From: an uncultured Bacteroidaceae bacterium
Lineage (GTDB): Bacteria; Bacteroidota; Bacteroidia; Bacteroidales; Bacteroidaceae
Direction of reading: 5' to 3'
Assembly (NCBI GenBank): GCA_905236985.1
Contig: CAJORF010000123.1
Span: 1-64,000, forward strand
Length of the DNA stretch: 64,000 nt
A program made the translations under genes and the position numbers. Below are positions 1 through 64,000 of the stretch, in pieces; positions within the stretch are counted from its first letter, which is position 1; each line of letters opens with the position of its first letter. The notes below the pieces were generated by a model, which saw nothing but the letters and a program-made list of their open reading frames with translations, was not told the origin of the DNA and ran no database searches.

Positions 1-11
1 AAACGAAAGAT

Positions 12-86
12 AGGAGCGTAGCTCAGTTGGTTCAGAGCGCTTCAGTCACATTGAAGAGGTCATCGGTTCGAGCCCGATCGTTCCTA
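12..86 (+). tRNA. tRNA-Val (anticodon CAC)
   Basis: Cloverleaf readable: acceptor AGGAGCG/CGTTCCT, D-arm GCTC..GAGC, anticodon arm CTTCA-GTCACAT-TGAAG (anticodon CAC), T-arm ATCGG-TTCGAGC-CCGAT; no encoded CCA. Confidence 0.85.
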
Positions 87-243
87 CTACAGCACTTCAG
101 GCGGACTTGTCAAACGGCAAGTCCGTCTTTTTCGTATGCAATACTTGGGTGATGATGGGGCTTTCGGGTAGTGAATTACACAAAAAACGTGTTATCACCC
201 CACTTTTTTACACCTTATTTAATTATATATCGGGAAAAAGACG

Positions 244-251
244 TATTTTTG
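244..251 (+). promoter_or_regulatory. Bacteroidota -7 promoter motif TATTTTTG upstream of serine acetyltransferase
   Basis: Matches TAnnTTTG, about 18 nt before ATG at 269. Confidence 0.5.
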
Positions 252-268
252 CAGCCGCAAAGCATGAA

Positions 269-1192
269 ATGATGAATCGTTCTACGCAAGAATTACTCAC
301 TACGGTGGCTAAGGAATTGTCCAGCGAATGTTCGCTGTGCGGACTTTTCCATGAACACCGTGATGGCGACTCGTTGCCTTCTCAACCCGAACTGGCTGAG
401 ATCATGGATCTGTGCCGTAGTATTCTTTTTCCGGGTTTCTATGGCAAGAGCAATGTCAACAACCAAAACCTCGTTTTTCATATCGGTGTAGCTGTCGAAC
501 ACCTCTACACGCTGCTCTGCAATCAGATTCAGGCGGGGCTATGCTTTGCCACAGGTTGGAGCGAGGTCGAGGACTATGGCAACACCTATGCCACGGCTCA
601 GGATCTGCGTCGCGTCAAGGCTGAGGGCTTGGCTTCTGCCTTTCTCCAACGTTTGCCCGCATTGCGTCAGACGCTGGCCACCGATGTCGAGGCGGCTTAC
701 CTTGGCGATCCTGCGGCGGAGAGCTATGGCGAAGTCATCTCGTGCTATCCCGTCATCAAAGCGGTCACCAACTATCGCGTGGCTCATGAGCTGCTCACCT
801 TGGGCGTGCCCCTCATTCCTCGTATCATCACCGAGATGGCACATTCGGAGACAGGCATAGACATCCATCCTGCTGCCACCATCGGTCATCATTTCACCAT
901 CGACCACGGCACAGGTGTCGTCATCGGAGCCACATGCATCATCGGTAATCACGTGAAGCTCTATCAGGGCGTCACGCTCGGTGCCAAGAGCTTCCCCCTC
1001 GACGAAAAGGGGAATCCCATTAAGGGCATACCTCGTCATCCCATCCTCGAGGATAATGTCATCGTCTATTCCAACGCTACCATCCTCGGGCGCATTACCA
1101 TCGGCCACGATGCCGTCATCGGCGGTAACATCTGGGTGACAGAAGATGTGGAGGCGGGTGAGAAAATATTGCAGAACAAATATCACAAATAA
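269..1192 (+). CDS. cysE: Serine O-acetyltransferase
   Basis: Left-handed beta-helix hexapeptide repeats (GIDIHPAATIGHHFTIDHGTGVVIGATCIIGNHVKLYQGVTLGAKSF). Start set to MMNRSTQELL; the upstream ORF extension spans a promoter. Confidence 0.9.
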   Translation: MMNRSTQELLTTVAKELSSECSLCGLFHEHRDGDSLPSQPELAEIMDLCRSILFPGFYGKSNVNNQNLVFHIGVAVEHLYTLLCNQIQAGLCFATGWSEVEDYGNTYATAQDLRRVKAEGLASAFLQRLPALRQTLATDVEAAYLGDPAAESYGEVISCYPVIKAVTNYRVAHELLTLGVPLIPRIITEMAHSETGIDIHPAATIGHHFTIDHGTGVVIGATCIIGNHVKLYQGVTLGAKSFPLDEKGNPIKGIPRHPILEDNVIVYSNATILGRITIGHDAVIGGNIWVTEDVEAGEKILQNKYHK

Positions 1193-2764
1193 ATGACAAC
1201 TTCTCTCATTGCCAAGACCTTCCAGGGCTTGGAACCCCTACTGGCACAGGAACTCACCGAGTTGGGTGCCGATGACATTCAGATAGGACGCCGCATGGTC
1301 ACCTTCAAAGGCGACAAGGAAATGCTCTATCGTGCCAACTTCTGCTTGCGCACAGCTATTCGTGTGCTGAAGCCTATCAAGACCTTCAAGGCCAAGAGTG
1401 CCGACGATGTCTATGCCGCCGTCAGTGCCATCGACTGGAGCGAGTACCTCACGCCGGAGACCACCTTTGCGGTCGATAGTGTCGTGTTCTCGCCCGAGTT
1501 CCATCACTCCAAGTTTGTGGCTTACAAGGTGAAGGATGCCATAGCCGACCAGTTCCGTGAGCGCACGGGTAAGCGTCCCAACGTCAGTGTTTCCAATCCT
1601 GACATTCAACTCCATATCCATATTTCCGACTACGATGCCACCCTCGCCCTCGACAGTAGTGGCGAGAGCCTGCATCGTCGTGGCTATCGGCAGGAGACCG
1701 TGGCAGCACCGCTGAACGAAGTCCTTGCTGCTGCCATCATCATGATGACAGGCTGGCGTGGCGAGACCGATTTCCTCGATCCCTTCTGTGGCAGTGGCAC
1801 ACTCTGCGTCGAGGCTGCCCTCATCGCTCGCGGCATCGCTCCCGGTGTGTTTCGCAAGAGCTATGCATTCGAGAAATGGCCAGACTTCGACCGCGATCTC
1901 TTCGAGCGCGTCTATAACGATGATAGCCAGGAGCGCGACTTCGACCATCATATCTATGGCCGCGACAATGACCCCAAGGCCGTAGGTATCGCTCGTCGCA
2001 ATGTGCGTGCTGCTGGACTCTCAAAGGAGATCACCATTGATGAGGCTGACTTCAGGGACACTCCGCTCGCTATTCCTTCGAGTGGGGATGGTGTTACCGA
2101 CCAAGAGGTGGCGACTGCTCCCCTCATCGTTACCAACCCGCCTTATGGCGAACGCATCTCCTCGCCCGACCTCCTCGGTTTGTACAAGACCATCGGCCAG
2201 AAACTGAAGCGTGAGTTCTCGGGTGGTGAGGCTTGGATCCTCAGCTATCGCGAGGAGTGCTTTGATGAGATCGGTTTGAAACCGTCGCTGAAGACCCCGT
2301 TGTTCAATGGCTCGCTCGAATGTGAGCTGCGCAAGTATGTACTCTTCCAAGGACGTCTTGATGAGCACCGCGCCTCCGGCGGCTTTGTGAAGACTGATGA
2401 CGAACGTCGTCAGATGGCTGAGAAGCGACGCTTCAAGCAGCATCGCGATGGCTTCAAGAGTGGCCACCGCGATGAGCGCGACGATCGCGATGAGCACGAC
2501 GCCCACCGCTTCAACAAATTCTCCCGTCGCGATGAAGGCTTCAAGCCTCGCCGTAGCTTCGGAGATCGTGACGGTGATGATGACCGCAGAGGTGGCGACC
2601 GTCGTGTTAAAGGTGGTGACCGTCGTGGCGCTTCGTTCAAGGGCGGTTCGTTCAAAAGCGGCGACCGTCGTGGCAAGGGCGATTTCCACGCCAAGGGCAA
2701 CGACCGTGCTGCACGTCAGGAAGCTCGCCGCCGTTTCTTCCGTGGAGAGGGGAATGAGGAGTAA
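1193..2764 (+). CDS. THUMP-domain class I SAM-dependent RNA methyltransferase (RlmL N-terminal/YpsC-like) with RG/RD-rich C-terminal tail
   Basis: FLDPFCGSGTLCVEAALIARGIAPG and NPPYGER motifs; charged RGG-like tail. Confidence 0.85.
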   Translation: MTTSLIAKTFQGLEPLLAQELTELGADDIQIGRRMVTFKGDKEMLYRANFCLRTAIRVLKPIKTFKAKSADDVYAAVSAIDWSEYLTPETTFAVDSVVFSPEFHHSKFVAYKVKDAIADQFRERTGKRPNVSVSNPDIQLHIHISDYDATLALDSSGESLHRRGYRQETVAAPLNEVLAAAIIMMTGWRGETDFLDPFCGSGTLCVEAALIARGIAPGVFRKSYAFEKWPDFDRDLFERVYNDDSQERDFDHHIYGRDNDPKAVGIARRNVRAAGLSKEITIDEADFRDTPLAIPSSGDGVTDQEVATAPLIVTNPPYGERISSPDLLGLYKTIGQKLKREFSGGEAWILSYREECFDEIGLKPSLKTPLFNGSLECELRKYVLFQGRLDEHRASGGFVKTDDERRQMAEKRRFKQHRDGFKSGHRDERDDRDEHDAHRFNKFSRRDEGFKPRRSFGDRDGDDDRRGGDRRVKGGDRRGASFKGGSFKSGDRRGKGDFHAKGNDRAARQEARRRFFRGEGNEE

Positions 2765-2875
2765 AGAGTGGTTAATTAAATTAAGATTCTTTGCAATAAA
2801 TCGCCCTTTTTTCAGTTTTATTTGTAGAAGTAGTAAAGAGAAAGTCATTAAGCTAACAACGAAAAATAGATCATA

Positions 2876-5422
2876 ATGAAAAAAATTGCACTCCTCATCA
2901 TCCTTTTCGCTGTGGCAGCTGTTATGCCAGCTGCGGCACAGTCGATGTCAGACCAGCAGTTGGTGCGATATGTCATTCAGGAAAAGGAGAAGGGAACAGA
3001 ACAGGATGTCATTGTGGCCAATCTGCTCAAGCGTGGTGTCACCGTGGAGCAGTTGCGCCGTGTGCGCAAGAAGGTGGAAGCCGAACAGAAACAGCTCGGT
3101 GCCTCAGACCTCACAGGCAAGACCCAACAGCAAGGAAAGAACCGGCTCCGCACCCAGCGCGAGCGCGACAACGACGAACGCCAGAAGCGCGACAACTACA
3201 TGATCCGCTCCCAACGCGAGGACATGGACTACCGCTACATGACGCGTCAGCAACGTCAGCAGATGATAGAGGAGGAGAGCGAGTACTTCGACCTCGACTC
3301 GCTCGAGTACTACAGCCAGCAGATTCCCAAGGATCAGCAGGTCTATGGACGAGACATCTTCAACCAGAAGAACCTCTCGTTCGAACCCAACCAGAACATG
3401 GCTACGCCAATGAATTATCGTCTCGGCGCCGGCGACGTAGTGATTATCGATGTGTGGGGAGCTTCCCAGGAGACGTTCACAGAGACCGTATCTCCCGATG
3501 GCACCATCACCCTTGCCGGCATCGGCCCCGTCAACCTCGGTGGCCTGTCGGTCAGCGCCGCTACGGCACGCCTGAAGTCCCGTCTCGGTGAGTTCTACAG
3601 TGATTGTCGCGTCAGCCTCAGTGTCGGTGAGACGCGTAGCATCGTTGTGCAGGTGCTCGGCGATGTGGTGATGCCTGGCACCTTCACCCTGAGCAGCCTC
3701 TCCTCGGCATTCAATGCGCTCTATGCTGCTGGCGGTATCAGTGAGATTGGTACGCTGCGTGACATCAAGGTTTATCGCGGCGGTCATCTTGTCTCATGCA
3801 TTGATGTCTATGACTACCTGACGAAGGGCGACAGTCGCGGCGACATCCGTCTTCAGGACAATGACGTCATCATTGTCGGTAACTATGAGTGTCTCGTCGA
3901 GGTGCGCGGTAAGGTCAAGCGTCCTATGTTCTATGAGATGAAGAAGACGGAGAGCGTGCAGCGCGTGCTCGAACTTGCAGGCGGCTTCTCGGGTGATGCT
4001 TACACCAAGAGCGTTCGCCTCGTGCGCAAGTCCGGTGACGAGTACTCCATTCACAATATCGAGGAGTTCGACCTGAATGGTTTCACGTTGGCCGACGGCG
4101 ACTCCATTTTTGTTGATAGCGTCATTCCCCGCTTCCGTAACATGGTTGAGGTGCGTGGTGCCGTCAAGCATCCGGGTATGTTCCAGATGGATGGCAAGGT
4201 ACAGAGCGTTCGCGAATTGGTTAATGCCGCAGAAGGGCTTCGCGAGGATGCCTTCACTGAGCGCGCTGTCATGCATCGCGAGAAGGATGACCTGACACTC
4301 GAGATGGTGAGCATCGACATCATGGGCATCATGGAAGGTCGCGTTGCCGACGTGATGCTGAAACGCAACGACATCCTCTTCATCCCCAGCAAGATCGACA
4401 TGCAGGGCGAGCAGACCCTCCGTATCAACGGCGAGGTGAACTATCCGGGAACCTATCAGTTCGCTGAGAACACCACCATCAAGGATCTCATCCTGCAAGC
4501 TGGCGGTCTGACACGTGCTGCCTCGACGGCCAAGATCGATGTATTCCGCCGCAACTACGTCCCCGATGCCCAGCAGACATCAATGGATCTGGCACAGATC
4601 TTCACCTTCAACCTCGCCAACGGTTTCATCATTGAGGACACCATTTTCGTGCTGCAGCCCTACGATGAGGTGCAGGTGCGTAAGAGCCCGACCTACGCCG
4701 AGCAGCAGAATGTCCGCATCTCCGGAGCTGTCAACTTCGATGGCGAGTATGCCATGACGAGCCGCGAGTTTCGTCTGAGCGACTTGGTCAAGATAGCTGG
4801 TGGTCTCTCCTCAGTGGCCTATTCCAAAGGTGCGCGTCTCATCCGTCAGATGACGGCAGAGGAGCGCGAACAGCGCGAAGCTGCTCTCCGTACATCCCAG
4901 ATTTCACTCTACGAGCAAGCGCTGGAATCCGATAAGATGTTTGATATGGCCCGCGCCGACTCGCTATTGGAGATGAAGATGAACCTCGGCAATACCTACA
5001 ACGTAGCCATCAATCTCGACGAGGCTATTTCCAGTCCTGGAGGAGCGGAAGATATTACCCTGCGCGCCAATGATTTGCTTATCGTGCCTCAGTTCTCCAA
5101 CACCGTGAAGATCTCAGGTGAGGTGATGTACCCCATCTCTGTCAACTATCAGAAAGGTGCCAACCTGAGTCATTACATCAAGAGTGCCGGTGGCTACAGC
5201 CGACGGGCCAGCAAGAAGCAGACCTACGCCATCTACATGAACGGCTCGGTCGATAAGCTTGGACGGCGTGCCAGCAGCAAGCACATCGAACCCGGTTGCG
5301 AGATTGTCATCCCGACGAAACCCAAGAAGGAAGGCATGAGCACCGCTGAGATCTCCGTCCTCGGCACCTCTGCTGCATCGCTCACCACGATGGTTGTCGC
5401 ACTCATTAACTTATTGAAGTAA
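2876..5422 (+). CDS. Polysaccharide biosynthesis/export protein with multiple SLBB domains
   Basis: Signal peptide; YRLGAGDVVIIDVWG and repeated GxVxxPGxYxxxxxxxxxxLxxxAGG SLBB repeats. Confidence 0.9.
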   Translation: MKKIALLIILFAVAAVMPAAAQSMSDQQLVRYVIQEKEKGTEQDVIVANLLKRGVTVEQLRRVRKKVEAEQKQLGASDLTGKTQQQGKNRLRTQRERDNDERQKRDNYMIRSQREDMDYRYMTRQQRQQMIEEESEYFDLDSLEYYSQQIPKDQQVYGRDIFNQKNLSFEPNQNMATPMNYRLGAGDVVIIDVWGASQETFTETVSPDGTITLAGIGPVNLGGLSVSAATARLKSRLGEFYSDCRVSLSVGETRSIVVQVLGDVVMPGTFTLSSLSSAFNALYAAGGISEIGTLRDIKVYRGGHLVSCIDVYDYLTKGDSRGDIRLQDNDVIIVGNYECLVEVRGKVKRPMFYEMKKTESVQRVLELAGGFSGDAYTKSVRLVRKSGDEYSIHNIEEFDLNGFTLADGDSIFVDSVIPRFRNMVEVRGAVKHPGMFQMDGKVQSVRELVNAAEGLREDAFTERAVMHREKDDLTLEMVSIDIMGIMEGRVADVMLKRNDILFIPSKIDMQGEQTLRINGEVNYPGTYQFAENTTIKDLILQAGGLTRAASTAKIDVFRRNYVPDAQQTSMDLAQIFTFNLANGFIIEDTIFVLQPYDEVQVRKSPTYAEQQNVRISGAVNFDGEYAMTSREFRLSDLVKIAGGLSSVAYSKGARLIRQMTAEEREQREAALRTSQISLYEQALESDKMFDMARADSLLEMKMNLGNTYNVAINLDEAISSPGGAEDITLRANDLLIVPQFSNTVKISGEVMYPISVNYQKGANLSHYIKSAGGYSRRASKKQTYAIYMNGSVDKLGRRASSKHIEPGCEIVIPTKPKKEGMSTAEISVLGTSAASLTTMVVALINLLK

Positions 5423-5441
5423 CGAAAGTGGCAAATAACTA

Positions 5442-6506
5442 ATGATAAGTGAAATGGATAACAACGAACAGCACACATTAGATCTTAGGAAGGTCGTTCG
5501 CACGCTTTGGGACAATAGGAGAACTTTCTACAAAGTTTGGATATGGACGTTTATCCTCTCTTGCATTTGGATTTTGCCCCAGCCTCGTTACTACTCATGT
5601 GAGGTGATGTTGGCACCGGAAATGAGTGGCGAGGACATGGGTGGAGGTCTCTCCTCCATCGCTTCGTCCTTCGGATTCAATATTGGGGGAATAGGGGGGC
5701 AGGATGCCATCTATCCCGAATTATATCCCGATTTGTTTGAAAGTCCCGAGTTTATTGTAGGACTTTACAATATTCAGGTCAAAACCAAGAATGGAGACAT
5801 CGCTACGGATTACTTTACATACATGAAGGATCATCAGAAGAAAAATCTTCTTACGTGGCCCTTTGTTTGGACAATGAAGAAGATAAAGTCCCTGTTTGAA
5901 GAAGAAGATTCGAATTCCAGCCAATTAGGAGCTTCTGATATTGATCCCTTCATGATGAGCAGGAAGAACTATGAATTGATGAAGACCGTCATCAACAAGA
6001 TTAGTTGTGCGATAGACAAGAAAACCAGCGTCATTTCTATCAAGGTGAAGGATCAGGATCCCCTTGTCTGTGCTACGATGACAGATAGTGTGAAAAGCCA
6101 TTTGCAGGATTTCATTATTCGTTATCGTACCAGCAAGGTGAGCGAGGACGTACAGCACTATCAGCAGATGCGCGACAGTGCCGAATGGGCGTATGATAGG
6201 GCGATGGAGGCATATAGCAAATTCTGCGACACTCACAAAAATCCCACACTTCAAAGCTATCAGAGCGAGCGCGATAAATTAGAAAGCGACCTCGCTGTCA
6301 AGCAGAATTCTCTGACGGCTATGGAGACACAGTTACAGGCAACCAGGGTGAAACTTCAAGAAAAGACACCTGCTTTCACCACGCTGAAGAGTGCCACAGT
6401 TCCTGTGAAACCTGCTGGACCGAAGAGGATGTTGTTCGTGCTTGGCATGTTGATTTTGGCCACAACAGTAAAAGGTTACCTCCTCGTTAAGCGATTCATC
6501 ATATAG
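5442..6506 (+). CDS. Wzz-family chain length determinant protein
   Basis: N-terminal TM, YYSCEVMLAPE, coiled coil, C-terminal PVKPAGPKRMLFVLGML TM; start could be 5454. Confidence 0.8.
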   Translation: MISEMDNNEQHTLDLRKVVRTLWDNRRTFYKVWIWTFILSCIWILPQPRYYSCEVMLAPEMSGEDMGGGLSSIASSFGFNIGGIGGQDAIYPELYPDLFESPEFIVGLYNIQVKTKNGDIATDYFTYMKDHQKKNLLTWPFVWTMKKIKSLFEEEDSNSSQLGASDIDPFMMSRKNYELMKTVINKISCAIDKKTSVISIKVKDQDPLVCATMTDSVKSHLQDFIIRYRTSKVSEDVQHYQQMRDSAEWAYDRAMEAYSKFCDTHKNPTLQSYQSERDKLESDLAVKQNSLTAMETQLQATRVKLQEKTPAFTTLKSATVPVKPAGPKRMLFVLGMLILATTVKGYLLVKRFII

Positions 6507-6533
6507 TATTCCTCTTTATTCCTGTGGCATTAG

Positions 6534-7982
6534 ATGGGCAAGGAATCTCTGAGAAATAAGACCTTCAATGGAGTGAAATGGGGTTTGCTGGATAATCTGG
6601 CAAACTCCGGCATCTCTTTTATTGTGGGGCTCGTCCTTGCCCGAATGCTTTCACCCACGGAATTTGGAATCATCGGCATCATCACGATCTTCATTAATCT
6701 GTCGGTTGTCATTATCGATGGAGGCTTTGCCACGGCGCTCATTCGTAAGCCAGATGCTACTCAGGATGACTATAATACGGTCTTTCACGTCAACATTCTG
6801 GTGTCTGTCGTGTTAATAGCCCTTTTGTGCGTCAGTGCGAATCCAATTGCAAGCTTCTTCGATCAACCTTTGTTGGCATACGTACTTCCCGCGATGAGCA
6901 TCATGCTCTTGTTTAATGCGGGAAGCCTGATACAGAAAACCATATTAGTCAAACAACTTGATTTCAAGTCGCAGGCGGTTGTTTCGCTCGTCAGTTCTGT
7001 CACCAGTGGCATCATTGGTATTACTGCAGCATATAAAGGTCTGGGCGTATGGGCACTTGCGGCTCAGCAGATATCCCGTCAGTTCATCATGATGATAGGG
7101 TTGTGGATAGCCAATCACTGGTTGCCAGCCTTACGTTTCTCCGTGAAGAGCTTTAAGGAACTTTTCGGATTCGGAGCGAAGTTGCTTGCAGCCAATGTCA
7201 TCAATTCGCTGTATAAAGATATGTTTCTTGCTGTCATCGGCAAGATGTACACAGCTCGTGACTTGGGCTATTATAATCGTGCGGATCAGTTCAACATGAT
7301 TTTCAGCAACAACTTGGGACAGATTGTACAGAAGGTTTCTCTCTCGTCATTAAGTCAGGTTCAAGATGATAGTGAAAGAATGAGGAATGCTTTTCGCAAG
7401 TTAGTTCGTTACACGGGTCTTTTCACCTTTGCATGCACATTCGGACTTGCGGCCATTGCTAAACCCCTTATTGTAACGTTGATAGGCGAGAAATGGCTCC
7501 CTTCGGTCTATCTCCTTCAGATCATGAGCCTCTATGCTGCAATCTATCCTTTGCAACAGCTGAACCTTAACATCCTGAATGTTAGAAAACGCAGCGATCG
7601 TTTCCTCAAGTTAGAGATTTTCAAAAAGTTTCTCTTCATTCCCGTCATCCTTGTTGGTTTTTTCTTTGAACTTCAATTTATGATATGGGCAGCCGTGGTG
7701 TATTACTATATCGAGTTTTTCATTAATGGCTGGTACTCTTTTGCTCTTTCTGGCTATGGTACTTGGCAGCAGGTGAAGGATCTGTGTCCAATGTATGTGA
7801 CGTCCATATTGGTGTCAGTTGCTGTCTGGACGTTGACATTCACCAATCTTCCTTATCTGCCCATGCTTCTCTTGCAGGTGTTTGTGGCCATCGGGCTTTA
7901 TGTTACAGTTTATGCACTATTCGGTCTTCCCGAGTATAGTGAAATCAAGGCTGTTTGTATGAACAAAATCTTGCGTAGATGA
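6534..7982 (+). CDS. Lipopolysaccharide/O-antigen flippase (Wzx, MATE-like)
   Basis: Polytopic; GVKWGLLDNLANSGISFIVGLVLARMLSPTEFGIIG typical of the family. Confidence 0.88.
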   Translation: MGKESLRNKTFNGVKWGLLDNLANSGISFIVGLVLARMLSPTEFGIIGIITIFINLSVVIIDGGFATALIRKPDATQDDYNTVFHVNILVSVVLIALLCVSANPIASFFDQPLLAYVLPAMSIMLLFNAGSLIQKTILVKQLDFKSQAVVSLVSSVTSGIIGITAAYKGLGVWALAAQQISRQFIMMIGLWIANHWLPALRFSVKSFKELFGFGAKLLAANVINSLYKDMFLAVIGKMYTARDLGYYNRADQFNMIFSNNLGQIVQKVSLSSLSQVQDDSERMRNAFRKLVRYTGLFTFACTFGLAAIAKPLIVTLIGEKWLPSVYLLQIMSLYAAIYPLQQLNLNILNVRKRSDRFLKLEIFKKFLFIPVILVGFFFELQFMIWAAVVYYYIEFFINGWYSFALSGYGTWQQVKDLCPMYVTSILVSVAVWTLTFTNLPYLPMLLLQVFVAIGLYVTVYALFGLPEYSEIKAVCMNKILRR

Positions 7983-9211
7983 AAAATAGGAGCTACATAT
8001 ACGACCTTCTCCTGTTTGCTTTGATGGCATTGCTCGTCTTTGGCATGATAGGCAACGGTGCGCAGCCTGCACGATTGTTCATCCTAGCCGTCTCTCCTTT
8101 TATGCTGACAGATGCCTTCAGGAGGTCTCATCCGAGTGCGTACTACTATAGGTATGAATGTTTTTTTCTCGTTTTCTGGTTTTTATGGGCTTTGGCTTTC
8201 TTTTATAAGGCAGTCGAGGAAGAGGAAAGCTTGAAGCATCTCATATATTTAGCGATACATATTTTGGGCTTCTTTGAAGTGCTTTGGGCGGCAAACAAGG
8301 CCAAGAATCCCCAGCAGTCCATCAAATACGGATGGTTGACGGTGATCCTATTGTCCATTCCTGTTGCGGCTTACGAGTTCTTGACTGACTTTCATCTGAG
8401 TATGTCCTATCAAGATACAGGTAGTACGCTGTATGTCAATGGTATTCATATCGAACGTCCCTTCGCTTCGGTTACCTTTGGAAACTTGAACAGCTATAAC
8501 ACAGTCTTATGCTGGGCTTTACCGAGTCTCTTCATGTGCAACCTATATCCCCGGAGCAAGTGGGAGCAGTCTCTGGGCTTCATACTGATGAGTTTAACCG
8601 CTCTGATCATTATTGCTAACGCTTCGCGCGGTGCCATTTTGTGCTTGGCTGTGATGTTGGTGACTTATGTTTATGCCTATTACAAGTTTGGGCGTAATCG
8701 TTATTTGCTTATTACGATCATTGTCCTTGCCATAGGTGCGTTGATATATTTCTTAGGTGAAATTTTCCTTCTCATCATAGAGCGTTTCTCTAATCAAGGC
8801 ATGAGCGATGATGGACGTACAGAAAATCTCATAAAGGGTTTTCAGGCTTTCTTGGACAGCTATGGTTTGGGAATTGGAATTGGAAATTATGAACCGATCA
8901 TGGGTGATGTTTATCGAGTAGAATTTGCGGCTCCTCACAATCTTCTCCTCGAGGTGCTGGTCTGTTTTGGCTTGCTAATCGCCATAGGTTTCATTGGGCA
9001 GTTTGTACGCCTTGCCCGTATGAGCTTGCGTCAAGGCACACCGTATAACCGCAATATGTTACTATTCTGTTTGACTGCAGCTCTATTTGCTGGAATTATA
9101 GACAGTAATTATCTCATGAAAGTTCCCACGTGGATGTTTATTGCATCTGCTTATGTATATGTAGATCCCCGATATAATCAAATAATTGACAATGATAACA
9201 GACTTCCTTGA
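7979..9211 (+). CDS. O-antigen ligase/polymerase-like (Wzy) membrane protein
   Basis: Polytopic; SRGAILCLAVML and APHNLLLEVLVCFG motifs; ATGA overlap with upstream gene. Confidence 0.8.
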   Translation: MKNRSYIYDLLLFALMALLVFGMIGNGAQPARLFILAVSPFMLTDAFRRSHPSAYYYRYECFFLVFWFLWALAFFYKAVEEEESLKHLIYLAIHILGFFEVLWAANKAKNPQQSIKYGWLTVILLSIPVAAYEFLTDFHLSMSYQDTGSTLYVNGIHIERPFASVTFGNLNSYNTVLCWALPSLFMCNLYPRSKWEQSLGFILMSLTALIIIANASRGAILCLAVMLVTYVYAYYKFGRNRYLLITIIVLAIGALIYFLGEIFLLIIERFSNQGMSDDGRTENLIKGFQAFLDSYGLGIGIGNYEPIMGDVYRVEFAAPHNLLLEVLVCFGLLIAIGFIGQFVRLARMSLRQGTPYNRNMLLFCLTAALFAGIIDSNYLMKVPTWMFIASAYVYVDPRYNQIIDNDNRLP

Positions 9212-10142
9212 TAAGATTTACACATCTTTGAATAACAAGTGTGCTTTCCTTGCCCGATTGCATGTGTATTCCGTCCTGCGACTCATCGTTCGGCTTGTGG
9301 CCAACACGATTTTGCCTGCTTATTTTTATTTGACCTGTTGGCGCAAGGCTTATCGGATTGAACCAACGAAAAAGAGTCGTGGCCGCATTATTGTGACCCT
9401 GACCTCCTTTCCTGTCAGGACAGGTCGCCTATGGCTCGTCATTGAGACCATACTGCGACAGACCGTCAAGCCGGACATCATTGTATTGTGGCTGTCTTTG
9501 AAACAGTATCGTGGTTGGGAAGATGTCCCTCAAAGTCTTAAACGGCTGCAACGGAGAGGACTCACGATCAGGTTCGTTCCAGAGGACTATCGTTCACACA
9601 AAAAATACCATTATTGTTTAGGGGAATTCCCCGACGATCATATCATTACCATTGATGATGACATCTTTTATGATTCGCATCTTGTGGAGCGTCTGATAAA
9701 GATGCATCATGAATATCCTGATGATGTCATCGCCAACAAGACTCATCGGATAGGATATGATGTAAATGGTAATATCCTTCCTTATTCGCAATGGGCGCAG
9801 AATGCCTCTGGCGGAACAGACCTTTTCGCTGTAGGAGCCGGTGGTACATTTTATCCCGCTCATTGCATGGATAAGATGGCCTCTGACATAGAAATGGCGA
9901 TGGCACTTACTCCGACAGGAGATGACATCTGGCTCAATGCTATGGTCAGGCTTAATCACAGAAAGGTTATTCAAGCTCCCTACCATTTCATTGAGCAAAT
10001 ATCAGTCCTTAATCTGCATAATGTAGAACTAATAACTGGAAATGCCACTTCAGGTAATGACGTACAAATCAGCCAACTGGTGGCCTATTTGTCAAGTGTC
10101 GGAAAGGAGAACCCTTTTACGCATAATTTCTATCTCAAGTAA
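9192..10142 (+). CDS. Glycosyltransferase
   Basis: IIVTLTSFPVRTGRLWLVIETILRQTVKPD, acidic IDDDIFYD motif; overlaps preceding CDS. Confidence 0.75.
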   Translation: MITDFLDKIYTSLNNKCAFLARLHVYSVLRLIVRLVANTILPAYFYLTCWRKAYRIEPTKKSRGRIIVTLTSFPVRTGRLWLVIETILRQTVKPDIIVLWLSLKQYRGWEDVPQSLKRLQRRGLTIRFVPEDYRSHKKYHYCLGEFPDDHIITIDDDIFYDSHLVERLIKMHHEYPDDVIANKTHRIGYDVNGNILPYSQWAQNASGGTDLFAVGAGGTFYPAHCMDKMASDIEMAMALTPTGDDIWLNAMVRLNHRKVIQAPYHFIEQISVLNLHNVELITGNATSGNDVQISQLVAYLSSVGKENPFTHNFYLK

Positions 10143-10198
10143 TCCTCACACTTTGCTTCGTTTTTTATAGGAAAATTGGGGCATCATCCAATAGAACA

Positions 10199-10981
10199 AT
10201 GAAGGTTTCTGTTATCATTCCCTCATATCATCCTAATGAATATACTCTTGAATGTTTGGATGCACTCAAGAGACAAAGTCTTTCACCCGAATTGTTTGAG
10301 GTATTGGTTGTCTTAAATGGGGAACGTGAACCATACGAATCATTCCTCCAACAGGCTCTGCCGTGTAATGGTAGGTTACTGTACTCGCCTGTTGCCTCAG
10401 CCTGTTCTTCACGCAATATGGGATTGGACTATGCCCAGGGAGATTATATCTGCTTCATTGATGACGATGATCCTGTTTCTCCCACTTATCTTGAGGAACT
10501 TTTAGAGAATGCCCGTCCTGATGTCGTTTCACTCAGCAATTGTCTTAATTTGTACGATGATGGACATACAGAGAACAATGTATTTTCGATGGAGTTCGAA
10601 CGTTGTGCAAACAAGGGGGAGCAGCATTTTACTCGTCCCAAAAAGATGTTCTCTGGTCCGTGTATGAAGATGATTCATAGAGACATTATCGGATCGCGAC
10701 GCTTCGACCTTCGTTTCCCGAGTGGACAAGACGCCTTGCTTATGTTCGAGATATCAGACAGAATGAATTTGGTGAAGTTTACGTCTAATAATGCTGTTTA
10801 TTATTACCGGCAGCGCAGTGGCAGTTTGCACCGTATGAGTGATTTGAAGCGGATATCAAAATATAGCCGTTTGGCGTGGGCCTACACACAATTGTTTTTT
10901 GGTCATCCGTTCAAATATAATTTCTATTTTTATTTGACGCGCGTATTGGCTTCATGTCATGCCATATTGGCGCGGAAATAA
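10199..10981 (+). CDS. Glycosyltransferase family 2
   Basis: MKVSVIIPSYHPNEYTLECLDALKRQS..., FIDDDDP. Confidence 0.88.
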   Translation: MKVSVIIPSYHPNEYTLECLDALKRQSLSPELFEVLVVLNGEREPYESFLQQALPCNGRLLYSPVASACSSRNMGLDYAQGDYICFIDDDDPVSPTYLEELLENARPDVVSLSNCLNLYDDGHTENNVFSMEFERCANKGEQHFTRPKKMFSGPCMKMIHRDIIGSRRFDLRFPSGQDALLMFEISDRMNLVKFTSNNAVYYYRQRSGSLHRMSDLKRISKYSRLAWAYTQLFFGHPFKYNFYFYLTRVLASCHAILARK

Positions 10982-11008
10982 AGTGACGAGAAAATAATCT
11001 ACGAGCCT

Positions 11009-12181
11009 ATGAAAATCTGTATATTAACTCCACGTTTTTCCTTCCCTGAGTCAGGAGGTGACTTGTTGAGAATCAATCATGTGGTGCGATACCTCAAGTC
11101 ACAAGGTCATCATTTGATTCTCATATCCTATCTTGAGAAAGGACAGACCCCAACTATAACTGAGGACTTGTATGACCGTGTATATACCATCCGACGAAGT
11201 CGAATCTCATCGCTCTTACAATCAGCCCGGTTCCTGCTGAGTGGAAAACCGATTCAATGTGGATACTATTATTCTCGGAGATTCCAAAAATTATTTCATC
11301 AAGTGATTCAGAAAGAACAGCCAGACCTCTACGTCTCGCATTTGATGAGAATGCTCCCCTTTATAGAGAATGAGGGAAAGGTTGGACAGACAATTGTTGA
11401 AATGACTGATGCTTTGTCTAAGACCTATCAACTGTCTTCAAATGCCAGAGGAAGTTGGTTGAAACGAGTGATGTACGATATAGAGAAACGTATTATCGGT
11501 CCTTATGAATTGAGTGTCATCAAGAAATATCCCAAGGTGGTGTTGGTGTCACAGTCTGATGCAGATTATTTGAGTAAACAGTTAAATCCGTCAGACAGAA
11601 TTCATCTGACAGTACACACGAATGGTGTGAACCTGTCACCGAGACCCTCGAAAGTCTATGATTGCAATAAAATATGTTTTATCGGGAATATGGTATCTCT
11701 TCCGAATCAAGACGCGGCCATCTTCTTTGCCCAAAATGTTTTCCCATTGATTCATCGCGCGAATCCCGATGCCCGATTCTATATCGTAGGCAATAATCCT
11801 CCTTCAAGTGTAAGAAGTCTTGCTGATGACAAGCGCATCTTTGTAACGGGGTTTATTGAGGATATGGATGGGTTTATTGCTGACATGTGTGTTGCTGTGG
11901 CACCTGTAAACATTGCTGCGGGTATCCAAAACAAGGTTCTAGTGGCTATGGCAAGTAAAATTCCTGTCGTACTTTCTTCGTTGATAGCAAAACCCATATC
12001 TGAATTAAAGCCCGGAGAAAATTGTTTTGTTTGTGACACTCCACAGAGCTATGCCGATAGCTGTCTGCACCTGATGAATGATTCACAACTTCGCAATCAG
12101 ATGGCAGAGAAGGGATATGATATGGTGAAACAATATTATGTGTGGAGTGCAAAGTTGAAGGGTTATGAGCTACTCCCTTGA
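11009..12181 (+). CDS. Glycosyltransferase family 4/1 (GT-B)
   Basis: MKICILTPRFSFPESGGDLLRI, ICFIGNMVSLPNQDAAIFF, GIQNKVLVAMASKIPVV. Confidence 0.88.
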   Translation: MKICILTPRFSFPESGGDLLRINHVVRYLKSQGHHLILISYLEKGQTPTITEDLYDRVYTIRRSRISSLLQSARFLLSGKPIQCGYYYSRRFQKLFHQVIQKEQPDLYVSHLMRMLPFIENEGKVGQTIVEMTDALSKTYQLSSNARGSWLKRVMYDIEKRIIGPYELSVIKKYPKVVLVSQSDADYLSKQLNPSDRIHLTVHTNGVNLSPRPSKVYDCNKICFIGNMVSLPNQDAAIFFAQNVFPLIHRANPDARFYIVGNNPPSSVRSLADDKRIFVTGFIEDMDGFIADMCVAVAPVNIAAGIQNKVLVAMASKIPVVLSSLIAKPISELKPGENCFVCDTPQSYADSCLHLMNDSQLRNQMAEKGYDMVKQYYVWSAKLKGYELLP

Positions 12182-12235
12182 GCTTTACTCAACATCCCTT
12201 ATATGTTGGTTTGAAGATACTTAGGAGGGCTTGTT

Positions 12236-12297
12236 GTTCGGCGCGCATTGAACAATCGTTCGGTGCGCTTCGAACATTTGTTCCGCCCGCGCCGAAC
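12236..12297. repeat. Three tandem 18-bp GTTC-N10-GAAC palindromic units at exact 22-bp period
   Basis: GTTCGGCGCGCATTGAAC-AATC-GTTCGGTGCGCTTCGAAC-ATTT-GTTCCGCCCGCGCCGAAC. Confidence 0.85.
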
Positions 12298-12389
12298 AAC
12301 GAAGGGATATAGGAGGGGCTCACGAAATGGTTTTGTCATTTTTTTCGACACTTTTATATAATAAATAGGTTGGTTGTACGTTATATATA

Positions 12390-12414
12390 CAGTTACGTAA
12401 CTGGATATATATCC
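12390..12414. promoter_or_regulatory. Abutting palindromes CAGTTACGTAACTG and GGATATATATCC
   Basis: Perfect palindromes read directly, ending 7 bp before the ATG at 12422. Confidence 0.6.
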
Positions 12415-12421
12415 GACCGAC

Positions 12422-13546
12422 ATGACGTCGTACTGGTCATACAGCTTGATGGCATTTGTCATCGGGGCTATTGCAACGAGTGTTACGATACCGTTGATCA
12501 TAGCCTTTTGCCGCAAGTTCGGCTTTTTTGATCAGCCCAATCAGCGAAAGGTGCATAAGGCAGCCATTCCGCGACTGGGCGGTATGGCTTTTCTGCCGTC
12601 TTTAGCGCTGAGCTTTGCTGTGACCATGCTGGTTTATTACTCCCAGAGTATGTATTATCCCGATTTCTCCTACACATCGGCACTGATGGTGATTGGTGCG
12701 GCTATTGTCTTTTTGGTGGGCGGTATGGACGATTTGCTGGACTTGCCTGCCAATCTGAAGTTCGTGATCTTGGCTATCGGTTCGTTGGCTTTGCCAGTCT
12801 GTAATCTTGCCATCGACAATCTGTACGGGTTCTTCGGTATCTATGAGGTGTCGCCATGGGTGGCTTATCCGCTGACGGTGCTGGTCATCATGACCATCGT
12901 GAATGCCATCAACCTTATTGACGGTATTGACGGTTTGGCTTCGGGCATCTCGGTAATCTGTCTGGGTACTTTTGTCTATCTCTATTCCGATCTGCGCTAT
13001 GTCATTTTTACCGTGATGTCAGCGGCTCTGTTGGGCTCCGTGTTGGCTTTCATGGGCTTTAATGTTTTCGGAAAGATAGGGCGGATGAAGATTTTCATGG
13101 GTGATGCGGGCAGCTTGATCTTAGGTTATGTACTGGCCTATCTCGCCATTAAGTATATGATGGTGACGGAACAGGACGTCTATTCGGACATCAACCCCAT
13201 TCTGATTCCCTATTCGCTGTTCATTGTGCCGGTGTTTGACCTGATGCGTGTGGCTTTCACGCGTCTGGCAGTCGGCGAACCGATGTTTCATGCTGACCAG
13301 CGTCACATCCATCACATCATGATGCGTTGCGGACTGACAATGCACCAGACGTTGGTGCTCATCCTTGGCCTTGTGACATTCTTTATCTTTGGCAACTTGG
13401 CGTTGGATGAGATGCACGTGCCCATCACTATCATCTTCTTCATTGACATTGCCCTCTACCTGCTCTTCTTCGTCGTCGCCTTCGTGCTCATCGACCGTAA
13501 GGAGTCGCTGCGCGAGATGATGGACAGCGAAATGCTGCCGTTCTAA
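12422..13546 (+). CDS. Undecaprenyl-phosphate GlcNAc-1-phosphate transferase family (MraY/WecA-like)
   Basis: GGMDDLLDLPANLKF, NAINLIDGIDGLASG, GDAGSLILGY, HADQRHIHHIM. Confidence 0.92.
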   Translation: MTSYWSYSLMAFVIGAIATSVTIPLIIAFCRKFGFFDQPNQRKVHKAAIPRLGGMAFLPSLALSFAVTMLVYYSQSMYYPDFSYTSALMVIGAAIVFLVGGMDDLLDLPANLKFVILAIGSLALPVCNLAIDNLYGFFGIYEVSPWVAYPLTVLVIMTIVNAINLIDGIDGLASGISVICLGTFVYLYSDLRYVIFTVMSAALLGSVLAFMGFNVFGKIGRMKIFMGDAGSLILGYVLAYLAIKYMMVTEQDVYSDINPILIPYSLFIVPVFDLMRVAFTRLAVGEPMFHADQRHIHHIMMRCGLTMHQTLVLILGLVTFFIFGNLALDEMHVPITIIFFIDIALYLLFFVVAFVLIDRKESLREMMDSEMLPF

Positions 13547-13549
13547 AAC

Positions 13550-13582
13550 GAAGCGGCCCCGCTTAACTAGCGGGGCCGCTTC
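13550..13582. terminator. Bidirectional hairpin terminator between wecA-like gene and rny
   Basis: GAAGCGGCCCCGCT-TAACT-AGCGGGGCCGCTTC, perfect 14-bp stem between convergent genes. Confidence 0.85.
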
Positions 13583-13586
13583 ATTC

Positions 13587-15146
13587 TTACTTCGCATAGC
13601 TGACGGCTCGCGTTTCGCGGATGACGGTGATCTTCACTTGACCCGGATAGGTCATCTCGTTTTGGATCTTCGTGGCGATGTCGGTCGAGAGCGTTTCGAT
13701 CTGCTTATCGTCGATCTTGTCGGCTCCGACGATGACGCGCAGTTCGCGACCAGCCTGGATAGCGTAGGTCTTGGTGACACCGGTGTAGCTCATGGCGATG
13801 TTCTCCAAGTCCTTGAGGCGTTTGATGTAAGCCTCGGCAATCTCGCGGCGCGCACCGGGACGGGCACCGCTGATAGCGTCGCAAACCTGCACGATGGGAG
13901 CGATGAGGGATGTCATCTCCATCTCTTCGTGGTGTGCACCGATGGCGTTGCAGATGTCAGGTTTCTCCTTGTACTTTTCGGCCAGCTTGGCACCGTAAAT
14001 AGCGTGGGGCAGATCGGGCTCTTCGTCAGGCACCTTACCGATATCGTGGAGCAGTCCGGCGCGCTTGGCTTTCTTCACGTTCAGTCCCAGTTCGGCAGCC
14101 ATGACGGCGCAGAGGTTCGCGGTCTCGCGGGCGTGCTGTAGCAGGTTCTGCCCGTAGCTGGAGCGGTACTTCATCTTACCTACGATGCGGATGAGTTCGG
14201 GATGCAGGCCGTGTACGCCGAGGTCAATAGCTGTGCGCTTACCCACCTCCATGATCTCTTCATCGACCTGTTTCTTCACCTTGGACACCACTTCCTCGAT
14301 GCGGGCGGGGTGGATGCGTCCATCGGCCACGAGTTGATGGAGAGCCAAGCGGGCTATCTCGCGGCGAACGGGATCGAAGCCGCTGATGACGATGGCTTCT
14401 GGCGTGTCATCAACCACGATCTCAGTGCCTGTTGCGGCTTCGAGGGCGCGGATGTTACGGCCTTCGCGACCGATGACACGACCCTTGACATCGTCGTTGT
14501 CGATGTGGAACACCGTGACGCTGTTCTCCACGGCAGCCTCGGTGGCTACGCGCTGTATGGTCTGGATGACGATGCGCTTGGCTTCCTTGTTGGCCGTCAT
14601 CTTGGCATCGTCCATGATCTCGTTGATATAGCTAGCGGCAGCAGTCTTGGCCTCGTCCTTGAGGGTCTCGATGAGGCGTTCCTTGGCCTCTTCAGCGGTG
14701 AGTCCACTGATCTTCTCAAGCTGTGAGCGTTCTTGTTCGATGAGGCTTTCGAGGCGTTGTCCGAGTTCCTCCTCTTTCTTTTGCAGGATGGTCTGCTGCT
14801 GTTCGAGGCGCTTGCGTTCGTTCTCCTGTTCGGTCTTACGACGTGTGAGTTCGTCCTGACGCTGGTTGAGGCTGATCTCGCGCTGCTTGAGACGATTCTC
14901 GCTCTGCTGGATCTGCTGGTTGCGCTGCTGCACTTCCTTTTCAAGCTCGGCTTTCTTGTTGAGGAACTTCTCCTTTACTTCAAGAAGTTTCTTCTGTTTA
15001 ATGACTTCGGCGTCTTTTTTCGCCTCTTCGTGCATCTCCTTCATCTTGTTGGGGCGCGTGTGTCTGTACCAGACGACCTGATAGATGACCACGGCAGCTG
15101 CGATGACTGCTGATGCGATGGTGATTATCAATCCTAATGTTGACAT
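13587..15146 (-). CDS. rny: Ribonuclease Y
   Basis: N-terminal TM, long coiled coil, KH ([46 protein letters not shown]), HD domain ([12 protein letters not shown]). Confidence 0.97.
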
Positions 15147-15280
15147 TTGTTGTTAGTGTTTAATATATAAAAAAGTGTCGCGCCAGCCATACCGCTAATA
15201 CCGCTGCCGAGGGGGCAGGGTAGGGGCGTGGTGGTGCGTTGGGGTAGTTTTCAGATGGGGACGGCTGTGGTGAGGCAGCC

Positions 15281-15571
15281 TTATTTCAAGGCGGCGTTAA
15301 TCTCGCTAACGAGGCCGTTGAGGGTAGCCATGACTGGCTGTATGTTGCCATTGGTGACCTGTTTCTGCAAACGGACGGCTATGTCGAGCACCGTCATCAG
15401 CAGGTAGGTATTCACCGTCTGCCCAGGGAAATGGTTGGCGTAGTAGCTGTAGCGTTGGTTGATCAGCTTCTCGGCATCGCGGTAAAAGAGCTCCTCGTCG
15501 CGACGTATGGTCATCGAGAAGTTCTGCCCGCCCAATTTGAGGGTTATCTGAAAGGTATCGCTGATTTCCAT
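15281..15571 (-). CDS. zapA: Cell division protein ZapA
   Basis: Small protein, LGGQNFSMTIRRDEELFYRDAEKLINQR; synteny with rny. Confidence 0.85.
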   Translation of the reverse strand: MEISDTFQITLKLGGQNFSMTIRRDEELFYRDAEKLINQRYSYYANHFPGQTVNTYLLMTVLDIAVRLQKQVTNGNIQPVMATLNGLVSEINAALK

Positions 15572-15584
15572 TTATTGTTTTCTT

Positions 15585-15893
15585 CTATTGTTCGATGCCC
15601 ATGCTCTTGAGCAGTGCGATACACTTATCTACTTCACGCACCAGATGGCTGATACGCTGTTTGGCCATGGCGAGGTCTCCGTCGCCCACCTCCAGCATCT
15701 TAGCCATCTTGAGGTTTTTGTATTCGGCTTCTAAGTCCTTGCATTTCTGCTTGAACACCTGGAGCTCATTGTCTTTGGAAACCAGCTCGTTGAGTAACTG
15801 CTCGTTCTCGTCCTTCAGCTGTTGGAACTTGAGAATGAGCTGCCGCGTGCGGGTCTCTAAGAGACGTATGGTTTTCTCTTCTTCGGCGGTCAT
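15585..15893 (-). CDS. Coiled-coil hypothetical protein
   Basis: Heptad-rich EKTIRLLETRTRQLILKFQQLKDENEQLLNELVSKDNELQ; upstream of zapA, CAAAGATA -7 motif before it. Confidence 0.7.
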   Translation of the reverse strand: MTAEEEKTIRLLETRTRQLILKFQQLKDENEQLLNELVSKDNELQVFKQKCKDLEAEYKNLKMAKMLEVGDGDLAMAKQRISHLVREVDKCIALLKSMGIEQ

Positions 15894-15980
15894 AGAAGGG
15901 GTATAGAGCCGTTATCGTGGATTTTTCGGCACAAAGATAGGAAACCTTTTCCGTTTGTGCAAGTTTTTTGTGGAATTTTA

Positions 15981-16622
15981 CTATTTTGCCGTCTTTGTTG
16001 CCTCGTCGATGTCAGCACGTTTCTCCTTTTTGGCGAGCATGACGGTGGTGTGGACATACTCCGTCATCCATGCCTCGGAGAAGCCGAGAATCTGCTGGTA
16101 TTTGCGCACGCCAGCCACGGTGCGACGCACGTTCTCATCCTTCCAGTCGTTCTTGGTTACGATGTCGTGGATGGTCTTTTCCGTCATGGTGCGCAATGCG
16201 CCGCGCATGAACGAAGGCAGACGGAACTTCCACTGCATGAGATTGCCCATGAGCATCATCAGATCCTGTGAGAAACCTTGGAATTGGAGCAGATAGGGCT
16301 GCACGTCCTGGATCTTCTTGCAGCGCTTTTTCACGCTGGTTTCTATCTCGGCGGCGAAGGATGGTGTGACACCGTAGATCTCACTGAGCATAGCGGCGCA
16401 ACGTTTCTTCTCTCCCAAGCCAAGCTTGTTGTTCAGTGTGGGCACTTTCAAGGTTTGTTTGAACACGCGCAGGTCGGGGAGGGCTGCCAGATTGGAGATA
16501 CCCACTTGTGCTGCGACGCTGGCTTGGAGATATACACGGATGAGCGTCATGAAGTCTTCCATGCCGCCTACTTTTTTCGTTTCGGTCTCCTTGCGACCGA
16601 AGAGTTTACTGAGGAATGACAT
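15981..16622 (-). CDS. Conserved hypothetical protein
   Basis: Start set to MSFLSKLFGRKETETKK, downstream of the -7 motif at 16677-16684. Confidence 0.7.
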   Translation of the reverse strand: MSFLSKLFGRKETETKKVGGMEDFMTLIRVYLQASVAAQVGISNLAALPDLRVFKQTLKVPTLNNKLGLGEKKRCAAMLSEIYGVTPSFAAEIETSVKKRCKKIQDVQPYLLQFQGFSQDLMMLMGNLMQWKFRLPSFMRGALRTMTEKTIHDIVTKNDWKDENVRRTVAGVRKYQQILGFSEAWMTEYVHTTVMLAKKEKRADIDEATKTAK

Positions 16623-16676
16623 ATCAAAATATCGAATTTGCGTATAAAAAATACCGTTTTTTGCGCTTTTGCCGTG

Positions 16677-16684
16677 CAAAGATA
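16677..16684 (-). promoter_or_regulatory. -7 motif (TATCTTTG) for the 15981..16622 gene
   Basis: CAAAGATA on the + strand; divergent partner of 16770-16777. Confidence 0.5.
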
Positions 16685-16769
16685 GTGTAAAAAGAGGGGT
16701 AAACCAAAGAAATGAGCTCCTTTTTGATGTTTTCTTATGTAAAAGGTGCATTTTTTCAAAAACAATCAC

Positions 16770-16777
16770 TAACTTTG
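16770..16777 (+). promoter_or_regulatory. -7 motif TAACTTTG for Wzc-like kinase gene
   Basis: TAnnTTTG match 46 nt before ATG 16824. Confidence 0.5.
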
Positions 16778-16823
16778 CAGCCGCTAATTACGCGTACATC
16801 GCGCGCGAACATCTTTAATAATT

Positions 16824-19286
16824 ATGGCAGAATTCATCGACGAAGAAAAAAAAGAAGTGGAAGAGTCATCAAGTATTGACTTCCGCATGGAGTGGTCCAT
16901 CATCGTATTGAACTGGTACTGGATCATCCTTTCAGCTGTGTTGTGCGTAGGTGCGGCATACGTCTATCTGCGCTATCAGAATCCAGTCTATCAATCCTCG
17001 ACCAAGGTTCTCATCAAGGATGAAAAGGGAGGGTCAAGCGCTTCGGCAGCCAACGGTATGCAGCTAGAGCAGTTGGGTTTCATCACCAACACCCAGGGTT
17101 TTGAGAATGAGCTGGAGATTATCAGATCCGCAGCAGTTGCCACACGCGCCGTGAAGGCTCTGAAGCTTTACGTCACTTACTCAATTGAGGGACGTATGCG
17201 CGAGGCTGATATTTACAAGAATAGTCCGATTATCGTGGATCTCGAAGAGGCTCGCCTGGCAGTCCTGAAGACACCTGTGCCCATTGAGATCATTAAGACC
17301 GGCAATGAAAAAGTCCGCGTGTCCATCTCATTGCCATCGAGGGACGTGGAACCCGATGTGGTGACACGTGAACTCTCGCAGTTCCCCTGCATCATTAACA
17401 CGAAGGTCGGCAAGATAATGTTCTCTCGCAACCCAGGCTACGGACTGCCTGAGCGGCCGCTCAACGTTGTCATCTATCCTCTCGTTGCGATGGGTCGTTC
17501 ATACGCCAGACGGTTGAATGTCTCTCCAACATCGAAGATGACCAGCGTGGCCGTGCTGTCGATGCTCGACACATCGCCCGAGCGTGCTCAAGATTATCTG
17601 GCTCAGCTCGTCCAGTCTTACAACGAGGATGCCAACGAGGATAAGAATGAAGTGGCCAAGAAGACGGAGGAATTCATCAAGGAGCGTCTCGAGGTTATAC
17701 AAAACGACCTGGGTGAGACCGAAGGCCGTATCGAGGGCTATAAGCGTAGCAATGAACTGACCAACCTGCCCACCGATGCTACCGCAGCCCTCACGCAATC
17801 CACTGAGTTCCAAAAGAAACAGGTGGATATCCAGACGCAGATGAGTCTGGTCAAATCGCTGATTGACTACGTTCAGAATCCTGCCAATGCCATGACGCTC
17901 ATTCCCGCGAACATTGGTATCACTAATTCAGCAGCCAATGAGATGATCAAGGACTACAACACCAAGGTGCTCACCCGTAACCGTTTGATCCGCAGCTCAT
18001 CCGAGAGCTCACCCGCTGTGGCGCAGATCACCGACGAGGTGCAGGCGTTGTGGGGAGCTATTGAACAGCATCTGCTCGGCATCTATCGTGATTTGGAGAT
18101 CCAGAAGAATTCCATTGACAGTCAATATGCTCTCTTCGCTGGTAAGGTCAGCAACACTCCGACGCAGGAACGTGCGATGAACGATATGGGTCGCCAGCAG
18201 CAGATTAAGGCCAGCTTGTATCTGATGTTGCTCGAACGTCGCGAGGAGAATTATATTTCCCTGGCCTCCACGGCTGCTAAGGCACGTATCATCGATGAGC
18301 CTCAGTTCCAAGGTCAGGTCAGCCCGAAGAGCAACATGATCATGTTGGCAGCTTTGCTGCTCGGTATCTTCCTGCCCTTGGTTCTCTTCTACCTGCGTGA
18401 GTTGCTGCGCTACCGCATCGAGGGCCGTGGTGATCTGGAGAAAGCCTCGTCGCTGCCCATCGTTGCCGACATCCCGTTGACCACGAAGCTGGCTGATGGC
18501 GAGCGCGCTATCGTCGTGAAGGAGAACAAGAACAATATGATGGAGGAAGCTTTCCGTGGATTGCGTACAAACCTGCGTTTCCTGCTCGGCAAGGACGAGA
18601 AGGTCATCTGTGTCACCTCTACGGTGCCTGGTGAGGGTAAGACCTTCGTGGCCACGAACCTCTCTATGTCCCTCGCTCTACTGGGTAAGAAGGTGCTCAT
18701 CATTGGTCTGGATATCCGTAAGCCGCGTCTGGTGAAGCTCTTCGGTCTGCCTTCGAGCAAGCACGGACTCACCAGCTACTTGGCTGGCGACAGTGCTGAC
18801 TTTAAGCTCTTAGAGGATCAGATTGTTCACGGCGTGGTGAATACCAACCTTGATGTCCTGCCCGCTGGTATCATTCCTCCCAACCCGGGTGAGCTCATCA
18901 CTCGCGACCTCTTGGATCAGGCCATTGACTATTTGAAGACCAAGTACGACTATATCCTCCTCGATACGCCGCCTATCGGTCTCGTCAGCGATACTTTCGA
19001 GTTGGCTCGCTTGGTCGATGTCACCTTCTTCGTGGTTCGCTCAGAGGTTACGACAAAGTCAGACATCGATGTCATCAACCGCACATACAAAGAACAAAAG
19101 CTGCCGAAGATCAATCTCGTGTTTAACGGCGTTGATCTGAAGAAGAAGAAGTATGGTTTCTACTACGGCTATGGCCGCTATGGTAGTTACAGCAAATACG
19201 GAACCTACTATGGTCGTTACGGTCACTACGGCTCCTATGGACACTACGGCGATGCTCAGTCGTCAAAGGAACATGCGGAGAAATAG
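16824..19286 (+). CDS. Wzc-like capsular polysaccharide co-polymerase/BY tyrosine kinase
   Basis: Wzz domain; Walker motifs VTSTVPGEGKTFVATNLSMSLALLGKKVLIIGLDIRKPRL; YDYILLDTPPIGLVSD; Tyr-rich tail. Confidence 0.95.
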   Translation: MAEFIDEEKKEVEESSSIDFRMEWSIIVLNWYWIILSAVLCVGAAYVYLRYQNPVYQSSTKVLIKDEKGGSSASAANGMQLEQLGFITNTQGFENELEIIRSAAVATRAVKALKLYVTYSIEGRMREADIYKNSPIIVDLEEARLAVLKTPVPIEIIKTGNEKVRVSISLPSRDVEPDVVTRELSQFPCIINTKVGKIMFSRNPGYGLPERPLNVVIYPLVAMGRSYARRLNVSPTSKMTSVAVLSMLDTSPERAQDYLAQLVQSYNEDANEDKNEVAKKTEEFIKERLEVIQNDLGETEGRIEGYKRSNELTNLPTDATAALTQSTEFQKKQVDIQTQMSLVKSLIDYVQNPANAMTLIPANIGITNSAANEMIKDYNTKVLTRNRLIRSSSESSPAVAQITDEVQALWGAIEQHLLGIYRDLEIQKNSIDSQYALFAGKVSNTPTQERAMNDMGRQQQIKASLYLMLLERREENYISLASTAAKARIIDEPQFQGQVSPKSNMIMLAALLLGIFLPLVLFYLRELLRYRIEGRGDLEKASSLPIVADIPLTTKLADGERAIVVKENKNNMMEEAFRGLRTNLRFLLGKDEKVICVTSTVPGEGKTFVATNLSMSLALLGKKVLIIGLDIRKPRLVKLFGLPSSKHGLTSYLAGDSADFKLLEDQIVHGVVNTNLDVLPAGIIPPNPGELITRDLLDQAIDYLKTKYDYILLDTPPIGLVSDTFELARLVDVTFFVVRSEVTTKSDIDVINRTYKEQKLPKINLVFNGVDLKKKKYGFYYGYGRYGSYSKYGTYYGRYGHYGSYGHYGDAQSSKEHAEK

Positions 19287-19289
19287 AAA

Positions 19290-19323
19290 ATAAAAATCCC
19301 CGCCAGTCGGCGGGGATTTTTAT
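19290..19323. terminator. Bidirectional terminator
   Basis: ATAAAAATCCCCGCC-AGTC-GGCGGGGATTTTTAT, perfect 15-bp stem between convergent genes. Confidence 0.9.
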
Positions 19324-19338
19324 TTCTATGCCCATTCA

Positions 19339-20169
19339 TTACTTCTTCGTAATATTCATGATTGAAATGATGAGGGCTGCGATAGAGGCGAGGGCACTGA
19401 CCACGCTGCCAGCAACACCGAGGAAGGTGGAGAAGGCAGAGCTCCTTACGTTCTGACTCTTGTTGGGCTGGATGTAGATGACATCGTTCTGCTGAACGTA
19501 GAAAGCGGGGCTCTCGAAGATGTTGGTCTGTGTCAGGTCAAGCTCGTAGCGTGTACGCATACCGTTCTCCTCACGGAAGAGGGTCACTTTCTTGCGCAGA
19601 GCTTGGTCGCTGACATCACCGCATTGTGAGAGCACGTCGAGGATGGAGTTGCGTTCCGAGGTCAAGCTCACTACATGAGGACTCTTGACGGCACCGAGTA
19701 CGGCAACACGTGCATTGAGCAGACGGACGGTGACGTCTGGGTTTTTGATGATGTTCTTCTCCTTGATCTTGTTCTCGATGGCAATGGCGGCCTCTTCGCA
19801 AGTCATGTTGCGGACATAGACGTTGTCCAACATCGGCAGGAGCAAGTTTCCGTTGTTATCCACGGTGTAGCCATATACGGAACCCATGGTACCCGTAGTG
19901 CCATAGTTCATATTGGCACCTGTTCGGTTTCCAGAACCCATGGTAACGTCCATGTTAAACACCTCAAGCAGTTCGGGGTTGTCGCAGGTCACTTTGATGA
20001 GCACTTGGTCGGCGGGTTTCAGGTGCATCTCATATTTCTGTAGGATTTGTTGTGCCTCCTCGAACATATACTCGGAGTTCTGGAAGTAGATGATTTTTTT
20101 GCTGCTCACACAGGAGCTCAGACAGACGATGGCAGCGGCCATGAATGTCAAATTGATGATTTTTTTCAT
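19339..20169 (-). CDS. Polysaccharide export lipoprotein (Wza-like)
   Basis: MKKIINLTFMAAAIVCLSSCVSSKK lipobox; LKPADQVLIKVTCDNPEL; AVLGAVKSPHVVSL. Confidence 0.9.
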   Translation of the reverse strand: MKKIINLTFMAAAIVCLSSCVSSKKIIYFQNSEYMFEEAQQILQKYEMHLKPADQVLIKVTCDNPELLEVFNMDVTMGSGNRTGANMNYGTTGTMGSVYGYTVDNNGNLLLPMLDNVYVRNMTCEEAAIAIENKIKEKNIIKNPDVTVRLLNARVAVLGAVKSPHVVSLTSERNSILDVLSQCGDVSDQALRKKVTLFREENGMRTRYELDLTQTNIFESPAFYVQQNDVIYIQPNKSQNVRSSAFSTFLGVAGSVVSALASIAALIISIMNITKK

Positions 20170-20220
20170 AGATTTAATATTGAGGTTTAAAAAGAGAAGC
20201 AATAGAAGCAATAGATAGTG

Positions 20221-21099
20221 CTATTTATCACTAATCATTTTCAGGAGGTATTGCCCATACTGGTTCTTGATCATGGGCTGGGCCAGCTGGCTCATCTTGA
20301 CCTTGTCGATCCATCCCTGCTCGTAGGCGATGCCCTCGAGGCAGGCGATCTTCAGACCTTGGCGTTTCTCAATGACCTCGATGAAGGTGGAGGCTTCGGA
20401 GAGGCTGTCGTGAGTGCCGGTGTCGAGCCACGCGAAGCCGCGCCCGAGGGTCTGCACCTTCAGCTCGCCGTTCTCTAGGAAACGCTGGTTGACAGAGGTG
20501 ATCTCCAGCTCGCCACGTGCCGAGGGTTTGATGGTGGAGGCCACATCCACTACTTTGTTGGGATAGAAGTAAAGGCCGACGACGGCGTAGTTGGACTTAG
20601 GCTGTGCAGGCTTCTCCTCGATGCTGAGACAGTTGCCCTGATCGTCGAATTCGGCTACGCCGTAGCGTTCGGGGTCGCTGACCCAGTAGCCGAAGACTGT
20701 GGCCTTATTTTCCTGTTCGGCGGTGCGCACGGCTTCGTGGAGCATTGGCGTGAAGCCTGCACCGTGGAAGATGTTGTCGCCGAGGACAAGGCAGGCACAG
20801 TCATCGCCGATAAACTTGCGCCCGATGATGAATGCTTGTGCCAAACCGTCGGGCGAGGGCTGTTCGGCGTAAGAGAAACTGATGCCGAAGTCGCCGCCAT
20901 CGCCTAAGAGACGTTGGAAACTGGGCAAGTCCTGAGGTGTAGAGATGATCAGGATCTCGCGAATACCGGCGGTCATCAGCACGGAGATGGGATAGTATAT
21001 CATGGGTTTGTCGAAGACGGGCAAAAGCTGCTTCGACACACCTTTGGTGATGGGGTAGAGACGGGTACCCGACCCGCCTGCCAAGACAATACCTTTCAT
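20221..21099 (-). CDS. rfbA: Glucose-1-phosphate thymidylyltransferase
   Basis: [57 protein letters not shown]. Confidence 0.96.
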
Positions 21100-21132
21100 G
21101 TTGATGGAGGCGTTTTTTTTTGTTTCTCGCTG

Positions 21133-21140
21133 CAAAGGTA
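21133..21140 (-). promoter_or_regulatory. -7 motif TACCTTTG for rfbA
   Basis: CAAAGGTA on + strand, 34 nt upstream of start. Confidence 0.5.
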
Positions 21141-21184
21141 AGATGTTTTTCTGTAACGACAAAAGAAAAGCGCAAAAAAAGCAA

Positions 21185-21218
21185 GAAGAAGCCCTGCGTG
21201 GGGGCGCAGGGCTTCTTC
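21185..21218. terminator. Hairpin terminator
   Basis: GAAGAAGCCCTGCG-TGGGGG-CGCAGGGCTTCTTC, downstream of the 21267..24857 gene. Confidence 0.8.
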
Positions 21219-21266
21219 AAAGAGGGGTATGTGTGTTGCAACTCAGTTGCAACTTACAAGACAGGC

Positions 21267-24200
21267 TTACTTCACGAGCACCTTGTCAATGGTACCATTG
21301 CTCTTGCGGACGATGTTGATGCCGCGACGGAGCTGGCTTTGCTGACGACCGTCAACACCATAGATAGCGGTGGTGGCAGTGGTCTGGCCTTCAATGCTGC
21401 TGACAGCGTCAGGAGCGGTGGTGCCGTGGTAGAAGAGCTTCCAATCTGTGAAGATTGTCCAGTCGCTGGCTATACCCTGAGCCTTGCGGATACCGATGGT
21501 GAGATTGCCATCCTCGCCGACTTGGAAGGCAAGCGTGTTGGTGTAGAGGTTCAGATCGAAGTAAGCAGAAGCGGCTTGCATATTGTCGGGGATGAACTGG
21601 CCTTCCATGCCTTCAGCCTCCACTTCGCTGCCTACGCCGAGAGCTACATCCTGTGCGCCGTCGAAGATGCTCTTCAGAGCAACACCGTCGGAACCTACGG
21701 AAGTGGTGACGTACATCACAGCGTTCAGTTCTTCGGTGCCTTCCAAATGTGCGTGGCCTACGCCGGGAGTGCCAAATTCTGCGTTAGGATTGTTGTCGCC
21801 ATAGCGATGGTAACCTTCAACGCTTACGGTGTAGAAACCGGGCTTGATGCCATTGAGGGTCTGGTAGTGGTTGAACTTCGGGCTGTCGCCTAAGTAGTTG
21901 AAGAACTCAAATGCGAAGTAGTCAACACCGTGCCAGAGGTCGCTGGTCCAGAAGAGGTCGCTGGAACTTGTTTCGTCCAAGCTGGTGTAGTGGGGGTTGA
22001 GGATAACGAAGGTAGCGTCCTCGCCAGCTTCGATATTCTGGGAGACACCAGCAGCCCAACCGTCACCGAGCTTCTGAATGTCGTCTCTCATAGCCTGAAC
22101 GGTAGGATAACCGTTGTCAACGTTGGCGGCAGCTTCGTCGAGGAGCGTAGAGTAATCTGTACTCATGCCGGAAAGGTTCTCAATGATAGATTGCAGGTAT
22201 TCAACTACGTTGGCAACTTGCTGGTGGACTTCGATGCTGTTCTTAACAGCTGCGATGGATTCATCGATCTCAGCAATCTTCTCGAGAGCCTCCTGAGGAG
22301 TCTCTACATTGTTGGCGTTGAACCTGATCAGCTCCTCAGCAGCTCTGGTGACATCGTCAGCGATGTTCTGAGGATCGTTCTCGTCGAGGATGGCGCTCAG
22401 CTCTTTCTGCTTCTTGTCGATCATGTCATAGTAGATTTCCATGTCCTGACCGTCATACATGAGACCGAAGTTGGAGAAGATGACCCAGTCGCTGCCTGTC
22501 TCGCAGTGGATACCGATGGTGAGGTCGCCGTCCTCAGCGAGAACCACCTTCACGTGGTTGGTGTAGTAAGGCTCGCCCGTGTTGGGGTTGATCTCCTGGA
22601 ACCAGTAGTAAGCACCACCCATACCGTTGGCCTTGTACATATTATGGGTACCATCGAGCACGTCGTAGTTGCCGTCGTGCAGACGGGGACGTTCCTCGCT
22701 ACCGTCGTAGTAGAGAGGTTCATCGCGCATCTGCTCTTCGTCATCGTTGAGGCTGATGAGGAATTCCTTGGTGATACCGCCATAGAGCCAAGTCTTGTCG
22801 GTGTCAGTACCGTCGTGGCGTGCGAAGCCCTGGAGCGTGACGTCATAGACACCGGCGGGCATGTTGGGAATCGTCTGGCTGAGGTCAAACGTATGATGGA
22901 AGGTCTCGATGTTCTTTGTGGCGAGGCTGAGCTCGGTCATGGGACCGTCGTTGATAGTCCAGCCTGTAGGATCAGCTGTCGTACCTGTGGTGAAGTTGGG
23001 GTTCACGAGCAGGAAGGTGAGGTCATCACCCTTCTTGATCTTGGAAGGATCGGAGATATAGTCACGCACCAATTGGCTGACCTTGTTCTGATACTCTTCG
23101 AGATCGTCAGCTGTCAGAGAACCTGCGTTGAAAGCAGACTCGAAGTCAGCGAGGAAGTTGTCGATTTCAGTCTGGAGATCGGGCCACTGGTTGGCATCCC
23201 CCAGACGATCGAGGGTGCTGTTGCCATCGTTGTAGATGGTCTTGAACTGAGCATAGAGCAGTTTGGAAGCTTCGACAGCTTCTATGGCAGCCTTGATAGC
23301 TTCAGCAGCTGCGGTTTGTGCAGCAGCATCGCCTGAGAGAGCTGATTCACCATCACTGATAGCGGATGTGAGCGCATTGCGTGCCTCGGCGCTGATATTG
23401 ATGTCATCATACGACTCGATGTTGTTTTCATATAGCTCTTCGAGCAAATCCTTAGCTTTCTTCAGTTCAGACTTCAGGATAGCGAGTTCGGGAGTGTCAT
23501 TAGACTTACCATAGTAGGTGATCTTGAAGTTGTCGGCAGAAATCCAGTTGGCATTAGTGTCTTCAACCTTCAGACCGAAGGTGATGGCCTCGTCGCCCTG
23601 GTTGATGAATGTGACGGAGAAGTGGGTTACACCGAGACGCTTGGTGTGAACGGGAGTTCTCTCTTCGCGTGAACCGGACTGAACGAATACGTAAACACCA
23701 TAGATGTCGGAGCCGTCGCCTTCGGCGGGATCATGACAAGCGGTAGCATCCAACTCAAGAACGTACTTACCTTGAGGCAAGTCGTAGATGGTCTGTGCAA
23801 TGACACCATTGCCGAGGACACCATTAGCTCGAGGAATCCAAGCTTCGATGAAGTTGGTGATGGAATAGCCGTTGTCGAGATTGGTGTCAGTACGTCCCTG
23901 CCATCCGAGGTTCTGACCCGTAACGGTGATGAACCAACCATCAACGTTGTTATCGAATGTCGGGTTCAGTAGCACGTCATCGGGAATCTCGATGCCATTC
24001 TCTTCGCTGGCATCAGCAAAATAGTCCTGGAACTTGGCACGGTTGAGAGCCAAACGCAGCTGCTCTCTGGCAGCGTCGATTTGCTCAGCAGTAGCGTTGG
24101 CATTGTCATAGACAGCCTTGGCAGCGGAAGCATCAACTGCACTTGCGTAGGCCGATTCCTGAATCTCATCGTAAAGCTCATAAAGCTTAACGCGAGCATT

Positions 24201-24857
24201 GTAAGCCTGCCAAGCTTGATAGTTGGTGCTGATGAACTGCCAAATGGCACGTTCGCCAGCGGGGATGTTGTTCAGGACATTGAGGGCGACCATGTCGTAG
24301 TCTTCATGCTCGAATTCGCCTTCGTCTACACCGAAATAAGTTTCTTGCTCAACAGTGTTAGTGGCTTGAATGGTGTAGCCGCCCTCTGTAGCAGTGATGA
24401 TGAAGTCGATACGACGACCTGTGCCACCATCAATCCAACTATTGGTGATCAATCCGTCGATAACATCCTCAGAAGTAAGGTAGCGGTCGCCACGGTTGGT
24501 GCCGAGGTGCTGGAGGTAGTAGTTGCCAGCCTCATTCTTGGTGAGCGTGATGGGGAGTGCCTGACCGTTGCCCATGGCATCACCAGCGCCGGAGAGGGCG
24601 ATGGACTGGTCCCAGAATACTGCGGGGTAAGCATCGCTGACCGTAGTGGCCACAACGTGCGTGCCCCAGTGGTTACCTGCGCCAACGTACAGGTTGGTAG
24701 CCGGATTGTAGAGGAAATACACGCCTCCGTCTTCGGGAGTGGTGGCTGCACCCATTGCGGGCTCTACAGCTTCGGGCTCTGCCCACTGTGCCATGGCACT
24801 TGTACTCATAAACAATGCGCCAGCGAGCGCAACGAGAGAGAGTAGCTTGTGTTTCAT
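21267..24857 (-). CDS. Large secreted modular protein with jelly-roll-like and helical modules and a short C-terminal sorting-like tail
   Basis: Signal peptide MKHKLLSLVALAGALFMSTSAMAQ; repeated NPTFDNNVDGW..NFIEAW..GVIAQTIYDLPQGKYVLELDA..WISADNFKITYYG modules; tail AIYGVDGRQQSQLRRGINIVRKSNGTIDKVLVK. Confidence 0.85.
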   Translation of the reverse strand: MKHKLLSLVALAGALFMSTSAMAQWAEPEAVEPAMGAATTPEDGGVYFLYNPATNLYVGAGNHWGTHVVATTVSDAYPAVFWDQSIALSGAGDAMGNGQALPITLTKNEAGNYYLQHLGTNRGDRYLTSEDVIDGLITNSWIDGGTGRRIDFIITATEGGYTIQATNTVEQETYFGVDEGEFEHEDYDMVALNVLNNIPAGERAIWQFISTNYQAWQAYNARVKLYELYDEIQESAYASAVDASAAKAVYDNANATAEQIDAAREQLRLALNRAKFQDYFADASEENGIEIPDDVLLNPTFDNNVDGWFITVTGQNLGWQGRTDTNLDNGYSITNFIEAWIPRANGVLGNGVIAQTIYDLPQGKYVLELDATACHDPAEGDGSDIYGVYVFVQSGSREERTPVHTKRLGVTHFSVTFINQGDEAITFGLKVEDTNANWISADNFKITYYGKSNDTPELAILKSELKKAKDLLEELYENNIESYDDINISAEARNALTSAISDGESALSGDAAAQTAAAEAIKAAIEAVEASKLLYAQFKTIYNDGNSTLDRLGDANQWPDLQTEIDNFLADFESAFNAGSLTADDLEEYQNKVSQLVRDYISDPSKIKKGDDLTFLLVNPNFTTGTTADPTGWTINDGPMTELSLATKNIETFHHTFDLSQTIPNMPAGVYDVTLQGFARHDGTDTDKTWLYGGITKEFLISLNDDEEQMRDEPLYYDGSEERPRLHDGNYDVLDGTHNMYKANGMGGAYYWFQEINPNTGEPYYTNHVKVVLAEDGDLTIGIHCETGSDWVIFSNFGLMYDGQDMEIYYDMIDKKQKELSAILDENDPQNIADDVTRAAEELIRFNANNVETPQEALEKIAEIDESIAAVKNSIEVHQQVANVVEYLQSIIENLSGMSTDYSTLLDEAAANVDNGYPTVQAMRDDIQKLGDGWAAGVSQNIEAGEDATFVILNPHYTSLDETSSSDLFWTSDLWHGVDYFAFEFFNYLGDSPKFNHYQTLNGIKPGFYTVSVEGYHRYGDNNPNAEFGTPGVGHAHLEGTEELNAVMYVTTSVGSDGVALKSIFDGAQDVALGVGSEVEAEGMEGQFIPDNMQAASAYFDLNLYTNTLAFQVGEDGNLTIGIRKAQGIASDWTIFTDWKLFYHGTTAPDAVSSIEGQTTATTAIYGVDGRQQSQLRRGINIVRKSNGTIDKVLVK

Positions 24858-24916
24858 AAAACAGTTAATTAAAGAATTTAGTGAATAAAAAAGGAAAAAT
24901 TATACCTTATGCGTGG

Positions 24917-24924
24917 CAAAATTA
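24917..24924 (-). promoter_or_regulatory. -7 motif TAATTTTG for 21267..24857 gene
   Basis: CAAAATTA on + strand, 60 nt upstream of start. Confidence 0.45.
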
Positions 24925-24993
24925 CACTTAATTTTTTTTTCATCCTTCTCTTCAAAGTGAAAAGTGGAATCCTTTAAGGTTAATTAACGAAAA

Positions 24994-25020
24994 AGTGCCT
25001 CGGCCAAGCGCCGAGGCACT
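24994..25020. terminator. Hairpin terminator
   Basis: AGTGCCTCGGC-CAAGC-GCCGAGGCACT downstream of the 25058..28612 gene. Confidence 0.75.
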
Positions 25021-25057
25021 ATACCTTATATATAAATAAGGTGTAGCGGATTGCGGA

Positions 25058-28000
25058 TTACTTCACGAGCACTTTCTGCACGCTACCATCCTTGCGGACG
25101 ATGTTGATTCCGCGTTGGAGCTGGCTCTGCTGGCGGCCATCGATGCTGTAGATGATGGAGGATGCGGCGTTGACATCAGCTTCGAGGGCGTTGACTGCAT
25201 CGGGAGCGGTCATGCCGAGGAAGTAGAGCTTGAAGTTGTCAACAGCAAACCAGTTAGCTGTGGTTGATTGTGCGATGATTCCGACAGTGGTCAGTCCTGT
25301 GCCGTCAGCGCGGAAGTCAAGGGCGAATGTCTGAGGAGTGGAAGTTGCGCTACCGATGCTAACGTTGTCGTTGGCACCAGCTCCCTTGGCGTAAACATAA
25401 ACACCTTCGGGAACATCTTCGTTGCCCTGGTTGGTGGCGTAGCCATCAACGGTCAGACGATAGTATCCTGCGGGCAGAACAGCTGCGATGGTCTGATAGA
25501 CGCAACCGTCGGCGAGAGCTGCGTTGCCACCGTTCCAAGCTTCGAGGAACTGAGAGACGGTGATGCCTTCGTCCTCGTTGCTGTATGTGTTGTTGTCCTG
25601 GTAGCCCTGGTTGTTGCCCATCTTGCCGTCAGCAACCCAGTGGGGAGGAGTGACGCCGCGGTTAACGGTAGTCGAGAAGTCAGCGTTGAGGATCACAGCC
25701 GTGATGTCAACGGGAGCCTCTTCGGTGGCATCTACCATTTCTGTAGCACTGGTGACATATTCTACCCATGTTGTGGGCAGGGTTTTGATCCAGTTTTCGA
25801 GCTGTGCATTGCTCTGGAAGACATCTGCCTCAAATGCATCATTAATTTTTCCGATAAGATCTTCGAAGCCGAAGCTAGTGGGTGTCACTTCGAGCGTATA
25901 GATGAGAGCCTCATACTCGGGAAGGAGAGCTGAGAGCTCATCAACCAGAGACTGAGTCTTGGCAATCTCTGCGAGGGCGGCCTGCATATTGGTGATAGCA
26001 GCGGACTGAGTCTCGAAGCTGGCACCAAGAGCTGCCTTGCCTTCAGCGATAGCATCGTCCTTGAGTTTTTTGTTGGCGGGTACGCCGAGTGTTTCAATGG
26101 TCTGAAGCTGCTTGATGAGCGACTCAATGTCATCGTCGAGGCTGGCGATGCCGTTGTAGAAGATCTGGAAGCTGTACCAGATGGTCCAGTGGTTGCCCAG
26201 AAGCTGATCGGTACCGGCGATACCGGCGCGGAGTGTGCCTCCGTTCTCGAGGACGTTACCTGTAGCGCTAACCTCACATTGCTTAGCGAGGGCAGCGTAC
26301 TTGCTGTCAGAGAAGATCATGTAGGCGGAGTGTTGGTTGTTGGGCAGATAGTTTCCGTCGCCGCAGTCGTAGGGAGTGTCGAGGCCCTCGAAGAGCGGGT
26401 CGGCGATGGCTGCTACATTAAGCAGCGGGGTGTGATTCACGCCTGCATAGAGATAAGCATACTCGGCATCGGGGTCGTAGCCGTCGGCATTATAGTTGGG
26501 ATAGTTGGTATCGTTAGCCTCGACACGATAGAAGGCGAGGGTCTTGATGGTGTAGCTACCCTTCGGTAGGTTGGTGAAATCGCGTGAGATGTTGAACGGA
26601 CGGTTGTCCCAAACCTCAGCGGTGCTGTAGTTGGTCTTGAAGTTGCCCTCGCTCTTGGCGTTGCCATTCTCGTCGCGGGGGATCCAGACGGACTCTACGC
26701 CAGCCTCTGCATTAGCTGCGGGATAACCGTTGGCGAAAGCAGTCTGGGTGGTGCCGTAAGCAAATTCCATGTGGTCGAACAGCGGTGAGATGTCGATGGG
26801 ATTCTCGAGGGTGGCACCCTGAGCTACAGCGGCCTCGAAGATTTCCTGAGTCTTCTGCTTGATTTGTTCAGCATAACCAGCGATGGCAGCATCAATTTCA
26901 GCGGGAGAAGCAGAACCATTCTCGTAAGCAGCAGACCACTCTCCATAGAGGTTTTCTACCAAGGACTGAAGGTCGCCAGTGTATTTCTCCTGATCGGCAT
27001 CGAGCTGGTCAACGAAATCAGCGAGTTTCTTGTAGGCGGCTGCACTCTCGTCCAGAGCCTTGCGAGCAGCGTCAATCTTGTCAATAGCTGCAGTGTATTC
27101 ATCCTCTTTACTGTCATCGGAAGCAGCATTCACGAGAGGAGCGGCATCAGAGAGAGCACTTTGAAGAGCATCAATTTTTGAAGCTTCAGCCTTAATGTCA
27201 TCAGCATAGAATTCGTAGGTGTTGTAAGCTACAACGAGGGCAGTCCAAGAGGGAGCATCCTTGCACTCACCGATGGCGTAGAGACGGAAGTTGTCCATTC
27301 CCATCCAGTTGCAGTTGGTGCTCTCTGCCATCAGACCGATGGTCATGGTGGCGTTACCTGAATAGTCAAAGTCGAACTGGAAGTGCTCGGGGAAACCGTT
27401 CTCAGTGGAGAGGGATTCGCTGTGGATGGTGTAGTTGCCGTTGTTGTAGAACAGGTAGATACCCTTTTGTTCATCATCGCCGTCGTATTGTCTGACAGCC
27501 ATGACATCAGCTTCGAGGCGGTAGCGTCCCTTAGGAAGACCCGTGATGCTTTGGCAGATGACACCGTCGCTCAAAGCAGCACCTTTGCGCCAAGCCTCAA
27601 TGAAATTCTTCAGTATGAACTCATCATATCCTTCAGCAGGATTGCCATTGCCGTCGTTAGGATAGCCAGTGCCCTGCACTTGCAGGTTCTGACCCATACC
27701 CTCGGTAATCGTCCAAGGTTTCTGTCCATTCTCGAAGTCGGGGTTCTCGATGGTAACGTCTGTGATGTCGATGGGGTTGCTCTCGCTGGATTCAGCAATC
27801 TTGGCGATTACGACAGCACGTGTGATGTCAGCCTTGAGGCTTGCTGTTGCAGCATTGAGCTCGTCAACACTTGCGTTAGCATTGTTATAAACAGCAGCGT
27901 AGGCAGAAGGATCAACATTGTTTTCAACAGCCTTCAGATACTCGTCATAAAGAGCCTTGCGTGCTGTAAAAACGCGAAGTGAAGCGGCATAGTCGCTACC

Positions 28001-28612
28001 ATAGTTGGCCTCTGTGACAAAGCGCCATTCGATATTGTTGTCTGTGATGCTCTTGTTGAACTTGACGGGTTCACCGGGAGCGTTGACGCCTGCATACTGA
28101 GTGCGGGCGTTGGGGAATGTGCCTCCCTCAAGCGTGCTTTGGATGTAGTAGTTGCCGTTTTCGTTCTTTGTCAGCACCCAGATAGCATTACGTGCCTGGC
28201 TGCCGAGATCGACGAAACCGTTTTCCTCACCGTCGCGGAAGAGGTATTTGTTGCTGACCTCGTAATCGACACGGTCGTGATCGCCGGTGAAGTAGAACGT
28301 TCCGTTCATCTTGAGCTTGAAGCCATTGACAGTTTCCATTTCGCCTGTTTCAGGGTTCTCCTCCTCAACGGAGGCAGCCTCGGCTACGACAGTAAAATAG
28401 GGCTCGCCAGTTGTGCTTACACTGATCTGGGTCGCCCAGGCGTTGGCACCGATGACGAATTGGCCGCAACCGACATTCATGATGTAATATATACCTCCAT
28501 CCTCAGGGTCAGAACCTTGAATGGAAGGCGCGACGGGAGCAGTCCACGTCTGAGCCATGGCCGTGAGCGTCATTGCCGCTACGGCCACGAGGGAAAGAAA
28601 ACGCTTTCTCAT
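25058..28612 (-). CDS. Large secreted modular protein, tandem paralog of 21267..24857
   Basis: Signal peptide MRKRFLSLVAVAAMTLTAMAQ; repeated NPDFENGQKPW..NFIEAWRKG..GVICQSITGLPKGRYRLEADV modules; tail IIYSIDGRQQSQLQRGINIVRKDGSVQKVLVK. Confidence 0.85.
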   Translation of the reverse strand: MRKRFLSLVAVAAMTLTAMAQTWTAPVAPSIQGSDPEDGGIYYIMNVGCGQFVIGANAWATQISVSTTGEPYFTVVAEAASVEEENPETGEMETVNGFKLKMNGTFYFTGDHDRVDYEVSNKYLFRDGEENGFVDLGSQARNAIWVLTKNENGNYYIQSTLEGGTFPNARTQYAGVNAPGEPVKFNKSITDNNIEWRFVTEANYGSDYAASLRVFTARKALYDEYLKAVENNVDPSAYAAVYNNANASVDELNAATASLKADITRAVVIAKIAESSESNPIDITDVTIENPDFENGQKPWTITEGMGQNLQVQGTGYPNDGNGNPAEGYDEFILKNFIEAWRKGAALSDGVICQSITGLPKGRYRLEADVMAVRQYDGDDEQKGIYLFYNNGNYTIHSESLSTENGFPEHFQFDFDYSGNATMTIGLMAESTNCNWMGMDNFRLYAIGECKDAPSWTALVVAYNTYEFYADDIKAEASKIDALQSALSDAAPLVNAASDDSKEDEYTAAIDKIDAARKALDESAAAYKKLADFVDQLDADQEKYTGDLQSLVENLYGEWSAAYENGSASPAEIDAAIAGYAEQIKQKTQEIFEAAVAQGATLENPIDISPLFDHMEFAYGTTQTAFANGYPAANAEAGVESVWIPRDENGNAKSEGNFKTNYSTAEVWDNRPFNISRDFTNLPKGSYTIKTLAFYRVEANDTNYPNYNADGYDPDAEYAYLYAGVNHTPLLNVAAIADPLFEGLDTPYDCGDGNYLPNNQHSAYMIFSDSKYAALAKQCEVSATGNVLENGGTLRAGIAGTDQLLGNHWTIWYSFQIFYNGIASLDDDIESLIKQLQTIETLGVPANKKLKDDAIAEGKAALGASFETQSAAITNMQAALAEIAKTQSLVDELSALLPEYEALIYTLEVTPTSFGFEDLIGKINDAFEADVFQSNAQLENWIKTLPTTWVEYVTSATEMVDATEEAPVDITAVILNADFSTTVNRGVTPPHWVADGKMGNNQGYQDNNTYSNEDEGITVSQFLEAWNGGNAALADGCVYQTIAAVLPAGYYRLTVDGYATNQGNEDVPEGVYVYAKGAGANDNVSIGSATSTPQTFALDFRADGTGLTTVGIIAQSTTANWFAVDNFKLYFLGMTAPDAVNALEADVNAASSIIYSIDGRQQSQLQRGINIVRKDGSVQKVLVK

Positions 28613-28684
28613 TTTGTTGAACTTTGAATTAGTTAAATAAAAAGGTAATAGTGAAATAAGTATTCAGATGTATAAAATTTCCCG

Positions 28685-28692
28685 CAAAGATA
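28685..28692 (-). promoter_or_regulatory. -7 motif TATCTTTG for 25058..28612 gene
   Basis: CAAAGATA on + strand. Confidence 0.45.
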
Positions 28693-28765
28693 GGCTTTTT
28701 TGTTCAGCTATACAAAAAAATGCGTAAAAAAGTGTTTGAACACCTTATTTTTAATATAAAATGTG

Positions 28766-28773
28766 TATCTTTG
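28766..28773 (+). promoter_or_regulatory. -7 motif TATCTTTG for HAD-like gene
   Basis: TAnnTTTG match 31 nt before ATG 28804. Confidence 0.5.
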
Positions 28774-28803
28774 CACCGCAAACGATTAAAAAGGATAAAG
28801 ATT

Positions 28804-29235
28804 ATGCTCATTGCAGTAGATTTCGACGGCACGATAGTCCGTCACCGCTATCCCGAGATAGGTGAGGAGATTCCCTTCGCCACGGAGACCTTGAAATTAT
28901 TGATCGAGGATCGACATCGTCTGGTGCTATGGACGGTGCGTGAGGGACAACTGCTGGACGATGCCGTGGAGTGGTGCCGTCAGCGTGGTGTGGAGTTCTA
29001 TGCCATCAATCGCGACTTCCCGGAAGAGGATATCACACTCAATGAGCATTTCACCCGCAAACTGAAAGTGGATATGTGGATTGATGACCGCAATGTTGGC
29101 GGCCTGCCTGACTGGGGGACGATATATCACATGATTCACGACAAAAAGACCTACGAAGAGGTGATGACTGAGGAACTGCTCGGTGTACAACCCGAAACGA
29201 AACGCAGTTTTTGGCAGCGTCTGACAGGTAGGTAG
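28804..29235 (+). CDS. HAD-like hydrolase family protein
   Basis: MLIAVDFDGTIVRHRYPEIGEEIP..., LVLWTVREGQLLDDAVEWCRQRGVEFYAIN; start set after the -7 motif. Confidence 0.8.
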   Translation: MLIAVDFDGTIVRHRYPEIGEEIPFATETLKLLIEDRHRLVLWTVREGQLLDDAVEWCRQRGVEFYAINRDFPEEDITLNEHFTRKLKVDMWIDDRNVGGLPDWGTIYHMIHDKKTYEEVMTEELLGVQPETKRSFWQRLTGR

Positions 29236-29261
29236 AAAACCAGTAAAAGTTTTAAGAAAAA

Positions 29262-29720
29262 CGGAAGCAGTGGGACTGTAAGCCGGGTTCTGTACCGCAT
29301 CGTCACCAGAAAGGGCGACGAGCGCAGTGTCTGCCATTTATCTACGGCGATGCTCTCGCATTGTCTCTATCGTTCCACCCTCCGGCTCGGACGGGCCGCC
29401 CTCTCTCATCCTTGCACGAACGCTGTCGTGTAGTCGATGCTTCGCCGGTTTACGCGAACTTTCAACCTCCGGTGTACACAGCACGCATGTCACCATACGC
29501 CTGGTGAGCTCTTACCTCACCTTCTCACCCTTACCTGCCGATGGACTATTTCAAATGTTTAACCTAAAAGCCCATCAGTCGGCGGTTGTTTTCTTCTGCA
29601 CCTGCAAGCCCTCGCGGACTTCTATCAATTAGGTAGCGGAGTGCCCTGTGTTGCCCGGACTTTCCTCTTGCCGCGCCTCCGAAAAGTCGTGGCCAGCGGC
29701 AGACCGCCCCACTGCTTCCG
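29262..29720 (-). ncRNA. rnpB: RNase P RNA, bacterial type A
   Basis: Minus strand: 5' CGGAAGCAGT pairs with 3' ACTGCTTCCG (P1); AGAGGAAAGTCCGGGCAACACAGGG near the 5' end and ACAGAACCCGGCTTA near the 3' end are hallmark RNase P segments. Confidence 0.96.
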
Positions 29721-29951
29721 AGCGGCAAAGGTAGGGAAAAGTTTCAGGTTTCGGGTTTCAAGTTGAAGGTTTTTGCTAGTTCTTTACTTTTTTTAGCAGT
29801 TTCGGCACTTTGGCATACCATAAATGAGCGTTTGAGATAAGAAATGCAAAAATGTCAGCCGTCGTTTTTAAGTGCTGTTAAGCACGCTGGAAAGCGTGTT
29901 AAAAGAAAGGAAAAAACGGCGACATTTTGACAGCACACTAAACTTTTGCAC

Positions 29952-29959
29952 TACTTTTG
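29952..29959 (+). promoter_or_regulatory. -7 motif TACTTTTG for htrA-like gene
   Basis: TAnnTTTG match 62 nt before ATG 30022. Confidence 0.5.
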
Positions 29960-30021
29960 TGTCGGATTTCATGAAAACGATCAAATTGTTAAATCGTAAA
30001 TTGTTAATTATCAAATTGTAA

Positions 30022-31545
30022 ATGAATATGATGACACAGAAAACAAAGATGTGGCTCGGCGCAGCAGCGCTGGTATTCAGCAGCAGCCTGATGACAGGCG
30101 CAATCATGAGTGATAAGATTTCCGTAGCATCCAAGGCGCAGGCCGCAGCCACGCCTGTGATGGCCACTTCGACCGTGGCCGCTCCAGCAGGTCTGGTTGA
30201 CTTGACTACCGCTGCTGAACGTTCGGTTAATTCAGTAGTTTATATTAAAGTGACGAAGAATGCCGTTCGCCAGACGGTGACGGTGCGTGACCCTTTCGAG
30301 GATTTCTTTGGTGACTTCTTCGGCTATGGCAACCGTGAACGCGGACAGGGCAGACAGCAGGAAATTGAGACGCAACCGAAACGTCAGGGCGCTGGTTCGG
30401 GAGTCATCATCTCAGCAGACGGATATATCGTCACGAATAACCACGTTGTAGCGGGTGCTGATGAGATTCTTGTGAAACTGAATGACAACACGGAATACAA
30501 AGGCCGTATTATCGGTTTGGATGAGACGACCGACTTAGCACTTGTCAAAGTAGAAGCCAAGAACTTGCCTGCCATCACCATTGGTAACTCCGACGCACTG
30601 AAAATTGGCGAATGGGTGCTGGCTGTGGGCAATCCATTTAACCTCACTTCAACAGTCACTGCAGGTATTGTTTCTGCCAAAGCTCGTTCCTTGGGAGCCA
30701 ATGGTGTTGAGAGCTTTATCCAGACCGATGCTGCCATCAACGCAGGCAACTCCGGTGGTGCGCTCGTCAATGAGCAGGGCGAACTCGTCGGTATCAATGC
30801 GATGCTTTACAGCCAGACGGGCAGCTATGCCGGCTATGGTTTTGCCATCCCGACGACTATCATGAATAAGGTCGTAGCCGACCTGAAAGAGTTTGGTGTA
30901 GTCCAGCGTGCATTGCTCGGCGTCCGTGGTATGGATGTGACGAATTATATTGACGTAGAGAAGGAGAAGGGTAATGAAGTCGATCTCGGCACTAATCAGG
31001 GAATCTACATCCAGGATGTCGAAGAGAAGACCACAGCCGAGGAACTGGGATTGCAGAAAGGTGACGTCATCACCGCTATCGATGGCAAGGATGTCACCAA
31101 AATGGCAGAATTGCAGGAAACTCTCTCCCAGCGTCGTCCAGGTGACAAAGTGAAGGTGTCCTACATCCGTAATAAGAAAACGCGCACGGAGACCGCTACG
31201 TTGCGCAACGCACAAGGCGGCACTGAGGTGATGGAGGAAGTCGATATCGACCTGTTTGGCGCTCAGCTGAAACCGCTCAGCGACGAGGCACGTCAGCAGC
31301 TGGCTCTACGCTTCGGCCTTGAAGTGACAGCCATCAAGAAGGGTAAGCTGATGGATGCTGGGATCACAAAAGGTATGATTCTCTTGCAGGTCAACGATCA
31401 AGAGATGCGCACCGTCGAGGACTTCGAAAATGCCGTGAAGGCTGCCAATCAGTCGAGCGATCGTGTGCTCTGGATCCGTGCCATCACGCCGAGTGGCCGT
31501 CGCGTAGCCACCGCTATTGATCTCTCTGAAGAGAAGAAGAAATGA
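30022..31545 (+). CDS. Do/DegQ/HtrA-family periplasmic serine protease with PDZ domains
   Basis: GSGVIISADGYIVTNNHVV, TDAAINAGNSGGALVN, PDZ segments. Confidence 0.96.
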   Translation: MNMMTQKTKMWLGAAALVFSSSLMTGAIMSDKISVASKAQAAATPVMATSTVAAPAGLVDLTTAAERSVNSVVYIKVTKNAVRQTVTVRDPFEDFFGDFFGYGNRERGQGRQQEIETQPKRQGAGSGVIISADGYIVTNNHVVAGADEILVKLNDNTEYKGRIIGLDETTDLALVKVEAKNLPAITIGNSDALKIGEWVLAVGNPFNLTSTVTAGIVSAKARSLGANGVESFIQTDAAINAGNSGGALVNEQGELVGINAMLYSQTGSYAGYGFAIPTTIMNKVVADLKEFGVVQRALLGVRGMDVTNYIDVEKEKGNEVDLGTNQGIYIQDVEEKTTAEELGLQKGDVITAIDGKDVTKMAELQETLSQRRPGDKVKVSYIRNKKTRTETATLRNAQGGTEVMEEVDIDLFGAQLKPLSDEARQQLALRFGLEVTAIKKGKLMDAGITKGMILLQVNDQEMRTVEDFENAVKAANQSSDRVLWIRAITPSGRRVATAIDLSEEKKK

Positions 31546-31709
31546 GTGAAAACTGAAAGAGTGAAAAGTAAAAAATAGGCTGTCAGCAAAAAGCAGACCA
31601 AAGTGTTAACGAAAGCGTCGAAGGGGCAATGTTTTGTAAAAAGCTTTGCTTCTTCGCACTTTTTCGGTGAAAACTTTGAAATTTTTTTGCGCGTGAATCA
31701 TATTTATTG

Positions 31710-31717
31710 TATTTTTG
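31710..31717 (+). promoter_or_regulatory. -7 motif TATTTTTG upstream of rpoD
   Basis: TAnnTTTG match. Confidence 0.45.
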
Positions 31718-31775
31718 CGCGATTTAAAAGTAAGCAGCAACAAAAATTCATATATTTTCATATTACCTTAAAGGA

Positions 31776-32636
31776 ATGAGACAGCTAAAAATCACCAAGA
31801 GCATCACCAACCGCGAAAGCGCTTCATTGGACAAATACCTCCAGGAAATCGGTCGTGAGGACCTGATTACTGTGGAGGAGGAGGTTGAACTGGCACAGCG
31901 CATCCGTAAGGGCGACCGTGAGGCACTCGAGAAGCTGACGCGTGCCAATCTGCGTTTCGTGGTCAGTGTGGCTAAGCAGTACCAGAATCAGGGTCTTTCG
32001 CTTCCCGACCTGATCAATGAGGGTAACCTCGGGTTGATCAAGGCTGCTGAGAAATTCGATGAGACGCGCGGCTTCAAGTTTATCTCCTACGCCGTGTGGT
32101 GGATTCGTCAGAGCATCCTACAGGCATTGGCCGAGCAGAGCCGTATCGTGCGCTTGCCTCTGAATCAAGTAGGTTCGCTCAATAAGATTTCCAAGGCTCT
32201 CTCGAAGTTTGAGCAGGAGAACGAGCGTCGTCCGAGTCCCGATGAACTGGCTGAAGAGCTGGACATTCCTGTTGATAAAATATCGGATACGTTGAAGGTC
32301 AGCGGTCGGCATATCTCTGTTGATGCTCCCTTCGTGGAGGGCGAGGACAACACTTTGCTCGACGTCATTGTCAATGATGACAGCCCCATGGCCGACAAGA
32401 GCCTGGTCAACGAAAGCCTCAGCCGCGAGATTGACCGTGCCCTCTCAACGCTCAGCGAGCGTGAGAAGCAGATTGTGGAGATGTTCTTCGGTATCAATCA
32501 TCAAGAGATGACCCTTGAAGAGATTGGCGATAAGTTTAACCTCACACGTGAGCGTGTGCGACAAATCAAGGAGAAGGCCATTCGACGCCTGCGCAACAAC
32601 TCGAAGAGCAAGCTCCTGAAATCGTATCTGGGATAA
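31776..32636 (+). CDS. rpoD: RNA polymerase primary sigma factor, short Bacteroidota type
   Basis: [47 protein letters not shown]; sigma regions 2-4. Confidence 0.97.
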
Positions 32637-32686
32637 ATAGGAATCTGGACAATCTGGATCATCAAGAATAACGAGAAGACAAAAGA

Positions 32687-33169
32687 ATGACCCGAAACAT
32701 GAGAATGAATAGAATGGCTCGTTGTCTCTGTTGCCTTGCAGCATTATTGTGTTTGACACTCTCGCTGTCGGCAGCCGATAAGGAGCCGAAGATGAAGCGC
32801 GTATATATGTTTGGTGTTGCTGTGTCGTTGATTGATTCCACCGCATACCAAACAGACGTTCAAGTCATTGACAGTGCTTGGATTGAACCTCATCAGTTCT
32901 TGGTAGATCGCGCACTCTATAGCTTGCAATTGCAATCTCACGTGGAAACACAGGAGCATCACAAGAACAGCATCTGTACCATTTACTTCAATACCAGCCC
33001 TCGCAAGATTCAGCGCAAGTGGGCGAAGGTGAAAAAACACTGCGAGAAAGATCCATCCATTCACTATCAGATTCTTCCCAAGGAGCGTTTCTGCTTTAAG
33101 ACAGAAGAATATAAACCGGTCATCATCGGCGAGCCTGAAGAAAAAACCAATAATAGTTCGAAGAAATGA
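32687..33169 (+). CDS. Exported hypothetical protein
   Basis: Signal peptide-like ARCLCCLAALLCLTLSLSAADKE; stop overlaps the start of the next CDS (ATGA). Confidence 0.7.
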   Translation: MTRNMRMNRMARCLCCLAALLCLTLSLSAADKEPKMKRVYMFGVAVSLIDSTAYQTDVQVIDSAWIEPHQFLVDRALYSLQLQSHVETQEHHKNSICTIYFNTSPRKIQRKWAKVKKHCEKDPSIHYQILPKERFCFKTEEYKPVIIGEPEEKTNNSSKK

Positions 33170-34062
33170 CGCCGCATCGTTTCAAGGTTGCCCTGCATTG
33201 CTTGCAGGTAAATCTGCCCGACGCGCTGTCGGCATCGGATATCATCCCTTCCTTCTCGCCGTTTGTCTGCGAGGAGGAGGGTGATGTGCTTTTTTGTATG
33301 GATGTGGAGGAAGGGGCTGCCCCAGACTTCAGTGCGATGGACGAGATTGGACAGTTCGACTGCGGCGGTGCCAACCACGGAGTCTATCGTGCCGATGATG
33401 GCAGTTATGCCTTCGAGATTAGTCTGCCGGCCTGCGATGGTGGTCGGCTCAGTTGCTGCCTCATGGCAAATGCCGACTTCAAGCACTGTCGTGCCGTGCT
33501 GACAGGGTCTTCGCTGCGTCAGCATCAGTTCGGACTGAACAATGCGCTCATGATGTCCTTTGCCTTTGCCGCTGCCGAACAAGACACCCTGCTCATCCAC
33601 GCTTCTGTCATCCGCAACGGTGGCTATGGTTATCTCTTCACCGCTCCTAGCGGCACAGGAAAGAGCACGCATACCCACCTGTGGTATAAGCATATCCCTG
33701 GCTCTGATCTAATGAACGATGATAACCCTGTCGTGCGCATCATAGATGGTGAGACTCGAATCTATGGGTCACCGTGGAGTGGCAAGACTCCTTGCTATCG
33801 CAATATTTGGGCACCCGTAGGTGCCATTACGCGCATCGAACAGCGTCCTGAGAACACTATCCGTCGTATGGCTCCTGTTGAGGCTTTCGCGATGCTGTTG
33901 CCGGCCGTAAGCTCGATGAAGTGGGATAAGCGTGTCTATATTGGTATCTGCGACACGATAGCCCATCTTCTGCCCATTACCCCCATTTTCTGGCTTGGCT
34001 GCCGTCCTGACGAAGAGGCTGCAAGGGTGTGCTATGAGGCGGTGAGAAGGAGTGGAAAATGA
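33166..34062 (+). CDS. HPr kinase/PEPCK-like P-loop kinase family protein
   Basis: LLIHASVI, FTAPSGTGKSTHTHLW (P-loop), LMNDDNPVVRI, YGSPWSGKTPCYRN. Confidence 0.8.
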   Translation: MTPHRFKVALHCLQVNLPDALSASDIIPSFSPFVCEEEGDVLFCMDVEEGAAPDFSAMDEIGQFDCGGANHGVYRADDGSYAFEISLPACDGGRLSCCLMANADFKHCRAVLTGSSLRQHQFGLNNALMMSFAFAAAEQDTLLIHASVIRNGGYGYLFTAPSGTGKSTHTHLWYKHIPGSDLMNDDNPVVRIIDGETRIYGSPWSGKTPCYRNIWAPVGAITRIEQRPENTIRRMAPVEAFAMLLPAVSSMKWDKRVYIGICDTIAHLLPITPIFWLGCRPDEEAARVCYEAVRRSGK

Positions 34063-34071
34063 AAAATCGGA

Positions 34072-34620
34072 ATGAAGGAACTTATCAAGAAAATAGCGCG
34101 ATGGTTGGCAACGCCTTGGAGGCGTGCTAAGCAGCGTCGTTATGCAGACCCGACAGCTGATGCTTTACCGCGACGGGAAATGCCCAATGACAAGTTTCTT
34201 CCTCTCGTCCGCGAGTATGTTTCAAACGGTGAGCCCGTTGTTATCAATGTCAAGGGCTATTCCATGCGTCCCTTCTTGGAACACCTGCGTGATCGTGTGG
34301 AGCTTGCTCCGTGTACAACGCTCAATATTGGTGATGCCGTATTGGCAGAGATCGCTCCAGGACATTTCGTGTTGCATCGCATCATTGCTATCAATGGCGA
34401 TCATCTCACCTTGATGGGTGATGGAAACATCCGTGGTACAGAGCATTGCACCATTAGTGATGTCTGTGGCGTTGTCACCCGTTATCTTCGTCCCAATGGT
34501 CATGTCCTGCTGGCCAGCGATCCCAAGCTCCAGCGTCGGATACGTCTTTGGCGTTGCCTGCTTCCCATCCGCCGCTTCCTCCTGTTCCCTTATCGCATGA
34601 CCATCGACGAAAGGCAGTAA
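34072..34620 (+). CDS. S24/S26 (signal-peptidase-like) family protein, Ser-His type
   Basis: VKGYSMRPFL (Ser), GHFVLHRIIAINGDHLTLMGDGN (His in HRI in place of Lys). Confidence 0.8.
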   Translation: MKELIKKIARWLATPWRRAKQRRYADPTADALPRREMPNDKFLPLVREYVSNGEPVVINVKGYSMRPFLEHLRDRVELAPCTTLNIGDAVLAEIAPGHFVLHRIIAINGDHLTLMGDGNIRGTEHCTISDVCGVVTRYLRPNGHVLLASDPKLQRRIRLWRCLLPIRRFLLFPYRMTIDERQ

Positions 34621-34688
34621 GGTCTCATTCCGTTGAATATAGAATAACAAGAATAATTTGTAATTTAATAATAATAGATACATATAAG

Positions 34689-34958
34689 ATGAAGATTAAA
34701 GAAGGATTTGAACTGAGAGTCATCTGTGGTGAGGCCATCATTGTCGCCCACGGAAAGCAAAACATAGATTTCTCTAAAATCATCAGCCTCAATGAGAGCG
34801 CTGCGTATCTGTGGCATGCGGTTGAAGGTCGCGATTTTAATGCAGAGGAATTAGCTCGTCTGCTTACTGAGGAGTACGAGGTCGATGAGGCTGTTGCCCT
34901 TCGCGATGCTACTAAGGTCATGGCCGACTGGCAAGAAGCAGGACTGGTGACAGATTGA
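34689..34958 (+). CDS. PqqD-family peptide chaperone (RRE-like)
   Basis: IDFSKIISLNESAAYLWHAVEGRDFNAEELARLLTEEYEVDEAVALRDATKVMADWQEAGLV matches PqqD architecture. Confidence 0.85.
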   Translation: MKIKEGFELRVICGEAIIVAHGKQNIDFSKIISLNESAAYLWHAVEGRDFNAEELARLLTEEYEVDEAVALRDATKVMADWQEAGLVTD

Positions 34959-35039
34959 CAGATTAGCAAATTAACAGATTAACAGCCTCGTTCGTTGCAG
35001 AATAGAAATGAGCATTTAAGGGGCAATCGTGTTAAAACG

Positions 35040-35729
35040 TTAATCTGTTAACTTGTTAACGTGTTTCATCTGTCGCATGATCCACGTCTGACGTTTCAGC
35101 ATATAGGCAGATGGTTCTTTGCTGCTGAAACGCAGGGGATTGGGTAGTGTGGCGGCGATGAGGGCACAATTGGCGCGTGTCAGATGATTGGCCGTGCAGT
35201 TGAAGTGCCATTGTGCGACGGCTTCAGTGCCATAGATGCCATCGCCCATCTCGATGGAGTTGAGATAGACTTCCATGATACGCTCTTTTCCCCAGATCAA
35301 TTCGATGAGGGTTGTGAAATAAACCTCTAGCCCTTTACGTACCCATGAGTGGTCAGGCCACAGGAACACATTCTTGGCAGTCTGCTGGCTGATGGTGCTA
35401 CCTCCGCGTTGCCGTTTGCCGTTCTTATTTTCCTTAATGGCTTTTCCGATGGCATCGTAGTCGAAACCGTGATGTTCCAGAAAACGTTGATCCTCAGAGG
35501 CTATCACGGCCACCGGCATAAACTCAGATATCTCTTCCAACGGTACCCAATGGTGGCGCAGACGGATGGGTTCGCCGCGCCCCGCTTGTTGCACGCAGCG
35601 AATGACCATCAGCGGCGTCACATATACTGGCAGCCAGCGGTAGGCAACAACAGTGAATATTGTGGAGGCAAAGAAGAAAATCACCAGCCCCCGTAGCCAT
35701 TTCTGTATTGTCCTAAGTAGATTTTTCAC
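35040..35729 (-). CDS. mtgA: Monofunctional biosynthetic peptidoglycan transglycosylase
   Basis: [42 protein letters not shown]. Confidence 0.95.
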
Positions 35730-35732
35730 TCC

Positions 35733-36626
35733 TCACTTTTCATTTTTCACTCTAATTACCCTCACTCCGAGTTGTGTGGGATGTTTCTTCATGTATTCTT
35801 CCAGCGTCATGGGCTCCAACACCACCTTCTTGTGGATCTGGCTGGCGTTAAGCAGGTGCAATTTGCCGTCTCGTCCCCAGACGGCAAAGCCAAGGTGCGA
35901 TACGTCGAGTCCTGCTTTTTTGGTGACAATGGCCAAGATGTCACCGTCGCGTACGCAAGTGAGCTCCTGTCTTGAACGTCCCAGCAGACGGCGGGGGATA
36001 TAGCGAACGGTGCGGCCGCAGAGCCGTTGCTCGTTGGCCTTGATCAGTTGGAGAGCCTGCGCATCACCCTTCAGCATCGGATAGCTATCGGAGTGTTTGC
36101 TCATGTAAGTGATGTCCAGCGTCTGTGCTTCGACGAAGGGATAGTAGGCACCACGACTGTCATTTTCATTTCCTGTTATCTCAGTTGTGAAGCCTTGCTT
36201 GCCGTTACTTTCTATCCATTCGCTAAAATAATGGTTGCGCGAGGCATAACCGTCCAGTTGGCCGTTGCGGTAGCGTAACTTGGTGAGGTTTTGGCAGAAA
36301 TCGGCGAAGCTCGTGCTGCCCTGTCGGGTTGTCAAGGTTAGTGCCACGACATTCTCTACGAGCGTCGTACAGTCCAACTCACGCAGGTTCACGGCCAGCT
36401 CCTCCTTGGGATTGACCTCTAACGTCTTTCCCACGTATGGAAGTCCCTTAAGTTGTGTGGCGTAATACATTACGAGATTTTCCGTGTCTGGCTGTTGTCG
36501 CCCCTTCTTCAAGAGTTCTACGACGCGTAAGCTATCAGTTTTCTGATAGGTGAGTGCATGACTTGCTGATGTCATGAACAGCATCATGACCACGGCAATA
36601 ATGGTTGAAAGTGTGTGTTGAATCAT
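35733..36626 (-). CDS. DUF1460 / N-acetylmuramoyl-L-alanine amidase-like protein
   Basis: LRELDCTTLVENVVALTLT, DGDILAIVTKKAGLDVSHLGFAVW; start set to MIQHTLSTIIAVV. Confidence 0.85.
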   Translation of the reverse strand: MIQHTLSTIIAVVMMLFMTSASHALTYQKTDSLRVVELLKKGRQQPDTENLVMYYATQLKGLPYVGKTLEVNPKEELAVNLRELDCTTLVENVVALTLTTRQGSTSFADFCQNLTKLRYRNGQLDGYASRNHYFSEWIESNGKQGFTTEITGNENDSRGAYYPFVEAQTLDITYMSKHSDSYPMLKGDAQALQLIKANEQRLCGRTVRYIPRRLLGRSRQELTCVRDGDILAIVTKKAGLDVSHLGFAVWGRDGKLHLLNASQIHKKVVLEPMTLEEYMKKHPTQLGVRVIRVKNEK

Positions 36627-36648
36627 TATTATTCTCCTTATTTTGGGA

Positions 36649-36656
36649 CAAAGATA
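36649..36656 (-). promoter_or_regulatory. -7 motif TATCTTTG for DUF1460 gene
   Basis: CAAAGATA on + strand. Confidence 0.45.
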
Positions 36657-36763
36657 TGAAAAAGTTACAAGTTTCAAGTTTCTTATTGAAAGAATTTGCG
36701 AACTATCACTTATTTTTTCACTTTTCATTCTTTCATTTTTCACTTTTTCACTACCTTTGCTCC

Positions 36764-38017
36764 GTGAAACATCAAAAACGACTCCTTTTCGCGCTTCTGT
36801 CGTTTATCTCGTTGTCCATCGCGGCACAGCAGACTCGCAGTCTCTCCGAGCAGATCCGCACGGTGCAGGTCATCGTAAAGGGTGATCCGTTGCTTCCTCC
36901 CATCATGGAGATGGGCGACCCATTTGAGATTGCTTTCGATGACCTCACGCACGAGTACACGCGTTATATATATAAGGTGGAATTCTGCAACTCCGACTGG
37001 AGTGTCAACGAGGATGTCTTCGAGAGTGACTACCTCGAAGGTTTCAATGGACAGCCCATCGATGAATATGAGAAGAGCCTCAATACAACGGTTCTCTATA
37101 CCCATTACCGCCTATCGCTGCCCAACGAAAACACACGTTTGCTCTTGCCTGGCAACTACCGTGTGCGTGTCTATGCCGACGAGCGCGACAGTAGCGATGA
37201 GCCCGTGCTCGAAGCTTGTTTCTCGCTCCTTAGCCCTGAGATGGCCATTCGTGCAACTGTCAGCTCCAACACTGAGGTTGATTTCAACCAGAAGCATCAG
37301 CAGGTGACTTATGCCGTCAGCTACGGCAGCCGACGTGTGATAGATCCGCAACGCGAGTTGCACACTGTGGTGATGCAGAACCGTCGTTGGGACTCGGCTG
37401 TCATGGATCTCATGCCAAACATCCAGAATACGATGGGTGTAGAGTGGACGCACCGCCGCGAACTGATCTTCTCCGCTGGTTCGGAGTACCATAAGTTTGA
37501 AATCCTCGATGTGCATCAGAATGGAATGGGTGTCGATAAGATGCGATGGTATGACCCTCACTACCACGCTACGCTCTTTGCTATGTCGCCCCAGCACAAC
37601 TATACGTACAATCCAGACCGCAATGGTGCCTTTGTTATTCGCCATAGCGGCGACGAGGACAATGACACGCAATGTGAGTATCTTTTTGTTCATTTTCTGC
37701 TGGTGATGCCCCGTCTCGATGGTGGCGATGTCTATGTTTGTGGTCTATGGGACAATGGTTTCCCCGATCCTATGTGCAAGATGAGCTATGACGAGAGTCA
37801 GTGCGCTTACGAATGCGGTGTGCTCCTTAAACAGGGCTACTACAACTATCAGTTTCGCCAGCTTGACAGTCATGGTGTAGGGCAAACCGTCCGCACCGAA
37901 GGCGACTTCTATCAGACGGAAAACGAATATATCATTCTCGTCTATCACCGTCCGCAAGGTACACGCTACGATGCTCTCGTAGGTTATCAACTTATCAATT
38001 ACGATGGAACTCGTTAA
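36764..38017 (+). CDS. DUF5103 / type IX secretion system plug-type protein
   Basis: TRSLSEQIRTVQVIVKGDPLLPPIMEMGDPFEIAFDDLTHEYTRYIYKVEFCNSDW; GTG start VKHQKRLLFALLSFISLSIAAQQ. Confidence 0.8.
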   Translation: MKHQKRLLFALLSFISLSIAAQQTRSLSEQIRTVQVIVKGDPLLPPIMEMGDPFEIAFDDLTHEYTRYIYKVEFCNSDWSVNEDVFESDYLEGFNGQPIDEYEKSLNTTVLYTHYRLSLPNENTRLLLPGNYRVRVYADERDSSDEPVLEACFSLLSPEMAIRATVSSNTEVDFNQKHQQVTYAVSYGSRRVIDPQRELHTVVMQNRRWDSAVMDLMPNIQNTMGVEWTHRRELIFSAGSEYHKFEILDVHQNGMGVDKMRWYDPHYHATLFAMSPQHNYTYNPDRNGAFVIRHSGDEDNDTQCEYLFVHFLLVMPRLDGGDVYVCGLWDNGFPDPMCKMSYDESQCAYECGVLLKQGYYNYQFRQLDSHGVGQTVRTEGDFYQTENEYIILVYHRPQGTRYDALVGYQLINYDGTR

Positions 38018-38666
38018 GCAATTCTTTCAGAATCTGGGTGATATGCTCAGCATCCCTTGGTCATTTGTCATCCTCGAATTGATTGGCACGCTGGCAGGTG
38101 CAGTATCAGGAGCCCGCCTGTCCGCTGCCAAGCAATTCGACCTGTTTGGTGCTTTCATCGTGGGTACAGCTACAGCTGTCGGTGGTGGTACTACGCGTGA
38201 CCTGTTGATTGGTAAGACTCCATTCTGGCTGGAAGACCCCATCTACCTGCTTACCTGTCTCTTCGGTCTGTTGTGGGTCATTGTGTTCCGCAAGTGGCTT
38301 GTACGCCAGAATAATACGTGGTTTCTTTTCGATTGCATTGGTTTCTCTCTGTTCAATGTCATCGGCATTGAGAAAGCCCTCGGACTTGGCCTGCCCACCT
38401 GGGCTGCTGTCTGTCTCGGCGTAATCACGGGAGCCGGAGGAGGTGTGTTGCGCGACATCCTCATCAATGAGGTACCCCTCATCTTCCGCAAGGAGATTTA
38501 CGCCACTTGTTGCCTTGCTGGCGGCCTCGTCTATATCGGCTGCCTTCACGGCCTCGGATGGGCTCCAGAAGGCAGTGCCGTCCTCTCCTGCATCGTCGCT
38601 ATCAGCATCCGTATGCTTGCTGTCAAGTATGGCTGGAGCCTACCCACGCTGAAAGCAGAGCCGTAG
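38004..38666 (+). CDS. Trimeric intracellular cation channel family (UPF0126/YicG-like) protein
   Basis: AGAVSGARLSAAKQFDLFGAFIVGTATAVGGGTTRDLLIG and second repeat ITGAGGGVLRDILINEVPLIF. Confidence 0.92.
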   Translation: MELVKQFFQNLGDMLSIPWSFVILELIGTLAGAVSGARLSAAKQFDLFGAFIVGTATAVGGGTTRDLLIGKTPFWLEDPIYLLTCLFGLLWVIVFRKWLVRQNNTWFLFDCIGFSLFNVIGIEKALGLGLPTWAAVCLGVITGAGGGVLRDILINEVPLIFRKEIYATCCLAGGLVYIGCLHGLGWAPEGSAVLSCIVAISIRMLAVKYGWSLPTLKAEP

Positions 38667-38721
38667 GAAGGACATATTTTAAGTTTTGTTTTCGGAATCT
38701 TATCGACAGGTTCTGTGACGG

Positions 38722-41283
38722 TTATCCGAGATTATTGAGCAGGATGTCGAGCGTGTTCTCATCTTGGATGAGCACATCGCGTGGTTTAGCACCCTGTGCG
38801 GGGCCTACGATACCAGCTCGCTCAAGTTGATCCATGAGCCGTCCAGCACGGTTGTAGCCGATAGAGAACTTACGTTGAATCATCGACGTGGAGCCTTGTT
38901 GCGTTGTGATGATGAGTCGAGCCGCGTCTGCGAACATGGGATCCAGATGGTTCATATCGACATCGTTACCTGCTCCGCCAGTATCTTCCATGGGCGGACG
39001 TGGCAGGGCAAAGGGAGCGTTATAGCTTTGTTGGCGAGCGATGAACGATGCGATGCGCTCCACTTCGGGCGTATCAACGAAGGCACACTGTAGTCGCACA
39101 GGTTCCGAGCCTGCCAGGAAAAGCATATCACCCTTGCCGATAAGCTGGTTGGCTCCTGGACGGTCGAGAATAGTACGTGAGTCAATCATGGCACTGACTT
39201 TGAATGCCATACGTGCAGGGAAGTTTGCCTTGATGGTACCTGTGATGATGTTCGTGGTAGGGCGTTGTGTGGCGATGATCATGTGCATTCCGACGGCGCG
39301 TGCCAGCTGTGCAATGCGAGCGATGGGCAACTCGATCTCCTTGCCTGCGGTCATAATGAGGTCACCGAACTCGTCGATGACGACAACGATGTACGGCAGG
39401 AAGTGGTGTCCGTTCTCGGGGTTGAGCTGGCGGTTGCAGAACTTCGCATTATACTCTTTTATATTACGCGCGCGCGCACGTTTAAGAAGGTCGTAGCGGT
39501 TGTCCATTTCAAGACAGAGACTCTTGAGGGTGTTGATGACCTTCTGTACATCGGTGATGATGGGCTCGTCGTCATCGTCTTCGATTTGTGCGAGGAAGTG
39601 GTTGACGATGGGTGAGTAGATGGGGAACTCCACCTTCTTGGGATCCACCATGACGAGCTTGAGCTCTGCGGGGTGTTTCTTGTATAGGAGTGAGGTGATG
39701 ATGGCGTTGAGTCCGACAGATTTACCCTGACCCGTAGCACCGGCGACGAGCAAATGTGGCATCTTGGCCAAGTCTGCCATGAAGACTTCGTTGGTGATGG
39801 TCTTACCGAGTGCCATAGGCAGTTCCATGCTCGTCTCCTGGAACTTACGGCTGTTGAGAATGCTCTCCATGGATACAATCTGCGGTTTGGCATTAGGTAC
39901 TTCGATACCGATAGTACCCTTGCCGGGGATGGGGGCTATGATACGTATGCCGAGGGCGGAGAGCGACAGGGCGATGTCATCCTCGAGGTTGCGGATCTTA
40001 GAGATACGAACGCCTGGGGCAGGTGTAATCTCATAAAGTGTGATGGTGGGACCTACGGTGGCTTTGATGCTGGAGATCTCGACACCGAATGTGCGCAGGA
40101 CGTAGATGATCTGATCCTTGTTCTTCGTCTGCTCCTCCATATCAATGGTAGCACGCGGGTCGATATCGTAGTGCTTCAAGAGGTCTAGGGTGGGGTAGTG
40201 GTAGTTTTCGAGGTCGAGCTTCGGGTCATAGGGTTTGAGCATCACTTCTGGCTGTCCGTTGGCGGGCTCGTCAGTTGCTGGCGCTTCGACGGTGAAGTGC
40301 GTGTCTGCCTCGTCGCCAGTTGGTGCTACTACGGTAGCAAAGGGGATGTCATCGTCGGCTGTGGTGACAGTGGCTTCTGCTGGATCTACAACATCGACGG
40401 TATCAACGGTTTCTTTAGTTTCGTCCCCCTTTTCTTGTGATGGGCTTGGCTGATCCTGAACTTGAGTCTGGAAATCATCGTTTTGGTCTATGTCTTCGTT
40501 GGGGCTTTCATTTTCGTCCCCCATCATCTTCACCTTCATCTTCTTCCAGAAATTGACGATACGGCTGAGCACGGGATATTGTTCCTGCAGTTCGCGGGCG
40601 AGACGCTGAGGGTGCAGGAGTCGTTTGATGATGCGGATGGTTTCGGCACTGAGGTAGCAGAAGTAAGCCAATAGCGTAAGCACGATGACGAGGAATGTAC
40701 CGACGGCACCGCTGATGCTTTTGAGCAGAGCTACGACGTTCTGCCCGTGGATGCCGCCTGGACTGATGTATGCCACAGAGGGTGTCGATGAGAAGGCACT
40801 CTCGAAGAAAAATGCGCCCGCTATGCTCACCCAGCAGAGCAGGAATGTGCAGTTGATGAACCATTTCCACAGTCTTACATGATAGGCTCCTGTAAGTTTC
40901 AGCGAGGCTGCGAAGAGGAACACGGGGAGGAAGAAAGCACCGAAACCGAAGTTACGGGTGATCCAGTAGTCGCTCCACCATGCGCCGATGTAGCCTGCCC
41001 AGTTCTTGGCTCCGCTGAATGCACCGCTCTGCAACACTTTCTGATCTTCGCCACCTGTGATGAGGTGGGAGACGAGGCTGAGCAGCGTGAAGGCTGCTAC
41101 GGCCAATAGAATCACTCCGCAGGCAACACGGATGGCTTCCGCACGGTTCATCGGACTCTCATGGTCTCCCATAAGTGCTTCATGAATATGTAAACTGTTA
41201 TTATTCTGTCTGTTGTCTTTAATCGTACCGACACGTTTGGGGTTACGCTTACGCCTCTGGATAGGCTCTTTCTGTTTATCCAT
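38722..41283 (-). CDS. ftsK: DNA translocase FtsK/SpoIIIE
   Basis: 4 TM N-terminus, MPHLLVAGATGQGKSVGLNAII, DEFGDLIMTAGKEIELPIARIAQLARAVGMHMIIATQRP, gamma domain. Confidence 0.97.
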   Translation of the reverse strand: MDKQKEPIQRRKRNPKRVGTIKDNRQNNNSLHIHEALMGDHESPMNRAEAIRVACGVILLAVAAFTLLSLVSHLITGGEDQKVLQSGAFSGAKNWAGYIGAWWSDYWITRNFGFGAFFLPVFLFAASLKLTGAYHVRLWKWFINCTFLLCWVSIAGAFFFESAFSSTPSVAYISPGGIHGQNVVALLKSISGAVGTFLVIVLTLLAYFCYLSAETIRIIKRLLHPQRLARELQEQYPVLSRIVNFWKKMKVKMMGDENESPNEDIDQNDDFQTQVQDQPSPSQEKGDETKETVDTVDVVDPAEATVTTADDDIPFATVVAPTGDEADTHFTVEAPATDEPANGQPEVMLKPYDPKLDLENYHYPTLDLLKHYDIDPRATIDMEEQTKNKDQIIYVLRTFGVEISSIKATVGPTITLYEITPAPGVRISKIRNLEDDIALSLSALGIRIIAPIPGKGTIGIEVPNAKPQIVSMESILNSRKFQETSMELPMALGKTITNEVFMADLAKMPHLLVAGATGQGKSVGLNAIITSLLYKKHPAELKLVMVDPKKVEFPIYSPIVNHFLAQIEDDDDEPIITDVQKVINTLKSLCLEMDNRYDLLKRARARNIKEYNAKFCNRQLNPENGHHFLPYIVVVIDEFGDLIMTAGKEIELPIARIAQLARAVGMHMIIATQRPTTNIITGTIKANFPARMAFKVSAMIDSRTILDRPGANQLIGKGDMLFLAGSEPVRLQCAFVDTPEVERIASFIARQQSYNAPFALPRPPMEDTGGAGNDVDMNHLDPMFADAARLIITTQQGSTSMIQRKFSIGYNRAGRLMDQLERAGIVGPAQGAKPRDVLIQDENTLDILLNNLG

Positions 41284-41309
41284 AGTCCTTTCTATTCCTT
41301 ATTTGGGTG

Positions 41310-41317
41310 CAAAAATA
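41310..41317 (-). promoter_or_regulatory. -7 motif TATTTTTG for ftsK
   Basis: CAAAAATA on + strand. Confidence 0.45.
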
Positions 41318-41371
41318 ATGCTTTTTCGTTAACTTTTCATCAAAACTTGCTGTTTTTTTTGCAAAAAACAC

Positions 41372-41379
41372 TAATTTTG
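41372..41379 (+). promoter_or_regulatory. -7 motif TAATTTTG for DUF5063 gene
   Basis: TAnnTTTG match 22 nt before ATG 41401. Confidence 0.45.
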
Positions 41380-41400
41380 CGCGCTATAAGGAATATAATC

Positions 41401-41916
41401 ATGCAAATTGTCTATTCACAGCCTGTCATAGAGTTCGTCACGGTCGCAGCCGAGTACTGCGCATTCCTTGAGCAGAGCGTGGGACGAGACCGCGATTCTT
41501 TCACCGCTACACTATTGAAGTTGCTTCCTCTGTTGTACGTCAAGGCCCAGCTATTGCCTCAGGTGGAAGGCAATGCAGAGTATGCACCCGAAATGTTTGT
41601 GACGGAACAGGACTACAATTGGCTGCGTGCCGTACTTGCTGATGTGATGGCCGAGGAGGATGAGTTTGAGGACTTCGTCTATGACGAGACCGTACAGACC
41701 GATGAGGTGCGTTGGCACCGTGTCAGCGAGTGCTTGGCGGATATCTATCAGCCTCTGCGCGACTTCGTGGAGACTTTCCGTGCAGGTGTTGAGGAGAACA
41801 TCGAGGAAGCGCTTTGGTCGCTTAACGATGCCTTTGAACTCTATTGGGGTGCAGATCTCTTGGATGCTCTACGGCGTTTGCACAGAACACGTTACGTCAG
41901 TGAAAACCATATTTGA
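41401..41916 (+). CDS. DUF5063 domain protein
   Basis: MQIVYSQPVIEFVTVAAEYCAFLEQ; acidic helical protein. Confidence 0.75.
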   Translation: MQIVYSQPVIEFVTVAAEYCAFLEQSVGRDRDSFTATLLKLLPLLYVKAQLLPQVEGNAEYAPEMFVTEQDYNWLRAVLADVMAEEDEFEDFVYDETVQTDEVRWHRVSECLADIYQPLRDFVETFRAGVEENIEEALWSLNDAFELYWGADLLDALRRLHRTRYVSENHI

Positions 41917-42517
41917 CAAATACGACAAAAATGCCATTGCGGAATTGCCCAAAGAGCAGTTTGAAGGACGCATTGTGGTGATTCAGAGCGTAGGCGAGGC
42001 CAAGCGCGCTGTCGATTACCTGTTGCGCTTCCCACGCTTGGGTATCGACACGGAGACGCGTCCCAACTTCAAACCGGGCGGCATGAATCCTGTCTCGCTC
42101 CTTCAAGTGGCTACGCCGACGATTGTCTTCCTCTTCCGTTTAAACATGATAGGTTTGCCAGAGAGCATCGTGCGATTATTGACCGATACTTTAGTGCAGA
42201 AGATAGGTCTCTCGCTCCACGATGACTGGTCGCAGCTGGCACGCCGCACTCCCTTCCAGCCTGCCAACTACCTTGATTTGCAGGATTATGTCAAGCGTCT
42301 TGGTATCATCGACATGAGCCTTCAGAAGCTCTATGCGAACCTCTTCCACAAGAAAATTTCAAAATCACAGCGCTTGAGCAACTGGGACAACGATGTACTC
42401 ACCGAACCGCAGAAACGCTATGCAGCTACCGACGCCTGGGCTTGTCTGCGACTCTACGATGAGGTCAACCATCTGCTCACAACACGTAATTATCGGCTTG
42501 TAAAAGTTGAAATTTGA
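41900..42517 (+). CDS. 3'-5' exonuclease domain protein (RNase D-like)
   Basis: RLGIDTETRPNF, LGIIDMSLQKLYANLF, LSNWDNDVLTEPQKRYAATDAWACLRLYDE; GTG start overlapping the upstream stop. Confidence 0.88.
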   Translation: MKTIFDKYDKNAIAELPKEQFEGRIVVIQSVGEAKRAVDYLLRFPRLGIDTETRPNFKPGGMNPVSLLQVATPTIVFLFRLNMIGLPESIVRLLTDTLVQKIGLSLHDDWSQLARRTPFQPANYLDLQDYVKRLGIIDMSLQKLYANLFHKKISKSQRLSNWDNDVLTEPQKRYAATDAWACLRLYDEVNHLLTTRNYRLVKVEI

Positions 42518-42530
42518 AAACTATTACTCT

Positions 42531-43709
42531 ATGAATATATATCTGAAACGTGGTAAGGATGAGTCGCTTAAACGCTTTCATCCTTGGATTTATTCAGGAG
42601 CCATTCAGCGCATTGAAGATCAGGCAGGTGAAGGGGCACTTGCGCGTGTCTTCACCAGCGATGGTGACTATATCGCCACAGGTCATTGGCAGATCGGTAC
42701 CATCGCCGTGCGCGTACTTACTTTCGATGATGAGCCCATTGACGATGTTTTTTGGTGTCATCGTCTGCAAGTGGCACTTGACATGCGACGAGCCATTGGC
42801 GTGGCTGACCGTACAGACAACAACACCTATCGCCTTGTTCATGGTGAAGGAGACAACCTTCCTGGACTGGTCATCGATGTCTATGGCCAGACTGCTGTTA
42901 TGCAGGCACATAGCGTTGGTATGCACTGCTCGCGTCAGCAGATAGCCGAGGCAATGAGGGTTGTGATGGGCGACCGCATCAACAATATCTATTATAAGAG
43001 CGAGACAACATTGCCCTTTAAGGCTGGACTTGGACAGGAGAACACATTCTTGCTGGGTGACGCTGTGGATAACATCGCTGTGGAGAATGGTCTGCGTTTC
43101 CACATCGACTGGTTGCGTGGACAGAAGACGGGTTTCTTCGTCGATCAGCGCGACAACCGTTCGCTGCTCGAACACTATGCCCCTGGTCGCGATGTCCTGA
43201 ATATGTTCTGTTACACAGGTGGTTTCTCTGTCTATGCTATGCGTGGCGGTGCGCGCTGCGTCCATAGCGTTGATAGCTCGGGAAAAGCCGTTGATCTGGC
43301 CAGTGCTAATGTATCGATGAACTTCCCTGACGACGATCGCCATCAAGCCATCGCCGAGGATGCTTTCCGCTATTTGCAGCAGATGGAAGAGGGGCAATAT
43401 GACCTTATCATCCTTGATCCTCCTGCCTTCGCTAAACATAAAGACGCATTGCGCAACGCCCTCAAAGGATATACACGTCTCAACGCCGCCACCTTTGCTA
43501 AGATCCGACCAGGTGGCGTGCTTTTCACCTTCTCGTGCTCGCAGGCCGTCTCTAAGGATCAGTTCCGCATGGCAGTGTTCACAGCTGCGGCTATGAGTGG
43601 ACGAAAAGTCAGCATCTTACATCAATTGCACCAGCCTGCTGACCATCCCATCAACATCTACCACCCCGAAGGGGAGTATCTGAAGGGCTTGGTGCTGTAT
43701 GTCGAATAA
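42531..43709 (+). CDS. rlmI: Class I SAM-dependent rRNA methyltransferase (RlmI family)
   Basis: PUA-like N-terminus LKRGKDESLKRFHPWIYSGAI; VLNMFCYTGGFSVYAMRGGA; LIILDPPAFAK. Confidence 0.9.
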   Translation: MNIYLKRGKDESLKRFHPWIYSGAIQRIEDQAGEGALARVFTSDGDYIATGHWQIGTIAVRVLTFDDEPIDDVFWCHRLQVALDMRRAIGVADRTDNNTYRLVHGEGDNLPGLVIDVYGQTAVMQAHSVGMHCSRQQIAEAMRVVMGDRINNIYYKSETTLPFKAGLGQENTFLLGDAVDNIAVENGLRFHIDWLRGQKTGFFVDQRDNRSLLEHYAPGRDVLNMFCYTGGFSVYAMRGGARCVHSVDSSGKAVDLASANVSMNFPDDDRHQAIAEDAFRYLQQMEEGQYDLIILDPPAFAKHKDALRNALKGYTRLNAATFAKIRPGGVLFTFSCSQAVSKDQFRMAVFTAAAMSGRKVSILHQLHQPADHPINIYHPEGEYLKGLVLYVE

Positions 43710-43830
43710 ATCGCACTGCAAGATGTTAATCTTGTTAACAAACAACGGCATTGTGCGGGAATGAATGTTAAATTAGATAAATACAAGAGCAAAATTAGAA
43801 ATAAACAGTTGCAGGATGCGTGAAAAATTG

Positions 43831-43838
43831 TACCTTTG
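43831..43838 (+). promoter_or_regulatory. -7 motif TACCTTTG with TTG at 43809-43811
   Basis: TTG-19 nt-TAnnTTTG in intergenic DNA. Confidence 0.55.
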
Positions 43839-43843
43839 CAACG

Positions 43844-43911
43844 TGTTTTTCATGGTATTAGATTTAAGGTTAATGAAAGGTCGGTTGTCGTGAGACAACC
43901 GTCTTTTTTTT
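43844..43911 (+). ncRNA. Candidate orphan small RNA (about 65 nt)
   Basis: Promoter at 43809-43838 followed by hairpin CGGTTGTC-GTGA-GACAACCG and an 8-T run; no ORF in between. Confidence 0.45.
43882..43911 (+). terminator. Rho-independent terminator
   Basis: CGGTTGTC-GTGA-GACAACCG then TCTTTTTTTT. Confidence 0.85.
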
Positions 43912-43985
43912 GTAGTCTTACGAGCAAAAAGGCATAGAAAAAGGTTAAAATCCACCGATTTCTTGCTGTGCTCGCTGCTTTTCAC

Positions 43986-43993
43986 TACCTTTG
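43986..43993 (+). promoter_or_regulatory. -7 motif TACCTTTG with TTG at 43963-43965
   Basis: 20-nt spacing. Confidence 0.45.
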
Positions 43994-44063
43994 CACAGCG
44001 AAGAATAGGGATTTTACCCCTACGCTTTAGGTTTTTCCCCTTTGTGGAGCCAATCAATCGCTG

Positions 44064-44071
44064 TACTTTTG
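44064..44071 (+). promoter_or_regulatory. -7 motif TACTTTTG with TTTG at 44041-44044
   Basis: 19-nt spacing, closest to ATG 44115. Confidence 0.5.
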
Positions 44072-44114
44072 CAACGTCGAACACAATAAGTTGAACACTA
44101 AAACAAGAAACAAT

Positions 44115-45218
44115 ATGAAGAACATGAGAATTCTAATTGCCTCCGCGATGCTCGCATTGCCCCTGAGCATCTGGGCACAGGACGATCTCTACTTCGTTCC
44201 CAAGAAGAAAGCTGCCAGGACTGAGACGACAACATCTACGACAGTTCGCCAGGAACCCGTGCAGATTGTCTATGCCGATGGCAGCGTGGACAGCTACCAC
44301 ACGATTGGCACTGTGCGTGACATCGATGAGTACAACCGCCGTGGCAAATATGTGGCAAGCGACACTATTGCTATGATGAACGACTCGCTGGCCGCAATAA
44401 CTGTTGACGGAGCCTATTCCGAAGGTTACGCCGATGGTTATGCTGACGGCGAAGACTATGCCATGACACGACGTATGAGCCGATTTGGCTATGACAGTTT
44501 TTACAGCTCGCCCTGGTACTGGAGTTTCTACAACGACCCTTGGTATTGGGACTCCTATTATTACGGCTACAATCCCTACTGGTATGGCGGTTACTATGGA
44601 TGGTCGCGTCCCTACTGGGGCTACCGAGCCTACTGGGGCTATGATCCTTATTGGTATGGCTACTATGGCCCCTACTATGGGGGGTATTATGTCGGCTACT
44701 ATGGTCACCATCATCACGGTGGCGGTCATTATGGTGGCGGTTTTCCTCATCGCAACACCAACTACACCTCTCGTTACTCCAACCTTCGTACAGCCAACCG
44801 CAACTATGGTCATAGCGGCAGCACCCTTCGTGGCAGCGGCTCAGGCCGCACTACAGGCACGCTCGGCAATCGTGGTGGTAGCTACATCAATCGCGGCTCG
44901 TCCTCATCCAGTCGTCAGGTCAGCTCGGGCAACTCGAACATCAACCGTGGTTCATCGTCCATATCTACTTCGCGCGGCTCATCGAGCACGACAACTTCTC
45001 GCAGTTCATCCTCGTATGGTGGCTCATCTTCTTCTTCCTCCCGTTCTGTTTCTTCTGGTTCCAGCTCCAATTCACGCAGTGGCAGTGGTGGCTTCGGTGG
45101 TGTCAGTCGCGGTAGCGGCAGCAGCGGTGGAGGCTTCAGTGGTGGAGGTGGCTCACGCAGCTCTGGCGGCGGTGGTGGCTTCAGTGGTGGTGGCGGTTCC
45201 CGTGGCGGTCGCAGATAA
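44115..45218 (+). CDS. Secreted low-complexity protein: Tyr/Trp/Gly-rich segment then Ser/Gly/Arg-rich segment
   Basis: Signal peptide MKNMRILIASAMLALPLSIWAQ; GYNPYWYGGYYGWSRPYWGYRAYWGYDPYWYGYYGPYYGGYY...; SGGGGSRSSGGGGGFSGGGGSRGGRR. Confidence 0.8.
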   Translation: MKNMRILIASAMLALPLSIWAQDDLYFVPKKKAARTETTTSTTVRQEPVQIVYADGSVDSYHTIGTVRDIDEYNRRGKYVASDTIAMMNDSLAAITVDGAYSEGYADGYADGEDYAMTRRMSRFGYDSFYSSPWYWSFYNDPWYWDSYYYGYNPYWYGGYYGWSRPYWGYRAYWGYDPYWYGYYGPYYGGYYVGYYGHHHHGGGHYGGGFPHRNTNYTSRYSNLRTANRNYGHSGSTLRGSGSGRTTGTLGNRGGSYINRGSSSSSRQVSSGNSNINRGSSSISTSRGSSSTTTSRSSSSYGGSSSSSSRSVSSGSSSNSRSGSGGFGGVSRGSGSSGGGFSGGGGSRSSGGGGGFSGGGGSRGGRR

Positions 45219-45247
45219 TTATAAACCCTTAAACTCTTGAAACTACG

Positions 45248-46822
45248 ATGAAAAGAATCATATTACTTGCTCTCGCGGCACTGCCCTTTGCCGTGCAGGC
45301 GCAGGACACGTACCTTAACGATCGTGCCACCAACACTTCCGATGTGATCGGAACTGCACGCTACGTGGGCATGGGCGGCGCTATGGGCGCACTCGGAGCA
45401 GACATCTCCACCATCAGCAATAACCCCGCAGGCATCGGATTGATGCGTCGCGGAACGATTTCCTTCACCCTCGGAGGGCAAATCAATGATGCCAAACCCG
45501 TCTTTGGCGATAGTCGTGGCAGTTTCTCTTTTGATCAGATTGGCTTCGTGTTCCCCTTCGGCGATGTAGGTGATGATACGCGTCTCAATTTCGCCTTTAA
45601 CTATCAGAAGCGGATCAACTACAACCAGGGTATCTTTGTGTCCCAGAACCTTGGAGGTCTCTCGCAAGGTGATATGTTCGCTTGGATTGCCAATTCCACC
45701 TTTCAGACCAATAAGGAGGGCCAGTACTATTTCGCATCACCTTTCTACGATAACCTCTATCAGGCTGGCTTCTTCAGTGAGTTTACTAATGTACAGGGAG
45801 ACACCTATTTTCGCAATACTAATGCTGGTCAGACGGGTTATTACTACCGCAATTCGTCTGGTTCGTTGCAAGGCTTTGACTTCAACCTCAGCGGCAGTGC
45901 CCAAGATCGTTGGTTCTGGGGTGTCACCTTCGGTATCGACCACATGAACTACAAGCATGCAGCGTCATACGAAGAGGTGGGCGACGATTCCTATATCCTT
46001 TATCAGGATCAGAAACTGAAGGGAGTTGGTTTCAACGTGAAAGCTGGTGTCATCGTTAGGCCCATTGAGGATAGTCCCTTTCGTTTCGGACTTGCTGTGG
46101 AGACTCCGACGTGGTATGCGCTCAAGCACACGGGTTTAGCCGCTCTCTCCGTGCTCAATGAACAGGGAAAATATACTCAGGCATCGTATATGGACGATGA
46201 TAACTACCTCGAATATAATCTTTATGCTCCTTGGAAGTTACGTGCCAGCTTAGGTTCCACAATCGGGAATTATTTCGCATGGGATGTCGAGTACGAATAC
46301 AGTATGAACCAGTTCACAAAAATGGGTTATCCCGATTCGGACAATAATTATCATGGTTCATCAATCTCTATGAGCAAGGATCTTGCCATGAATGAGATGA
46401 CGAAAGCAAACATTCGTGGCGTGCATAATGTACGTGCCGGTTTCGAGGTGAAACCCATTCAGCAATTAGCTTTGCGTGCTGGTTACAACTTCTTCAGTAA
46501 ACCCTATAAAAAAGATGCTCGTCTCGACCAGACCTGCAACACGCCTGCGTATGATTGGAGCACTTCAACGGAGTACATCAACCTTGGCGCAACACATCTC
46601 TTCACTCTTGGCATTGGCTATCAGGGTAAGCACCTCTATGTCGATGTGGCTTACAAGTATCGTGTGCAGCGCGGTGACTATTATTCCTTCGATGATCATT
46701 TCACGACTCTCAACGAGTCGTTCATTGATGAGAATCCGCAGCTCGCAGGTCAGATGCTCACTCCCACAGAGGTCAACCTCGATCGTCACAACATCGCTGC
46801 CACGGTTGGCTTCCGTTTCTAA
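45248..46822 (+). CDS. OmpP1/FadL-family outer membrane protein
   Basis: Signal peptide; TARYVGMGGAMGALGADISTISNNPAGIGLMRRG; beta-barrel ending in FRF. Confidence 0.85.
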   Translation: MKRIILLALAALPFAVQAQDTYLNDRATNTSDVIGTARYVGMGGAMGALGADISTISNNPAGIGLMRRGTISFTLGGQINDAKPVFGDSRGSFSFDQIGFVFPFGDVGDDTRLNFAFNYQKRINYNQGIFVSQNLGGLSQGDMFAWIANSTFQTNKEGQYYFASPFYDNLYQAGFFSEFTNVQGDTYFRNTNAGQTGYYYRNSSGSLQGFDFNLSGSAQDRWFWGVTFGIDHMNYKHAASYEEVGDDSYILYQDQKLKGVGFNVKAGVIVRPIEDSPFRFGLAVETPTWYALKHTGLAALSVLNEQGKYTQASYMDDDNYLEYNLYAPWKLRASLGSTIGNYFAWDVEYEYSMNQFTKMGYPDSDNNYHGSSISMSKDLAMNEMTKANIRGVHNVRAGFEVKPIQQLALRAGYNFFSKPYKKDARLDQTCNTPAYDWSTSTEYINLGATHLFTLGIGYQGKHLYVDVAYKYRVQRGDYYSFDDHFTTLNESFIDENPQLAGQMLTPTEVNLDRHNIAATVGFRF

Positions 46823-46825
46823 TCC

Positions 46826-48010
46826 TTATAGACAGTGATTCATCACATTGGCTGGCGGACGTTCGTTCGCCAGCTCTTGTTTCATGAAGTCCATGTAAGG
46901 TGCTACGTGGGCAAAGAAGTGGCGATAGTCGTCGCAGAGGTAGTTGAGACCGGATGTGCCGTTGGCGGTGGTGCGGATACGATCCTTCGGACAACCCCCA
47001 TTGCAGGCAAAGAGCCAAGGACACTGGCGGCACTGCGCTGGAAGGGCATCCCGCTTGGCTACGCCGAAGGTGCGTTGTCGCTGACTATACATCATTGCCG
47101 TGATGCTGTCATTGTTGATATTGCCCAAACGATATTCAGGGAAGACGAAGTGGTCACAGGCATAGACATCTCCATTGTGCTCAATGACGGCGGCATGACC
47201 ACAGGTGATGCCCATCGAACAGACGCCGGGCGGCTGTCCGACCCAACAGGCCAATGTGGAATCGAAGAGCTGCACGAAGACTTCGCCGACATCCATGCGC
47301 ACCCATTCGTCGAAGATAGTGCAAGCAAAGTGTGCGAACTGTCCAGGGCGGACGCTGAAATCAGCTAACATCCCTTCTCCTTTGTCGATCATGGAAGCGA
47401 GATGACGACCATCGGCGTGCGGTAGGATGCGCTCGATGATAGGCGTGAACTGGATATAGTGCGCTCCAATCTCCTTATAGAAATGATAGACATCAAGGGG
47501 ATAGTCGGCGTTGAAGTCGTTGACCACTCCCATTACATTCCATTCCACGCCATATTTTTTCAAGAGCTCTATACCCTGCATGACTTTATGAAACGAGGGT
47601 TGACCGCCACGGGCACGGCGATATTCGTCGTGGAATTCCTGTGGTCCGTCAATACTGATGCCGATGAGCCAGTGATTGTCGCGGAAGAAACGGCACCACT
47701 CGTCGGTGAGCAGCGTGCCATTGGTTTGAAGGCAGTTTTCGATGAGATGATCGCCTGCGTACTGACGTTGCAGTGCTAAAGCACGCTTATAAAAGCTGAT
47801 AGGACGCATCAATGGCTCACCGCCGTGCCATGTGAAAAGCACCTGTGGCTGTGTTTGCGACTGGATGTATTGGCGCGTGAAAACTTCAAGCGTCGCGTCG
47901 CTCATCAATAAACCTCGTTTCCTATCCTGCGCGTCATACAAGTTACTCTTCTCGAGGTAGTAGCAATACTCGCACGAGAGGTTGCACAGGCTGCCCACGG
48001 GCTTCGCCAT
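46826..48010 (-). CDS. Anaerobic sulfatase maturase (radical SAM/SPASM)
   Basis: MAKPVGSLCNLSCEYCYYLEKSNLY (CxxxCxxC), GGEPLMRPISFYK, SPASM Cys clusters. Confidence 0.92.
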   Translation of the reverse strand: MAKPVGSLCNLSCEYCYYLEKSNLYDAQDRKRGLLMSDATLEVFTRQYIQSQTQPQVLFTWHGGEPLMRPISFYKRALALQRQYAGDHLIENCLQTNGTLLTDEWCRFFRDNHWLIGISIDGPQEFHDEYRRARGGQPSFHKVMQGIELLKKYGVEWNVMGVVNDFNADYPLDVYHFYKEIGAHYIQFTPIIERILPHADGRHLASMIDKGEGMLADFSVRPGQFAHFACTIFDEWVRMDVGEVFVQLFDSTLACWVGQPPGVCSMGITCGHAAVIEHNGDVYACDHFVFPEYRLGNINNDSITAMMYSQRQRTFGVAKRDALPAQCRQCPWLFACNGGCPKDRIRTTANGTSGLNYLCDDYRHFFAHVAPYMDFMKQELANERPPANVMNHCL

Positions 48011-48063
48011 GACGTAAAGGGGATGGGAGAGGGGAGAGAGCAAGGGAGGTTGGGAAGGGAGTC

Positions 48064-48711
48064 TTAAAGTTGTAGGAAAGGATTATGGGCGCGTTCGAAA
48101 GAGGATTCGGTAGTGCCGCCGTGACCGGGATAGATGGTGATGCCGTCGGGCAGGTCGCGGAGAAGGTGGCGGAGGGAGCGGATGAGCGTCCAGTGGTCGC
48201 CGCCCGGGAAATCGGTGCGGCCAATACTCATCTGGAAGAGGTTGTCGCCCGAGAAGAGGACGTGCTCGTCGGCGCAGTAGTAGCAGACGCCGCCAGCGGT
48301 GTGTCCAGGGCATGGCAGGACGGTGAAGGAGTGGCTTCCAAAGGTAATCGGGCAGTCCTCGGAAATGGCTTCGCCTACAGGACCTTTCTCGAAGTGCAGG
48401 GCATGACCAAGGATGTCGCGCATCTGTTCCTCAGCGTGTTGGAAGAGTGGTAGTTCATTGGCGTGGCAGCGAGCCGCCAAGCCGTAATGCTCATAGATGA
48501 AACCTCCCCCAAAGATATGGTCGAAGTGGGCGTGGGTGAGTAGGTGAGCAACGGGCTTGAGGTTGTTCTGCCCGATATGATTGGCAATGGCTTCCCGCTC
48601 CTCGTCGTACATCGCGCCGCAGTCGATGATGACCGCCTCGTGCGTTTCATCACTTACGATGTAGCAGTTCTCGCCAAGTGGATTAACAGTGAAGGTCTTG
48701 ATGGACAACAT
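48064..48711 (-). CDS. MBL-fold metallo-hydrolase (glyoxalase II-like)
   Basis: LLTHAHFDHIFGG, LPCPGHTAGGVCYYC, DGITIYPGHGGTTE. Confidence 0.93.
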   Translation of the reverse strand: MLSIKTFTVNPLGENCYIVSDETHEAVIIDCGAMYDEEREAIANHIGQNNLKPVAHLLTHAHFDHIFGGGFIYEHYGLAARCHANELPLFQHAEEQMRDILGHALHFEKGPVGEAISEDCPITFGSHSFTVLPCPGHTAGGVCYYCADEHVLFSGDNLFQMSIGRTDFPGGDHWTLIRSLRHLLRDLPDGITIYPGHGGTTESSFERAHNPFLQL

Positions 48712-48747
48712 TATAAGTGAAAAATGGAAGAGTGAAAAATGAAGGGG

Positions 48748-49491
48748 TTAGAGTTGTACGTAAATGACTTTTTTGGCCTTGAAGTATTCTTCGGCGAAAA
48801 AGTCTGAGAGGGGAGTGATGAGCTTTGTGGTTTTTACAGCCCCTGCCTCGTGCTCCAGCTCGCCACCCTTAAGTGCGATAAGGCCGTTTGGCAGGGCGTT
48901 GTGTTGCTGTTGCGAGATATGTGGGCGTGAGATCTTGACGAGATCGGCCAATGGCATCACGGCTCGACTGACGATGAAGTCGAAGCGTGCGGGCTGCAGA
49001 CCTTCTGTCGGTTGTGGCGCCTCTCCCTTGGCTAATTTCTTGGGATTCTTGGCATAACGAACTTCTTCGGCACGGGCGTGTTGTGTTGTCACGTTCGTTA
49101 GACCAAGTGCGTTGACGACCTCGTTGCAGACGCGTATCTTCTTTCCAATGCTATCTACGAGATGGAATCGTACGTCGGGGAACATGATGGCAAGGGGGAT
49201 GCCGGGGAAGCCGCCACCGGTGCCGAGATCCATGACGCGTGTGCCGGGACGGAAATTGATGATCTCTGCGATGCCCAAGCTATGCAACACATGGTGTTCA
49301 TAGAGGTTGTCAATGTCCTTACGACTGATGACATTGATCTTGGCGTTCCAGTCGTGGTAGAGGGCACCGAGGGCAGCGAAGCGGGAGAGCTGAATCTCGG
49401 TGAGGGTAGGGAAGTAGTGCGAGATGACATACTCTCCCTCTTCCCTCCCTATAAGGGAGGTACTAGAATGTATTTGACTGGTAGTATTCAT
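48748..49491 (-). CDS. rsmG: 16S rRNA (guanine527-N7)-methyltransferase RsmG
   Basis: DWNAKINVISRKDIDNLYEHHVLHSLGI, VMDLGTGGGFPGIPLAIMFPDV. Confidence 0.95.
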   Translation of the reverse strand: MNTTSQIHSSTSLIGREEGEYVISHYFPTLTEIQLSRFAALGALYHDWNAKINVISRKDIDNLYEHHVLHSLGIAEIINFRPGTRVMDLGTGGGFPGIPLAIMFPDVRFHLVDSIGKKIRVCNEVVNALGLTNVTTQHARAEEVRYAKNPKKLAKGEAPQPTEGLQPARFDFIVSRAVMPLADLVKISRPHISQQQHNALPNGLIALKGGELEHEAGAVKTTKLITPLSDFFAEEYFKAKKVIYVQL

Positions 49492-49565
49492 ATATTGTCA
49501 TATTAATAATTCTCAATTCTTGAAAGCTATTCGCTCCCTCCCTTATAGGAAGGGTGGGGGGAGAG
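49432..49565. repeat. MITE-like inverted-repeat element 1
   Basis: Left arm CTCTCCCTCTTCCCTCCCTATAAGGGAGG is approximately the reverse complement of right arm CCTCCCTTATAGGAAGGGTGGGGGGAGAG. Confidence 0.6.
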
Positions 49566-50828
49566 TCTCGGCCTTCTAAACAGGATGGCCAGTAGGGCGA
49601 AGAGACCCATCGTGAAGGGATAATATAAATAAGGTATAATCTTGACTGGTGACAGGGAAGCGAGAGAGGCGGCCATGAGGAGCTGTGCGCCGTAGGGGAT
49701 AAGCGACTGCGCCAGACACGAGAAGGTGTCGAGGATGCTTGCACTCCTGCGAGGGGCGATGTTGAAGCGTTCAGCAATTTCACGGGCAATGGGGCCGATG
49801 GTGAGGATGGCGACCGTGTTGTTGGCTGTGCAGAAATCGGTGAACATCACCAGACCGCCAATTGTCAGCTCCGCACCGCGAGGGCCGTGGACGTGGTTCG
49901 TAAGGAGACGGATGACGAAATCGATGCCACCGCCGTAGCGGATGAGTGCCATGAGACCGCCTGCGAGCATCGTCACGATGATCAGCTCACCCATTCCTAA
50001 GATGCCGTCGCTCATGGCGCTGAACCAGCCGTAGAGGTCGTAGTCTGCGTAGGCGATGCCAATGATGCCGCTGAGGAGTATGCCCACAACGAGCACCACC
50101 ATCACATCCACGCCAGCAATCGCCGTGACGAGCACGACGACGTATGGCAACACCTTCAGCACATCCACCTGCGGTACATCCTGTGGCGCATGGATCTGCG
50201 TGCCAAGCACGATGTAACCCAGAAGCACGAGCACGGCGGCAGGTACGACAATCTTGGAATTCGCACGGAACTTATCGCTCATGCGGCAGCCCTGCGTGCG
50301 TGTTGCCATAATCGTGGTGTCGGAGATGAAGCTGAGGTTGTCACCAAAGAAAGCACCGCCTACGACAATACCGACGAGCATAGGCACTGAGGCACCTGTG
50401 CTCTCGGCGATACCTGCGGCAATGGGTGTCAGAGCAACTACCGTTCCGACGCTTGTTCCGATGCTTAAAGAGATAAAGCAAGCGGCGATAAATAATCCAG
50501 TTAACAGTAAGTTGTCAGGCAGCCATTGAAGTGTTAGGTTAACTGTTGCATCGATGGCTCCCATGGCCTTGGCTGAACTGGCAAAAGCTCCTGCGAGGAT
50601 GAATATCCACAGCATCAGCATGATGTCGGGCTGTCCCGCTCCCTCCGAGAAAAGTGTGATGCGCTGTCGCAGAGTGATGCCACGTGTGATGCAGATAGCA
50701 TAGAGGCTTGTAATGAGAAAGGCTACGCTGATAGGCACCCTGTAGAAGTCGCCTGCGATGATGCTGGCGACGACATACACCACAAGGAAGATGGCGATGG
50801 GACTCAGGGCGAGCAGAGCTTTCTTCAT
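49527..50828 (-). CDS. NhaC-family Na+/H+ antiporter
   Basis: Polytopic; GVVVGGAFFGDNLSFISDTTIMATRTQGCRMSDKFRAN; start set to MKKALLALSP. Confidence 0.92.
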   Translation of the reverse strand: MKKALLALSPIAIFLVVYVVASIIAGDFYRVPISVAFLITSLYAICITRGITLRQRITLFSEGAGQPDIMLMLWIFILAGAFASSAKAMGAIDATVNLTLQWLPDNLLLTGLFIAACFISLSIGTSVGTVVALTPIAAGIAESTGASVPMLVGIVVGGAFFGDNLSFISDTTIMATRTQGCRMSDKFRANSKIVVPAAVLVLLGYIVLGTQIHAPQDVPQVDVLKVLPYVVVLVTAIAGVDVMVVLVVGILLSGIIGIAYADYDLYGWFSAMSDGILGMGELIIVTMLAGGLMALIRYGGGIDFVIRLLTNHVHGPRGAELTIGGLVMFTDFCTANNTVAILTIGPIAREIAERFNIAPRRSASILDTFSCLAQSLIPYGAQLLMAASLASLSPVKIIPYLYYPFTMGLFALLAILFRRPRLSPHPSYKGGSE

Positions 50829-50852
50829 GAACGGATTGGTATGTTTTGCGCG

Positions 50853-50860
50853 CAAAGGTA
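50853..50860 (-). promoter_or_regulatory. -7 motif TACCTTTG for nhaC-like gene
   Basis: CAAAGGTA on + strand. Confidence 0.45.
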
Positions 50861-50923
50861 GTGATTTTATGATGAAAAAACTTGTTTTTGTCCAAATCTT
50901 TTTGCTATTCGGTGCTTTTTGCC

Positions 50924-50931
50924 TACTTTTG
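50924..50931 (+). promoter_or_regulatory. -7 motif TACTTTTG for kdgK
   Basis: TAnnTTTG match 56 nt before ATG 50987. Confidence 0.5.
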
Positions 50932-50986
50932 CACCAAATTATATGAGTTCACAATTTACAATTCATAATTCATCATTGATTTATCT

Positions 50987-52006
50987 ATGAAGATTGTCAC
51001 TTTAGGCGAGATTATGCTTCGCCTGTCGCCTGAGGGCAACGACCGTTTCATCCAGAGCGAGAGCTTCCGTATCATCCCTGGTGGCGGTGAGGCTAATGTC
51101 GCCGTCTCGCTGGCCAACTATGGTCACGATGCCTATTTTGTATCGAAACTTCCGAAGCACGAGATCGGTCAGATTGCCGTTAACGCCCTGCGTCGCTATG
51201 GCGTTGATACCCGTTTCATCGCTCGTGGCGGCGACCGCATCGGTCTTTATTATGCCGAGACAGGTGCTTCCATGCGTCCCTCGAAGGTCATCTACGACCG
51301 TGCACACAGTTCCATCGCTGAGGCAGACCCTCAGGACTTCGATTTCGATGCCATTATGGAAGGTGCCGACTGGTTCCATTGGAGCGGCATCACGCCCGCC
51401 ATCAGCGACAAGGCTGCTGAGCTGACCCGTTTAGCCTGCGAGGCTGCCAAGTGTCATGATGTCACCGTGAGTGTCGATCTCAACTTCCGCAAAAAATTGT
51501 GGACGAGCGAGAAAGCCATTTCTGTCATGCGCCCCTTGATGCAGTACGTCGATGTCTGTATTGGTAATGAGGAGGATGCTGAGTTGTGCCTTGGTTTCAA
51601 ACCCGACGCAGACGTTGAGGGTGGTAAGACTGATGCTGCCGGCTACGAAGGCATCTTCCGTCAGATGCGCGAGGAATTCGGCTTTAAGTATGTGGTTTCC
51701 ACGCTCCGCGAGAGTTTCTCCGCTACGCACAACGGTTGGAAAGCCCTTATCTTCGATGGCAAGGAGTTCTACCAAAGCAAACGATATGACATCAATCCTA
51801 TCATCGATCGCGTAGGCGGTGGCGACAGCTTCTCTGGCGGTCTCATCCACGGCTTGCTTACCAAGCCGACGCAAGGTGAAGCCCTCGAATTTGCCGTAGC
51901 TGCCAGTGCCCTCAAACACACCATCAATGGCGACTTTAATTTCGTTTCTATCGAGGAAGTGGAAGCTTTGGCAGGCGGTAATGCGAGCGGAAGAGTGCAA
52001 AGATAA
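50987..52006 (+). CDS. kdgK: PfkB-family sugar kinase, probable 2-keto-3-deoxygluconate kinase
   Basis: PGGGEANVAVSLANYGHDAYFVSKLP, RVGGGDSFSGGLIHGL; adjacent to KDPG aldolase. Confidence 0.88.
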   Translation: MKIVTLGEIMLRLSPEGNDRFIQSESFRIIPGGGEANVAVSLANYGHDAYFVSKLPKHEIGQIAVNALRRYGVDTRFIARGGDRIGLYYAETGASMRPSKVIYDRAHSSIAEADPQDFDFDAIMEGADWFHWSGITPAISDKAAELTRLACEAAKCHDVTVSVDLNFRKKLWTSEKAISVMRPLMQYVDVCIGNEEDAELCLGFKPDADVEGGKTDAAGYEGIFRQMREEFGFKYVVSTLRESFSATHNGWKALIFDGKEFYQSKRYDINPIIDRVGGGDSFSGGLIHGLLTKPTQGEALEFAVAASALKHTINGDFNFVSIEEVEALAGGNASGRVQR

Positions 52007-52008
52007 CA

Positions 52009-52173
52009 CTCTCTCCTCACTCCCGCTTATAGGGGGAGGGTGGTCACATTTCAAGAACAAATATTTTATTAATTTGTAATAGGTTTCCCCTAAACCTTAT
52101 GCCAACGACATTTTTATAATTGTCTTCGGTAACCACTCTTCCTCTGTAAGGGGGAGCGGGGAGGGGGTCTGTT
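52009..52173. repeat. MITE-like inverted-repeat element 2
   Basis: Left arm CTCTCTCCTCACTCCCGCTTATAGGGGGAGGGTGGTCAC and right arm GTAACCACTCTTCCTCTGTAAGGGGGAGCGGGGAGGGGG are imperfect reverse complements. Confidence 0.6.
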
Positions 52174-52842
52174 ATGGCTCAATTCGATAAACTGGCCGTG
52201 TTGGCCAAGATGAAGGAGGCACCAATGGTGCCCGTGTTCTATCACAAAGATGCCGAGGTTGCTAAGAAGGTCATCAAGGCTTGTTACGACGGAGGCGTGC
52301 GCGCCTTCGAGTTCACTAATCGTGGCGATTTCGCTCAGGAAGTGTTTGGCGAATGTGTGAAATTTGCCGCTAAGGAATGTCCGGAGATGGCGTTGGGCGT
52401 AGGCTCAGTCGTTGACCCCGCTACAGCTGCCCTTTACTTGCAGTTAGGAGCTTGCTTCGTTGTGGGGCCGCTCTTCAACCCTGAGATTGCTCCCATCTGC
52501 AACCGCCGTCTTGTACCCTACTGCCCGGGTTGTGGCAGTGTCAGCGAGATTGGCAAGGCACAGGAATTAGGTTGCGACCTCACAAAGCTCTTCCCCGGCG
52601 ATGTTTATGGTCCTAACATGGTCAAGGGTCTGATGGCTCCGATGCCTTGGTCGAAGATCATGGTCACGGGTGGTGTTTCGCCCGACGAGGAGAACCTGCG
52701 TGGCTGGTTCAAGGCTGGTGTATTCTGCGTGGGTATGGGCTCGAAGCTCTTCCCCAAGGACAAGGTCGCTGCCGAGGATTGGCAGTACGTCACCGACAAA
52801 TGTCGTGAGTGTCTCGATATCATCGCGAGATCCCGTGCTTGA
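52174..52842 (+). CDS. KDPG/KHG aldolase
   Basis: [76 protein letters not shown]. Confidence 0.93.
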
Positions 52843-52846
52843 CCTC

Positions 52847-54640
52847 ATGCGTCGCTTGTTTGTCCTGCTGATAGGATTACTCGCCGTCGTGCCGCTATCA
52901 GCTCAGTATGAGCTCAGCGTCGAAGGTGAGTTTTTGGCGCACGGCGTGAATCAGACGAGTGAGATGCCGCCTGCCCTACACGAATTGTTGGGCGGGCGAC
53001 AGCTCGTTGTCATTCCCACCTCTCGTTCTTCGAGAAGCTCTCTGCCACGTCTCTCACGCCATCTGCGACAGCGTCAGGCAACCCGTACCGCAGCACCCAT
53101 TACTCCCGTTGCACCGCTCTTGAAGTCTATCCGCGATCAGGAGGAACCCTACAACCTCCTGTGTCCCCGCTGGACCTACGAGGACGGCACGGTGAGCGAT
53201 GCGCGTTGTCTCTCTGGATGCGTAGCCACAAGCATCGAGCAGATTATGGCCTACTACCGTTACCCTGAGGTTCTTCTTGACACGCTGCACGGCTGGCAGA
53301 CAGACAACTACGCGATCACAGATCTCCTGCCTGGTACACGCTTCGACTGGGACAACTATCTCCAGGACTATCGCAACCCATGGACTCCCACACAGGGGCA
53401 AGCCATCGCCTTGGTCTCGCTAGCCTGCGGTATGGCCGTTCACATGCATTACGGCCTCTACTCCTCAGGAGCTAACACCTACCGTGCTGTTGGGCCGCTC
53501 AAGCGCGCCTTTGGCTATGGCATGGTTCGCTATTTGGAACGTATCTTTTATTCCCCTGACCAATGGCATTCCATCATTCAGCATGAACTGAAGTGCAGTC
53601 GCCCTTTGGCCTACACTGGGCATAATATGGAGCTGAACGGTCACGCCTTTAATATCGATGGCATTGATGCGCAAGGTTTTTACCATGTCAACTGGGGGTA
53701 CAATGGGGCTTACGATGGTTGGTATGACCTCGACTGGCTCAATCCCTGGGAGACCGTTGACCGCGATCCGCAGGGCATTGCCGAGGGAATGTTCTGCAAC
53801 CAGTCACTCCTCCTGATGCACCCCTCTGCCGAAGCTCAGCCACTTGAACCAGACACTTTGGATATCACCGACTTGGGTGTTGAGCTCATGGATGTCACCT
53901 TCCTTCGTGCTCCTGATATGCAGGGTTTCGTACCAGCCGACTTCCATTTTCGCAACACTGGCAAAGCTACCGTCACTTACACCTATGAGGTGATGACCAA
54001 TCTCCCCACTGACACCGCTCGCTTCGAACAGGCAGACTATGTAGGACTTTCGGGTATCACGCTATCTCCGGGTGAGGAACGCACTCAGCGCGTTTATCTT
54101 CATTTCAATATGGAAGGACAACGACTGTTAGGAATCTCCCACGACGACGAGACCATTCCCTTCACGATGCCCGTGACCATCACCCAAGGCACGGTACCGA
54201 AGTTGGAGTGGGGGAGTGCTGAGATCGATGTGACACCGTCATCCGATAACACCTATTCTGCCACCTTCACCGTGCCTGTTACCAACAAGGCCGCAAGTGG
54301 TATTGCAGGATCGCTCGTCACCCTCAGTCTCTATACCGATGACAACGACGAAGAGCAAATGCGCCACTGGTGGGTGCTCTCCCTGCCAAGTGGGGAAACA
54401 GAGCAAAAGAGTGTTACGTTTAATCACCTGCGCCCAGATACCTATTATCATTTCACGCTACGTTGCCCTTGGACGATTCAGGCATCAGCAGACTTCTGGA
54501 CATCGATACCTGAGAGCGTTGAGGGGCTGCAAGCCAACACCCAAGCCCCCCAACCTGCCTACGATCTCTTAGGTCGTCCCGCACTCCCTTCGTCACGTGG
54601 ATGGATCATTACACAAGGACACAAATGGATCAGACGATAA
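52847..54640 (+). CDS. C10-family (streptopain-like) cysteine protease
   Basis: Signal peptide MRRLFVLLIGLLAVVPLSAQ; SGCVATSIEQIMAYYRYP (Cys), GHAFNIDGIDAQGFYHVNWGYNGAYDGWYDL (His). Confidence 0.93.
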   Translation: MRRLFVLLIGLLAVVPLSAQYELSVEGEFLAHGVNQTSEMPPALHELLGGRQLVVIPTSRSSRSSLPRLSRHLRQRQATRTAAPITPVAPLLKSIRDQEEPYNLLCPRWTYEDGTVSDARCLSGCVATSIEQIMAYYRYPEVLLDTLHGWQTDNYAITDLLPGTRFDWDNYLQDYRNPWTPTQGQAIALVSLACGMAVHMHYGLYSSGANTYRAVGPLKRAFGYGMVRYLERIFYSPDQWHSIIQHELKCSRPLAYTGHNMELNGHAFNIDGIDAQGFYHVNWGYNGAYDGWYDLDWLNPWETVDRDPQGIAEGMFCNQSLLLMHPSAEAQPLEPDTLDITDLGVELMDVTFLRAPDMQGFVPADFHFRNTGKATVTYTYEVMTNLPTDTARFEQADYVGLSGITLSPGEERTQRVYLHFNMEGQRLLGISHDDETIPFTMPVTITQGTVPKLEWGSAEIDVTPSSDNTYSATFTVPVTNKAASGIAGSLVTLSLYTDDNDEEQMRHWWVLSLPSGETEQKSVTFNHLRPDTYYHFTLRCPWTIQASADFWTSIPESVEGLQANTQAPQPAYDLLGRPALPSSRGWIITQGHKWIRR

Positions 54641-55188
54641 AAACAATATCCCTTTGGCAACCGCTCTATGACAAATACTACTCTGACAACGATGCCCTGC
54701 GCCATATTCTCACTGTCCACAGTCGCAGTGTGGCCGATATGGCTTTGTCAGTGGCACATCGCCACCCCGAGTTGCTGCTCGATGAGGTTTTTCTTGAAGA
54801 AGCAGCTATGCTGCATGACATCGGCGTCTTTCTGACCGATGCACCGGGCATCCAATGTTTTGGTCATGAGCCTTACATCCGTCATGGTCTGCTCGGTGGT
54901 GAGCTCTTGCGTCGCGAGGGGCTGTCTCGTCATGCCCGCGTGGCGGAGCGTCACACCGGCACGGGGCTTACCGCCACCGCCATCGAAGTTCAGCACCTCC
55001 CGCTGCCGTCCATCGACCTCGTTCCTGAGACGCTCGAGGAGCAAGTCATCTGCTATGCCGACAAATTTTTCTCCAAAACCCACCTCGAACGAGTGCGCAC
55101 TCCGGAGCAGGTTTTGCAGAGTCTTCGCAAATTCGGAGATGACAGTGTAAGTCGCATGGAAGCTTGGTTGGCGCGTTTTTATTCCTAA
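54625..55188 (+). CDS. HD-domain phosphohydrolase
   Basis: EEAAMLHDIGVFLTDAPGI; HD motif. Confidence 0.85.
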   Translation: MDQTIKTISLWQPLYDKYYSDNDALRHILTVHSRSVADMALSVAHRHPELLLDEVFLEEAAMLHDIGVFLTDAPGIQCFGHEPYIRHGLLGGELLRREGLSRHARVAERHTGTGLTATAIEVQHLPLPSIDLVPETLEEQVICYADKFFSKTHLERVRTPEQVLQSLRKFGDDSVSRMEAWLARFYS

Positions 55189-55246
55189 TTCTGTGCAAAA
55201 GGCGCAAATAACCCTTAATTTTTTTGTTTATGCGCGCGAGTTGCAG

Positions 55247-55254
55247 TACTTTTG
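55247..55254 (+). promoter_or_regulatory. -7 motif TACTTTTG for LptD-like gene
   Basis: TAnnTTTG match. Confidence 0.5.
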
Positions 55255-55293
55255 CACCCGATTTGGCGTTGCTTATGCCGCCAATCTCTTGAA

Positions 55294-58200
55294 GTGAACC
55301 GACGTTTAACCCTTAGATGGCTCATCGCCAGCCTCATTTCTGTCTTCGTTGCCGCTTGCTCCACGTCAGCACTGCGCAACGAGAATTCTTCTGTTGCCTC
55401 CAAGGATGCCAGAGTACCCTTGGATACGCAGCAGGTGGCGGCTCTCGTTGACACCGTTCGGTCTTCCGTGGCGGCCATCGATTCGGTTCAGCTCACGCAG
55501 ATTACTGATGCTATCCCTTCCCTCGCTGACTCGATGTCCTCGCCCCTCGATACATTGGTGGCGCAGGTGCCGGTCATCGTTGACAGTCTCGCTCCTGAAG
55601 CCTTACAGGCACTCTCCTCCGTGCGCGATTCCTCTGCACGCCTGTCCCTTGACTCTTTGGCGGAGCAGATGCAGAACGATTCCACGCGCTTCATCATCGT
55701 ACATGGCGACACCGTCTATCTCGGTCGTTCGGGTCACACGGGTGTTGATACCTTAAAGATTGACTCCACCAAGCAGAGCAAGAACGCTCTCGAAGCGCCC
55801 GTTGATTTCAAGGCCAAGGACTCTGTCACTTTCGACTATCTCCTTAACCGTGTGAACTTCTACGGTAACGCTGAGATCAAGTACCAGAATCTTGAACTCT
55901 CCTCCAATCTCATCACGATGAGCGTTGACAGCAGCATCGTCCATGCCCTTGGCACGCGCGACTCGATGGGTAATATGGTTTCACCCCCGACTTTCAAGCA
56001 GGGGCAGGATACCTATGAGCCCGATGAGATAGCTTATAATTTTAAGACACGCAAGGCATTCATCCATAATGTCTTCACCGAGCAGGGCGATGGCTACATG
56101 ACCTCCAACGAGAGCAAGCGCGACTCCTCGGGTACAATGTATGTGGCTCATGCCAAATACACCACCTGCGATGCCAAGCATCCTCATTTCTACCTCGCCC
56201 TGACCCGTGCCAAGGTGCGTCCCGGCAAGGATATCGTGTTTGGACCTGCTTATCTCGTCGTTGAGGATGTGCCGGTGCCTTTGGCACTGCCCTACGGTTT
56301 CTTCCCCTTCTCCACTAGCTATTCCAGTGGTATCATCATGCCGACTTACGGAGATGAGACCACTCGCGGTTTCTATCTTCGCGACGGCGGTTACTATCTT
56401 GCCATCAGCGACCGCGTGGATCTGAAACTGTTAGGTGAGATCTACACCAAGGGCTCCTGGGGAGTCTCGGCGCAGAGCAACTACAAGAAACGTTATCGTT
56501 TCGGAGGATCGGTCAACTTCTCTTTCCAGAACACCGTCGAGGGCGAACGCAATATGCCGGACTACAGCGTGCAGAGAAGCTTCAAACTGCAATGGAGCCA
56601 TCGTCAAGACGCCAAGGCAAACCCGGCACAAAGCTTCTCTGCCAGTGTCAACTTCACCACGTCCAGCTACGAGCAGAACAACCTCACCTCACGCTACAAC
56701 CCGCAGGCTCGCAGCCAAAGCACCCGTACATCGTCCATTTCCTATAGCCGTACCTTTGCAGACATCGGTCTGACCTTAGCTGCCACGATGAACCTCTCGC
56801 AGAACGTCCGCGATTCCAGCATATCCTTGACTTTGCCTTCGCTGAACATCTCTCTTGCCCGCTTTAACCCCTTCAAACGCAAGAAGATGGCTGGGGCAGA
56901 GCGGTGGTATGAGAAGATAGCCATGAGCTACACCGGTACAATCTCCAATAGCATCACTTCCAAGGAAGACAAGATTCTACACTCCAACTTCCTCAAGGAC
57001 TGGAAGAATGGAATGCGTCATCAGATTCCTATCAGCGCCTCCTTCAGTATCCTCAATTACATCAACGTCACACCCTCGTTCAATTTCAACGACCGTATGT
57101 ATTTCTACAAGGTCAATCGTTCATGGAACGAGCAGACGCAAAAAGAGAAAGCGGATACGACCTTCGGTTTTTATAATGTGTATGACTATAACCTGAGCGT
57201 ATCGGCATCCACAAAGCTCTATGGTACGTATCGCCCGCTCATCGGCAAACACAAGGTCATTGCCATACGCCACGTCCTCACCCCCTCCGTCAGTTTCTCT
57301 TACGCTCCTGACTTTGGTGCAGCACGTTATGGCTACCACGAGACCTACGTCAAGACCGACAAGGATGGCAACGTCTCTACCGTTTCATACTCTCCCTATC
57401 AGGGCGCGCTCTATGGTGTGCCGGGTAAGGGCATGACTGGAAGTGTCAACATCGATATTGGCAACAATCTGGAGATGAAGCTTCGCACGGCCAACGACTC
57501 GATCAAGAAGGTCAGCCTTATCGATGAGCTCGGTGCTTCCATGTCCTACAATATGGCCGCTAAGGAGAAGCCACTCAGTGACTTGAATATGCGGATACGT
57601 CTCAAGCTCACCAAAAGCTACACTTTCTCTCTCAACGCGCAGTTCGCCACCTACGCCTATGAGTTCAATGAGAACGGCGGTGTCTATGTCGGCAATCGCA
57701 CGGAGTACAGCTATGGTCGTTTCGGACGTTTCCAGGGCATGAGTCAGAACTTCTCCTACACGCTCAATAACCAGACCTTCAAGAAACTTTGGGATAAGCT
57801 GACGGGCAAGGACAAGGAGAAAGCGGAGGAATTGAAAAATGATGATGACGAGGAGGAGGATGAAGAAGACAAGAACATCAACGAGACGAACATGGATCCT
57901 GAGCTCACCAAGGGACAGCGCGGCGCACGCAAGCATGGTGAGGGCGCGCTCGACGAGGATGGCTACACCAAATTCCAGCTTCCGTGGTCCATCAGTTTTT
58001 CCTACGGTGTCTCGTTGCGTGAGAACACTTCCGCTGAGATCAACCCCAAGCGTATGCGCTATCCATATATGCTCACCCATACGCTCAACTTCTCCGGCAA
58101 CCTGCAAATTGCTACGGGATGGAACATCTCATGGTCATCTGGCTGGGACTTCAATATGCACAAGCTTTCCATGACCACCGCTTCACTCTCGCGCGACCTC

Positions 58201-58344
58201 CATTGCTTCAGTATGTCATGCAGCATGGTTATTGCACCTTATACTTCATACAACTTCACCTTCCAGGCCAATGCCTCCACCCTTGCCGATGCGCTGCGTT
58301 GGAAGAAAAGCAGTGGCTACACCAACTCCATCGAATGGTACTAA
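55294..58344 (+). CDS. LptD-like LPS assembly outer membrane protein
   Basis: OstA-like segment (VTFDYLLNRVNFYGNAEIKYQNLELSSNLITMSVDSS); large barrel; LPYGFFPFSTSYSSGIIMPTYGDE; GTG start proposed. Confidence 0.85.
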   Translation: MNRRLTLRWLIASLISVFVAACSTSALRNENSSVASKDARVPLDTQQVAALVDTVRSSVAAIDSVQLTQITDAIPSLADSMSSPLDTLVAQVPVIVDSLAPEALQALSSVRDSSARLSLDSLAEQMQNDSTRFIIVHGDTVYLGRSGHTGVDTLKIDSTKQSKNALEAPVDFKAKDSVTFDYLLNRVNFYGNAEIKYQNLELSSNLITMSVDSSIVHALGTRDSMGNMVSPPTFKQGQDTYEPDEIAYNFKTRKAFIHNVFTEQGDGYMTSNESKRDSSGTMYVAHAKYTTCDAKHPHFYLALTRAKVRPGKDIVFGPAYLVVEDVPVPLALPYGFFPFSTSYSSGIIMPTYGDETTRGFYLRDGGYYLAISDRVDLKLLGEIYTKGSWGVSAQSNYKKRYRFGGSVNFSFQNTVEGERNMPDYSVQRSFKLQWSHRQDAKANPAQSFSASVNFTTSSYEQNNLTSRYNPQARSQSTRTSSISYSRTFADIGLTLAATMNLSQNVRDSSISLTLPSLNISLARFNPFKRKKMAGAERWYEKIAMSYTGTISNSITSKEDKILHSNFLKDWKNGMRHQIPISASFSILNYINVTPSFNFNDRMYFYKVNRSWNEQTQKEKADTTFGFYNVYDYNLSVSASTKLYGTYRPLIGKHKVIAIRHVLTPSVSFSYAPDFGAARYGYHETYVKTDKDGNVSTVSYSPYQGALYGVPGKGMTGSVNIDIGNNLEMKLRTANDSIKKVSLIDELGASMSYNMAAKEKPLSDLNMRIRLKLTKSYTFSLNAQFATYAYEFNENGGVYVGNRTEYSYGRFGRFQGMSQNFSYTLNNQTFKKLWDKLTGKDKEKAEELKNDDDEEEDEEDKNINETNMDPELTKGQRGARKHGEGALDEDGYTKFQLPWSISFSYGVSLRENTSAEINPKRMRYPYMLTHTLNFSGNLQIATGWNISWSSGWDFNMHKLSMTTASLSRDLHCFSMSCSMVIAPYTSYNFTFQANASTLADALRWKKSSGYTNSIEWY

Positions 58345-58359
58345 TTCAATAATATAGAA

Positions 58360-59145
58360 ATGAAAAAAACTATTCGTCACTTTCATGTCCTGACAGCCAC
58401 CGTCCTCACGGCGGCACTGTCATTTGCTTTCGTCAGCTGCGACCACGATACGGGTATCCATCTCACGCAGTTCCTCTATCCCACCTCCTCGGACAATCCC
58501 TACTATTACGGTTATATGCCGGTCTATGCTGATCAGCCCATTGATTCCATTTTCTTCGCCACCACCGAACAGTGGCATCTGCGCTTGGAGTATTTCGGTG
58601 ACAAAAGCAGTTCTGATTGGCTCAAGGTCGATGATGAGCTGATGGCACCTACCTTCAAGATGTTGGATAATTCCATCTATTATATGGGTGGTCCCGTCTT
58701 TTTCGTTCCCAACACGACAGGCAGCAAACGCTATGTCCGCATCACCGTTGATGCCGGTAAGTATGTTTGCAGCGGCGGCTTCATACAGCTGCCTTATCTC
58801 AGCATCAGCCGGCCCCACCGCTTTGTCCTGACTACGACGACGCTCACCTCGTTGGAGTCGCGCGATAGTCTCTCCACGCTCTACGCCCAGTCTGGCACGG
58901 AACTGGACAGCATCTGCTTCAACGTTCATGCCGACTGGAAGCTCAATGCGAAGCAGGGCACATGGCTCCAACCGCAGGTCACTGAGGGACACGCTGGACA
59001 GCAGGTGGTGCGCCTCACCTTCCAGCCCAATCCCTTTACCACCGGCCGTACCGACACCCTCTTCCTCTCCACTATGGGTGTGGGCAGCACTACGGGTAAG
59101 GCTATCGTAGATACGATTACCGTCACCCAGTATGGGATGAAATAG
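58360..59145 (+). CDS. BACON-like lipoprotein, hypothetical
   Basis: Lipobox-like LSFAFVSCDHD; TTEQWHLRLEYFGDKSSSDWLKV, FNVHADWKLNAKQGTWLQPQVTEGHAGQQVVRLTFQPN. Confidence 0.7.
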   Translation: MKKTIRHFHVLTATVLTAALSFAFVSCDHDTGIHLTQFLYPTSSDNPYYYGYMPVYADQPIDSIFFATTEQWHLRLEYFGDKSSSDWLKVDDELMAPTFKMLDNSIYYMGGPVFFVPNTTGSKRYVRITVDAGKYVCSGGFIQLPYLSISRPHRFVLTTTTLTSLESRDSLSTLYAQSGTELDSICFNVHADWKLNAKQGTWLQPQVTEGHAGQQVVRLTFQPNPFTTGRTDTLFLSTMGVGSTTGKAIVDTITVTQYGMK

Positions 59146-59148
59146 CGT

Positions 59149-59721
59149 ATGCTGTATCTGAACGAACATCTTCAGGACTTCGACCTCGATGACGCGCTCT
59201 CACAGTTGTCCGAGCAGCGTCGCGAGCAGGCAATGAGATTCAAATATGAGATGGGCCGCCGCACCTGTGCTGCGGCCTATCTACTTCTATGTCAGGGTTT
59301 GGAGAAGGAGTATGGCATTACCGAGAAACCCATATTCGACTACGGCGAACATGGCAAGCCTTTCATCGTGGGACATCCCGACATTCATTTCAACCTCAGC
59401 CATTGCCGCGAAGCTGCCGTATGCTACGTTAGCGATCGTCCCGTGGGGATCGATGTGGAGTCGCCCCGCAATTTCAGCGATTCGCTTCTGGCTTACACTA
59501 TGAATGCACATGAGCAGGACATTGTGCGTCAATCGGACAATCCCGCCTTGGCGTTCATCCGTCTGTGGACGATGAAGGAGGCGTTACTGAAACTGACGGG
59601 CGAAGGCATCAACGACCATATCCGCGATGTCCTCGACCGCACGGATGTGAATATCCAGACATTTGTAAACGCAGACAAACGCTACGTCTATAGCGTTTGT
59701 CAGTTCAAGTCAGTCCTCTAA
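59149..59721 (+). CDS. 4'-phosphopantetheinyl transferase family protein
   Basis: [56 protein letters not shown]. Confidence 0.93.
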
Positions 59722-60849
59722 GTCATCCACATCCTCAATATCGTCATCATCGATGATGATAATATCTTCGTCCTCTCCTTCGCTGGCCAGTTCTTCCTGA
59801 AGGAAGGAGAGGTCTTTGTCGCGATGGACGATGGCGGAGCTGTGCTGCAACTGACGGTCGGCGGTGTCGAGCTGCTGCCAGAGTAGGTCTTTGAGCTGAG
59901 TAATGTGGTAGCCCGTGACAGCAGAGATGAACAGGTGGGGCAGGTCGTCAGGCAGGTCACCACTGAGCATCTCCATGAGCTCGTCATCGAGAAGGTCGGC
60001 TTTCGTGATGGCCAGCACGCGCTGTTTGTCCAACAATTCGGGGTTGTAGGTGGTGAGCTCGTTGAGCAGCACTTCATAGTCGTGGCGGATATCATCGGTA
60101 TCTCCAGGTATCATGAAGAGCAACAGGGCGTTGCGCTCGATGTGGCGTAGGAAACGGAGTCCGAGACCCTTGCCCTCACTGGCTCCCTCGATGATGCCGG
60201 GGATGTCTGCGATGACGAACGAACGGTTGTCGCGATAGCTGACCACGCCCACGGAGGGTTCCAGCGTCGTGAAGGGATAGCCTGCAATCTTCGGCTTGGC
60301 GGAGCTCACGGCATTCACCAGTGTGCTCTTGCCCGCATTGGGGAAGCCAACGAGACCCACATCCGCCAACATCTTCAGTTCCATGATGACGGTCATCTGT
60401 TGCATCGGTTCGCCAGGCTGTGCGTAGCGTGGAGCCTGATTGGTCGCTGTGGCAAAGTGTTTGTTGCCCAACCCGCCGCGTCCACCTTTCAGGAGCATGA
60501 CTATCTGGCCATCCTCGGTGACATCGCAGACGAAACGTCCCGTTTCGGCATCATAGACAACCGTTCCGCACGGTACATCGATGTAGCGGTCTTCGCCGTC
60601 GGCACCATGCGAGCCGTTCTTGCTGCCATTGCCGCCGTGACCTGCATAGATATGACGATCGAAGCGCAGGTGCAGCAGCGTCCAATAGTTGCGGTTGCCA
60701 CGCAGATACACGTGGCCTCCGCGTCCGCCGTCGCCTCCGTCGGGGCCGCCGTTGGGTACATATTTGGCGCGATGCATGTGCATCGATCCGCGTCCGCCCT
60801 TACCTGATCGGCAGACAATCTTCACATAATCTATAAAATTGGTTTCCAC
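59710..60849 (-). CDS. obgE: GTPase Obg
   Basis: [75 protein letters not shown]. Confidence 0.97.
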
Positions 60850-60887
60850 AAATTGATGATCAGTTATACATTATCAATTTATACACC

Positions 60888-62405
60888 TTATACACCTCTT
60901 AACTTCTTAAACGCCATCGGCAAATACTCGATGATGTCGCTGGCGATGAGGCTCTCCTCACAGAGCGCCTCGGCTGCCAAATCGCCTGCCAGACCGTGGA
61001 GATAAACACCGAGCTGGGCAGCTTCGGCGGGCAGGTAGCCCTGTGCGAGCAGGCTCGTAATGATGCCTGTGAGCACATCGCCGCTGCCAGCTGTCGCCAT
61101 GCCCGGATTGCCCGTGGGGTTGAAGAGCACGTCGCCCGTGGGGGTGCAGATCTGGCTGTAGTGACCTTTTACGACCACGAAGACGTGGTGGTCGATGGCC
61201 AGCTGGCGGGCACGGTGCATTCGTTCGAAAGAGCTGGTACAGTGACCTACGAGTCGGTCCAGCTCACGTGGATGCGGCGTGAGGATGCTGTCGGCAGGCA
61301 GGTCGTTGAGCCAGTCGGGATTCTCGGCCAAGAGGTTCAGCGCGTCGGCATCGATGACCATCGGACAGGTCTGCTGTACGATGTACGAGCGCAGGGCAGC
61401 CGACGTGTGGCGGTGTTGTCCTAGACCAGGACCAATGCCGATGGCCTGATATGTACTGGCATCGATGGCTGAAGTGATGATGTCATCGTCGATGTCAATC
61501 TGAATAACCGCTTCGGGGACACATACCTGCATGATATCCAGACAGGTGTGTGGAATATGTGTCGTGAGTTTGCCCAGACCTGTGCGCAGGGCGGCACGTG
61601 CTGCGAGGATGGCGGCGCCTGTCATGCCGCGACTACCTGCCACGAGCAGGGCGTGCCCCATCGTTCCCTTGTGCGCGAAGCGCAAACGGCGACGCAGAAG
61701 GGTCTTGATCTCTGCCTCTTCGGTAATCCAAAGGTAGCTCTTGATGCCGTCGAGCCCTTCCTGACTCAGACCAATGGGCAGCAGGACGAACTCCCCGACG
61801 AAACGCTGGTTCTCAGCATAAAGAAAAGAGAGTTTTGGCAGCTGGATGGAGAGCGTCAGCGTGGCTTGGACGACGCTCTTCAGGTCGTTGTAGCTATTGT
61901 CCTCGCACATCAGTCCCGATGGCACATCGATGCTGACTACGGTGGCGCGGCTCTGGTTGAGGCGTTTGGCCACCATCGCAAAGCCGCCGCTCAGCGGTTT
62001 GCTCAGTCCTGTGCCAAAGAGCGCGTCGATGACGAGGTCATCGGGGTAGAGGTCGGGGAAGGTCAGCTCGGAAGTGATCTCGATGAGCGTGACGCCCTCC
62101 GTTTCCTTCAGACGGTCACGGTTCACTTCGCAGTCGGGGTTCAACTGCCCTTTGACATTAAAAAGGTATGCGATGACGAGACGCCCAGCTTCAGCCAGCA
62201 TACGTGCTACGGCCAGTCCGTCACCGCCGTTGCCGCCCGGGCCTGCAAAGACGATAACACGTCCCAAGTCTTCAGACCAACGGCGCATGATCTCATCAGT
62301 TACGGCGCGGCTTGCGCGTTCCATCAAATCGATGGATTCGATGGGTTCATGTTCGATGGTAAAGAGGTCCAATTCGTGGAATTGTCCGCCTGTAAGTATC
62401 TTCAT
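60888..62405 (-). CDS. Bifunctional NAD(P)H-hydrate epimerase/ADP-dependent dehydratase
   Basis: IVFAGPGGNGGDGLAVARML; LVAGSRGMTGAAILAARAALRTGLGKLT; GNPGMATAGSGDVLTGIITSLLAQGY. Confidence 0.96.
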   Translation of the reverse strand: MKILTGGQFHELDLFTIEHEPIESIDLMERASRAVTDEIMRRWSEDLGRVIVFAGPGGNGGDGLAVARMLAEAGRLVIAYLFNVKGQLNPDCEVNRDRLKETEGVTLIEITSELTFPDLYPDDLVIDALFGTGLSKPLSGGFAMVAKRLNQSRATVVSIDVPSGLMCEDNSYNDLKSVVQATLTLSIQLPKLSFLYAENQRFVGEFVLLPIGLSQEGLDGIKSYLWITEEAEIKTLLRRRLRFAHKGTMGHALLVAGSRGMTGAAILAARAALRTGLGKLTTHIPHTCLDIMQVCVPEAVIQIDIDDDIITSAIDASTYQAIGIGPGLGQHRHTSAALRSYIVQQTCPMVIDADALNLLAENPDWLNDLPADSILTPHPRELDRLVGHCTSSFERMHRARQLAIDHHVFVVVKGHYSQICTPTGDVLFNPTGNPGMATAGSGDVLTGIITSLLAQGYLPAEAAQLGVYLHGLAGDLAAEALCEESLIASDIIEYLPMAFKKLRGV

Positions 62406-62431
62406 TTAGTGACTTTCGTAAAAATTTTCTG

Positions 62432-62439
62432 CAAAAATA
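62432..62439 (-). promoter_or_regulatory. -7 motif TATTTTTG for NAD(P)H-hydrate repair gene
   Basis: CAAAAATA on + strand. Confidence 0.45.
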
Positions 62440-62472
62440 CGGCAAACGTCTTGAAATACAAAATAAAATACC

Positions 62473-62480
62473 TATTTTTG
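62473..62480 (+). promoter_or_regulatory. -7 motif TATTTTTG for hpt
   Basis: TAnnTTTG match 42 nt before ATG 62523. Confidence 0.5.
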
Positions 62481-62522
62481 CAGGCGAAAAGCTAAATACA
62501 GGGTCGAAAAGACATAAATAGT

Positions 62523-63059
62523 ATGGAAAAACTACAAGTTAAAGACAAGACTTTCGCCGTTAGCATCCCTGCGGCGGAGCTTCAGCAAGAGGTGCGGCGT
62601 GTGGCTGCTGAGATCAATCGCGACTTCGAAGGCAAGGAACCGCTCTTCCTGCCCGTGCTCAACGGTGCCTTCATGTTTGCCGCCGATCTGTTGCGCGAAA
62701 TCACCCTCCCTTGCGAAATCAGCTTCATCAAGCTCGCCAGTTATCAGGGCATGCAGACCTCGGGCGCAATTCGTGAAGTCATCGGTCTCGCCAAGGACAT
62801 CACGGATCGTCACGTCATCATTATCGAGGACATCATTGATTCCGGCCTGACAATGGCACACATGATAGAAACGCTTCAGACCCATAACCCGGCCTCCATT
62901 TCCATCTGCTCATGCCTCGTGAAACCCGCTGCCCTCAAGGTGCAGGTGCCCATCCACTACCGCTGCTTCGACATCCCCAACGACTTCATCCTTGGTTACG
63001 GACTCGACTACGACGGCTTTGGGCGCAATACGAAGGACATTTACACATTAGTCTATTAG
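62523..63059 (+). CDS. hpt: Hypoxanthine phosphoribosyltransferase
   Basis: VIIIEDIIDSGLTMAHMIETL; LGYGLDYDGFGRN. Confidence 0.95.
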   Translation: MEKLQVKDKTFAVSIPAAELQQEVRRVAAEINRDFEGKEPLFLPVLNGAFMFAADLLREITLPCEISFIKLASYQGMQTSGAIREVIGLAKDITDRHVIIIEDIIDSGLTMAHMIETLQTHNPASISICSCLVKPAALKVQVPIHYRCFDIPNDFILGYGLDYDGFGRNTKDIYTLVY

Positions 63060-63091
63060 TTCCAATTTTAAAGTTATAATTTTCAATCAAT

Positions 63092-63676
63092 ATGAAGAAT
63101 ATCATTATCTTTGGTGCTCCTGGCTCAGGAAAAGGCACTTACAGTGAAGAGATCAAGAATCATTTTAATATGGGACATATCTCCACGGGTGATGTCCTGC
63201 GTGCAGAAATCAAGAATGGTACCGAGCTCGGTAAGATCGCTCAGGGCTACATTGACAACGGTCAGCTTATCCCCGATGAGTTGATGATTGATATCCTTGC
63301 CGCCAAGTACGACAGCCTGCCCGCTGGTCAGGGTGTTATCTTCGATGGCTTCCCCCGTACCATCGCTCAGGCTGAGGCGTTGAAGAAGATGCTTGCAGAG
63401 CGCGGTCACGACCTCGGTATGATGATTGAATTGATCGTTCCTGAGGATGTCCTCATGTTCCGTCTGCTTCGTCGTGCACAGATCGAGGGACGTGCCGATG
63501 ACAATGAGGAGACCATCCGCAAGCGCTTCGCCGTCTATCACAGCCAGACCGAACCCCTCTCACGTTGGTTTGAGGCTGAGGGCATTCGTCACACCTTCGA
63601 CTGGAGCGTGCTGCTTACCAAGGAGGGCATGATCGAAGCTATCCTGGCCGAAGTTGCCAAGCAGAACGCAAAGTAA
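63092..63676 (+). CDS. adk: Adenylate kinase
   Basis: IIIFGAPGSGKGTYSEEIKNHFNMGHISTGDVLRAEIKNGTELGK; FDGFPRTIAQAEAL. Confidence 0.97.
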   Translation: MKNIIIFGAPGSGKGTYSEEIKNHFNMGHISTGDVLRAEIKNGTELGKIAQGYIDNGQLIPDELMIDILAAKYDSLPAGQGVIFDGFPRTIAQAEALKKMLAERGHDLGMMIELIVPEDVLMFRLLRRAQIEGRADDNEETIRKRFAVYHSQTEPLSRWFEAEGIRHTFDWSVLLTKEGMIEAILAEVAKQNAK

Positions 63677-63689
63677 ATATATAATTAAC

Positions 63690-63806
63690 GGAACTTAAAT
63701 CTCCCATACATTAGAACTTAAATCTCTCATAAATCGGAACATCAATTTGACTACCTATCCGTAAAATAGATTTAGGTTTGGATTTTTGTGGGATTTAAGT
63801 TCCGTG
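63690..63806. repeat. Three direct repeats of GAACTTAAATCT-type unit (23-bp period) plus one inverted copy
   Basis: GAAC units at 63691, 63714, 63737 and inverted GGGATTTAAGTTCCG near 63790-63804. Confidence 0.65.
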
Positions 63807-63839
63807 TTCTATTATAATCATTATTTCTGTTCGTATTGT

Positions 63840-64000
63840 ATGCGCCACTTTTATTTTTCCCTTTTCATTCTTTCAATCTTCACTTTATCTGCTGCCGCGC
63901 AGACTGAGGTGGAGGTATTTCGCCCGGGCGTGACGCTTGACGGTGTCAACTACTTCCTGCCCAAGACCTCGTTCCGCATCGTCATCGTGGCTGAGAAGAC
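63840..64000 (+). CDS. N-terminal part of an exported protein, possibly DUF4831 family (truncated by window end)
   Basis: MRHFYFSLFILSIFTLSAAAQTEVEVFRPGVTLDGVNYFLPKTSFRIVIVAEKT. Confidence 0.6.
   Translation, partial: MRHFYFSLFILSIFTLSAAAQTEVEVFRPGVTLDGVNYFLPKTSFRIVIVAEK

Follow-up and report, generated by a model that had tools for sequence, protein, structure and literature searches.

Genes for an HprK-like kinase, an S26-like peptidase and a PqqD-type protein lie side by side in an uncultured, Prevotella-like rumen member of the Bacteroidaceae, within a stretch of 64,000 nucleotides (the window), and they raise the question of whether they form a peptide-maturation system and what its substrate might be. 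The initial annotation had described them, together with an upstream gene for an exported protein, as a kinase/protease/RRE cassette without a lasso cyclase, and had proposed either the exported protein or an unlinked small ORF as substrate. Comparable proteins are part of the system for linear polyphosphorylated peptides (LPP; LppA/K/B/S/N/D), reported in 2026 in Paenibacillus alginolyticus and other Bacillota, which comprises the HprK-like LppK, the RRE LppB, the SipW-like LppS, LppN and LppD (PMC13381572).

Organization and conservation of the locus

Inspection of open reading frames between positions 32687 and 34958 of the window confirmed four co-directional genes on the forward strand, with the overlap and gaps as first described. 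The gene for the 160-aa exported protein (32687-33169) overlaps by ATGA with that of the 298-aa HprK/PEPCK-fold kinase (LppK-like, 33166-34062), which is followed after 9 nt by the gene for the S26-like serine peptidase (LppS-like, 34072-34620) and, after a further gap of 68 nt, by that for an 89-aa discrete RRE of the PqqD type (LppB-like, 34689-34958). This order is kept in nearly all of 24 same-genus loci (a few starts are ambiguous, and one stretch, L063, stops before PqqD), a recurrence far beyond chance. The block is flanked by degP or rpoD in these loci, with a variable set of genes downstream, and 4-nt overlaps are frequent among the kinase, peptidase and PqqD genes.

Among 80 loci that were fetched by the kinase from an independent collection of named genomes, the complete triad of kinase, peptidase and PqqD was present in 59, while the exported-protein gene was found in only 18. 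The proposed cassette is partly supported, in that the triad recurs and the exported gene turned out to be separable. Since the latter is also kept in genomes without the kinase and is sometimes unlinked, the functional unit is the triad (33166-34958), and the exported gene is a conserved neighbour. Elsewhere in the window, a radical SAM/SPASM-type protein encoded at 46826-48043 on the reverse strand, unlinked to the triad, reads like an anaerobic sulfatase maturase.

Identity of the three proteins

The kinase has no match in Pfam and a weak one to HprK_rel_A in NCBIfam (TIGR04352; E = 2e-5, 23.9 bits, with a cut-off of 200), with which it has the P-loop kinase superfamily in common. It carries the motifs SGTGKST (Walker A), NDD and GSPWSGKT, the residues of which are invariant in an alignment of 22 sequences. 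The S26-like peptidase gave sub-threshold sequence matches only in Pfam and NCBIfam, and a weak alignment with SpsB and SEC11C. HMMER searches against the PDB were too remote for both proteins, and their assignment was settled by fold search: PEPCK and HPr kinase are the best PDB folds found by Foldseek for the AlphaFold (AF2) model of the kinase (pLDDT 93), and the AF2 model of the peptidase (pLDDT 92.5) matches the LexA/UmuD and signal peptidase (SpsB) folds. Ser64 (in GYSMRP) and His102 (in LHRI) are invariant in the 21 aligned peptidase sequences; D117 and E124 are both invariant as well, either being a candidate for the acidic third catalytic residue. Read by eye, the peptidase has no evident transmembrane segment, and its termini look amphipathic. 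Both identities had been proposed from motifs and are upheld by these results.

The identity of the PqqD protein is secure: it belongs to Pfam PF05402 (E = 2e-16), and in it N35, W42, Y63, A70 and D73 are invariant from its own genus to remote families. Its profile (A9) matches TfuB1 (8e-8), TbiB1 (1e-5), PbaB1 (1e-3) and LppB (PDB 9X8Z; E = 0.0026). The pocket of LppB for the leader motif YxxP consists of N33, Y60, V67 and D70 (PMC13381572), and these residues align with the invariant N35, Y63, A70 and D73, the tyrosine-binding Asp being kept.

The best structural relatives of the profile, TfuB1, TbiB1 and PbaB1, are lasso RREs, and YxxP is a lasso leader motif too (PMC12710340). Both facts would fit a decayed or cyclase-less lasso system in which PqqD is a B1 remnant and a cyclase encoded elsewhere takes part in maturing the small peptides described below, as lasso precursors. 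We consider this very improbable, given that no Asn-synthetase-like lasso cyclase was found near triads in the 153 sequences scanned, and that the peptidase is S26-like and not the cysteine protease B2, of which the recurrent neighbour clusters show no sign. The sole cyclase-like match among the 153 sequences, besides four that read as MnmA, is at L134 (G201:C3:860000-870000), where a PqqD locus includes an Asn-synthetase-like SGGLDS protein in a genome without a clear kinase; this is probably a real lasso-type cluster.

A dispersed family of candidate precursor peptides

Searching for small ORFs near homologous loci, as the initial annotation had advised, proved productive: clustering of the small ORFs beside kinase loci revealed a family of peptides with the start MK..YxxP, which was then widened with a leader profile. 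Leader profiles were adopted because a simple DNA pattern, MKxxxYxxP, gave 11 matches in the host genome and 2 in the control, with one clearly real, and was rejected as a finder. Members of the family are ~30-75 aa long and consist of MKKxYxxP, ~15 residues, A-x-Ser and an acidic tail. Within 2.4 Mb of fetched DNA, 69 non-redundant precursors were identified, all 69 with YxxP near the N-terminus. Ser is found at positions Y+18 to Y+20 in 64 of them and Thr at Y+19 in two; Y+16 is occupied by F, I or L in 62 and Y+13 by Glu in 43. Comparison of ten precursors with Pfam and NCBIfam revealed no meaningful family, the paeninodin model reaching just 0.11 for one. Prevotella-type predicted cores often end in RRGxWGN[LVI]W or W-x3-W.

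The host genome contains 13 matches to the wider profile, unlinked to the triad, one of which begins with MKKTYIAPELKEQLMETQNIIALSLRG. In the nine host peptides that were read, Ser is at Y+19 in eight and at Y+20 in one, and the cores are acidic and 30-44 residues long. No YxxP precursor ORF was detected with the leader regex within the 64-kb window, in agreement with the earlier remark that the operon shows no recognisable one; their genes are dispersed over other parts of the genome, where most adjoin genes for exported-looking proteins. A precursor was found immediately upstream of the kinase in L055 (10343-10465), adjoining PqqD in L102 (6724-6879), and between the PqqD and kinase genes in L138. 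From L199 (G378:C1:1796000-1815000) to ~1848 kb, in a Bacteroides-like genome, ~9 closely similar YxxP peptides are encoded within ~50 kb, and those that were read adjoin large lipoproteins.

Co-occurrence with the kinase and the role of the exported neighbour

Kinase and peptide were both detected in 117 of 151 genomes of the family, the kinase alone in 6, the peptide alone in 6 and neither in 22, so that their presence agrees in 139, in a table assembled by hand from the kinase and peptide listings with 8 genomes of each negative list inferred by subtraction. The resulting Fisher p of 7e-16, like that of 1.3e-12 for the high-quality genomes (peptide in 81/86 kinase-positive versus 3/20 kinase-negative), is inflated by kinship among the genomes and comes from a peptide model trained partly on loci of these same genomes. 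Five of the six genomes with peptides and no detected kinase are below 95% complete. Within genera, the peptide was present in 5/5 kinase-positive versus 0/3 kinase-negative genomes of g158, 3/3 versus 0/2 of g157 and 1/1 versus 0/7 of g26. The first, narrower profile had given 35/42 versus 4/26 overall, the former figure becoming 32/39 once genomes whose sole match was a seed to itself were removed. The peptides thus track the kinase, and the unlinked small ORF anticipated as a substrate candidate probably corresponds to this dispersed family.

The exported protein follows a different pattern. Its gene is present in 147 of the 151 family genomes, kinase-negative ones included, and in 106/106 of those of high quality; among 198 genomes of the order, the protein is confined to this family, and it belongs to no Pfam or NCBIfam family. 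The gene mostly adjoins the triad in its own genus; several other genera have it at an unlinked site or ~1.2 kb from the triad. The ATGA overlap, the adjacency and the conserved synteny within the genus could be taken to mean that the triad processes this protein and that the YxxP peptides are unrelated. However, besides the distribution of the peptides, its persistence where the triad is missing and its scarcity among the kinase loci of named genomes indicate that it is not a dedicated substrate; it lacks a YxxP leader, and its conservation sits in the body of the protein. We therefore give this explanation next to no credence and have dropped the exported protein as a member or substrate of the cassette.

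Proposed mechanism

The triad is read as a Bacteroidota LPP-like maturase because its machinery and the YxxP...Ser leader match those of LPP and its PqqD protein aligns with LppB. With a probability that we put at about 0.83, it would be a stand-alone maturase acting on dispersed precursors, as judged from sequence comparison. The PqqD protein would grip the precursor leader through YxxP, the kinase would phosphorylate the conserved Ser located 19 (or 20) residues past the leader Tyr, and the Ser/His peptidase, assisted by the RRE, would cut the leader just before A-x-Ser, thus freeing the acidic core of 30-45 aa, which may be exported. A signal-peptidase-like cleavage of A-x-S after the Ser is a possible alternative.

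Association of precursors with exported proteins

A DNA search of the host genome for the tail pattern VNG[KRNQ]K[VI]x[VI]K followed by a stop returned 12 genes (none in the control). The pattern is unrelated to the peptides, yet nine of these genes are followed, at a distance of 14-166 nt and in the same orientation, by one that encodes a YxxP peptide. These partners, with a VNGKKVLVK-like tail, are large and mostly exported-looking proteins. In Bacteroides-like genomes, the peptides are located directly upstream of lipoproteins, some of them fimbrillin-like (PF13149). A script placed 23 of the 69 peptides behind a tail-bearing protein and 26 ahead of a lipoprotein, and script and reading by eye together pair ~57 of the 69 with one or the other. 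The GIYIVNGKKVLVK-like C-terminal tail of the partners resembles the T9SS type A sorting domain (TIGR04183), with sub-threshold matches only, and a T9SS identity is not claimed. In the window, two giant proteins encoded at 21267-24857 and 25058-28612 on the reverse strand have GINIVRK...KVLVK-like tails, like those of precursor partners.

Given the location of the precursors beside genes for tail-bearing proteins and lipoproteins, it is probable that exported proteins are what the mature peptide works with or is co-expressed with. The tight pairing could also mean that the triad does act on the peptides, but that each of them serves the exported protein encoded beside it as a regulator or chaperone-like partner; phosphorylation would then be a signal, and no product would be released. 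This seems unlikely to us, as the LPP precedent is a cleaved, phosphorylated core and a conserved Ser/His peptidase suggests cleavage. Under the preferred reading as a maturase, we tentatively consider, with somewhat less than even confidence, that the pathway is a core element of surface biology, in which one vertically inherited maturase would supply many different phosphopeptides, every one of them serving solely the exported protein whose gene is next to its own. If so, the peptides might, for example, help to display, anchor or regulate their partners, rather than being a secreted natural product.

Distribution in other Bacteroidota

Outside its own genus, the kinase family was found in three settings: the stand-alone triad (A); the triad with NTP_transf_5 and an ABC exporter (B, according to Pfam matches in L055); and a capsule-like arrangement of sugar transferase, PqqD, NTP_transf_5, kinase, Wza-like and Wzc-like genes, without S26 (C). 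In L107, L117, L119, L120, L122, L125 and L051, PqqD and the kinase have a sugar transferase gene on one side and Wza/Wzc-like genes on the other, in apparent capsule clusters, with no S26 gene and in most cases accompanied by NTP_transf_5. In L121 and L124, a single S26-kinase pair is surrounded by PqqD genes and ABC-transporter ORFs, two of each. Four kinase loci (L235, L252, L255 and L287), two of them with YxxP peptides, come from MAGs titled Fibrobacter, which could be mislabelled Bacteroidota bins or represent a second phylum. The window operon contains no exporter or NTP transferase gene; the only NTP_transf_5 of the host genome is at C18, unlinked to the triad, with no ABC exporter nearby and no LppN/LppD partner locus there. 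The maturase core appears to be vertically inherited in Bacteroidota, with precursors linked to surface-protein genes.

Comparison with lasso and LPP systems

Paeninodin-type phosphorylated lasso peptides share with the present system an HprK-like Ser kinase, a discrete PqqD-like RRE and a [Y/W]xxP leader, and differ from it in that the triads have an S26-like peptidase, with no lasso cyclase or B2 seen nearby. The likeness to LPP lies in the working parts. The LPP leader has the form YxxPxVLxHQxIxFETxxS, with Ser 18 residues past the Tyr; LppA is cleaved after T-1, its core starts with A1-Q2-S3, S3 is polyphosphorylated, and the S3T change is inactive; cleavage of the leader requires the RRE, and the clusters are often located in capsular loci (PMC13381572). 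In both systems an HprK-like kinase is encoded next to a discrete RRE and a SipW-like Ser/His peptidase with an acidic third residue; the leader carries YxxP, with Ser 18 (LPP) or 19-20 (here) residues after the Tyr, often preceded by A-x; and Ser is preferred over Thr. NTP_transf_5, an ABC exporter and capsule loci also accompany the kinase family in other Bacteroidota, as in L055. On the other hand, the middle of the LPP precursor (HQ, FET) is not conserved here, the core sequences differ, the P1-equivalent residue of the predicted cleavage site is F, I or L instead of Thr, and the window operon is devoid of an NTP transferase or MsbA-like exporter. The system is therefore called LPP-like, its working parts matching those of LPP and its strict membership of that class being partial.

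LPPs have been described as restricted to Bacillota, in a report whose main text does not contain the string 'bacteroid' (PMC13381572), and the open-access literature searched held no earlier report of an LPP-like system in Bacteroidota. While LPP precursors are clustered with their machinery, those found here are multi-copy, unlinked and paired with tail-bearing proteins or lipoproteins, several to more than 20 per genome, providing dozens of predicted substrate sequences. An orphan PqqD/HprK/S26 operon becomes in this way a testable pathway, whose exported-protein neighbours hint at a function in surface proteins, a link that the Bacillota LPP systems did not reveal. Finally, LPPs were in 2026 a patchy cluster trait of Bacillota, whereas the closely similar machinery described here is a syntenic, near-core triad in Bacteroidota, near-universal in a gut/rumen family.
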